From: Asterias amurensis
Lineage: Eukaryota > Echinodermata > Asteroidea > Forcipulatida > Asteriidae
Direction: 5' to 3'
Assembly: GCF_032118995.1 (NCBI RefSeq)
Contig: NC_092668.1
Coordinates: 14,921,501-14,985,500, forward strand
DNA: 64,000 nucleotides
Shown here: piece after piece, positions 1 to 64,000 of the stretch
How the letters are laid out: every line of letters begins with the position of its first letter
How positions within the stretch are numbered: position 1 is the first letter of the stretch
Position numbers and translations under genes: made by a program
Notes under the pieces: model-generated
The model's database searches: none
What the model was told of the DNA's origin: nothing
What the model saw: only the letters and a program-made list of their open reading frames with translations

Positions 1-1452
1 TGTTTTCTGTGTTTGCTCTCACGATTTACGTTCAACAACAATACATTCGTATCCTTGTAGCTACAATAAATCCTTGCTCTTTAATTCAATGTTCTCATGA
101 CAAACTTGTTCATGATAATCTATTGTTGAATTGTTGAATTGCTTCAACTACTTTTCTGTATCCAAACCAGTGCCCAACTTCATAGAGCTGCTTCAGCACG
201 AAAGGTGGCTACATGTACAAGCATAATAAAATTACCAGAAATCGGTTAGCAGCCAAACTACCATATCACATTTACAATTTGTGACTGGTATCGTGCTCAT
301 TTCTGCTCAGCAGACAAGTGTTCAGCAACATTTTTGCTTTAAACAGCTCTATAAAATAGTGCCCAGCATATTTGATTCCACCACCATCAAGCGCTTTAGA
401 TAAGCTGCGTTTGTTTACTCGTTGTATCCCAAGCTCTAATCGATCAAAGCAACACAAACTTCAGACAAATCCTTAATGCAAATGTGTCAATGTTGTAGAT
501 ACAGTGTAGTCTAATGGCCCCATAACCTTTCGCATACTGGAAATGACTAAAGGGTGCTCATAAAATGACACTTAAAGGTGTGGAATTAATCACATATGGT
601 GTTAGTTTTAATGCGTTAATGGCTATTTAATAGATCATAATATTGAGCGATAAAACTGTAGGAATTCCGTATGTAGGTTGTGCTTTGCTGTAATAAAAAC
701 TCTTCAATTTTAATGTGTTCTTTTGATATACGATGAAGTGCAATGTGGTGCATGCAAAGGGAAGTAATTGTCATTTACTTGAACTATTATATTAGTTTTG
801 GTTTTTACCCATACACCGATGAGCCTTGCTCAATGCAGTCACATTATTCACGACGCTGTAAACCCACCTGTACTGTATCCGCATACACACTGTCAACGCC
901 CACCCGTACGACTACTGTGCACGAGTCATCCGCACTAGCATTCGTACTACTCGTACCACTTATCCGCATGATTTATTGAAAGACAGAAACAACCGACCTT
1001 GTGCCCAAATCCTCTAACTTCACAGAACAGGATACAACTTTGTACTATCTTCAAAATGTATCAGCCTGGAAGTACAGAGGGTGTCACTTTGACCAAGATA
1101 CACCCTCCCTATTCTCAATGTTTAATTTGTGTAATACAAACCCCTGAGTTAAAAAAATAAACAACATAGCCGACCAAAACTTTCCATGGGATAAAAAGTA
1201 CGTAGCCCGGTGTGGCACGAGATTCTGTCCCCATTATCGCGGCAACACTCAAAATACCGCTTGTCTCTGCCCACCCTTAGTATTATTGGGGAATTATCAT
1301 TGGCTGAAAGGTTAGGGGTTGATTCAAGAGAGGGCGCTATTTAAAAAAGTGCACAATTCATTGTATGGTGGGGAGGGGGTGGGGCAGAGTTACGGGGGGG
1401 GGACCACAGCAAGAACCTCCTGCTACGCGTGTGTACACGAGAGATTCTGTCT

Positions 1453-1822
1453 TTTAAAGGCAGTGGACACTATTGGTAGCCTTCACAGTTGGTGTATCTC
1501 AACATATGCATAAAATAACTAAGCTGTGAAAATTTGAGCTCATTCGGTCATCAAAGTTGCGAGATAAAATTGAAAGAAGAAAACACCCTAGTCAAAAGAA
1601 GTTGTGTGCGTTTAGATGGTTGATTTCGAGACCTCAAGTTGAGGTCTCGAAATCAAATTCGTGGAAAATTACTTCTATCTCGAAAACTACTCCACTAATT
1701 CAGAGGGAGCCGTTTCTCACAATGTTTTATGCTGCCAACCTCTCCCCATTACTCTTTACCAAGTGAGGTTTAATGCTAATAATTATTTTGAGTAATTACC
1801 AATAGTGTCTACTGCCTTTAAG
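1453..1822. mobile_element. MITE, family A (TTTAAAGGCAGTGGACAC termini)
   Basis: The left end reads TTTAAAGGCAGTGGACACTA and the right end is its near-complement (TAGTGTCTACTGCCTTTAA), giving terminal inverted repeats on a non-coding body of about 370 bp. An inner palindrome of GAGGTCTCGAAATC type lies near 1630-1655. Similar elements recur at 19716-20110 and 40030-40464, with decayed ones at 9984-10100 and 46165-46540. The TTAA-like ends suggest mobilisation by a piggyBac-type or related transposase, which is inference. Confidence 0.75.
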
Positions 1823-2103
1823 AAATACAAACTTAAATTCCATTTACAGCATTTTTTTTGCCGAGTCAATCCCACAATATAAGAGTGTTTGTACCCAGAC
1901 AGTCACTACCCCTTGTGGTTCATTATTGATACCTTATATGGGCACATTTTGGTTTCATGACCTCGATCTGTTCATCAACGATTCAAACGGCCACGACCAA
2001 AGCCTCCTTTGGCAGCGGTAGTATAGTGCCAACGTGGAAGTGCCAATGTTATCATTCATGCTTTGTGAGAAAATTATGTCACTCATCAGTTACGCCGATC
2101 ATA

Positions 2104-2253
2104 GACCCTTTTCGAAACCACGGCTTCGACTTTGGATTCGGCTCAGGCTAGCCGTGGTTTGACGTTATTACGCGTGCTTTGTGTTGGCGTTCAGGGCTTC
2201 ACACGAGAGAACGGAGCCTGAAGCCGAAGCCGTGGTTTCGAAAAAGGCTCCAT
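2104..2253. repeat. Short foldback repeat
   Basis: The left arm (TTTTCGAAACCACGGCTTCG) is matched in inverted orientation by the right arm (CGAAGCCGTGGTTTCGAAAA) about 120 bp later. A second partial copy of the arm lies between them. It has no coding capacity and looks like a small foldback or MITE remnant upstream of the P450 gene. Confidence 0.7.
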
Positions 2254-2797
2254 CACGCAACCATTGTTATAAGCTGATTTGCATAATAAAGCGTTAGCGC
2301 CCTCTATGCTTCCTTGCCAATAAACATCAAACTAGTCTTTGTTCAGGTTTGGCAGCGGTCATGTCTGTTGATGATAGAGCTATAGTCAACACGTAAAGCT
2401 CCATCGAGGAAGCCGCGAGCGCCTCGATCAAAGGCTACAATGAAGTGGCAGTTGAAGGAACACACAACACACAATCCACTGTTGTGTTAGTACCACAAAC
2501 AATATTTTCGTGTGGCTATTATCCGCTGTCACCAGATTATTCCAGCCTTGGGCTTATCGCAGCCCAATACAACGTACTCTTGCGTAAGAAATACTCATCA
2601 GCCACAGATAATGCATCATACGGGCATTTGCCAGTCGACTATTAAAGAAGGTTGAAGGTGAAACATTGACTGAAAGTAAAGTTCTTGGTTCAGGCATTCA
2701 CTTCAGGTGGTCTGTGCTTCCCACTACCCCCTGATAAAACCCTTACCAGCTGCCCCTGGTTAATTGGAACGAATGTTGAACGGTTTTTTTTTTAAAG

Positions 2798-5700
2798 ATG
2801 GTTGACACCGAAGCCTATTTGAACGTAACCACCATTTTGGTTGGGTTGGTTACTCTGGCTGTCATTGCGCTGTACATGAGTACCCAGAGGCCTGCTGGTT
2901 CACCGCCCGGACCCACTGCCTTCCCAATCCTGGGAAATATTACCAGTAAGTATTATTATTAATCAGATACTAACTTATTCTGTACTTTTTATGAATGCTC
3001 TACCCCCTCAAGGCTCTTTATGGTATGGTGTGTACTAATATAAGTTGTTAACATTGTAAGTATTCAATTTATTGTGTTCATTTATTTGTACTATCAATTA
3101 AATATTTACCTCGTTAGGTGCCTTGAGCAATCCTTGTGGTGGATATATATGTGCATTATAAATTGTTGTATTATTTATTTTTTGGCACAAAAACTTTGCC
3201 AGAACATCAGCCAGAACATCATACAGTTACTATATTGCTTCAACTGGTACCATGCAGGTACCATAGAGGAATAACTGGTACCAAGGTCATTTTTGCTTTT
3301 GAACTCATTGATAAACCACTTTCCCCCAAAGGTGACCCAGTATGAAAATGTCTTCAATATTGATCATTTCTTGAACTTTAAAATGGAAATGTTGGTAACA
3401 CCTTTTCTTTATCTTTGTATAGCCTTCATGACCAATAAGCCTGTCTTTGACGTCTTTTCGGATCTGAGACAGAAATATGGCACCATATTTTCCTTGAAGT
3501 TTGCATTGAGGAATGTTGTTGTCTTGAACACCATTGAAGTTATCAGAGAAGCAATGGTCAAGCAGGCTGTAGAGTTTGCAGGACGACCCCGGATACCATC
3601 CAGTAAGTCCATCTTAGGTTTAGTCACTGTCTTATTAAATAGTTTTTAAAAACTTTGAAAACTTTGGACTTTTCTGTAACTTCTGATCTCAGCTGAGTTA
3701 CATGGGGTTTAAGGGCCTTATCAAACGAGCATGTTTTGTAGGCGACTTGGAGGCAACCAACTGCATTGCATGCTACAGGACCACTTGGGTAGCACATTAG
3801 TCATTCTTTGTATATCATCTTATGACCCACGAGAACAAGAGGTGTCATTCAAATGTGAATTCCCTTTCTTCGTGGAGATTGCCTGGAACTTGTTGCCCAT
3901 AAATTGCCCCATGTGACATGGCTCTTAGGCTTGCTCCTCACTTTTAAGGTTGGATTCTTGGGGGGCTTGGACTTGGACTAAGGTCAAACATGACTTGGAA
4001 GAATTTGGACTTGACCACTTGGACCTGAAAGACTGAGACTTCACCTTCTAAGGTAAGCACTTGAGACTTGACCTATGGCTAGAAAATGGAGACAAACAAA
4101 CCAAAAGAAACAAAAGGTACTGAATTGTTCAAACTATGCTAATGACATAAATTTTGTTGATTTGTCTTCTTTATAATTTAGTGGAAGTGTTCACAGAGGG
4201 GTATAAGGATATCGTTTTCACTGATTATGGTCCACAGTGGAAATTTCAACGAAAGCTAGCCCACTCTGCCGTTAGGTAAGCCATTCTACCATGTCTCTTT
4301 CAAACAAACATTGGGTGGTCGCTAGGCCTGGGTGACTACTGCGACAGGTGGTGTAGTCACGACTATATAAAGGAAGTTATTGACAGGTGGTGTAGTCACG
4401 ACTATATAAAGGAAGTTATTGACAGGTGGTGTAGTCACGACTATATAAAGGAAGTTATTGACAGGTGGTGTAGTCACGACTATATAAAGGAAGTTATTGA
4501 CAGGTGGTGTAGTCACGACTATATAAAGGAAGTTATTGACAGGTGGTGTAGTCACGACTATATAAAGGAAGTTATTGACAGGTGGTGTAGTCACGACTAT
4601 ATAAAGGAAGTTATTGACAGGTGGTGTAGTCACGACTATATAAAGGAAGTTATTGACAGGTGGTGTAGTCACGACTATATAAAGGAAGTTATTGACAGGT
4701 GGTGTAGTCACGACTATACAAAGGAAGTTATTGACAGGTGGTGTCACGACTATTTGAGTAGTAAACTTCACTAGTCCCACAGGCCTAGTGGTCACTAGCC
4801 CAGGCCTAGTGGCCACTAGCCCAGGCCTAGTGGCCACTAGCCCAGGCCTAGTGGCCACTAGCCCAGGCCTAGTGGCCACTAGCCCAGGCCTAGTGGCCAC
4901 TAGCCCAGGCCTAGTGGCCACTAGCCCAGGCCTAGTGGCCACTAGCCCAGTGTACAAACTTATAAAGGAAGTTATTGATAGAATTATCAGTTCATTGTTT
5001 ATGTTTCTATTTCAGACGTTTCACCCGCAAGGAAGAATTGGAAAAGCTGGTGTTTGCAGTGACTCCGAAAGTGGGTCAAATTCTGGATGAACAAGGAGAC
5101 GAGCCTTTTGCGCCAAAGTATACCATTGGGCAAGCAGTTTACAATATCCTTGCTACAATGTGTTTCGGAAAACAGTAAGTTCAAGCAAATTTGATTTTTT
5201 TTTTTCCAAAAAAGAATTTTCCTTTTTATGTTGAAAGAAATTATCAGTCAAAACAATACTCTATCGGGGAAAAAACTCTTTATTTTTTACAGATATAAAA
5301 CTGATGACCCTGACCTCATGGCATTCATCACTGCTAATACTGAAGCTACTGAAGCTTTTGGCAACGGTCTGCCTTCGGATTTTTTTCCGATCTTGAAGTA
5401 CGTCAAACTGCCGGTTGATAGACGAGTGAACAAGTTGGTCCAAGTATATTTCAAGCTGTTTTACAGCGAGTTTGAAAAGCACCGTGAAAATTTTGACCCA
5501 GGTATGCAAACAAGTAGTTGTTCTTGTTGGGTCAGAGTGTAATGTCAAGGGTCACATTGTAGTGTCAAGGGTCACAGTGTAATATAAATAGAATGTTTTA
5601 GGTATGGCCAATGGAGTCCTTTATTTAATATATGTTTGTATACTGTGAATATTATAGTTGTAGTACCATACACAGCCTGTGAAGTAACAGTTGAACAGAT

Positions 5701-8700
5701 TCACACACTTTCTCTACTTTGCTTGAAAATTTGACCGATAAGAAGATCCTTTTATAAAAAACAATTCCTGTTTCCTTGTTTTAGAAAATGTCAAGGACTT
5801 TTTTGACACTTTGATCTTGACCCAGAAGGAGGCATTAGCTGCCGGTGAGGAGGAGGCCAAGCTACTGACGGACACCCACATTGTTCAGACTGTCATTGAC
5901 TTGTTTGGAGGTAAGCAAAAAAACCTACTACCCCCCAAAAAATGAAATGGCATGAAGTATTCACTGTCTTTCCAATCATCGCGATCACCTTCAGATTGTG
6001 GCCCAATTTCATGGCTCTGCTGGCTGCAGAATTTTTTAGTCTTTGCGAGCATTCTCTGCTTTCAGAGTTAATGGGACATTTTTAAACTTGCTGTGTCAAC
6101 TTCAGTGCTTAATAACAGGAAGAATGGGCTCTCCACAAAGAAGAAGACTTGACACTCTACGCACAGGTTCAATTGACACTTGCAATTATTATTTTAATTT
6201 TGTTGTCAAACAGCCGGAACCGAGACCACCACCTTAAGTCTTCACTGGGCAGTCGCTGCACTGGCAGAGAATCCTAAAATCCAAGAGAGGATTGCCCAGG
6301 AGATTGATGATGTCATTGGTCGTGATAGACTGCCCTCTCTTGACGATAAAGGCAACTTGCCATATGTCGAGGCTACCTTACTAGAGATTCTCCGCTTTGG
6401 TTCAGTTGCTCCATTGGGTGTTCCACATTCTACACTGGTTGATACTACACTGAGTGAGTTTGAGTTAACCTTATTATGCTTATCCATTGGTCTCTCCTCG
6501 CCCCCCCCCCCCAATCGTTACAATTACCACCCTCCCCATCGCCCTAAACCCCCCCTCCCCATCGCCCTTAAGACCCCGGCCCTCCTCATCGCTAGTCTTG
6601 GTTCCAAGACCATTGGTGTTGTGCGGTCACACACAACCGATTATGCACGGCAAAAACTGTCCACGCTTGTAATGAATGAACGCTAGCGGGCGCTCTGTTT
6701 CTCTGATTTACGGATCTCACCATGTCCTGTGCTCACCATGGTGAGATCTAAATCAGAGAAACAGAGCGTCCGCTAGCGTTCGTTCATTACAAGCGTGGAC
6801 AGTTTTTGCCGTGCATAATCGGAACGTTGGTTGTGTGTGACCGCGCAACACCAATGGTCTTGGGACCAAGACTACCTCATCGCCCCAAACACCCCCCTCC
6901 CGTTAGCCCTAAACACCCCCTCCCATTGGCCCTAAACACTTCCCTCCCATTGGCCCTAAACACTTCCCTCCCATTGGCCCTAAACACTTCCCTCCCATTA
7001 GCCCTAAACACCCTCCTCCCCATCCCCCTAAACACCCCCCTCCCCATCCCCCTAAACACCCCCCTCCCCATCCCCCTAAACACCCCCTCCCCATCCCCCT
7101 AAACACCCCCTCCCCATCCCCCTAAACACCCCCTCCCCATCCCCCCAAACACCCCCCTCCCATTAGCCCTAAACACCCCCTCCCCATCCCCCTAAACACC
7201 CCCCTCCCCATCCCCCTAAACACCCCCTCCCCATCCCCCTAAACACCCCCTCCCCATCCCCCCAAACACCCCCCTCCCATTAGCCCTAAACACCCCCCTC
7301 CCCATCCCCCTAAACACCCCCCTCCCCATCCCCCTAAACACCCCCCTCCCCATCCCCCTAAACACCCCCTCCCCATCCCCCTAAACACCCCCTCCCCATC
7401 CCCCCAAACACCCCCCTCCCATTAGCCCTAAACACCCCCTCCCCATCCCCCTAAACACCCCCCTCCCCATCCCCCTAAACACCCCCTCCCCATCCCCCTA
7501 AACACCCCCTCCCCATCCCCCTAAACACCCCCTCCCATTAGCCCTAAACACCCCCCTCCCCATCCCCCTAAACACTTCCCTCCCATTAGCCCTAAACACC
7601 CCCCTCCCCATCGCCCTAAACACTTCCCTCCCATTAGCCCTAAACACCCCCTCCCATTCGCCCTAAACACCCCCTCCCCATCCCCCTAAACACCCCCCTC
7701 CCCATCGCCCTAAACACTTCCCTCCCATTCACCCTAAACACCCCCCTCCCCATCCCCCTAAACACCCCCTCCCCATTGCCCTAAACACCCCCTCCCCATC
7801 GCCCTAAACACTTCCCTCCCATTAGCCCTAAACACCCCCCTCCCATTCGCCCTAAACACCCCCCTCCCATTCGCCCTAAACACCCCCCTCCCCATCCCCC
7901 TAAACACCCCCCTCCCATTCGCCCTAAACACCCCCCTCCCATTCGCCCTAAACACCCCCCTCCCCATCCCCCTAAACACCCCCTCCCCATCGCCCTAAAC
8001 ACTTCCCTCCCATTAGCCCTAAACACCCCCCTCCCATTCGCCCTAAACACCCCCCCATCCCCCTAAACACCCCCTCCCCATCCCCCTAAACACCCCCTCC
8101 CCATCCCCTAAACACCCCCTCCCATTAGCCCTAAACACCCCCCTCCCCATCGCCCTAAACACTTCCCTCCCATTAGCCCTAAACACCCCCCTCCCATTCG
8201 CCCTAAACACCCCCCTCCCCATCCCCCTAAACACCCCCCTCCCCATCGCCCTAAACACTTCCGTCCCATTCGCCCTAAACACCCCCCTCCCCATCCCCCT
8301 AAACACCCCCCTCCCCATCGCCCTAAACACCCCCCTCCCCATCGCCCTAAACACCCCCTCCCCATCGCCCTAAACACTTCCCTCCCATTAGCCCTAAACA
8401 CCCCCCTCCCATTCGCCCTAAACACCCCCCTCCCATTCGCCCTAAACACCCCCCTCCCCATCCCCCTAAACACCCCCCTCCCCATCGCCCTAAACACCCC
8501 CCTCCCCATCGCCCTAAACACTTCCCTCCCATTAGCCCTAAACACCCCCCTCCCATTCGCCCTAAACACCCCCTCCCCATCCCCCTAAACACCCCCTCCC
8601 ATTAGCCCTAAACACCCCCCTCCCCATCGCCCTAAACACCCCCCTCCCCATCCCCCTAAACACCCCCCTCCCATTCGCCCTAAACACTTCCCTCCCATTC

Positions 8701-9771
8701 GCCCTAAACACCCCCCTCCCCATCCCCCTAAACACCCCCTCCCATTTGCCCTAAACACTTCCCTCCCATTCGCCCTAAACACCCCCTCCCCATCTCCCTA
8801 AACAAGGGTTCAAAAGGGTAGGTTTGGGATGGGCCCCACTTATAGTTCCACTTAGTTATGTATTGGCACCCTCTGTTGTTTGAAGTTGTCAATGTAAACA
8901 AGACAACTTTGAGGCAGCAACTAGTCTTTGGTGTTATACAAACAAGTGGAGTTAGTTTTAGTACGTTTTGTGAAGCTAAATTATTCTTGTCTTTTTCTTT
9001 ATTAGATGGTTACAAGATTAAGAAAGGAACGATGGTGATGATCAACCACATAGGTCTTCATTTTGACCCTGAGAAGTGGGACCAACCTGAGCAGTTTAAA
9101 CCAGGTCAGTTAGATTAGTCTAGAGACTATACAGTTTAAATTAATGAAAGATTCAGGAAAGTCAAAATGCTCTCCCGAGATATCTTGTGAAGGAATAGAG
9201 CTCCCTGCATTCTAGACTTATAGGTTGGACCAGCTTGGTATCCGTCAAGTTCAAAGAGCACGGCGCATGATTATTGGTTGGACCAAATAGCTTGGTGTCC
9301 GTCAAGTTCAAAGAGCATGGTGGATGCTTATTCATTACCTTTGGCTTTGTGTTTCATCCCTCAAATTAACATTGCTCTTTAGAAATTTCATAGCTAGTGT
9401 TAGCTGAGATTCTTTCCCCCATGTTGGAAATTACCATGAGCTGGAATCTCTAATAGGGTACATAAATATTCAGTCATTTTTTTCTTGGTTTTTTGACAGA
9501 GCGGTTTTTGAATGAAAATGGTCAACTTCCCGATAAACTACCTGAGAATTTCCTCCCATTCGGCCTTGGCCGACGAGTCTGTCTTGGTGAAGACTTTGCT
9601 AAGAAGGAGCTCTTTCTTATCTTCACATGGCTGTTTGGCCGGTACACCTTCTACAAGGTACCAGGGAAGGAGGAGGAGTCCCTGATGAAGCTGACTACTG
9701 TTTCAGGCTTTGTCCACCAACCTCTTGACGGTATGGAGGTGTGTGTTAAGAAGCGCTATGAGTTTGAATAA
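2798..9771 (+). CDS. Cytochrome P450, clan 2 (CYP17/CYP1/CYP2-like), 508 aa
   Basis: Exons: 2798-2945, 3423-3602, 4182-4275, 5016-5174, 5293-5501, 5785-5910, 6214-6453, 9006-9104, 9500-9771. They join in one frame with GT-AG borders (1527 nt). The product is a membrane-anchored, heme-thiolate monooxygenase expected on the ER and fed electrons by P450 reductase. Visible features are an N-terminal hydrophobic anchor (about residues 9-27), a PPGP hinge (about 36-40), helix-C W129-x3-R133, I-helix AGTET (306-310), ExxR (363-366), PERF (418-421) and the heme loop [10 protein letters not shown] (439-448, Cys446 as ligand). The C-terminal half reads most like CYP17 and CYP1 enzymes, so a steroid or related lipid substrate is plausible but unproven. 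Introns 3 and 7 carry large minisatellites. An AATAAA overlaps the stop codon. It is paired tail-to-tail with a paralogue at 11772-18023. Confidence 0.93.
4343..4762. repeat. 39-bp minisatellite in P450 intron 3
   Basis: Ten full, nearly perfect copies of a 39-bp unit plus a truncated one start at 4343 and recur every 39 bp (4382, 4421 and so on to 4733). Each unit contains ACTATATAAAGGAAG. A single related piece, TATAAAGGAAGTTATTGATA, follows at about 4961-4980 next to the exon-4 acceptor, so the array probably grew from ancestral intron sequence. Confidence 0.95.
4781..4949. repeat. 21-bp palindromic minisatellite in P450 intron 3
   Basis: Eight copies of a 21-bp unit start at 4781 and recur every 21 bp to 4928. 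Each unit after the first contains the perfect palindrome CTAGTGGCCACTAG. The array ends about 65 bp before the exon-4 acceptor at 5014-5015 and directly follows the 39-bp array. Confidence 0.95.
6593..6874. mobile_element. Foldback transposon, 282 bp, with 9-bp target duplication
   Basis: Two arms of about 130 bp form an almost perfect inverted repeat around a short spacer near 6722-6733. Both ends begin TAGTCTTGG when read inward. The flanks carry the same nine bases, CCTCATCGC, at 6584-6592 and 6875-6883, as expected for a target-site duplication. It encodes nothing. A duplication of 8-10 bp would fit a hAT- or Mutator-type transposase, which is inference. The target is related to the adjoining minisatellite. 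Confidence 0.85.
6884..8803. repeat. 24-bp C-rich minisatellite in P450 intron 7
   Basis: About 80 tandem copies of a 23-24-bp unit of the form CCCTAAACAC, then C-rich CCCCCTCCC, then ATTAG, ATTCG, ATCGC or ATCCC. The variants are interspersed and not blocked. A degenerate start of the same array lies at 6530-6592, before the foldback element. The minus strand, which is the non-template strand in the reverse sense, is strongly G-rich with closely spaced G-runs. The long repetitive open frames on that strand are by-products of the 24-bp period and are not genes. Confidence 0.95.
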
Positions 9772-10139
9772 AGTGACCTGTTATTCCTAGGTGTGATTTC
9801 GGTTTTCTAAGATACTGTGCTTTAAAAAGTACTGTTCTGGTACAAAGATATCAAGTGTGATTTATCCAATGTACTTTCTTGTACAAAAAAAAAATTCCCA
9901 TGAGTTTATCATGGTTTGTTTTTGTACAAAACTGCCAGTGCATACTAAACACATGCAAAGATCAATTCGTTTTTGTATAGTCATTTAAAGGGAAGGTACA
10001 CGTTTGGTAATTGTCAGAGACCAGTCTTCTCACTTGGTGTATCCCAACATAAGCATAAAATAACAAGCCTGTGAAAATTTGGGCTCAATCGTCTTTAGTC
10101 ATTTTAAACTAATGACCAATCTATATATTATCCACTGTG

Positions 10140-10640
10140 ATTTTGAGCTATGCATGCCTGCAATATGATATCATGTTATGGATGCATTTACACACAGTAC
10201 ACAGTCAACCCTCCTACTGTCTGCTCATTCATGTGTCATTCACTTTTGAATGGTAGATTAACTATGCAAGCCTGCAAAATATGATATGTTATGTATGTAT
10301 CTACACAGTACACAGTCAACCCTTCTACTGTCTGCCCATTCTCGTGTCATTAAGTTTAGAATGGTAGATTAACTATGAAGCCCGCAATATGATATAGTGT
10401 TATGTATGTATCTACACAGTACACAGTCAACCCTCCTACTGTCTGCCCATTTATTTGTCATTGACTTTAGAATGGTAGATTAACTATGAAGCCTGCAAAA
10501 TGATGTCATGTTATGTACATGTATGTATCTACACAGTACACAGTCAACCTTCCTACTATCTGCCCATTCATGTGTCATTCACTTCAGACTGGTAGATTGA
10601 CTATGAAGCCTGCAATATGCTACCATGTTGTGAATGCATA
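10140..10640. repeat. Tandem repeat, about 113-117 bp unit
   Basis: Four to five imperfect copies of a unit containing ACACAGTACACAGTCAACC and TGGTAGATTAACTATG lie downstream of the first P450. Copies differ by small indels and substitutions, so the array is not freshly amplified. Confidence 0.85.
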
Positions 10641-11504
10641 ACTGCACTTTGTGTAGATAGGTATATGTGCAGTTGCCACACTAAGCAACCTGTGGCAAAT
10701 TTCATAGAGACGCTTTAGCAGAAAATATTGCTGAACAAATTTCTCGCTTAGCATTAATGAGGAGGATACCAGTCACCAAGTGTTCATTGGACACAGTGGT
10801 AGGACACATAGAATGATAGCCATGAGGAGAGTTATGAACAAACACAATTAGCTAATGAAACCATTGCCGGTTTATTTTAAATTTAGCTTATTAGAAATAT
10901 AATTGTTTGCTTTCTTTTATCAAGTTGGTGTGGCATATAGAAATTAGCAATATATCAAAGTTAACATTACGTACAACATTCTTAAATTGGGAATTATATG
11001 ATGGTGTGGCCTTTAGAAGTGGATGTTATTTCAGTTGAAAGAATTATACATATTAATTCTTTAGATAAGCATTTATTACGATTGACATATTTTACTAATA
11101 GTTAGTTGCTGCTATTAGTGATAACACGGGGTTTAGTAATCAATATAACCAATCAATTATTACTGCTGAGAATATAATATTGTGATTTAATAAAAATCTT
11201 TATAAAGCAGAAACAACATTTATTTTTTGTCATAGTTTTTTTAGTATTCATCATAAAATAATTTTATAAACATAATGGGCTTTTGTGGTAACAATAAAAA
11301 AAGTACTTGAATATTTAAAAAACGCACAAAGTGAATTGTTGTATTTTATCAGAAAGCTGTGAACATCTGCCACACTGCAACATCAGTAAGCTATACTGTT
11401 TCCAATAATCATTTAAAGGGCAAGACTATTCGACCCCTTCAGCCCGTTTTGGATAGCATTAATTTGATCAGATGGCAACGTGTCCCTTTAATTCAACCCG
11501 AAAA

Positions 11505-11690
11505 AACACTTTAAAACGTAGAGTGATACCCTGTCTTTATCCGCAAGGATAAAAAGTGCTTTTCAGAACCAGTAATTTCATTGGATAAACTTGCAGTGAC
11601 GTAAGCCTTCTCAATCTGTGTTTTGATTGGTCCGAGGTGACGTTTGGCAGCTGCACTTGCGGTCGTCTGCATATGAATCTAGGTGAAAGG
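11505..11690. repeat. Dispersed repeat, copy 1
   Basis: The segment around GTTTTGATTGGTCCGAGGTGACG is matched in the opposite orientation at about 50240-50425, in an intron of the acyl-CoA synthetase gene. Both copies also share the TTTATCC and GGATAAAGAC flanks. It is non-coding and its class is unknown. Confidence 0.6.
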
Positions 11691-11771
11691 TGAAGATGGG
11701 CGGGGATTGACCTAGGCTATACTCTGGCGTTATTCACGAGCCTCGAAGTGTGACATCAGATGTTCAGGCTT

Positions 11772-18023
<6,252 letters not shown>

Positions 18024-19347
18024 TTTGGATTTGTTTGTTTGTTGAATATTTACTTAATATCAGCCATGGCCTCTGTGTTATGTCACGTACTTGCAAGCGA
18101 CTCTAAACCTTTGGACTCAATTTGGTCTGATCAAAGTATTCGATAACACATTCTGTAAAATAATAATCTTTTCAATTGTATCGAACCTCCTTTATTTGTA
18201 ATAACCATCTTCGGGCCTCAAACGGTCTGATTAGAATCGTTCAAAATGCACCCATAACCCCCCCCCCCCCCCTCCTGCACAAACCCTTTAAAAACTTGGA
18301 GATCAATGACTGTTAAAGATGGAAAGTATGTTTTTCATTGGTGAATGATTGGTTTATGAAAGTGATTTTGTTTCTTGTATCCCCTTCCAAGATGGGCCTG
18401 ACCATTATTTTGATCTGGGTCTACTGCTCCTCGTTTTGCGTTCAGCTTGTCGACGGCGTTCAGCTTGGAATGTGTAGATCGACTCGGTGACAGGTTATGG
18501 CTTTGGCTTACAGGCCCTGGCTTACAGGCAAAGCCACGACTATTGTTATTATTGGCAGAGCTGTAAGTCATGGTCGAAGTTCAATATCACAGGCTTATCT
18601 CTGCTTCTTTCAACCCGATTACTAATGGTTGATCTGAATGACCTGCACAAGTCTATTTTTATATACAACGCATTCATATGCTAATACTTCACACAATGGG
18701 AACAGTGAATTAACAATAGATGTTCCCAAGTTCAAGAGTATCATGGTGATTATTGATTGAATGGAACGGAACTTGAAGTACAATTTATAGGTATGGTGAT
18801 AAGGTGTCGTCGTCATAGGAGGTCCACTGAGCAGTTAATTTGTTTTGTTTCAAATGTAGGGCAGAGTTAGTTGGTTCAAGTACGAAGTACGGGGCAAGAA
18901 CCCCATTGGATTGAAATGAGAAAAGGCCTACTACGTTGTTTTAAAGATAATTTTGACAAATTAGTTTTTGGGAGACACTTTAAAAATACTTCCAACGATA
19001 AGTGGTAAATCTGGTATAACACAATGTTTCTAAACAGTTCAGTCTTCATTCTTAGTCTCTTGGATGGCAAAACTAGGTGTATGATGATTGATATAGCAAG
19101 CCAAGTACATGTACATTGAACCGGGGTGGGTGCGTTGTGTCCAGATCTTTCTCGTAGTTGGAAGTTTTTTAAATTTTATTTCTCGAATCAGAATAATCCA
19201 AATGACACATTACATAATACGCCGATCACTTTGTTTTAATCATTGCAATGCAACCACGAATTGAACACATGACTTATTCCTTTCGTGTTCAGCTACATAA
19301 AACAAAACATCTCCTCACAAAGTGTAAACAACTAACAAGTAAGTACA

Positions 19348-19721
19348 TTTAAAGCCATTATACACTTTCGGTAAACAGTATTGTCCAAGTCACACACTTC
19401 GTGTATCACAACTTATATATAAAATAACAATCCTGTGGAAATTTAGGCTCAATCGGACATCGGAGTCGGGAGAAAATAACGGGAAAACCCACTCCTGTTT
19501 TCGTGCGTTTCGCCGTGTCATGACATGTGTTTATAACAAATCCGTAATTCTCGTTAACGAGAATTTATATTGTTTTACCGTTTTCTCAAAAAGTAAAGCA
19601 TTTCATGGACTAATATTTCAAGAGAAGTCTTTCACCATTACTTTCTGTAAACCCTGTAAATTATTTGTAAATCTGTGAACTTTTTTTTTTTTCTGTACCG
19701 AAAGGGTCCAATGGCTTTAAA
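19348..19721. mobile_element. MITE, family B (TTTAAAGCCATTATACACTTTCGG)
   Basis: The element starts ATTTAAAGCCATTA with TACACTTTCGGTAA, and ends CCGAAAGGGTCCAATGGCTTTAAA, giving short terminal inverted repeats. A second copy of the same family is at 54035-54396. The right end abuts or overlaps the next MITE at 19716, which suggests nested or side-by-side insertion at a TTTAAA target. Confidence 0.75.
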
Positions 19722-20110
19722 GACACTAGACACTTTCGGTAATTGTCATAGACCAGTCTTCTCAGTAACTTGGTGTATCTAAACATATGCACCAAATAAC
19801 AAACCTGTGAAAAAAATGAACTCAATTGGTCGTCAAAGTTGCGAGATAATAGTGGGGAAAAAAAACCTTGTCACACGAAGTTGTGTGCTTTCAGCATGCT
19901 TGAATTCGAGATCTCAAAATTAAATTCTAGGGTCTCGAAATCCTGTTCAAATATTTTAGTGAGAAATAACTTTTTTCTCGAAAACGACGTTACTACAGAG
20001 GGAGCAGTTTCTCACAATGTTTTATACTACCAACTTATCTCCATTGATCGCTATTAAGTAAGTTTTTATGCTTACAATTATTTTGAGCAATTACCAATAG
20101 TGCTTTTAAG
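19716..20110. mobile_element. MITE, family A copy
   Basis: The left end TTTAAAGACACTAGACACTTT, the middle containing TTGCGAGATAATA, and the right end AATTACCAATAGTGCTTTTA correspond to the family seen at 1453-1822. It has no coding capacity. Confidence 0.75.
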
Positions 20111-21438
20111 TCGAGACACTAGAGACAAAAAACAACGAATTTCGCAACTCAACTTATTTAGGTCACGCCCTCTGTATACACATTGGCCGTTGTCAGATGC
20201 AATTGAGTCCGCCATGCAAAACTGTCCTCATCGGACACTTTTGCATATGCAATCGTGTCCACGGCTATGCAAAAACCGTCTCGGCGGACATGTACATGAC
20301 TGTATGTATGTGCGCGCGTAAGCGAGCGTGCCTGCACTGAACCTACGTAGCCCATATGCAGCATGAATATTCACGTATTTTATGATTACAGTAAATACCC
20401 AATGGCCGAACCTTTCCCATGTCATTCATGACACACACTTGGCTTGTAAAAAAAATGGCAAACGTGTTCAGTCGACCAAGCGCGTTTAATTTACTGCAAG
20501 GACGGTTTTGCACGGGGGTGGACACAACTGCATATGCAAATGTGTCCGGGCGGACAGAATTGCATTATGTAATAATGTCCTCCGAATAGTATTGCATAGA
20601 GGACATAATTGCATGCGTCACCGGCTCCGAACATTAAAAGAGCACGTGAAGTCAATTCAGCATGTTTTACTTTAAGAGTTCATGTTTGACTAAATAATTG
20701 TTTGACTAACATTGTCGATGTGTTGAACGACTCAAGTGGTTTGACAGAAAAAAAGGTTCCTGTGATTAATATAGCGATTTGAGCTACGAGAATATAGCGC
20801 GTGAAGCTGCAGCAGATACAGCAATATTTACAATACAAGATACATGCACTCCTATATACATTTGTTTTCCATTTGTAAAGGCTACCACTATAGCCACAAT
20901 TTAACTTAATCAAAATGGTGACTTTCTTCGACGAATTTCATTCTTACATGCCGTGTCTAAATTGATGACTTCAGCAATGGCTCCGACCGGAACGCTGAAA
21001 ATTATCAGACATAATTTAAACAGAAAAATAACAGAATGTGAAAGTTCCGACACATTTAAGAAGTTCCTGACTTATATACAACAATTCCTTAATACGGAAT
21101 TGTAAATTTTGGCTCTGCCTGTCGAATTACTGGCCATATTCTCAAAAAAACTTTAAAAATCTACAATAACTGCTCATTTTGTGCAATGTCTAGAGTATGT
21201 GTGGCAAACTTTTTCGTTCTCCCAAATTGTTGGTAATTGACACCACTGAAGCAGTTTGCAACATCTTCATGACGTCACGTTATGCAATCGGGAGACTGTG
21301 CATTTTTTTATACGGCCAAATATTAACTAGAGAACGCATTACTTATAATGTTCTTTAATTTTACATGAAAGTAATCCAAATGCAACTGCTTTTCTATATA
21401 CAGCAATACATAGATTAAAGAAAAAATTGTTTGTGGAC

Positions 21439-23870
21439 TTAGTCGCATCCCACTCCCGCACCCAAAGAGCCAGTGCGCTGCATCCTGGCTAGTATGGTTT
21501 TCTCTGGCACTGTCTTCCGCTCTGTGACCTGGCCCAAGGTTGCCATCAGATCTATGAACATGGTAGTGAGGTTGATCTTCCAGCCGAACTCACTGGTCTT
21601 GTAGTCCCATGGGAAGGTATGATGGTAGTTGTGCCAACCCTCTCCTCCAGCGAAGGCAGACACCATGATGTTCTCTGAGGGGTTGATGAAGCGATCATAA
21701 GGCTTGTTCCCCCACATGTGGGCTGCGCTGTTTACCATCCAAGTACAGTTGAGAGTGAAGCAGTAGCGTAGCAGTCCAGCTACGTAAAAGGCATTCCAGA
21801 TGGATTCTCCCCAGCAGATCACCGGTACAGCAGTCGGTAAGATGAAACAGAAGAACAAAATCAACGGGAGATAGAACCTGCCACAAAACACCACAACAAC
21901 AAAGTCATTACGAATTGGAATACAGCTAGTACCTGCCACAAAACACCACAACAACATTACGAATTGGAATGCAACATTCATCGTTTCGCACTGACACACA
22001 TTCAAAAAGTAGCTCCTACTCACTTTCTTTGGTATTTCACCACAGGGTCATCCAAGAGGTCACGAAGGTCAATTCTGGACCCTTTCTCGATCACCTTAGG
22101 ATGTTTTCGGCAAAGGAGCCAGCCGACGTGAGCGAAGAAGAACCCTCTTGTGGCGTTGTGTGGATCGGCCTCGGTCTCCGAGTACTTGTGGTGAACTCGG
22201 TGGTCACGTGACCACTCGTAGATGTCATTCTGCAAACCAGCATGAATAAATAATATTCAAGGACACGTTTTTGTTGATGTTACTAAACTGTAGGTTCAAA
22301 CTAGTTTCTAAGATTCTTGACGAGAGAGAATAATCTGTTTGCAAGTTGCAGTAACCGATATTTTACATAGCCCAGCTTGCTTTGAAACAAAATGTGTTTC
22401 CGATGTAAATGTTCATAATTCTGTGAATGAACCGACTACTACCTATAGGGCATTTGATTGAGCGCAATTTGAGTTGCTTAACTGTGTTTTTTTATGGGAT
22501 CGTGCATGGAACACCATACAACGTTTGGTGGCTTGGTGAAGTTGTCTTTCAAATAATGTTATTCAATTTTCTAAGGTGAAACTTAAAAGTGTCACTCATT
22601 AAATGTCATGTATGAGACCAACATTTGGGTTTTTCTTGTAAACCTTGGTGTGGGATTTGTTTATGTCTTATTCACCTGGAGTGCTATGGAGTTAAACATT
22701 CCAAGGAGTATCCGTAGAGGGAGCTTTGCTTTGTATGTGCGATGAGCCCACAGCCGATGTGCTCCTGCCGTTATGCCAATGCCGGAGCACAGATAAAGCC
22801 AAATAGCTGAAAACAATTTGTATAAATTATATTAATTAACTTTAACCATTAATATATATGCACAAGTTATTGTGAAAGTAATATTATAAATGCCAGACGT
22901 TGTTTTGTATCAACATTACTGGAGTGAATTATTGAATAATGATTCCATAATGTCATGGCAACTGTGCCCTTGAGCAAGATACCTAACTGTAACTTGTCAT
23001 GACATTTTCTGTAATGCAGATTTAAAAAGGCCCAGTGCACTTTACTGCTATAAAAGGAGGGGTTTGCTCCTCTGTTAAAACTTATTATTACAAGTAATCT
23101 GCTTACTTGTAACTGTATCTTTCACTCATTGTATATTTTATTGTTCTCTTTATGCCCTTAGAGGTTTTTGCATTAGGCGCTTTACAAATGTCTTTACTGT
23201 TTAATTATCTTAATGCTGGGTTTATGTTATTCAAGGGAAGGTATACCTTTGGCTTTTTTAAGCGGTCGATTGTTTTAATGCTACATACAATGTTAATAAA
23301 ACCTGTGAAATATTAATTTCAAAAGGTTGCGTTTTTGAGATATTGCCGAAATCTTGATCCAATATATTAAATGTCAACGCATGAAGAATAATTCTCCATG
23401 GAAATAAACAATCTGAGAAACGTATCTAACAGTAACACTTCTCAGATACAATATTGGGGGCATTACAAAAGTGATATCTTTTTACATAAGCACATTACTC
23501 AAAATGCGTTTGTATTAAAAAGCTGCTGTAGTTTTTGAACTAAAAGTTAATTAATTTTAAGAGTGATTAGCAAACGTAGACTTTCCCTTTTATTAAGTGT
23601 TCATCATTATCAGTATACATTACCCCATAGGAGAGTGTATGCCATACACTTCCACGTCAGTGCAAAGAAGGCATACACGGCTGCAATGTGTAGCATGGCC
23701 ATGATAAAGACGTTACGCCACACTATTATTGTCCGGACTTCTTCCTCGGCGGGCTGTTTGTCTACAAGCAGCTCGGCCGTCTGAACGGAGTCTGTCTCGG
23801 TTACGTCTTCCGTAGTCCCGTCGTCTGGGGTTAATCCCATCCCGGAGTAGATGTGGTTTCGTGGCGCCAT
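21439..23870 (-). CDS. SCD: Stearoyl-CoA (acyl-CoA delta-9) desaturase, copy 1, 340 aa
   Basis: Exons in transcript order: 23624-23870, 22676-22806, 22024-22229, 21439-21877 (1023 nt, all GT-AG). The enzyme is an ER membrane di-iron desaturase that inserts a cis double bond at carbon 9 of stearoyl- or palmitoyl-CoA, using cytochrome b5 and oxygen. All three histidine boxes are present: HRLWAH (99-104), HRVHH (136-140) and HNYHH (277-281), plus the NSAAH motif with His248. Hydrophobic segments fit the four-helix fold. The start ATG sits in AAAATGG context, and the N-terminus MAPRNHIYS is shared with the second copy. Intron 3 (21878-22023) contains a duplicated acceptor. A 5' UTR exon ending at 24671 with donor GTGAGT is possible. 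It is divergent from copy 2. Confidence 0.95.
23234..23593. mobile_element. MITE-like repeat in desaturase intron 1
   Basis: The left end (CAAGGGAAGGTATACC) and right end (GTAGACTTTCCCTTTTA) are imperfect inverted repeats around a body of about 360 bp that includes ACCTGTGAAATATTAATTTC. It lies wholly within intron 1 of desaturase copy 1 and ends about 30 bp from the exon-1 donor. Confidence 0.5.
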
Positions 23871-24052
23871 TTTGAATTAATTGCTACCAGGCCTATTTAA
23901 AATTCGTAAGACAAAGGATTTTTTCTTATAAAAAAAGGGTGCAACGCAAGAGCCTTTACCGGACACCATTAAAAAATATTAAAACATGAAACATTGAGAC
24001 CGTAGGCCTTGATGAAATATTTTAGTTGGTAGCAATAAATAACTATACACTA

Positions 24053-24406
24053 TTAAAGATGCTATGTCAGATTTTTGGCCCCAAACATTAAAAAAAAAGT
24101 GAATGGTATTTCAAAAAGTATCACCTGCTCTAACGAAAAAAAGTTTAATGGTCAGGAACCATGACAAAAATTTAAAACGTTTCTTATAAAACACATAAGA
24201 ATTGGTCACGTGATATATTGTCGGGATCCCGACAAAAAAATTATTTTGAGCACTTTATTTCACTGCTACTAATAATTGGCGGACTTTTTCGAGCAATGGC
24301 TCAAATAAAAGCTTGTAACTTTCTCGACCCCCATCAAAATACCTATTGAATTTTAAATCAAAATGTTTGGGTCAAATCGGCCAAAAAACTGACATAGCAT
24401 CTTTAA
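24053..24406. mobile_element. MITE, family D (TTAAAGATGCTATGTCAG termini)
   Basis: The left end TTAAAGATGCTATGTCAG with TTTTTGGCC is matched by the inverted right end GGCCAAAAAACTGACATAGC followed by ATCTTTAA, on a 354-bp AT-rich body. It is non-coding. Confidence 0.85.
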
Positions 24407-24670
24407 CATGTTGGATTTCGAGTCAGAATCCATTTTTTAAGACGTTCTGACTCAAGTCATCAGATCTTCACAAGGCAGTCGTTTCCGGGTTGCTTACAAT
24501 TTCGTAGCACACTAACCATTCATTTTTCATTTTCAACAATGGATGTTCAACAATGTATTTCCTCCCTCCATGGTTTAACCATGGTTCAACGCATAAAAAC
24601 CTCAGGCTTAAAAAATATTTATATTAACTGAAATCACAAAAAGCAATGGCTTTCAATGTAAAATACTCAC

Positions 24671-24850
24671 CAGTCTCCAGTCCCAAATTAAAATGTTACT
24701 CCGTTATGTTCGCGACCAGTGAATCCAGTAATGTGAGTATTGAATGAGCAGATTGAGACACTCGTCGACTGTGCATGCGCCGGAATCACCTTCAGCAGAC
24801 TGAGCACGCAGTAGTTAATTCAAAACAACAGCTTCAGAATCACGATGCAC
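24671..24850 (-). other. Possible 5' UTR exon of desaturase copy 1
   Basis: On the minus strand the sequence GAGACTG is followed by a strong donor GTGAGTATT, with the exon end at 24671. It lies 0.8 kb upstream of the coding start, where an acceptor-like TAG at about 23881-23883 precedes the ATG. The upstream boundary is arbitrary. Only the donor motif and its position support this. Confidence 0.25.
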
Positions 24851-25810
24851 GTACTTCACTTCCGTCCAAAGCATTTGTAAACCAAAACCCTTGACCTCTG
24901 TCCATACTCAGCTCAGATCAATATACACTATTGTTCTATGTTGATATAGTGAAAGCAAACCAGGACTTTGTACTTGGATTCTGTAGTTTGAAGTAACTTC
25001 CTAGACGTACTCCACTGTTTCAATGTGCACAAAATGCCGGCTAGGACAATCTATTATGAGTCACGGGTTTTCCGTCAGAGCGAGCGGGAGCTGCATGGAA
25101 TAATATTAACATAATTTATTATAATAACGTCCCTTTAAAGGCTGCACATGAGACAAGTCGGTCTATGACCGCCTAGCCGTGACCTCAATTGAGTTCACGG
25201 TCACTGATTTGATCCTTGTGGGCGGGGGCGGGGGTGGGGGGGGGGGGCTATAGACTGACCCGTCATCCCCCACATGGAGAACGGCCCTGGTTTAACCACA
25301 CTGAGGGAGGAATGGTTTTACATACACAATAATCTCATGGGTACAATGACTTCATTTGATGTGCAGTGACGTTTGATTGACCGAGGCCATGCACGTACAT
25401 TGCAATGCTGTACTTGACGTAAACATAACGTTGTTTTATACGTGTAAACTGCGAATCTCCACGTGAAATGAATGCAAGGTCAATGGAGCGTACGCTTGCC
25501 ATGAGGGCGCCCTTTGTTGTTCCTGTGATGTGGCGTAAGCATAGAGTTATATATAAGAACGGGCGTAAGCTAGTGTTGAGTGATGAATGGCCGGGTATAA
25601 CAAACTTTTTATGTCATCACTTTACCCATTAGTATTGTCAGCAATCAATCACTTGAAATACAGGTCATTTTAAACAAAAAGTATTCAAAATCTGCTTCTC
25701 CCGCTGTATTATGAATCCCTTTTATATATGACGGTTTCCATGTTGAACAGCCGAGGGTGCCTATTCTTCTAAAGAAGTTTTTCATTTGCTTGCGAATTAG
25801 TATTTAATGT

Positions 25811-26301
25811 TTTGCATCTATCTTTAGCTTCTTTAGGGAGCCACTTTGTGATATGTGGCCCCCGGGGCTGGATGTATCGTTTAAAGATATTTCCATGCAC
25901 TATTAGTTTTACTTGTTAATTAACCTTTTCAGAAACTTGGGAAGGTGGTATTTTGGATACGTAGTTGTAGTGATGGTGTGCAAGTATTGCAGAAATCGAG
26001 CGTGAGGTAAACGTTTTGGAACAATTATTCACTTTATGCAAATCTTATTGGTAACGATTTGCATAAAGTGAATAATTATTTTAAAACGTTTATTTCACGT
26101 CCGATGTCATACTTGCCCACCATGACTTCATCGACGTATCCAAAACATCCCTTCGCCTAATTTCTGCCATCGTTAAACAATTTTTGACAAAAATAATGCT
26201 TTAGGTCAATCCAGGATGGACATATCTTGAGGATATATCCAGCCTCCGGGGGCCACAAATCTCAAAGTGGCTCCCTAAAGAAGCTAAAGACAGATGGAAA
26301 G
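25811..26301. mobile_element. Large foldback element, about 490 bp
   Basis: The outer arms, TCTTTAGCTTCTTTAGGGAG on the left and CTCCCTAAAGAAGCTAAAGA on the right, are exact complements. The inner portion is also palindromic: TTTATGCAAAT and ATTTGCATAAAG surround the centre near 26040-26060. The whole element could form one long hairpin. It has no coding capacity. Confidence 0.85.
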
Positions 26302-27830
26302 TACTATTATAGAAAAGTGATTCAAAGTTTATCTCTCACGGTTAATAGCACCCTTGGTATAATAAATCCCTGAAAAATCGGACGACTTCAAATGAACTCG
26401 TACTGAGCGTAATTGATATAGAACTTTACAAGCAACTTCGGAAGTCTTTGAATAAATTAAAAACAATGAATCTAAGACCTGAACGAAAAACTCATTTATT
26501 TAGATCCATCAAAGTTTGTTAAGTCCAGGTATTTCATCTCACTTAAAATTATGTAATGTTTTGTTAATTGTCCACTTTAATACTTTGTTATGGTCATTTT
26601 GTACGTGTATTTAATTACTTTCTTTTTCATTCATGCTTAGAAACCCTGTATTGAGCGCTAGATAAACAATGTCACTAATATTTATCTTTTTGTAAACTTT
26701 ATCAGATAGAAAACATATGTCGCTGCATGTATATCAAAATGTATTCAATTGTATGGAATCATTGGACCTAGCGGCAGAGACCTGTCCCTGTCTTTATCCA
26801 AAGACAGCGGCCCAGCCTAGAAAACACCATACAAACATCTGATAGAGCGCCCTCTTTTGAATCCTCCTCCTTCGGCCTCCAGAATAGTTTTATGTTAATT
26901 TCCCATAAAATGGGCGTGGACTGTGTCTCCGGGGCACACGCGGTTTTCTGTACAGGTCCCTCATTATTATTATTTTGTTCATGGACGGAACATCTGATTG
27001 GCTTACAGCTATTACATCAGCATCACGCGCTGCACCATTCATGGCACGCATCACGCCATTCCCAGTAGGTGGAGCATACTGCAAGGCTGGCACCCGGCGT
27101 CTTGTTCACGAAACATCGTTAAGGATGGGAATGACCGTGAACCAGCAGACCATGATAACACGCGTTTAAACGGCCCAGCACTGTGAAAGTAGTTAACTAT
27201 ATGCAAATATAGTCACAATCACGTGATGCCTGCTAAAAAAGACAAGACGTGCATCATGTGTGCGCATGCATGATGTACATTATGTGTACATGCATTAGGT
27301 CTGTACAACCCCAGCTATACTGTATGTACACTCATTACACAAAATTATTACATGGTATTTTAGGACGCAAAACTAGCAGTATAAAACTCTGGGTTTTGTG
27401 CAGTGATTTGCATCCGATACACACATTTCGCGGCTTCGTTTTATTTATTTTGGTGGTCAAAATAAATGCTACATTACCAGTACCGCCACATTACTGACAT
27501 CAAAAAAGGTAAATATTCAATATGTAACCTAACTAAAATGGTGTGACTTATTTGCAGCAATTAAATTTGACTGGGCATGTATTGTATTGTATGTACATCA
27601 CATTCGCACGTCGTGGTGAAATATGCATGGATAATAATATTTGTTGACAGTCGGGACAGTGTCAGTGTTTTCAACATTCAATGTCCACAATCTTGAAGTA
27701 CTGTCGTACATTCAGTGTTTGTTGTAGGATTAGCTATGGTTGGGGCTAGGCTAGGGGTTCACGCACACTGGCTGTTTCAACAACCGCCTTCTAGACTGCC
27801 CTGGATTTAATCAATTCGACTGACCTTGAT

Positions 27831-27944
27831 ATGATGAAGAAGAACGTCTGTATTGTGCTGCTGCTCGTGGGGCCCAGAGCTCAGTGCTTCGGTATAAGAA
27901 ATGGAGAACCGACCGGGGAGGTGGGATTGTCGGGGAAGAATTAG
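27831..27944 (+). CDS. Short reading frame with signal-peptide-like start (37 aa), doubtful
   Basis: The ATG at 27831 opens a 37-codon frame ending TAG at 27942-27944. Residues 1-19 look like a secretion signal: a basic start (MMKKN), a hydrophobic core (CIVLLLVG) and a small-residue stretch (RAQC). The remainder is short and polar. It could be a first coding exon, a short secreted peptide or chance. There is no homologue I recognise, and it lies in a repeat-rich spacer. Confidence 0.15.
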   Translation: MMKKNVCIVLLLVGPRAQCFGIRNGEPTGEVGLSGKN

Positions 27945-28200
27945 TGGAGTGTAGAGTTTCATTTCCTGGGCAGTTGTTGTCCTCCAGCTACAGTGTTCAA
28001 TCTAAATTCTTCTCTGTTTGGTTGCTATAATAATCGTACATGGAAGTTAAAAAATAAAAGGGGTAGGATTCCAAGGGGTACTATAACCATGGAGGTAGAA
28101 CCTCCATGCTATAACTATATAGATGTTAAATTTGCATCGGGGATAAAGAATATTAATTTTGGGTTTTTACCCATATACACTGATGTGTGTAGCACTGTAT

Positions 28201-28417
28201 ACTCAGTACTTTCCTGAGTCCTGTGAAAAAAATCACAGGCATTTATTTACTCACTCGATATAATTTACGGAAACAAACGACTCAGATTGCTACCGGGCAA
28301 TCTCGGTGGTCTACTTGGTATGACACTGCTCTAGAATTGCAAAGGTCGTGGGTTCGAATCCCACCCGAGTAAAAATGCCTGTGTTTTTTTTTCACAGCAC
28401 TCGGGAAAGTACTGAGT
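28201..28417. mobile_element. Foldback/SINE composite with tRNA-like core
   Basis: Terminal inverted repeats of about 40 bp (left ACTCAGTACTTTCCTGAGT, right CGGGAAAGTACTGAGT) enclose a tRNA-like segment at about 28302-28369 with an A-box-like GGTCTACTTGG and a perfect B box, GGTTCGAATCC. The tRNA-like part has imperfect arms and is unlikely to be a working tRNA. Pol III promoter boxes inside inverted repeats are an unusual combination. Confidence 0.65.
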
Positions 28418-28430
28418 AAAAACAAAAAAA

Positions 28431-29609
28431 TTAATATAACTAAACTGCGCCAATAAAGTATCTAAACACTTACAAATAGTCAGATTTATCGGAACCTGAA
28501 TTAGTATGCCAAAGAATAATTATTCATTTATATTCACCGTTAATTTCTGCACATTTTGACACATCTTATGTTGCGCTACGATGTTGTTGGGTGGATTTAT
28601 GGGCACTTGAGTGGCTTAAGGTCGAATTTCAAAAGTTGCAAAAGCCCCTATTCTCCCCAATTCCAGAAGGGAACTCACACAAGCCTCACACACAGACAAA
28701 ATCAAGATAAAAGACACAAACTCGTTTCGTTTACTTGACCATGAAATTTATGGCCGTATCTTTAACTCTAAAACTGCTGATATCCTGTCCTCAATACTTG
28801 GTGTGTCCTCCATCACTGTTAACGGCAAGGAGTGGTCTTCTCATACTCCAAACGAGACATCTGATCTGTCCCTGGTCAATCCCCTGCCATTTCCCGATCA
28901 GGATGCGTCGCAATCCCTCGAGAGTGGTGTCAGGCTTGATGGACTTGTTCACTTTCTTCTGCTGCAGAAGTCACACTCGGGCGGCCACTCCTTGGCAGGT
29001 TGTCCACATTTCCCTGAGCTTGGTAGCCATTCCACCATTTTACTGACTGTCGCTGGTGACGTTCCAACTTGATGAGCTGCAGCTCGAATCGACATACCGG
29101 CTTCAATCAAACCAACGATCCGTCCTCTTTCCTGTTTGGTCAGTTGAGCCATCTTTCCTGTTATCTTGAAACACCTTTCCCTGTCTTACCATAATCAGGG
29201 ATTCTGGCTCTTAACCCATTTTGTTGTATGCCTCCCATCTTTGACCCCTTTGCTTGGTTACTGACAATTATTGCTGATGTTCATCGCAACCGATTTACCC
29301 AAAACGCGACAAACAAATCATTTATTAAGGGCGGGCAAAAGAAACGCTGATCTTACTTGTCACAATACAACGATTTAGCTTGAATAGGGGCTTTTGCAAC
29401 TTTTGAAATTCGACCTTAAGCCACTCAAGTGTCCATAAATCCACTAAACAACATCGTAGCGCAACACAAGATGTGTCAAAATGTGCAGAAATTAACGGTG
29501 AATAGAAATGAATAATTATTTTTTGGCATACTATTTCAGGTTCCGATATATCTGACCATTTGTAAGTGTTTAGATACTTTATTGGCGCAGTTTATATAGT
29601 TAATATTAA
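28431..29609. mobile_element. Internally deleted Tc1/mariner-like transposon with long inverted repeats
   Basis: The left arm 28431-28653 and right arm 29392-29609 are inverted copies of roughly 220 bp with few differences. Shared landmarks include GCGCCAATAAAGTATCTAAAC and the GCAAAAGCCCCTATTC boundary. Between them, the minus-strand frame 28949-29152 encodes a 67-aa N-terminal piece of a transposase. It begins MAQLTKQERGRIVGLIEAG and carries a helix-turn-helix (about residues 8-42) typical of Tc1/mariner proteins. No catalytic DDE core is left, so the copy is non-autonomous. Confidence 0.75.
28949..29152 (-). pseudogene. Transposase N-terminal helix-turn-helix fragment
   Basis: This 67-aa frame lies inside the long inverted-repeat element. 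Its first 45 residues form the DNA-binding helix-turn-helix expected at the N-terminus of Tc1/mariner-type transposases (AAAHQVGTSPATVSKMV as recognition-helix region). The catalytic region is absent and the C-terminal 20 residues do not look like transposase, so it is a deletion product. Confidence 0.65.
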
Positions 29610-30298
29610 AATATAAGTAAATAGACCAGTACACACACTGCAAAACACTGTATGATAATTTACACCATATAGGCCGAGGTGTTGTCACGTTAAAAACTAC
29701 CTAAAACAGAGAATCAACATTAATGGGGTGTTAAAATAACACAAAATGTAGTTGTTTTTAAAGAGATAAGTATTATTTGTAACTGTTTTTAAGAAATTAG
29801 TGTTATTAATTGTTTTAACCGATCCCCTATAAAAACCACTTTTTCAAAATTATTCATCCTAGCCAAATCGATTGAAAACATCCTCAGGTGCAAAAAAAGA
29901 AAAGAAAAAAAAAGAAAGAAAAAACAAAGCCTGGAAGTTGGTGGCAAGGTCGTAAATGTTTTCCTTATTTTAACACCCTATGGTATGGATGGTGTAAATT
30001 TTGTAGATTGCCTTGGTATCAATATGTGCCAACACCCGACACATGGTGTAAAGAAAAATACATCAGTCTTTGCAATGTATGCTTATCTGCCTGTTGACTT
30101 GGCATTGAAGTAAACTTGTGAATTGTTGTGAAATTAAAGTACAGTTTTATACTGACAAGCTCAAACTTAATTTTGAGAAGAGTCAAGAGCCTGGCCTCTG
30201 TACCTTTAACTTTGTACCATAACTGTTACTAAAATGTACATTATATTACAATAGTCCATGCATTTCTTGTCCGACCATTTATTAATTAGATTTGAATG

Positions 30299-30830
30299 TT
30301 TAAAGTCACCTGGAAGTGGTATTTTTTCAAAATAAAGCTTTTGTCACTAATATATGTGTTTTGATGAGTGGAATGTGAATAAACAATTAACTAAGGTTTA
30401 AAAAAATCAGTTCTTATGTTATTTACAAATTTAAGAGTAGACCCTGACCCGAGAGGGCGCTGTTCGTGACGTCAATCGAGGCAGACTTTGCCTGTAGTAA
30501 TGCGTAGAATAAACACAATTGCAAAGTACATGTACGGACCAAGTCGTGAGTTTGTACGTTTCAAAACAAAACAAAAAACTTTTTGAAATGTTCCAACTCA
30601 CGACTTGGACGTACATGTACTTTGCACGTGTGTTTACTATACGCATTGCAGGCAAAGTCTGCCTCGATTGACGTCACAAAAGGGGTAGGCGGAGTCAGCC
30701 CCCAAACAACTTTATATATTTTTTAAACATATAAATCGTGACAAACAATTACTAAAAAAATTGTTTTATTGTTCGTAAGCATATACTCTTATGTTTGAAA
30801 GAAAAAAATTATATTTCCAGGTGACTTTAA
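30299..30830. mobile_element. MITE, family E (TTTAAAGTCACCTGGAA termini) with internal hairpin
   Basis: The ends read TTTAAAGTCACCTGGAAGTG on the left and TTCCAGGTGACTTTAA on the right. Inside, two arms of about 105 bp (about 30451-30560 and 30587-30690) form a second inverted repeat, with CGTGACGTCAATCGAGGCAG on one side and CTGCCTCGATTGACGTCAC on the other. It is non-coding. Confidence 0.85.
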
Positions 30831-31320
30831 TTATGGGATTCCATTGAAACGTTGTGTCGAGCATTTATATGCCAGTATAAATTCAGTATTTAAGTGTTTA
30901 CTATTTTAGTTCACTACCAATTTCTTTTATGAAAAATCTACTTTAAATTAGTTGGACTCCAGGTCATGTTGCCTTGGTAACAGACCCAGACAACACTTGT
31001 TTACCATTAGACTAGACAGTTTACAGACATGATTATTTGATCTACTTAAGTTCCACCTGTAATTTGTTGCCCTTGAAAATAACCCAAAAAAATTGTGCAT
31101 TGAAAATCCTGAACTGCCCATTGAACCTATCATAATCATGAGTACATGAAGGTCAGCCCATGTTGTTTCATTTTAGGACCATCGTTTTCAGAAAAGTCAC
31201 TGTAGGCCTACAGATGAATTTACAGCATAAATTCACTTTGTTTCGCTTTTATCAACATCTGCTATACCATGGCATACCCATTAAATGCATCTATTTGACA
31301 TTTTATTTACATTTCTCAAC

Positions 31321-31366
31321 CTGAGTTGTTTGTTTCCGTAAATTATATCGAGTGAGTAAATAAATG
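31321..31366. repeat. Inverted partial copy of the 28240-28286 repeat
   Basis: Forty-six bases match 28240-28286 in opposite orientation with about one mismatch. They include AAATTATATCGAGTGAGTAA. No homology continues beyond, so this is a fragment of the same foldback family and not the far end of one large element. Confidence 0.7.
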
Positions 31367-32050
31367 TCGTCACCAGTAGGGAAACTAAAGGTTATAATGA
31401 GGTTATATATATTTATCAGACGATGGCATTGACAAGTAGTCGTACGATGTTCACTTATCCAATGGGGTCCTAGCTCTTAAGTGTTGACTGACCTTACACA
31501 CATACTAGTGGTTGTGACTGATCATGCAATGGTGCATGACGCAATTATGTGGGCTTCCCCAAAAACCTTGCACAAAACTATTTGTAAGCTGTTAAGTACA
31601 CATACATTATAGATTACCCTACCTTATATTTTTTTACCAAGGTGTTTTATGTAAGATGTGTGACTGCCCATGCGGCAATACATGCAATTGTGCTCAGCCC
31701 TAAAACGGTTGTGATATAATTTGCCAATCGCTCTGAGAATAGCAGGTGTATTGGACCTTTCAACGCAATTCTAGGTTCTCCAATTTCGGTAAGATTTTTT
31801 TAGCTTGTAGATAATTAGTGTTGCTCATTGAAAGAAATAGGTCACCAGCCAACGTTTTGGTAATACTGTTCAGACTGTTAGTACTGCCTCACTTTTCCCC
31901 TTTAAAATGTTGGGTGATTTTTTTGAGTGGGCTATTGTTGGTTACGAAGGTTGAGTGTGAATATACAGTCTGACCTTCCTAGAGAAGTTACAAAAAGATC
32001 CCAATAGTCTGAGGGTCTGAGTTAAACCGATTCCAATGCCGATAGTTTTA

Positions 32051-32434
32051 TTTAAAAGATAACGTTGCCTTGGATCGGTCGAGTTGGCCTTTGAAAGGCG
32101 TTTGTAACCGTTTGCTATAAAATGCAAATGGGTAGAAAGATGTTGTAAAAGTAGAATACAATGATCCACAAAATCATGCCTAGAAATTGCATGGTTTTCC
32201 TTTTACCTCGTCGACCACCAATGTCGGCCATTTATGGGAGTCAAATGTTTGACTCCCATAAATGGCCGACCGTATTAGTTCGCAAAGTAAAATGAAAACC
32301 ACGCAATTTCAAGGCAAACTTGTGTGGACCATTGTATTCTACTTTTACAACATCTTGATCCAACCATTGCGTTTTATAACAAACGGTTACAAACGCTTTT
32401 TATAGACCGATCCGAAGGCAACGTAGTCCTTTAA
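32051..32434. mobile_element. Foldback MITE, family F (AACGTTGCCTTGGATCGG), copy 1
   Basis: The element is an almost complete palindrome. The left arm starts with AACGTTGCCTTGGATCGG, the centre is GGCCATTTATGGGAGTCAAA facing its complement near 32225-32265, and the right arm ends CGATCCGAAGGCAACG. Copy 2 is at 40629-41018. It lies about 1.1 kb upstream of the start codon of desaturase copy 2. Confidence 0.88.
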
Positions 32435-33514
32435 TTCAGGGTGAGTTTGAAACTATTTGAAACGACAATTGAGAGACGAAGGTATGTTAATTTATCCACG
32501 GAGGCAAAGTATAGATCTAATGATTCGGTTTCGGGAACCGTTCGATTATACATGTATAAATTCTACACAATAAAATTAACCTGTGAAAATTCACCTCAGC
32601 AGTTTGTATTCTTTTAGCTTAAAAAAAAGATTCATTTTTGTGAAATATTGTTTAACATCTGCAAAATTCTGGTTTTCCCTCTTTCAAGACGGAAATGTTT
32701 ATTAATACACAAGAAGTACAATCTTTGCCTGCCACGTGCATTGCATTCCATTTACCGTTTTGACCGTGCATGCACAAGAAACACATCAGATTGTCCATCT
32801 GCGTGATCATTTATGCAATACTGGAAAAGTTCGTGATGAAATGCAATTATAGAGCTGACATTGTAATGCAATGCCGATAAAGCCTTCTGCTGTACGCGTT
32901 TGATATGCACGTATCGTTTTACCTCGGAATAAAAAGTACAAAACGCTCAATGAATTACGCATCAATTCACAAAAAATGAACCACAGAGTGTATTTTATCT
33001 TTTTTCTTTTTGCATGAGTCGTCATTAATATGAGTCAATTATCGTGATATAGAGTTCAAGTGTTTACTTGAAAAACACAATATAATATGCCCGATGGATA
33101 TTTTGCGTAAAAAATACATTTCGGAGATTCTTTCAGTAAATGCTTAGTTTGCTATGGAAACTCGAGTTCAATCAACTGTCGACGATGACGTCATATAAAT
33201 GGGAATAAACTTTTTCCAAAAGGCATGTATCGTTAGTATCAATACATTCCAGATAACGAAACCCAATTGCAGAAGTCTGGTATCAGCAGACAGACTATGA
33301 ACCTATGTGTCATGCTCGGATGTTACTGCACATCGAGTCTAAAACCAAAGCTTCAATTGAAAAGTAACGATTCAATTGTTGTGGTTACTTTACTAAGATC
33401 AAATCATAAAAACAGATTCTTCCGGTGTCCGTGATATACATTTTCCTCATAGGAAATTTAAGGCACATCTTTATTTGTCTCTGATAGGATAACTTGCGAG
33501 TTCATTAAGTCAAA

Positions 33515-35472
33515 ATGGCCCCACGAAACCACATCTACTCTTCGGTGGAGTTGACCCCGGATGAAGGCAACGCAGAGCAGGTACAAGAGGAGCATGGTGA
33601 GACCGACATGCCGGGGACAGAGTCGGCGGAGATGGCCGACAGTCAGCTAGGAGATGGGGTGAAAGTCCCGACGAGAATTGTGTGGCGTAACGTTGTTATT
33701 ATGGCGGCGTTGCACATTGCATCCGTCTATGCTTTCTTGTTTCTGACGTGGAAGTGTCGAGCGAACACGCTCCTTTGGGGTAAGTGTCTTTGCTCTAAAA
33801 TTTGCATTTTTTCTCCAACTGACGTCAAAAATAAACTGAAAGGTGATCCACCTTTTAGGACGCTCATTCAGGAAACATGCACAAGTTTGTGTGGGACAAT
33901 TATTGATTGCAGAGATTTAACGAAATGAAACTATGAACAAAACATGACTTTTACGGACTCTAGCTCTGATGCTGCCGATCAGCAGTGTGTGTTCGAATCT
34001 CTTGGTCATGACACGTGCGTTCCTAAGGAGAATACTAAACCATTATTGACATGTTATTTTATTGTTTGTGTCTTTTCAGCTATCGGGCTTTATCTTTGCG
34101 GCGGTATTGGCATAACAGCAGGGGCACATCGGCTGTGGGCTCATCGCACATACAAAGCAAAGCTCCCTCTACGGATACTCCTTGGAATGTTTAACTGCGT
34201 AGCACTCCAGGTGAATAGACACCACAAAATCCCACATTCAATGTTTTTTTTTGTATAACAGAAACTACAAATTCAGGGCCAGTGGAATCACAAATGCATT
34301 ACTCAACAAAACCACACAAACCGTCGACATCACTTGATTGCGCCTTGCACACAGCAACGTCGACATTCTTTTTTATAACGTCACAAAACCCCACCGTTAA
34401 ACTTGATGTGGCTTGTAAGTGGTTAAAGCTCCTGCAGTTAAAGTTAATAGTTCGTAGCATGATCACATACCAGCACTAAACTACAAATCACTTGTCAGTC
34501 TTTCTATTTATCTAATGACATGAGACATCACAACATCATGTCTACCAAGCTGAACAAAATATTGTAACCGACAAAGCTCTCATGATGAACATGATTGATA
34601 AATCCAACAAGTGTGACTAAGGCAGCTTTTTGTTTTTGCAGAATGACATCTACGATTGGTCACGAGACCACCGAGTTCACCACAAGTACTCGGAGACCGA
34701 GGCCGATCCACACAACGCCACAAGAGGGTTCTTCTTCGCTCACGTCGGCTGGCTCCTTTGCCGAAAACATCCTAAGGTGATCGAGAAAGGGTCTAGAATT
34801 GACCTTCGTGACCTCTTGGATGACCCAGTGGTGAAATACCAAAGAAAGTAAGTAGGAGTTACTTTTTGAATGTGTGTCAGTGCGAAACGATGAATGTTGC
34901 ATTCCAATTCGTAATGTTGTTGTGGTGTTTTGTGGCAGGTACTAGCTGTACTCCAATTAGTAATGTTGTGGTGTTTTGTGGCAGGTACTAGCTGTATTCC
35001 AATTCGTAATGTTGTTGTGGTGTTTTGTGGCAGGTTCTATCTCCCGTTGATTTTGTTCTTCTGTTTCATCTTACCGACTGCTGTACCGGTGATCTGCTGG
35101 GGAGAATCCATCTGGAACGCCTTTTACGTTGCTGGGCTGCTACGCTACTGCTTCACTCTCAACTGTACATGGTTGGTGAACAGCGCAGCCCACTTGTGGG
35201 GGAACAAGCCGTACGATCGCTTCATCAACCCTTCGGAGAACAGATTCGTGTCCTCTTTGGCAGTTGGTGAAGGCTGGCACAACTACCATCATACCTTCCC
35301 ATGGGATTACAAGACAGGGGAATTCGGCTGGAAGATCAACATAACAACCATGTTCATAGATCTGATGGCAACCCTGGGCCAGGCCACAGAGCGGAAGGTA
35401 GTGCCCAAAAAGGTCATACAAGCCAGGATGCAGCGCACTGGCATTTTGGGTGCAGGAGTGGGATGCGACTAA
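33515..35472 (+). CDS. SCD: Stearoyl-CoA (acyl-CoA delta-9) desaturase, copy 2, 346 aa
   Basis: Exons 33515-33779, 34080-34210, 34642-34847 and 35034-35472 (1041 nt, GT-AG) match copy 1 in lengths and phases except for 18 nt in exon 1. The ER-membrane di-iron enzyme should make delta-9 monounsaturated acyl-CoA. Histidine boxes are HRLWAH (105-110), HRVHH (142-146), HNYHH (283-287), with His254 in NSAAH. The cytosolic N-terminus before the first hydrophobic helix (about 58-80) is acidic and diverged from copy 1, while exon 3 differs at one residue only (Asp versus Glu). Intron 3 (34848-35033) carries three tandem acceptors, of which only the last gives an open frame. A good acceptor (TCTCTGATAG) 24 bases upstream of the ATG suggests an unmapped 5' UTR exon. 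A possible AATAAA is at 36800-36805. Confidence 0.95.
34929..35033 (+). promoter_or_regulatory. Tandem triplicated 3' splice acceptor in desaturase intron 3
   Basis: The stretch GTTTTGTGGCAGGT, with its intervening sequence, recurs so that acceptor AGs fall at 34937-34938, 34983-34984 and 35032-35033. The first two are followed by GTACTAG, which in the exon frame gives Lys-Tyr-stop. The third is followed by GTTCTAT and gives the conserved Lys-Phe-Tyr. Copy 1 has the same arrangement with two acceptors (21878-21880 and 21933-21935, minus strand). Confidence 0.85.
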
Positions 35473-37689
35473 GCCCCCTTTCGAATTACAAACACAGCTT
35501 TTGTATTGCTGTATAAGAAGAGTACTAGCATTACTGTTATTTTTTCATGTCATTTAAGGAACTTAGTAAACAGCTTTGATTAATTAAAGGATTAGGTTTG
35601 CTATATTATGTTTTTCCACAGCAAATGTGTGTGGATTTCAAAAGTTGACTTGTATGTGTATGTTTTTGTGTTTAAGATGAATTATTGTGTATTGCTGATA
35701 ATGACATTGTTTAAAAACAGCGCCTTCCTCTACAGAATGCGAAACGACAAAAACATTTTATCCAATAAGTTCACAGTTGTAAACAACGAACAAACTCTGG
35801 CTAAAATCATGTTCATGGTGACAGCCAAAGTACCGAAAACAAACAAAAGTGAAACACATTTTTATAAATGCACCCTGCCAAAGGATGGCATGGCTGGCTT
35901 ATAACTGTCATTACTATATTTATATTATAACAATTTTGGTGAAATTTCTAAATGTATTTAATTGGTGTGTACTTTGGTATTGTAAGATTGAAATATAAAT
36001 GCTCACATATTTCACTATTAAACTTGGCATTGGTAAGATTGAAATTTAAATGATCACAGGTTTCACAGAAACTTGGTATAAAGATGGTGGAAAACTCCCC
36101 TTGTGACATATTTCCCGGAACTGCTTTAATTTTGATGTCGCTGGTCCAAACAAAATCCGAAGTTTGAAAACAGAAAGGGAAAAAGTGAGTGTTATTAAAC
36201 TGAAAAGTCTGTCGACTCTGATGTGAATATCGGCCTTAGATAACTCCTTATGTTTGCCTCGTATTTTAAGCTGTAGCTTTTCCATGTTGAATTTTGGGAC
36301 TAAAATATTATTCTTAACATTAACACTTTATTAATATTAAACTTATATTCTTAGACTGAAGTGCACTAAAAATCAAGGTCACATGGACAAGTGCCATTTT
36401 GAAGAAAAAACCCTAGGAAACTGCAGTTGCTACAATAGAAGTTAAGTGGTAGTTTCATGTGACTTCCATGTATTTATAGTGTTGTGTGGTGCATCACTTC
36501 AAAAACAGTCTTGTTGAAAAAAGGTGTTTTCACTCAGAATAACCCAAAATTCATTTCACACCAATAATTTGCGGCCAAGAGCATTTGAACATGCCTATAA
36601 ACTTTATCTATTTATTTTTTGAAAGTACAGGAATTTAGACTTGAAAGTCATGTAAAAGTGCCTAATTAGCTGTGAAAAAAAACGTTCACTTTCTTTTCGT
36701 TTTATGAGAAAATATCAAATTTGGAACATTTCAGTATGTTGTTGTATTACCGTTTTTAGTTTAACTATTGTTATTGTTATTTCAACATTGCCTATACTAA
36801 ATAAAAATAAACAAAAACTGCACGAATGTTCCAAATACAATGGAGAGTAGTTATTTTTGTCAGCACTGCAATTTTAATAATTACTACATGTATATCCATC
36901 ACAACAAACAACTTGTCCTTTTTCGTTTATCAACAAGAAGTAGACTGCATAATAAGGACTAGGCCTCCCACCATTTTAGAACTGTGTTTTGCGAATGAAT
37001 AGACCACATGTGTTGGCTAAACTCTCTTCGAACAGAGTGAAACGCACCTCTGATGCACAATGCACGTCTGCCTTTTTGGGAGTCAATTTCTTTGTGTACA
37101 TTTGGCTCCCAAAATGGCGGACGAGATGAGTTGAGTGCGATGCGCGTTGTGCTAGGGGTCGGGAAGTCGGGCTTTGGTTGCGGTGAGAAGGGGGTCTTCA
37201 TTTGGCGGGCTGGAACTCATTTTGGGGGTTTCTCGCATCACCATGTTGTTGTTTTTTAGGGTGGGGGCTTGGTGGAGGTGTAGAAGGGTCACCCGGTAAC
37301 AACAATGGAGTAATTGCTGGTGAGAAGCTTTGGATAGACCATAGAACAAGGAACAGACAGGGTTACGCAGCGGCGCGTGCTCATAATTATTAATTAAAAT
37401 GAAAATTAGACGTTGCAAGAGGGCCACGTGGGTGACCGCGGCGTGTGGTAGAGGGCGGTTGCGTAATTTCGCGTAATTTCGCAACCGCACACCTTGTTTA
37501 TGGATTATCAGTTTGAAAAAACAATAAGCACAGGTGTTGTATTTCCAAATAGAATTCATTCAACAATGGAGTCAGTGTGCCACTTTGTTCCTTGCTCTAT
37601 GCTTTGTTCAAACCATAGTTCAACATTGCTCCATGGTTCAACATAGTTTGTAATCATACAGTTATAAACACAGCTTTATATATATTTAT

Positions 37690-38042
37690 ATATATTTGGT
37701 TTGCGGTAACACCATGTGTGTATCTACTTGCCAGGTAGAGTTGTTCTTAGGGAACTGTCTTGCTTTATTCTACTGCCGTGGAGTAGATAATCGGAGGTTC
37801 GGGAGACTTCTCAGTTTTGAAAAGAACTGTCCTGCTTTATAACTATTCAGGGCGGATGGTATAGAAATTTGACTACTACTTTAGCTTATAGGATCGGAAT
37901 AACTGTTCTGCCGCGGAGTCAGTTCGGAATTGGTCTCAACGTTTCGACTAGCTTGCTCTAGTCATCGTCAGGAGACAATTCACTAAGAACAAGTCTACCT
38001 GGCAAGTAGATACACACATGGTGTTACCGCAAACCAAATATA
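37690..38042. mobile_element. MITE, family G (GGTTTGCGGTAACACCATG termini)
   Basis: Terminal inverted repeats of about 50 bp are nearly perfect: TTTGGTTTGCGGTAACACCA on the left and TGGTGTTACCGCAAACCAAA on the right, each followed inward by sequence containing CTACTTGCCAGGTAGA. The body includes CTAGTCATCGTCAGGAGAC. AT-rich TATATA flanks suggest insertion at a TA target. Confidence 0.88.
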
Positions 38043-38449
38043 TATTGATACCCCACCATGCAATGCCTCAAATCCTATACACAGCTTTATAGTTTATACT
38101 TCTAAGTTCTTGAGGTTCTACCTCCACGATCTCACCACCTCCATGAAAACACCTATTGTTCGGTACAATAAACGCGATGTGATTTCGAGGCCGATTGTGG
38201 TCGTCTTTCTTGATGATCAGTCAAAAGGCACGAATTTAAATAACAATCAAAGCTTCGGCAAGGCCTTGAAATATGGCTTGGGTTTACAGCTTTCTTTTTA
38301 TGGATATCTCTAGCAATGGATGGCTTCGCTTCGGTGCAGATTAGCTGGACATTGTCCAACAGTAGTACGTGTAGATCAATACGGTCAGTGCAACTATTGG
38401 CCTACAATAGCTTTAGGGTGTGTGTGATATTGGTTAGGATTCAAGCACG

Positions 38450-38590
38450 CTAGTTGCAGTTTACAGTCACATGATGCGTTGGTTGGAGTCTACACACTCA
38501 CACGGTAGCAGTTTACTTTTTGAGGCGTAAAGTCCAAGGTTGTGTCACGCCCCTTCAAATTCTAGAGTTCTACAAGCTTCATTAAAGCAG
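38450..38590 (+). other. Candidate 5' UTR exon of the acyl-CoA synthetase
   Basis: The first coding exon of the synthetase begins right after an acceptor (TTTACCACAG, AG at 39144-39145), only 8 bases before the ATG, so a non-coding exon must lie upstream. The strongest nearby donor is AAAGCAG with GTAAGC at 38591. The left edge is arbitrary. Transcript data are lacking. Confidence 0.35.
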
Positions 38591-39153
38591 GTAAGCTCGC
38601 TGCAGTGCAATACATTATTTGTTGATAATAGGTGAATAATAAACTGTAGTATTTTAACCTGTAACTTTATGGACCTAGACTAGAGTTCAATATGGGTACC
38701 GTTCAATATGTGTTCTGATCGTGGAGTAGGTTCTCCATCCATGCTCTGATGAAAGTCAAGAAGCTTGCACCATCTTTAGTGACCCGCCCCCAAAAAGAGG
38801 GGAACTTTATTGGCAGTGAGAATGACCAGTGCATGTGGAAATTATATTTTATATAGAAAGAAAGATTTACACTGCACCATATGGTTCCTTGCTCTGTATC
38901 TATATGCTCTAATTTGTATTCTATGTTTTTACTTCTGCTGAAGCTTGAATTTACATTTGTTTAAATTAAATCAAGGGTACGAGGTTCATGGATGACCCCT
39001 TAAAGAACTTGTTTGGTAATCCTAACTAAAGCCTGCATGCTAAAATTATAAAGAGTAGTTTTTTAAAAGCATCCGGCAAAATTTCATATGAAATAATCCT
39101 ACAGTTACAAACTAAACTAAACCAAATTTTCTGATTTTACCACAGAATCCGTC

Positions 39154-42100
39154 ATGGCCAGTAGCGGAGTGACAGAACAGCTTAAAAAGCTAGGACTTCC
39201 GGATATTGATCCCAAACAGCAGTCAGTAGAGCTACCAGTAAGTTGAAATGATTGAGTTTATGTTTTATATCTAAACTGGAATTGCAAAACCCCAAACTTT
39301 AGATCATACTTCCACAGTATCTCGTTTTTTAAAATATTACAACTTTTTTTCTTCTGAAAGGGAACTACAGAGTACGTGCGCGTTTCCCCACTAGTCAAAG
39401 ATGGGAAGCTCATATCAAGATTCTACGACGGAGTTGAATCGCTACACGACTGTTTCATGCGTGGCTTGAAACTCTCTGGTAAGTTCATTAATTTGACTCT
39501 GGTCTTAAAGTCCAGGACGCCATTTGGCTTGAAGTGACCACTTGACCATGGTCAGTCCTTTATTCTTAGACTCGGTCCAGTAATCCCTAATCAAATTATT
39601 AACTCCTACTGCCAGTTTCTTAATCCAAATACAGATTTCTTGTGGAAGATTTACTTGTTATTGTTTTCCTTTGTGATATGATTGGCATAACGTGCATCTG
39701 TTTGTTTTGTAACTTGGTTAGATTTCAAAAGGCCCCCTTTTAAGATCCCAATGCTAAGAGAAAAGAGAATTAGCTGTTGCAAACTGCTTAACCAAAATGG
39801 ACGTTGAAATGTTTTGCTATCAGTTAACGCAAAGCCATAAGTGGGCCAAGTTTAAGACAGTATTTTCTCTCTAAATGTTACCCTTCATTATCTTGCCATT
39901 TTACTCCTGTTCCTGTTTATACAGCAAATGCACCATGTCTTGGATGGAGGGCGATGGATAATCATCCATACTGCTGGATAACCTATGAGCAGGTATTATT
40001 TATTTATTTTGAATACTTGTTTGTTTGGGTTTAAGGACACCTATTGGTAATTTTCAAAGACCAGTCTTCTCACTTGGTGTATCTCAACATATGCACAAAA
40101 TTTGGCATTATCCCAATATGGGACTTTGCCGAGCATAAAGTAGAAGATAACACACCTGTGCAAATTTGAACTCCATTTGTCGCGAAGTGGCGAGATGATA
40201 ATGGAAGAAAAAACACCCTTGCCACTCGAAGTTGTGTGCTTTCAGGTGCTTGATTTCAAGACCTCAAAATAATTCTGAGGTCTTAAAATCAGGTTCAAAT
40301 ATTTCAGTGGAAAATTACTTCTTTCTCAAAAACTACGTCACTTCAGAGGGAGCCGTTTCTCACAATGTTTTACACTAGCAATAGCTCTTCATTGATCTCT
40401 AACAAGTAAGTTTTGATGCTAACAACTATTTTGAGCAATTACCAATAGTATCCAGTGCCTTTAAACCACAACACATTGTAGGTTGCATTGCAATGCAATA
40501 TTAAAATGACATGTTTACAAAATTAAATAATTGTACAAATGATTTTATGCAAAATCGGGACCAGCCAGATGTTGTTGATAAAAGGTTTCAACACAATACA
40601 TGTATACATAAAATATACATTAAATTGGTTAAAGGAACACGTTGCCTTGGATCGGACGAGTTGGTCAAAACAAAAGCGTTTGTAACCGTTTTTTATAAAA
40701 TGCATATGGTTGGAAAGATGTTTTAAAAGTAGAATACAATGATCCACACAAGTTTGCCTCGAAATTGCGTGGTTTTTCTTCTACTGTGCGAACTAACATG
40801 GTCGGCCATTTATGGGAGTCAAAATTTTGACCCCCATAAATGGCCGACGTGTTAGTCGACGAGGTAAAAGGAAAACCACGCAATTTCGAGGCATGTTTGT
40901 GTGGATCATTGTATTCTACTTTTACAACATCTTCCTACCCATATGCATTTTATAAAAAACGGTTACAAACGCTTTTCAAAGACCAACTCGACCGATCCAA
41001 GGCAACGTGTTCCTTTAAAGAACTAGACAATCATTTCAAAATGCAATCATGTTGTCATTAAATCTTTGACAGCTGGGATTTAAAAGAATTTCTGTAGCTG
41101 TCAGTTATTCACAGAGGTGGAACCAACCCCGTCATGTTGCTTTCTCTCAAATGCTGTTGTGTATAGTCAGATTTAAGGGGTGGGGGGGGGGGGGCTATTA
41201 TGTCTACATTTGGTGGACTGCTACAGTTTTTTACCCCATAGTCGGGTTTATATGCACAAACTTTGAAGTATATTACGGCCTATGTATGACAATTCATCCA
41301 TATAGACCAATTCATTAATCTTAAGCTTTTATTTTTAATCCCGAAAAAAAGTCATGACTTCTTTTTCTCTTAGGTATACGCTCGGGCGATGAATTTTGGT
41401 TCTGGTTTGATCCAAAAGGGGTTATCTGCTGGCAATGACACGTACATCGGTATCTACTGTATGAATAGAGTTGAGGCAAGTACAAGGCATCTAGTATATA
41501 TCTTTTGGACGAGGTGTGTTTCAAGTTGAATCCAAATCACTTTTGTCTGGATCTTTTTGATAAGTCCATTGCACTCGGCCAAGACACAACACGCATAAAA
41601 AGCATCCGAACTTTCTTGGGTAGGATTCGAACCCATGACCTTTTGTACTTAAGAGCAGTCGCTGCATGAACCACAAGATCATCTCAACACGAAAGGCAAG
41701 CCTGATGGATTGTTCTTGTAAGGGCAAGGCTATTTTTTTCTAAGTAAAGATCACCGAATAGAAGTAAATGTAAATCAAGAGGGGCACTTAAGCAATGACC
41801 AGGGCCCTATTTCATAAAGCCTGTAAGCACAAAAGTAAATGTAAATCAAGAGGGGCACTTAGGCAATGACCAGGGCCCTATTTCATAAAGCCTGTAAGCA
41901 CAAAAGTTTGCTAAGCACATAAAGTATTGCTTAGCAGTAACATGTTACCAGCCAAAATCACGTTAAGTTTACATTGATGTGATTGGTGCCCTACTAATGT
42001 TTGCTTACCAAAGACATTTGTCAAGCAATGTTTTCTGCTTAACACCTTTATGGAATGTGGGCATGGAGGCAACTACCTCTATTACCTTAAGGAGTTATCA

Positions 42101-45100
42101 GTAATCTTAGAAGGGCCATTTGAAAATTTGATTATAAATTTTGTTTTTGTTCATGTTGGTTTGTACTACAGTGGGTTCTGACTGAGCAGGGATGCAGTAT
42201 GTACTCCATGGTGGTTGTACCTCTTTATGATACACTGGGACCTGAAGTGTGTCAGCACATCGTTAACCAAGGTTTGAAAAACTTATTTCAAAATATTAAT
42301 GATATAATAATAATATGGCAGGATAATCATATCAAAGCTGAGAAACTGAATCGTAATGGATGCTGCTGCAACATTGTGAAGTCATAGATCAATATTCCCA
42401 CCAGCCATGGAGAGAACCAACACACATCTATTTTCACATGGCACAGCGGGGAATCAAACCAGGGCCACGATGGTGAGAGGCAAGCAGGCTGCTCACCAGC
42501 CATGGAGAGAACCAACACACATCTATTTTCACATGGCACAGCGGGGAATCGAACCAGGGCCACGGTGGTGAGAGGCAAGCAGGCTGCTCACCAGCCATGG
42601 AGAGAACCAACACACATCTATTTTCACATGGCACAGCGGGGAATCGAACCAGGGCCACGATGGTGAGAGGCAAGCAGGCTGCTCACCAGCCATGGAGAGA
42701 ACCAACACACATCTATTTTCACATGGCACAGCGGGGAATCGAACCAGGGCCACGATGGTGAGAGGCAAGCAGGCTGCTCACCAGCCATGGAGAGAACCAA
42801 CACACATCTATTTTCACATGGCACAGCGGGGAATCGAACCAGGGCCACGATGGTGAGAGGCAAGCAGGCTGCTCACCAGCCATGCTACTTAAACATGTTG
42901 TAAAGAGGGACTGTACCAAAACCTAGTTCACATTATAGTTTATTCTCAACAAACTCCTGAACTTGTTTCTCTGTGCACGTACAATATTGATAGATACTGG
43001 TGTTATGTAAGACCCAGTATTATGATCAAGTGTGAAGCATTTGAAGAGTTTCTTTTGAAAGATAGAATAAATGGAGTCAAACTAATTATTTTTTTCCACT
43101 AACTATTGAAACCTTTTTTTTTGTTTTTGTGTGTGTAGTTGAAATTAGTCTTGTAGTGTGCGACACATCTAAAAGAGCTGAGATTCTTTTAGATCAAGCA
43201 GCATCGATGCCTGGCTTGAAGCAAATCGTCATCATGGAAGAGGCTACGGAGGAAATGAAAATGAAAGCAACAAGTCATAACATTGAGCTACTTCAGTTTG
43301 CAGATGTTGAGGTAATCCGGTCTCTCGTACAATCAAGCAACCAATCAATCAATCAATCAATCAACCAGCCGCAGAGACAGCAAGGGTCTGCCTGCGATTT
43401 CACTTGGCTCGCCAGTTGTTGAGACCAGAATGGTCTTGGCCGACCTCTGGGCCCTTCTAGCCAGAGGCTGGCTCTAGGCCCCTCCCGGAGTTGATGGCGA
43501 TGCTAAGTACATTTTTAGCTGGGGTGTTATCTCTCATAAACTTAATTAAACCTGGGCAACAAACAATGACCAATGTGCATGGTTGCTGTAGCAGTATACC
43601 ATTAGCAGACTGACTCAAGTCTGATGTAGACTTGACTCTATTTTAGACTTGAATCTGACTGCTTAAGGCATACTGCTACAGTCTGCTTTACCTGGTGTTG
43701 GGGTCAAACTTATCTCATGAAACTGACCTAGCTTTGGGGCTAAAGTTCATTTTGGGTCATGCTCTTTATAACATTGACACAGTCGTGATTTTTTTGTGTG
43801 GCTGAAAGAGTCTGTGAATCCTCTGAAATGTAACACCCAGGAGGTTCAGGGGCTTTCTCTAGTCCAAATATATCTAGTCCGTTATTATAAGTATAAAAGG
43901 AATGTAAAAAGATGAGAAATAAGAAATGCTTTTATTATTAATTTTTGACAGGAACTGGGAGCAAATAATCGGCAAGAAAAAGTGGTAAGTGTAAAGCTAG
44001 TTTTGTGGTGTGTTTGAGGTATGAATAGCTCTTGCGTCTTGTCAAAAGGCTACTATATCACTGTTCTGATTGGCATGAATTCAAAGCTCTACTAACTCAG
44101 TAATTGAATCAATAAAAATATAAAACAGTGTATGATTGTAATTTTCTTGAATTCGATTTTGTTGAATCTGTGTGTTTTTTCTTTTTCTACAGCCTCCAGT
44201 CTGGGAGACAGTGAGCACAATCTGCTACACTAGTGGTACTACAGGGACACCAAAGGGTGTTATACTAACCCATGGGAACATCCTGGCATGCGTAAACGCA
44301 TTCTTCATTCACAGAGGGGTGAGTATTACGCAAGAAATAGGAGTGGGAAATGGAACGCCAATGTTTTTTGTTTTGTTTTACTTCCAGCTTGTTTCAAATC
44401 AACTACGTGCAATCTGCACTCAAGGTCAAGTCAAGTTTGTTTATTTGTCCACAGTATCAAGATCAGTCTATGATAGCAAATATTACTACAATCTACAGAA
44501 TTTTGTTTTGATATTTATGCTAAATTTACAAGGATACTACAGGAGAGCCCATTGAGAAGCAGATCTTGTAAGGATGATTGGCCCCAGACAGGCTTGCTCA
44601 TCGAGCCAGACCAAGAGCTGTAACAGAACAATGTAACTTAGCGGGCAAATTACATGGCATGATGCATGGGCTCAATGAACAAGCTGTGTTTTAAACCTTA
44701 AATATAGAAATTCTCTGGGCAAGATATTCTCTGGGCCAAATTTTCTTAAGCCTTTAAGCACAAATGCTTGCTCGGTACAAAAAAACCTTAGCTTAAGGAA
44801 AGAGTAACTACCAAGAGTATACCTTCCCTTTGAATTATTAATATTTATTAACTTTTTTTTTACACACTAGGCTGACGCCAATTGTTGTTGCGGTTTTGTC
44901 AGAACTTACTTCCCTTTATATTTATTCCCCTTTTTGTTTTTGTCAGAGCTCAAGTAAGTTGGACCTACGCACAGATGATGTCTACATATCCTATCTTCCA
45001 CTGGCTCATATCTATGAGCGTCTGTCACAGGTAAATATCATGTCAATAATTTTAATTTAAAAAGGACAACAAATATAGACTGTAATTGAATCGTAATAAT

Positions 45101-48100
45101 AATGATAATTTCAATCAATTTCTTGTAAATTGCAACGGTCATTCTGAATAAGAATTATAGTCTCCAAAGCTTCCGAATGGAAACATCACATCAAAGTGTA
45201 ATAGGAGGGTTGTTTCTGTTCAACAGAGTGTGGGTTCGAATCCCGGTCGTGACACTGATGTCCTTGAGCAAGACACTTAACCATTGCTTCTCTCCACCCA
45301 GGGGTAAAAGGGTACCTGCGAGGGCAGAGATGGTTCTTGTGATTGATAAGCTTAGTGCGCCTTTCTGACAGTACAGGCTGTATACTCCCCAGGGAGCTGA
45401 GACGGTTTAATTGGCCCAGTGAATGTTGAAGCGCCATGAGCGTCACTGCTTGACGGACCTGAGCTCTATATAAGAAGCTACTATTATTAATAATTGTCAC
45501 TATTTTGAATGGTTCTTGCTTCCTAGGTGACTGTATTTATAAATGGCGGACGCATCGGTTTCTTCCGTGGAGATCCAAAGAAACTTCTGGATGATATTAA
45601 AGAATTGAGACCAACAATGTTTCCATGTGTTCCGAGGGTCATGAACAAAATCTACGACAAGGTAAACTATTTTCATCTAATTTGTACACAAGGCTTTAGG
45701 ATTATGTCACTTTTTACAATAAGATTCAAATGCTAAAAGATTTGAGAAAAAGCTAATATTAGTCATCAATGGTTGGTTCCGTTGGGATGTCATCAAACAG
45801 GATTGTGACTTTGTTTCTATATATAGTGCTTTATAGATCAGCATCTCAAAGCACTCATGTTAAAAAGAAATTGTGAGACCTTTTACGACCCACCTTATAA
45901 AGGTTTACAAGGTGTTGTGAATTTGGCAGCCTTTGCCATAAACGCCAAGGCCAACCACTTCTCTTGGCGATGAAGTGTAACTGGGTCCTTTTATGGCATT
46001 TCACAACACATTGCCAGTACATGTAGACTTATCCCTCCCTTAGGGTGGCACGTGTGGCCACTTCTCTTGGCGATGAAGTGTAACTGGGTCCTTTTATGGC
46101 ATTTCACAACACATTGCCAGTACATGTAGACTTATCCCTCCCTTAGGGTGGCACGTGTGGCAATCTTAATAGGCACTAGACACGCTTGAGTGTCAAATAC
46201 CCGTATTTTTACTAAGTGTGTCTGGTCCCGGCCCCCAAAATATGCATAAAATATGTCAAACCTGTCAAAATTGGGGCTCGATTTGTCATCGAAGTTGCAA
46301 GAAAAAACCCCACCCCATAACACATTATTGCACCAAATTGTGTGCCTTCACAGATGCCTGAAAAGGCTCCAGGCCTGAAGTCTTTCTCAGATTCAGTTAT
46401 TTTAGTGAGAAAAAAAGCTACGCTTTAGATGGAATTGTTTCTCACAATTTTGTTTATTTTTTTATGATCAGCAGCTCTGCGTTAGTCATACTAAAACATA
46501 TTTTGAGTAATTACCAAACCTGTCCAGGGTTTTTTAAAAGGCCTGGACATCCGGTGCTTAAAAACATAATGCATTTCAAGCTTTTATTTCGAGGGAGAAT
46601 ATATATTTGTTTCTGCATAAATCTGTTTAGCATAAGCGGCGCCTAATCAGTTTAATTTGTTTTTATCAAGTCATTAAACACAACCACATCATGCATGCAA
46701 GTTGGGTAAATTCCGGTGGGGGGGGGGGGGAGGAGGACCAGTTCTATTTTTAATTAAATTTCTATGATCCTGAAAAGCAACTCGAACTCAAACACTTCAA
46801 CTCATTGAAATCTCTGATTGTGAAGTTACAATGGATGTTATCCATGGCATTGTGTCATTGCAAATATCACCCTTCCAGGTAGACCATAAGCAGATCCCTT
46901 ATACACGAACATTGCTTCACAGACGTCAAAAGCAAAAGAAATAATCAAACTATACATTGATCAATAAATGGGAAATTCTACGACAGACTGGGAGTAAAAG
47001 TCACAAATTGAAAGATTGTTAGCGTTGATTATTGTATGCAAAGGGTTGTGGTTGAATATTTATAGGTTCAATACTGACTATTGTTTTCTCATATGGGACC
47101 GATAGTTAAGAAGCAGGGTCCAACTTCATAAAGCCTGAAAAGCCTATATTTTTCAGGACCAGTAGTTCTTTATGTTATGGTAAATGAGGGTATACTTTAA
47201 AATGTTTTATTAGCTTGGACCTGTGTTTTTGAAGCTATAACTTTTTATTATATACAGGGTGCTCTGATAATTGGCAATAAACCTGAAGTCATTAACAAGA
47301 ATTTGCATTAAGCCTGGTTCCTATATACGACCTAATTTAATCAAATTATTCTTGCTGGTATGCAGGTGCAACAAGGTGTGGCAGCAAAAGGAATGCTTGC
47401 GAAATTTCTTTTGAACACAGCACTGAGCAAAAAAACCAAGGAACTTGAAAGGTATGACACTGCTTTCATTTTTTAATTTATGTAGACATTGTTTTCAAAG
47501 TTCCCTTGTCAAAATCAAGCCCTGACAAAGAATGAGCCACCCTACCTATCCACCACTGACAAATCAACAGCCCCTCCAAGTAAACTTGTTTAACACTCTT
47601 TATTATCCTTAACATATTTTAACATAAGAAATGGTATCGCGAATTTTCGATGATATCAAGATATTGCCCAAGCTTACCTCCAATTCTAACCTCACTACCT
47701 TTGGTTAAACAAAGAGCATTTACCAAATAATTGTAAAAAGTTAAAATTAAATTCCGCGTTTTTTTTTTCAGAGGAATTTTCAGAAATGACAGCTTTTGGG
47801 ACAGAATCTTTGGAAAAATCCGGGTGAGAAACTAATGTTTTCTGTTCTGCTGAATCCAGCATGTAACAAAAGACATGTTTTGCTTTCGAGTGAATAGTGT
47901 AGAACTTTTGCATTGATGTTGTAATGTATGAAGGATACTGTAATGGCACTTGAGAGCAAGCTCAAAGGGGTTTCTGGTTGAGTTATCATCGTTTTAGTTG
48001 TCACTGTTTGAGTTATCATTGTTTGAGTTATCACTGTTTAAGGTGGCTTGTACTCTCATCAATGTGGCCCTGGTTCAATTTCCTCCTAGGGCTATATGTG

Positions 48101-51100
48101 ATTTGAGTTATCATCGTTTGAGTTATCGTCATTTGAGTTATCATCGTTTTAGTTGTCACTGTTTGAGTTATCATCGTTTGAGTTATCGTTGTTTGAGTTA
48201 TCATCGTTTTAGTTGTCACTGTTACAGTTATCATCGTTTGATTCTAAACTGTTGAAGGTGGCTTGTGCTTAAAGTCTTGCCTCTCATCAATGTGGCCCTG
48301 GTTCAATTTCCTGCTAGGGCTATATGTGATTGAAGTTGTGCATTGGGTTTCTCTTATGCCACAAGGGTTTACCTCACTGCCCTACAATGGTCTTCCTCCC
48401 CTCAGGAAAAATCAAACCTTCGATATCTGGCCGTGCTTTGTGCTCTTATATCTGTCAATGTAGCATGCTGCCAAAGGTTCCCTTGCATGCCTGCAGCTTG
48501 TGGCATCCTTTGCATTCAGCACCTCAGCTGCTAGTATTAAAGGATGATCAGCCTCTTAAATCACATAACTCTCAAATGGCTTGTTATATCCATAAACAAT
48601 TTTAGGAATTGATGTCTGCTTGCGACTGTCTTCATGAATGAATCTTAAGACTGAGTAACAATTATAATTTGATTTGTATATTAAAACTAGGTGATGACTG
48701 GTGGGCGAGTTCGGTTTATCACTACTGGTGCTGCTCCTGTTTCCCATGAGGTCAAGATGTTCTTTAGATGTGCTCTTGGTGCGTCGGTAAGTAGTCACGG
48801 TTATCCTTCTGAGTTTTCTTGTTAATGCTTTGAGACTCTTGTTAAGCACTACAAGAGTTGTTAAAATCTAAGGACAAGTAACTCGTCCTAATCTCAAGAT
48901 GAGACTAATCTTAACTCTTTTTGACTCTTGGTTGGGATGAGTTACTCGTCCTAACTCGAAATACTCGAGATAAGACCAGTCTAAACACTTTGTTAGGATG
49001 AGTAACTCATCCTTTGTCGAGATAAGACTAATCTTAACTCTTTGTGATTCTTTGTTAGGATGAGTAACTTGTCCTACCTCGAAATACTCGAGGGAAAGAC
49101 CAGTCTAAACACTTTGTTAAGATGAGTAACTCGTCCTTTGTCGAGATAAGACTAATCTTAACTCTTTGTGACTCTTTGTTAGGATGAGTAACTCGTCCTA
49201 CCTCAAAATACTCGAGATAAGACCAGTCTAAACACTTTGTTAGGATGAGTAACTCGTCCTTTGTCGAGATAAGACTAATCTTAACTCTTTGTGACTCTTT
49301 GTTAGGATGAGTAACTTGTCCTTACTAGAGATACTCAATAAGACCAGTCTAAACTCTTTGTTACAATAAGTATCTCCTCCTAAGACTAGTCTTATATTTT
49401 TGTGAAATCCATCCCAGATTGTTTGTCCAGCCTTGACTTAAAACCTTCACTTGAACAAAGGGAAACTAGAATATAATGAATCAAAATATTCTTAAAAAAG
49501 AGCTCGCTGTTAATGTTGTTTGCAGTTAATTGAAGGTTACGGACAGACTGAGTCTGGTAGCGTATCAACCATAACACTTCTAAACGATGTGAGTGCTAAC
49601 CATGTCGGATGTCCGCTGGTATCCATGTACTATAAGCTACAAGATGTTCCTGAGATGGACTATTACGCTAAAGATTGCCAAGGAGAGGTAAGTCAGGGTG
49701 CCATACTTAAGATTCACTGTCCAGGGCTCGTATTGAAGACCACTGGGTTTGGAGCTCATAATGTTTGTTTACTGGACCAAAGGAGTGATAAGTCAGGGTG
49801 CCATACTTTAGATTCATTGTCCAGGGCTCGTATTGAAGACCACTGGGTTTTGAGCTCGTAATGTTTGTTTACTGACCAAAATATTCTTCACAAGAACACC
49901 CTCAAAAGGAGATTGCGTAACAATCAAAATGACAACATATATTTCTAGCTTGTCATACTTGTTGTTATCCTGGCAGATTTGCCTGAAAGGATTCGGGGTG
50001 TTCAAGGGATACTTCAAGGAACCAGCGAAGACAGCTGAAACAATCGATGAAGATGGTTGGTTACATACAGGAGATATCGGAAAATGGCTGCCTGTAAGTA
50101 TAGAATTAGCTTGAACATCTGACGTCACAATATGAGGCTCATGAATTAACCCAGAGACTCACCTTGAGCCTATGTCAATCCCTGTCCATAAGCACATTTA
50201 ACCTCGCATTCATTCCAAATGGAGATTCATAGTTAAATCCTACATACATGTACAAATGCTGCATGCATCTGCCAAACAGTACCTCGGACCAATCAAAACA
50301 CAGCTATGGAAAGCTTCTGTCACTACCTGTTTATCCAATGTAATGGTTGTATCCAATGAAATCATCAGTTCTGTAAAACAAATACGTGTATAGTCCTTGC
50401 TGATGGATAAAGACGTCCAGCGAAGACTCTAGTAGTTGACTCTAGAGTGTCCTCAAGGAGGGCGCTGTTTGCCCCGGTGATGTCATATGCAAATCAAATA
50501 AGTTTGGTTCTACACCTCATTAAATTTGTACAAGTAAATTCAAATTTTACATGCAAATATAGAGAAAATCCAGTTACAAGTAAAAGTTATTCACCAACAA
50601 TCACTTTGCATACTAGTTTTTGATTTTTATTTGATTGAAATATTGAAGTTTTGAGTCATGAAATGAACAGCATTTTAAAAGAGTAAAAATTCTTGTTGTT
50701 TTTATTAGAATGGACAATTATCAATCATTGACCGGAAGAAACACATCTTCAAAATGGCGCAGGGTGAATACATCGCTCCAGAGAAGATTGAGAATGTCTA
50801 CATCCGCAGTGAGTTTGTCTCACAGTGTTTTGTACATGGAGATGGCCTTAAGGTATATGCACAAATTGATAACAGCTATTTGTAGTTTTCTAATTCAATA
50901 TTTAAACTTTAAAAGTGAACATAGTAAGAAAACCTAAGTACTGAGTGCACGGTACTAACACACATCGGTGTGTATGGGTGAAACAAAAATTGAATGTTCT
51001 TTATGATTGCCTTCCTTCTGCAATAATCAATCTTTGTCATTTACAGGTTTATGTTTGGAAACATTTGCATACATTAAGGAACCTCACAGCCAAGTGATCT

Positions 51101-53140
51101 AGTACAATGTACTTCTGTGGCTCACAGAGCTTGAGTTTTGAATAATTTGTATGTGTTTTCTTTAGGCGAGTCTGATTGCGATTGTTGTTTGTGTTTTTTT
51201 TATCAATCTGATTGCAGTTGTTGTTTGTATTTGTATTAGGCGAGTCTGATTGCGATTGTTGTTTGTGTTTTTATTATCAATCTGATTGTGGTTGTTGTTT
51301 GTATTTGTATTAGGCGAGTCTGGATGCGATTGTTGTTTGTGATTTTATTATCAATGATTGCGGTTGTTGTTTGTATATGTATTAGGCAAGTCTGATTGCG
51401 TTTGTTGTTTGTGTTTTTATTATCAATCTGATTGCGGTTGTTGTTTGTATTTGTATTAGGCGAGTCTGATTGCGATTGTTGTGCCAGATGAGGAAGTGAT
51501 TCCAAAACTCGCTAAGAGTAAAGGTGTCGCAGGAGGCATCAAAGAAATCTGCTTAAACAAGGTAAATATCAAAACAATAATGCAATATTTAAAACTTTGC
51601 ATGTTAAGAAAACAATCAGCTGGCGAAAGTTCAAAGACAGAGAGACAAATTAGGACACGACCAACATAAGGGCTAGATAGCTCAGTTATAAGAGTGCAAG
51701 CATGATAATATGGAGGTTGCAGGTTTAAATCCTGCTGGCGTCACTTTGTCTTTGTTCATCTCAAATCTACCCTGTCGGTTTTCCTTCTTGATTCTCAATA
51801 AAAAGTGCAATCCCTAAAGGTGATTGATCCCTTACCAGGTTGTAATCTTAAACTTGGTTGTGATCTCTGGTTTGTTGTTATAAAGTAGTTATTGGTCGAA
51901 TGGCTTCTGACTGGCACCCCTGAACAAAGATAGTAATAAAGTAGGGACACTTCCATCATTAGGGCTAGATTGCTCAGTTGGTAAAGAACCGCCATGTTAA
52001 TTCAGAGGTCAGAAGTTCAAGTTCCACTCTTGTAAATGTTTCTCATTCTTCCCCAAATAAATAACAATAGAGTTAAATACTGGTGGGTATTAAGTCAAGT
52101 GTGTTTGGTAAAGTCAGTGGTTTAAGTTTGCTTTTTATTGACAAGGTACTTTTCATGACTTATTTCCCTCCAGGATGTGAAGAAAGCGGTTCTAGATGAC
52201 ATGGTCAAGATTGGCAAGGTAGCCAAACTGCATAGCTTTGAACAGGTAGGTGAATACTTTTTATCAGTTGGGCAGAGTAAATTTTCTTGAAGCCCTCTGT
52301 GAAGCTACACTACCACAATTTAGAAAGACCATTCCATAGTGTTTTTTGTTTTTTTGATGGCGGTGGAAAAGGTTGGCTTAGTGGTTTCTTTCTCTGCCTT
52401 TCACCTCTATGGGCTCTGGTTCGAATCCCACCTTAAACCAGAACCTTTTATGTGGATTGGGTTTCCATTCCATACTTGGTTACATGGGTATTTCCTTCAC
52501 TGGTTGGACTTTGGAGGTACTGAGTATACAGTGCTTAAAGAAACATTACAGAATTGGTAAACAAAAACAAATTTTGAAGATTTACATACTTACAAATTGC
52601 ACAGTCTAATGATGATGATAGTAGAAAACATCCCTTGCAATATTTCTGTCTGAAGTGTCATACTTTATAAGAAATAAATTATCTAATTTCGCGTTTGGAG
52701 CCTATCGCTCAGTGAGCGTTTTATTAATTTGTTGTTTTGCATCGATGTCCTACAAATGTGTATTCGGTTTTTCACTATTTTCTCGTGACCCAGATGGCCG
52801 CTCGATCTCAAACTTCAAAAGATTTGTCAGTTTAAGTATATTATGGTGGATTAAATAAGTGCTTACACTCCCAGCAACTGTTTTGTCGACACAACCAATT
52901 CTGTAATGTTCCTTTACCACACATGGGTGTGCAGTCACACTAAAATCACATTTAATTTTATCATGATTAAAATTGTATTGACTACTTTTCTTAAAAATTC
53001 AGGTGAAGGATATATATCTTGAGAGTGAGCTTTTCAGTGTGGAGAACAACTTACTGACCCCTACCATGAAATCAAAGCGTCCATGCTTAAAGAAGCATTA
53101 TGCTGAGCAGATTGAAAGCTTGTATAATAATCTGGAGTAA
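39154..53140 (+). CDS. ACSL: Long-chain acyl-CoA synthetase (ACSL1/5/6 type), 663 aa
   Basis: Nineteen coding exons: 39154-39237, 39361-39478, 39925-39992, 41374-41475, 42172-42271, 43139-43311, 43952-43984, 44193-44318, 44947-45030, 45527-45661, 47366-47451, 47772-47823, 48691-48786, 49526-49687, 49977-50093, 50709-50852, 51460-51561, 52174-52245, 53003-53140 (1992 nt). It activates C12-C20 fatty acids to acyl-CoA through an acyl-AMP intermediate at ER or mitochondrial membranes. Motifs: ATP loop [11 protein letters not shown] (238-248), EGYGQTE (422-428), and the FACS signature running from DGWLHTGD (499-506) to [12 protein letters not shown]. The usual N-terminal transmembrane helix is absent from this start, so an alternative first exon may exist. 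The intron after 41475 is GC-AG. The exon at 51460 is preceded by four decoy copies of its own start. A possible AATAAA is at 54605. Confidence 0.95.
40030..40464. mobile_element. MITE, family A copy, in synthetase intron 3
   Basis: The ends TTTAAGGACACCTATTGGTAA and TTACCAATAGTATCCAGTGC with CTTTAAA are inverted repeats. The inner TTCACAATGTTTTACACTAG region resembles other family-A copies. It carries an insertion relative to the 1453 copy. Confidence 0.75.
40629..41018. mobile_element. Foldback MITE, family F, copy 2
   Basis: Like 32051-32434, this is a near-complete palindrome of about 390 bp. It starts AAAGGAACACGTTGCCTTGG, has a central CCATTTATGGGAGTC hairpin near 40805-40850, and ends CCAAGGCAACGTGTTCCTTT. 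It lies in synthetase intron 3, just after a family-A MITE. Confidence 0.9.
41545..41700 (-). mobile_element. tRNA-derived SINE fragment
   Basis: The minus strand reads an A-box-like GATCTTGTGGTTCATGCAG and a B box GGGTTCGAATCC, spaced as in a tRNA (about 41590-41690). It lies in the GC-AG intron of the synthetase. Arms do not pair well enough for a functional tRNA. Confidence 0.6.
41764..41905. repeat. 71-bp tandem duplication
   Basis: The segment including GTAAATCAAGAGGGGCACTT and CAGGGCCCTATTTCATAAAG occurs twice in direct succession with one substitution. It is intronic in the synthetase gene. Confidence 0.85.
42401..42885. repeat. 95-bp tandem array of a SINE-derived segment
   Basis: Five copies recur every 95 bp, with CCAGCCATGG at 42401, 42496, 42591, 42686 and 42781, and a sixth partial copy at 42876. 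On the minus strand each copy contains GGTTCGATTCCCC, a Pol III B box, within sequence like the SINE at 14590-14886. Copies differ by very few bases, so amplification is recent. It is intronic in the synthetase. Confidence 0.93.
45195..45500 (+). mobile_element. tRNA-derived SINE with conserved central domain
   Basis: The B box GGGTTCGAATCCC at about 45230-45245 is followed by a body containing GACACTTAACCATTGCTTCT, TACTCCCCAGGGAGCTGAGA and GCTCTATATAAGAAGCTA, and a TATTAT/TAATAA tail near 45480. The structure is that of a full-length SINE in the intron before synthetase exon 10. Confidence 0.8.
45956..46160. repeat. 101-bp tandem duplication
   Basis: CACTTCTCTTGGCGATGAAG through CCTTAGGGTGGCACGTGTGG is present twice in direct orientation, virtually identical. 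It is intronic in the synthetase. Confidence 0.85.
47978..48245. repeat. Short-period GAGTTATC repeats
   Basis: Irregular repeats of GAGTTATC, with (G/A)TCGTTT and TTAGTTGTCACTGT variants, run in two blocks split by AAGGTGGCTTGT and TCAATGTGGCCCTGGTTCAA, which itself recurs at about 48250-48325. They are intronic in the synthetase. Confidence 0.75.
48866..49395. repeat. About 123-bp tandem repeat
   Basis: Four or more copies of a unit with GATGAGTAACTCGTCCT and AGACCAGTCTAAACACTTTG lie at about 123-bp spacing (around 48937, 49059, 49183 and 49306). Within each unit the half-repeats also resemble one another. They are intronic, just before the exon encoding EGYGQTE. Confidence 0.85.
49680..49880. 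repeat. Tandem duplication of an exon-end/intron junction
   Basis: Sequence from the donor GTAAGTCAGGGTGCCATAC onward for about 104 bp is repeated immediately (second copy from about 49790). The second copy begins GATAAGTCAGG and has lost the GT donor, so only the first can be spliced. Confidence 0.75.
51151..51480 (+). promoter_or_regulatory. Five-fold tandem repeat of a 3' splice site and exon start
   Basis: Acceptor AGs lie at 51164-51165, 51238-51239, 51312-51313, 51384-51385 and 51458-51459 (spacing 74, 74, 72, 74). Each is followed by a version of GCGAGTCTGATTGCGATTGT, the start of synthetase exon 17. Reading from copies 1 to 4 reaches an in-frame stop before or soon after the next copy. 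Only copy 5 runs into GTGCCAGATGAGG and the conserved protein. Confidence 0.85.
51669..51745 (+). mobile_element. tRNA-derived SINE head
   Basis: GGGCTAGATAGCTCAGTTAT at the start gives an A box, and GCAGGTTTAAATCCTGC gives a B box and T-arm, about 75 bp in all. A similar head follows at 51960-52040 in the same intron. Mismatches in the stems argue against a functional tRNA. Confidence 0.6.
51960..52040 (+). mobile_element. tRNA-derived SINE head
   Basis: GGGCTAGATTGCTCAGTTGG with a degraded B box (AGAAGTTCAAGTTCC) resembles the copy 290 bp upstream. Both are in the intron after synthetase exon 17. Confidence 0.55.
52370..52535 (+). mobile_element. tRNA-derived SINE fragment
   Basis: TTGGCTTAGTGGTTTCTTTC forms an A-box-like region and CTGGTTCGAATCCCACC a good B box, followed by a non-tRNA body. 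It is directly followed by the family-C MITE at about 52540. Confidence 0.6.
52540..52918. mobile_element. MITE, family C, better-preserved copy
   Basis: The termini AAAGAAACATTACAGAATTG and CAATTCTGTAATGTTCCTTT are inverted repeats of about 22 bp. The body matches 16840-17185. It lies in the last intron of the synthetase. Confidence 0.85.
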
Positions 53141-53460
53141 TATGAGGACAGAGTCACGTGAGTACAATAAGCAAAAACTGTCATCCAGTAAGCTAGAATT
53201 ATTCTCGCTTGTTGTCTCAACAGAAAGGGCCTAGCCAAAGTGTGTCTTGTAACAAACTAGCAAACAATTTTTGTTTACTTTTGTTTTTCAATATTTACCA
53301 CTTATATACCTCGTTCATTTTGACTGCATTTTATTACTAAAACATTCCTTATTTGGCATTACATATTCAGGGCAGCTTGAAGCGTTCATTTTGAAGCGTT
53401 CATTTCGACTTTATTTTATTATTAAAACATTCCTTATTTGGTATTACATATCCAGGCCAG

Positions 53461-53632
53461 TTTGAAGCATCACAATTTTTCTCAGTATATTTCTTACATT
53501 GTTATTTCGGTTTGTTTGAAGCGTCACAATTTTTCTCAGTATATTTCTTACATTGTTATTTCGGTTTGTTTGAAGCGTCACAATTTTTCTGAGTATATTT
53601 CTTACATTGTTATTTCGGTTTGTTTGAAGAGG
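53461..53632. repeat. 54-bp tandem repeat in synthetase 3' flank
   Basis: Three copies of a unit containing CACAATTTTTCTCAGTATAT and TTACATTGTTATTTCGG follow one another. A related longer duplication (GAAGCGTTCATTTTG with AAAACATTCCTTATTTGG) precedes it at 53310-53460. Confidence 0.85.
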
Positions 53633-54034
53633 TTACTTTAAGGTAAGGGTTCGATTGAGCAAAAATACATTTTTTGTAGCAGCAAGTTGATTTTAATTTC
53701 TTGTTATTTTACCAATACCATAAAGTTTTCTGATAACACACTGCCAGATATAGTTTTTATCAACTGATAATTTGTAATGTCTATTTTTGTATTCATAAAA
53801 TTAGAGATATTCACATTAACTTTAACATAATTAATTATTAATAAGGTGAATGAGTTATTGAAATATAAAGCCTTCAACCATTAGAATGATCTTCAAGATT
53901 TATGATATTAGCTTTAAATTGACTTTATTTTTGAATATTTTGGTAACAATATTCTATATAACATTTCCCGTAACATTCAGGGTATTTTATTTTTCAGGTT
54001 TGTTTGATTTGTATTTGACTTTTATTAGCTGAAC

Positions 54035-54396
54035 AAAGCCATTGGGCACTTTCGGTAAACAGTATTGTGCAAAGGCCCACACTTCGTGTATCACTACTGA
54101 TATAAAAAATAAAAAACCTGTGAAAATTTAGGCTCAATCGGTCATCGGAGTCAGGAGAAAATAACGGGGAAAACCCTCCCTTGTTTCCGCACGTTTCACG
54201 TGTCATGACATGTGTTTAAAATAAATCTGTATTTCTCGATTGATAATTGTTTTAATGTTTTCTCGAAAAGTAAAGCATTTCATGGAATAATATTTCAAGG
54301 GAAGTCTTTCACCATTACCTTCTGTAAACCCTGTAAGTTGTTTGTAAATCTGTGAACTTTTATTTTTTTCTGTGCCGAAAGTGTTTAATGGCTATA
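54035..54396. mobile_element. MITE, family B copy
   Basis: AAAGCCATTGGGCACTTTCGG at the left and CCGAAAGTGTTTAATGGCT at the right correspond to the ends of 19348-19721, as does the interior TCATGACATGTGTTTA. It lies within the presumed 3' UTR of the synthetase. Confidence 0.75.
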
Positions 54397-57300
54397 GTGT
54401 ATAAAGCAATTTCGTTGACTGAAAAACATAGGGGAAAATATAATTTTTGTAACAATACTTGTATATTTTTGGTAAATTTTACTATTATTTTCCAAGTCTT
54501 CTTTCTCAGTTTGTTCAGATTAATGTTAATCTGTAATACTCGGGTGTCTGCCGAAATGTGCGGTTTTTTATATATTGGTTTATTCTCTACACTACAAAAG
54601 TTTTAATAAAAGTTTGACATTAAATATATTTTGAAGGTTGAATGAGATTAGAGATGTAGAAACGTTTAATCGGACTTGATATTCTGAAATTAAATATGGT
54701 GTACTCTACTAGTTGAGTTCAAAGAATGTTTGTGTATACTTTCCTTTGTTTTCAGGTAGGATCATACGAGAAAGGGTAAATTCTATCCGAAAGACCCCTT
54801 GTTTTAAAGATGATAATGGTAGTAAGCATCCTGCGAAATGATTTACTTATAAATGACCGGTTGATTAGAAATCATTTGAAGTTCATGTAAATTTAACTTT
54901 CCAAAACTCCTGCATGGGTAGTTATTGAGACCATACTGTGCTACCGATTCGGTGATGCTGTTCTTATCCAATGTCACCTCGTATCGCTAAATGTGGTCAA
55001 CTTGTAGATGGTTTTGACGTTCTTGGTACATATATATATATAGAAACTCTCATGGGCGATATTTATTGTGTCATTCTTGACTATTAGCCCATAAAGCAGC
55101 ATTGCTTTAAACTGGCTTTCACATTAGCTTATGGCATAACGTTTTGCACGTTGTTATATTTTGATGAACACTTCATGTGTCTGCGCTTTCAAAACATACC
55201 TTGAAACCTCTGTAACAGAAATAATTTAATTGAATTACATGACATTTACAGGCATGCAAGAAACCACATTGGTCACGTGGTAGACTACCGTAAGAAATCC
55301 AGGATTGTGACAAAGGCCCCTTTCTTAGTACAAAAATATAAACCAATTAAACATTGCAATCATTGGACTATGTGCCGGAGTCCTGGTTAATTGAAAAGTC
55401 GAATTAATTCGATTCTATCTCTTCCGCCCTAAACACATTATTCAGAATCGATAATCTACAGAACATGGAAGTTCAGTTAGAAAGGGATCATTGACATCTG
55501 TTCTGATAATTCAGTTAAAGTATGTTGATAATTAGTATGGATGCGGTATCGCCAAAGAGAATAATTATTCGTCTGTTCTTTGCCCGCAGGGATCACCAAT
55601 TAATGAAGTACTGAACATAAGATGATGAATAAGTACTACTGATTACGAGTCATTTCGACTGTTGCGAATATTCAATTGATTTCATTTTCGGTTGGATTTG
55701 TGAGGTTTTTTCCCCTTTCTCTGGAGCCAATCGGTTTTGTATAAAATTGATCTGATATCGTTTATTGCACTGATATAAACACATTGAATTGAACTACCCT
55801 AGATTCAGAAGTTGGTAGACATCAGTTTGGAATCAACTTAATAACTAGAGGTAATAACTTTTCAGGTACAAATGTTGCTTTAAAGGGGTTGTCTTAAGCT
55901 CAAACTCAGTTTTGTGATGCACTCATTTTCTGATAGATATACATGTAGTCTTTATGATAATGGAGTGAAAGTACAGTTCTTTAACCCTACTTTATAATGA
56001 TGTATTATGCTATTGGATTTGATACAATTCTCTATAGTGCAAATTTTGTCAACATCCAATGACCTCGCGTTACAAATTATGCGTTTTATTTTATTTATTT
56101 ATTTATTTTAAATCTTCGGACATACTTCTTTGTTGGCAGGGGCCGTCCAGGGTAAGGCAAAAGTTTTAAAAACTGTCATCAAAGCGATGTGCCCTCCCAG
56201 ACCCCTCCAACAAAAAACATACATGTTACAAAAAATACAGAAAATAAAAGCATGAATTTTAAAAATGTAGATAATAACATTTAAAAGTACAAAACGCCAC
56301 ATTCAAATAAAATGTTTTTGTTCGAGAAACTTTTCATTCCTGTATTTTATATCTGAATTTCAATGCTACACAAGTCAAACTGACACAAACATTTATCTTT
56401 AGAAATGCAGAGTTTATGGCGTCTTGGTTCAAGTTTAACTCGCGAAGAGTATCACATTAATTAAATGCCAGTTAACATTATTTTTACGTGAATAAAACTG
56501 TTTTTTGTTCTCACTTTAAAGGCGTTTATCTAAAGAAAAAGGAGTCTCTTCATTCATGGGGATCTTCTCTTTATTCATATCACACGGTACAAATACGCGA
56601 AACCAATGGCAACAAATCCACATTCTGTGCATTGTTTCCTGTTCTTTCCTGTAGCCTCACTGTAAACATGCCCCAAGGTATTTCTCAGTTACTCCCGGCA
56701 TCCAGTGAGGTACTTGACAGTTTCGGCAAACCAGGCATTCCCTTGTCGAGAGTATAAGTGAAGAACTATCTTATGAATCTGAGATAAAAAGCAGCACTTC
56801 AGGGGGCGGGGGCGGGGGGGGGTGGGAGGAGTCTGCCATAACTGAGCTCTGAGTAGGACCGTTATTTTTTCGTCTTGGCGCCGAGTGTCCCTCGGTTACC
56901 TCTTCCCGTTTTACGATATGAAATTCAAGCATAGTGCTTATGAGCGAACCGTCTCTATCGTCAAAATGCTCAAGAAGTTCACCCAAAAGAAACCATTCAT
57001 TCAGTACGGGAAACAATTCCTGATGGCAAGTGTTTTTCAAAATGCATGTTATTTTAACTTTTGTTTTAAAGTATAAACTTCAGAGTGCGGATGAATTTCG
57101 AAATATGTCTACACTAAAGTGTCATTCACGCGTATACATTCCCACATTGTCGTTGGTTTTCCATAGAGTACTAATATTCTTTGGAAAGCTTGGATTTTAA
57201 AAGACACAAAAATCAACTCATCAAATTTAAAAACACGACCGCGTCACTCTGCTGTTTTTTGTTTGTTTGTTTTTTTTGTTTTTTTTTTTTTTTTTTGGGG

Positions 57301-59894
57301 GGGGGGGATTTGAACCAACGACTTGGCCAATCTAAGAGCGTTATAGAATGTGACACCAAAATTTATAGACCACCGAGATTAGCGGTAGCTAGAGGCAGGT
57401 CATATGTTTTAGCAGCGGGTACCACAACAATTTTAAGGTATATCTCTTTACAAATTACTTGTCAATGTACAATTGATATTTTTCTTTCTTAGACAGACAT
57501 TTGCTGGGAATAATTGTCCCCATTGCAGACTGATTGCATATCGGAATACGTAGAGTACAAACCCACCCTTGACTAGGCCCTCCATTCATGTAAGCATATT
57601 CCAATAAATGAATGAAAAGGATCTTCTTGAACCAAGCGCGGTTTCAGATCAGAGAGTCTCGAGTTTCTTCGGGCTAGTGACAATTCAACAACAACGCTGA
57701 TCTAATTCTTAGACCTGTCTCGGTGCATGAAAGTTGAAGTTATTCGTGCCGGCATTTTGGTTCCCAGACATTTCCCGGAATGACAGTCTTCTGGATTATA
57801 AATCATCTTGAATGTGCTCCCTTTACCGTGAAGAACGCATTTTGTGTTTTTCTCCATTTACCTTCTAAGGACCTTACACACGATTTCGTATATTTTGCAA
57901 AAAAAAAAAAACATTCTTACCCCAACAAGAAAGGGAAAACATGGGAACACGATTGGAAAAACCCCCAAAGAGAAACTCTATTGCAACTCTTTTTTTAAGC
58001 AGCGATAAACCGGCATAAACGACAACTACTTTTGCTTACTAGCAAATTATTGCTAAAAAATATCTGAAAAGTGTGACTCCTGTGTGATGTGCTAGAAAGC
58101 TAGCGAGAAACGCAGTGAACATAAGCCGGTTGTTCTTTTTCGAGTAAAGTTACTTACTCTTAAAATGATGGTTTTGGAAAAAGATGTCAGTTTTTATCCC
58201 CCATTTTGAAGTTGAGAAACATAACTGTCAGACATGTTTCTTTGTATGTCTTATACGGACTGTTCTTGCGTGGAATCGGTGATATCCTAAAAAAGAAAGA
58301 AAGAAGAAAACAACTTTTCAAAACTGCACGTTGGCATAGCTTGGGACAGTCAAACGGTTTCAAAAATCAAAGGTAAACTTGCCATTCAAACTAAATTAGT
58401 TATATTGACCGAGGAGTCTGCAATGAATTTCCTGCACGAATATTCATTTCAAACTGTTCATGACACAGAAAATGTCAGATGCCGTCAAATGTCATGACGT
58501 ATTATTACAATCAAAGTCGGCCCTTTTTCTTTTCATTGTCTCATTATTAACTTCCTCTTGTCACAACATCGACTGGAACTTGAAAGCTGCGTCAATATGA
58601 GTCGAGAATTTCTGACGTGTTTGGAGAGATGTTTCCGCAAAAACCAGCATTCTCTGTTTATTGTACCGGGTAGCTAGCGCGAAATGTTCCGTATGAATGT
58701 TGCACTTAATGTCAGCCAACATAAGCCGGATAATCCGTCAAACTAATCCGGCTCGTCTTGTCACCTAGGAATGCTTCTTATTGCGAGGTGGGGGGGGGGG
58801 GCATGATGAAGTCAGTAGTGACTGGAATTGATTGGCCAGCTAATCTAACCTTAACCTGATCTAACCGTTTTAAGATTGAAGACGATTTGTCGATGGCAAT
58901 GACCTGAAACTCCAGCTCACAGTTTCGAGATTTTAAAGATGAATGGTAGTCTGGTTTGACATTAACCGACAGGCTTTCGTAGTACCTTCGTCATACCTTT
59001 ATTGAGGAGTTTTTCCTGCTTACCATTGGTCATGTTTGCTTACCAATTAACTAATTGGGCTTTTATAGGGTCCATGGGCTGATGTTTGTTTATTGGTTGT
59101 TGTGTCGTGATTTGATTTTACTTGTTATCCGTACAAGATCTCCTTTTTAAAAACAAGTTCAAGGTTTATGGGGGTCAGGGAAGTGACCGTTTGGTTAACA
59201 AACTTTTTTTTTTCTTCTTGTGTGAATTGCTGTCTTTGGTTATTTCACTGCAGGTTGAAAGTCTCGATTGTCGCACTGGTCCGATTTACGCCGTGGCGGG
59301 CGCTATTTTACGGATTGACGGTTTAACACTTTCATGTAGCTCTGTAGGCCCCTATTCTGCAAGAATTCGTAATGCCCTAAATATATAAAACATGAGTCTC
59401 ACAAGAAAGTGTAGCATTACGAGTGAACAACCAGCACTCATAATTGCGTCTAAAACGGTCTTAGTGTTGTTTGGTCTCTTCAAAATCTGGAGTAAAGTTG
59501 ACTGCTCACTTTAAAGTTATATCATCTCAATATACAACCATTGATAACACGGATTTGTTTTTATATATTTTAATATTTGGGTTATTATAATGGAAAATGC
59601 AAGCGGGTGCTCATTTGCATTCTTATTACTAGTGATATGTAACAACTTACAAAGTATATAAAAATCGCTGAAAAATGCTGTATCATAATTTTAAACATTT
59701 TTCGGAACGCTCACATTTCATTTCTTAAGGATCGTAATTGCAATTCTAGTCTAATAGGCGGGTTACGTAAATCTGACGCACGCTGACGTGATCATTGACG
59801 CCATTCGATCAAAACACCGAACAGCCTTTTGTCACCAAAAACTATTGCATATAAATAAATGAAAATGTTGTTTTTGTATTGATTGTTTTTTGGG

Positions 59895-59972
59895 GTTTTT
59901 GTTTGTTTGTTTGTTTGTTTGTTTGTTTGTTTGTTTGTTTGTTTGTTTGTTTGTTTGTTTGTTTTTGTGTTT
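59895..59972. repeat. (GTTT)n microsatellite
   Basis: A run of roughly 17 GTTT units, nearly perfect. Reading frames across it on both strands are low-complexity artefacts. Confidence 0.95.
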
Positions 59973-62315
59973 GTTTTGTGTTCAAAGAGCAAACCAAAAC
60001 CCCGACAAGGTCAATGAACAAATCGAGTAAGGATGAAGACATCTCGAAACGTCGACTAATGATCTCAAGTATAGCTGATCAGCTATGTATTAATGGTGTC
60101 GCTTTTCTTAGTATGCCCCGCACATCAAACTCTCATGTTTTTGCGGATAGGGGCCCGCGTGTGGAACAAAAACAAACCCTCGTTTTAATTGTAGTTTTCA
60201 TACATATCAATTAGGCTACAACATTACGCCTTACACGTCAGGGGGGTCCTAAAGACGGTAATTCGACACCCTTTCTTGAGAGGTCCTGAAATTGCTGGAC
60301 CTGTCGAGAGCATGAAGGTAACAATTTGCAAGTTTAATAGAGCACAAACTGTTATTGGAGATCTTTGCGCACAGGTATACCCTCATTACTCAAGCCCATA
60401 CTGTCTTTGTAGGCCGCGCGGTCTTTTCCTTCCAATGTTGTGAATTTACAACATTGAATATTTATTAATGGAAAACTGAAGTCCAATGGTGTTTTCATGT
60501 ACAGTTACTGGTTTTGACTTCACGGCAATGGTGAAAGCAAGGCAACCAATGATTCTGATGTCACGTTTGTATGGATAAGAGGCAACAACAACAACAACAA
60601 ACAACAACAACAGTATAAACTCTGTTTTGTTTATAATATTTCTGATTACGCATTTGCTTCGCACATTCGCCTGTATCCCCATGGTAATCATGAGTTGTGA
60701 TTTTAAATCAACTACATTTTCGCGCTGTTTGTTGGCGAGCTGATTAAGTCGTTCGATACTACACAGCACGAGACCTGAATTTACCTTTAAGTTCAAGTTG
60801 TGACCTAAGTAAAGTTTGGGAAGATGGGCTTTGATAAAAAGTGGCAAAAGATGACAAGTCTCAACCTAACGTGTAAACTGCGATTGTTAGACACTTTCGG
60901 TGCATGTGTTATCATCTCACCTTCGAGAAAGACTCAATAGGGTCGAAATAACAAGCCATTAACTTTCTTTATGATCCCAACATCATTGGGATGACCGATT
61001 ATAGGCTGAGAAAATCGCGTCATTTTCTAACACCTTTCCTACATTGCTTTTAAGATGCTTGGTGTTGCTCTAGTAAATCGTCTAAACAAGATAATAAGTT
61101 CACACGTTGACTTTTAATTCTTGCATAAAGCAAGTGAACTTGGAGAGGTTAAATGTCTCGACACCGGTGGTCTAAAGTGATGTATGGCACTTCAGGAGCT
61201 CTGTAAGTAAGAACAAACACTCAAATTAGTCCATAATTATTATTTATCCAGCAAGAAACAACACTACAATACAGAACTCCCATATGGGCCTGTAGCAGCT
61301 CAAGCAAAGCTAGACCTGCTGCCTGCGGGCCTTGACCCAGAAGCACTGAACCGGATCCTGGGGTCAGGATAAACATGAATGAGTTAGAGAACCCTTGAAC
61401 CATAGAGGGATCTTGACCCAAGAAGTGTCGTTGTGCATTGTCGGGTAAAACACACACAATTCATGAGAATTTCTAGTGAGTGATAAAACACAAGAGAAAA
61501 AGTTACGATAGTGATTGAGACGTATGAAGACATCGCCCCTTACATCTGTTTGAATTCAACCTGACACAAGAAGTCCTCGGTGTTCTAGAAATGGCTGAGG
61601 ATGAACGAGCAATTCTTAGTCAATCAAGCAAACTGTATCTCGGCTATTGGACTATGACCAACCAGTACTTATTTAGGTCTCAGCGATGGAGACGTCGATG
61701 GCTTCTAACTCAACGGCTGTTTCATGAATAAAACATCGCCTGCGGCGCTGCGCGGGAGCGTTATCGGACACCAAAAAGCTACCGAGTGACCAGAGATCTG
61801 ATTGGACGTGAATATCGTGAAGTTGCCCCACAATCAGGGAAGGTTCGATGTCAGAAAACATCCAAACTGGAAGCTTCCCTGTGTGAGATTTTGTCGGGTT
61901 CTGTCGCCCCTCGACACTTAGCCAACACAAGTACAAACAGGGTCAGTTTTAATTCCTCCATGTACGCCGTGCTATAACCGTATGGCACTCACAGAGCGAC
62001 TGAGATGATTGGCGTAAGGCACCCACACATACAAACATTTCATTAATCTGTGTGCAGTTGTCGGACCATCTCTCACGAACGTCCAAGCAGTTAATTAGAA
62101 GCGAGGATTCTTTGACTCTCGAGAAGAGAGTTACAGCCGGTTGCAGACTTCAGTTTTACCCAACAACGTCAATGGCCGACAGGCAACCAATTTGACCATT
62201 GGTGAGTATTTCTTTTCACTAGTAGTATATAGAATCTTAGATTGAACGTCAACTAAATGTTGCTAATGTAGCCTTTTGCTTAATTGTGCCTAATAAACAG
62301 TGAAGTCGGCCATCT

Positions 62316-62398
62316 TGTGTGGGATTCGAACCCACAGTCGTTCCAATTCAATGGTCGCACTGTTAATTCATTGACGAAAGGCCAGCAGTTTTAGGCCT
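62316..62398 (-). mobile_element. tRNA-like SINE fragment
   Basis: On the minus strand the B box is GTGGGTTCGAATCCCACAC with a strong T-arm, and an A-box-like part lies about 50 bases upstream. The acceptor and D-arms are poor, so I read it as SINE-derived and not as a tRNA gene. Confidence 0.5.
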
Positions 62399-64000
62399 AA
62401 GTTTATTTATGTTGTTTGGCACTTGGCTGCAAATGTTACGTAATGAATGCCATTTGATGTGCTGTCTTTTTCAATTCGTCTTTGTGTGAAGTGCTAAACT
62501 GTGCAAACCACGTGACCAGTTAGTCAGCGAAATATGTTCACAAGAGAAATTCCTTTCAACTCTGTGTCGGATTTCCCATAACATCCAAGCATACATGGCT
62601 CGAAAGCTTGTTTTATTTTATGAATAAAAAATAACTCCGACGACCCCTTGATCGTTCCGTCCCTCGATCCAAACACCTATTTATATCCAAACCTAGTTTC
62701 TAGAAAAGGTCTTGTAATATTATCCATTCCCCTGTGTTAGAGTAAACTTAAACCCCTCTGGCCCATCCTTAGAAACATGTCCAAACTTTCTTTCCCCCAC
62801 CCCCTGTTTTCCTAATAAGTAATGTTTAAAACATCCGATCTTGAAGATAAACACTTATTCTATAGTCAGAGATAATATTCCAACACCGATAATCATTCAT
62901 CAACAAGGAAGCGAGGTCAGAGGAACTGCGTAGTGATATTTTTGACACCTAGCGATGAGCAGGCCACCGACCGCGTCACTCTCGGGTTACTCTTTTCTAA
63001 CACTTTATTTTGACCCAAGATAACTGCAAGGACTTCCCATGGTGTTTCGTTACTCAATAAATTGATAATTTTTATCTCTTACGTTGACGCTAACAAACGC
63101 TAACAAATGACATAAGAGACAATTGTTTTTAATAATCTGTATCAGAGAAACATATCTGGTAATGGATGAACCACATCATGAATGACGAACTCCGGCTGTG
63201 GCTTTGCTTCCTTCTAGCCGCAGTCAAAGTCGCTGGATTCAGACTCTGTCCTGCTGCCTCGTGATTGGTTGAGAGCGAGTCACATGATGTCCCTTTTTAA
63301 CGTAAAAAAGTGCGACGCGCGACGAACTATCTGTATTCTATATATAGCAACCAATGTGTCTTACCATATCAACCAAATGTACTATACCCATAGCAACCAG
63401 TGTCTTATATCCGTAGCAACTTCTTGGTGTCTGGACATCTGCTTTAAATCCGTGTTTCGTAATGGTTTTTAGTCTCAATGGTTTTTTGCGTGAGTCCTCT
63501 TTTTTGTGACGTCACAGCTGGTTGCTGTAGTGCCAATTTAAAGGTAGAACAAGTCTGATTATAACCACAGCTTTCCATCGCTTGGATCACCAAACTCTCC
63601 ATTGCCTCACGGAGTCTCTCTATTTGCTTATATCTAAGCATCCCTTAGGGTGTTCTCATTCACAGTACCCCAAACATCAATTAATTCTCTATACATTGGA
63701 AATATTTTCATATGGTTGTCTATAAACATGGGAGTGCACCTGTAGCGCCCAGCAAACTCAATCGACTGACGCCATCTGGACACGTGTCCACCCTACAGGC
63801 CGTAACGTCTTCCATCGTGTAGAAATCGACTTATTGTCCGCAGGGTTTAGTCACGAGTGGTCTTGAATAGATAGAAACATAATCAGGAATACTTTGAACC
63901 GAAGGGTTTTAGAAAATGGACCCTAGATGTGAACGATATACTTAAATCCATGAAAATTGCAAAAGTCTTATTTTTGTTTTACTCTTTGAGGCAACTGTTT

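Follow-up and report, generated by a model that had tools for sequence, protein, structure and literature searches.

The 64,000-nucleotide stretch of the Asterias amurensis genome that we analysed (hereafter the window; all positions are given in its own coordinates) contains a gene that we call a long-chain acyl-CoA synthetase (ACSL), judging from the protein that it is predicted to encode, together with two desaturase and two P450 genes. Further exons of ACSL were placed between 42 and 53 kb by tblastn with pieces of a locus (L001) as queries; none were found before 42172 or between 45661 and 48691, and the borders of the exons were set by homology and reading frame, not by cDNA. When joined, the seven 3′ exons have normal splice sites and give an open frame of 276 codons that matches the Pfam families AMP-binding (E 5.8e-19) and AMP-binding_C (E 4.3e-05). 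The exon at 50709..50852 (+ strand), supported by tblastn, frame and PDB homologues, ends in phase 0 at CTTAAG/GTATAT. It is followed by an intron (50853..51459, +) that measures 607 nt up to the most distal of several possible AGs, and then by an exon of 102 nt in phase 0-0 (51460..51561, +; donor AAG/GTAAAT), supported by homology and frame. These two exons, joined at the distal AG, match AMP-binding_C (E 3.5e-05).

The end of this intron carries a tandem array in which the acceptor is repeated along with the first codons of its exon, codons that are part of a conserved region of the enzyme. The preliminary description had placed five acceptor AGs here in units of 72-74 bp, and a direct read of the positions bears out both: the AGs end at 51165, 51239, 51313, 51385 and 51459, with a spacing of 74, 74, 72 and 74 bp. 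After each AG stands a version of the 23-mer GCGAGTCTGATTGCGATTGTTGT, perfect at 51166, 51240 and 51460 and with two mismatches at 51314 and 51386; it is absent elsewhere in the window at up to three mismatches, and 100 shuffles of the window yielded 0 matches. TRF reports the same feature as a 74-bp array at 51162-51482, with 4.4 copies and 91% matches. The unit is itself a dimer, made of an A half of 39 bp (the exon start, then a T-rich tail with a TATC end) and a B half of 33-35 bp (an AAT start and an ATTAG end). Identity is 0.87-0.97 between A halves and 0.89-0.97 between B halves, as against 0.65-0.79 between A and B, and the AG end is found in the B half and not in the A half.

All four units lie on the + strand. 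Unit 1 (51166..51239, 74 bp), made up of the exon start, the A half and the B half, has a CTGAT at 51208-51212 and its AG at 51238-51239; unit 2 (51240..51313, 74 bp) has them at 51282-51286 and 51312-51313. Unit 3 (51314..51385, 72 bp) is missing a CT, with which the CTGAT is gone, and closes with the AG at 51384-51385, whereas unit 4 (51386..51459, 74 bp), distinguished by its GCAAGT start, has a CTGAT at 51428-51432 and ends with the productive AG at 51458-51459. On the right the array runs into the real exon, and on the left, at copy 1, into a different intron end (AATTTGTATGTGTTTTCTTTAG, 51144..51165, +), which is probably the original one. A candidate branch point for copy 1, CTCAC at 51121..51125 (+), with its A at -42, is proposed on a consensus match only. 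The claim that copy 1 has the best polypyrimidine tract agrees with the pyrimidine fraction at -20..-3, which is 0.78 in copy 1 vs 0.67, 0.67, 0.61 and 0.67 in the others, and it has the best tract because the left edge continues into the probably original intron end.

Tandem arrays are hard to assemble, and paralog pairs of two other genes are present in the window, both of which would suit an explanation of the array as an assembly artefact or of the gene as a decaying copy. We consider this extremely improbable, as the units differ from one another by substitutions and a 2-bp deletion, and the 276-codon frame of the seven 3′ exons is open and flanked by normal splice sites.

Translation from the first four copies (the decoys) in the phase-0 frame ends just as had been claimed, at a TGA after CGAGTC for copies 1 and 4, at a TGA after CAAGTC for copy 2, and at a TAG for copy 3. 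It also holds that only the distal copy is productive: copy 5 is open through the exon, and the junction made with it aligns without gaps to all four PDB sequences found, of which three are named carboxylic acid reductase or thioester reductase and one oxidoreductase. For each of the four decoys the premature stop satisfies the 50-nt rule for nonsense-mediated decay (NMD). This, and the fact that none of the five sites scores outside the range seen in real acceptors (see below), would fit a regulated choice between decoy and distal acceptors that sets the level of ACSL mRNA through NMD. We regard such a dial as very unlikely. A stop satisfying the same rule follows from 122 of the 124 AGs that lie in the 400 nt before each of six ACSL acceptors (a set that includes the decoys and to which no strength filter was applied); such stops are therefore the default, and the finding that every decoy is a poison site carries little information on regulation. 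That all decoys give stops was accordingly dropped as functional evidence. It also counts against the dial that the array is preceded by other scoring AGs, at 51046 and 51127, that similar arrays in two desaturase paralogs differ in copy number, which points to a mutational process, and that amphioxus arrays of this kind, known as mirages, are described in the available text of their report as not disturbing splicing (PMC3087553).

From the earlier interpretation, then, the tandem copy of an acceptor with its first codons in an acyl-CoA synthetase, and the production of protein from the distal copy only, can be retained; the proposed tuning by NMD is not supported, in view of the default stops, the three sister junctions and the amphioxus precedent. 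Regulation by acceptor choice is possible, with the anatomy of the array as its only evidence. The intactness of the AGs was likewise dropped as a sign of selection, since the units differ at few positions and, by our own estimate, few hits on an AG are to be expected.

Acceptor strength was assessed with a matrix built from 31 further annotated acceptors of the window, whose scores are rough (leave-one-out values run from 0.1 to 15.0, with a median of 6.9). Copies 1 to 5 score 10.9, 10.3, 10.3, 7.6 and 10.3, the last four values belonging to the AGs that close units 1 to 4, and all fall within the range of real acceptors; the two AGs upstream of the array score 10.9 (51046) and 6.9 (51127). 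With five near-equal scores and further scoring AGs upstream, the distal copy does not stand out by sequence alone. The immediate surroundings of the sites lead to the same result. The branch-point consensus is CTRAY, which CTGAT matches, and a CTGAT with its A at -29 stands before the AGs at 51239, 51313 and 51459, having been copied into the B half from the CTG ATT codons of the exon; the 2-bp deletion of unit 3 destroys it for the AG at 51385. Among the 34 annotated acceptors, four have a CTRAY 15-50 nt upstream, and the distal AG is one of them. No AG occurs in the 67 nt before 51459, but the corresponding stretches measure 67 nt before 51313 and 65 nt before 51385 (28 nt before 51165 and 20 nt before 51239). 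Because copies 2 and 3 have the CTGAT at -29 as well, and copies 3 and 4 match the AG-free zone, there is no local mark of the distal AG. Work on human exons, in the available part of the report, describes a scanning rule by which the first AG downstream of the branch point is taken and AGs within about 12-15 nt of it are bypassed (PMC1431707); by this rule, the choice of copy would largely be the choice of branch point. The possibility that the decoys are hidden by RNA structure was rejected, as the fold of 51120-51565 (z = 0.85) is equalled or bettered by 80 of 100 shuffled sequences.

The explanation that we favour, and consider likely, is that the array is a mirage-type minisatellite that was born across the intron-exon border and is spliced mainly to the distal AG at 51459. 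A stretch of about 37 bp, comprising the end of the intron and the first ~20 nt of the exon, would have been duplicated first; the AG would then have been lost from one of the halves, and the resulting 74-bp dimer amplified. Such an order of events would have left the branch region, the pyrimidine tract and the AG of the original border at the upstream edge, in copy 1, and the original exon at the downstream edge, in copy 5. Splicing would go mainly to 51459, which has its own CTGAT at -29, no AG between the two, and a real exon of 102 nt with a donor behind it; the other acceptors would define exons of 176, 248, 322 or 396 nt made largely of T-rich intron. Exon definition would thus be the reason for distal use, a preference that we would base on exon context and precedent. 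Any leak to the upstream AGs would run into a premature stop and presumably be cleared by NMD as waste. Against this explanation, the duplications may be of recent date and slightly deleterious. The locus offers a natural test of acceptor choice, where a single intron holds five near-identical sites and protein results only from the last, and if the distal site is cleanly used, exon context must override a near-equal strength of sites.

The sequence that follows the AGs allows a further reading. GCGAGT and GCAAGT agree with the consensus of GC donors, and each AG of the array stands immediately before one of them (GCAAGT in unit 4, GCGAGT otherwise), matching a GC-type donor. Each copy could then serve as an acceptor and, at the same time, as a GC-type donor, in a ratchet where landing on a decoy corrects itself recursively: a transcript spliced upstream would regenerate AAG/GCGAGT and could lose one or more of the units of 72-74 nt, each as a GC-AG intron, before it is finally joined to the distal exon. 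We give the ratchet little credence, and the stepwise clean-up itself seems to us equally improbable. In its favour, AAG/GCGAGT scores 8.9 when position +2 is ignored, a value that 81% of the 32 true donors do not exceed, and the form in unit 4 scores 10.1 (97% of them). The score of TAG/GCGAGT is reached by only 18 of the 4798 GC dinucleotides on both strands of the window, five of those 18 being the array copies, and the B half supplies a CTGAT in three of the four units and an AG end in all four. There is also a precedent in potato RdRp, where, in the available text of the report, a duplication across an intron-exon border gave rise to a spliced intron whose donor came from former exon (PMC4974935). 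As in our array, the end of an intron and the beginning of the next exon were duplicated there, copying branch site, pyrimidine tract and AG; however, the new potato intron has a GTAAG donor and its splicing was confirmed by RNA-seq (PMC4974935), whereas a new intron here would be hypothetical and its candidate donor is GC. Against the ratchet, the donor match was noticed post hoc and traces to a single ancestral hexamer, and it is lacking in the desaturase arrays, where AAA/GTACTA scores -2.8 and CAG/GTACTA 0.8. Recursion as a device common to both kinds of array was rejected on this account, the desaturase decoys being poor donors. GC donors are, moreover, far less used than GT donors, and an intron of 74 nt is near the lower limit for animals, both of which count against recursion. 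If the ratchet were true, it would account for the growth of intron-border duplications without harm to the gene, and the units would represent nascent introns; stepwise removal would mean that introns have been caught being born by tandem duplication.

The favoured origin, a minisatellite born across the border, has parallels in the same window. Desaturase gene A, so named because of its PDB match to acyl-CoA desaturase 1 (E 9.6e-50) and not because of Pfam, where the FA_desaturase match is under the curated cut-off (24.9 vs 29.7 bits), has an acceptor array at 34901..35039 (+) with three copies, whose AGs end at 34938, 34984 and 35033, the last being productive. Its inverted paralog B carries the same array in two copies at 21872..21973 (-), with AGs ending at 21933 and 21878 (productive), and use of a decoy in either gene reads AAG TAC TAG. 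The paralogs share a stretch of 331 bp at 97.6% identity and another of 532 bp at 89.3%, so that copy number probably changed after the gene duplication, and the differing copy numbers point to a mutational process. None of the positive-score AGs in the desaturase arrays has a yTnAy 15-50 nt upstream. Since these arrays precede the exon that carries the normal stop of the gene, the argument from exon length does not explain them. Duplication on the donor side is found in ACSL itself, at 49680..49880 (+), where the real donor (49687/GTAAGT) has a copy 100 bp downstream that reads ATAAGT, without the GT.

Outside the window, human factor VII has in intron 7 a 37-bp tandem repeat that begins at the splice junction, with copies of the 5′ splice site in its units; unlike the ACSL acceptor array, it is on the donor side, and it is variable in the population. 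Tandem units that span a boundary and contain splice-signal AGs, as here (five AGs, with scores of 7.6-10.9), are the anatomy of a mirage, and the array is most likely of this already known kind. In the available text of the amphioxus report, mirages are minisatellite-like duplications of intron-exon boundaries, present without disturbance of splicing, and in one case 6 or 3 units on two haplotypes combine an intron's 3′ end with the 5′ portion of exon 2 (PMC3087553). PGBD5 is added as a mirage, and TnC and Adh are cited, in the available part of a later report (PMC3902484). As these sources describe them, the amphioxus cases (Adh3, TnC, the globins BflGb6 and BflGb9, and PGBD5) have in common with ours the minisatellite-like tandem duplication of a boundary; the repeat of BflGb6, like ours, joins the 3′ end of an intron to the beginning of the following exon (exon 2 in BflGb6), AG/GT signals are retained in many units, and donor and acceptor sides both occur (PMC3087553, PMC3902484). 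Our case differs from them in the ACSL gene, in the dimeric half-units of ~37 bp and in a branch-point-like motif derived from the exon. The evidence on the splicing of mirages comes from the amphioxus cases.

Whether arrays favour junctions was assessed on 34 acceptors and 32 donors from ACSL, the two desaturases and the two P450 genes, a subset of the junctions of these five genes; one P450 donor is unplaced, the pattern attempted for it giving no match, and one donor position was taken as 12453 rather than 12454. The array intervals were 21, merged from 40 TRF rows, leaving out periods below 12 and the longer-period rows at 29892, 57255 and 63344, which lie outside the gene spans. Of the annotated gene spans, 17.1% is taken up by arrays, and tandem arrays contain 4 of the 66 junctions (three by TRF, and that of paralog B by hand). 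No preference for junctions was seen: TRF arrays contain 3 of the 66, vs 10.7 for shifted positions, and with paralog B the figures are 4 and 11.0. Without the largest array, at 6878-8804, there are 4 junctions vs 6.5 for shifted positions, and the proportion of shifts as low as the observed count rises from 2% with all arrays to 22%. A local copy of at least 75% identity over 40 nt is present at 3 of the 66 junctions (4 at a threshold of at least 70%) vs 11.6 at shifted positions, a control inflated by low-complexity sequence and by the 6878-8804 array. An enrichment of arrays at junctions was rejected on both comparisons with shifted positions. These counts are compatible with tandem duplications being frequent and in part lost at junctions, although the depletion is not firm, and duplications at 4 of 66 annotated junctions suggest that this genome makes such arrays often. 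If the desaturase pair has one origin, the boundary duplications of the window represent three events rather than four.

Tandem acceptor arrays also occur in the two desaturase paralogs, an inverted pair, at 34901-35039 on the forward strand and 21872-21973 on the reverse strand. One paralog carries three acceptor copies whereas the other carries two, and in both arrays the decoy acceptors, that is, the AG copies upstream of the productive one, lead at once to a TAG stop.

In the long-chain acyl-CoA synthetase gene (ACSL), a 100-bp duplication at 49680-49880 spans a donor, the second copy of which lacks the GT. Two stretches of the intron following the productive exon (51661-51740 and 51961-52040) bear what we take to be a resemblance to tRNA-derived SINE heads; neither was matched by ARAGORN or by Rfam at gathering scores. 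The acyl-CoA synthetase of L001, the locus whose pieces served as tblastn queries for placing the ACSL exons, is broken across several frames, as though by introns, and its contig, assigned in the database to a Verrucomicrobiaceae MAG, is likely to be eukaryotic contamination.

Two P450 genes form a further inverted pair (2800-9760, forward strand; 11775-17990, reverse strand), with 42-64% identity across matched exons; the Pfam p450 check was run on one exon of the first. A P450 intron holds a C-rich array of about 82 copies of a 24-bp unit (6878-8804). An (ATA)n tract extends over about 540 bp (12787-13328) and is immediately adjoined by an open frame of 203 codons (13328-13936), which gives the impression of the end of a retroelement protein. 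Four elements matching their own reverse complement (6593-6874, 25811-26300, 32094-32400 and 40629-41018) may be fold-back repeats.
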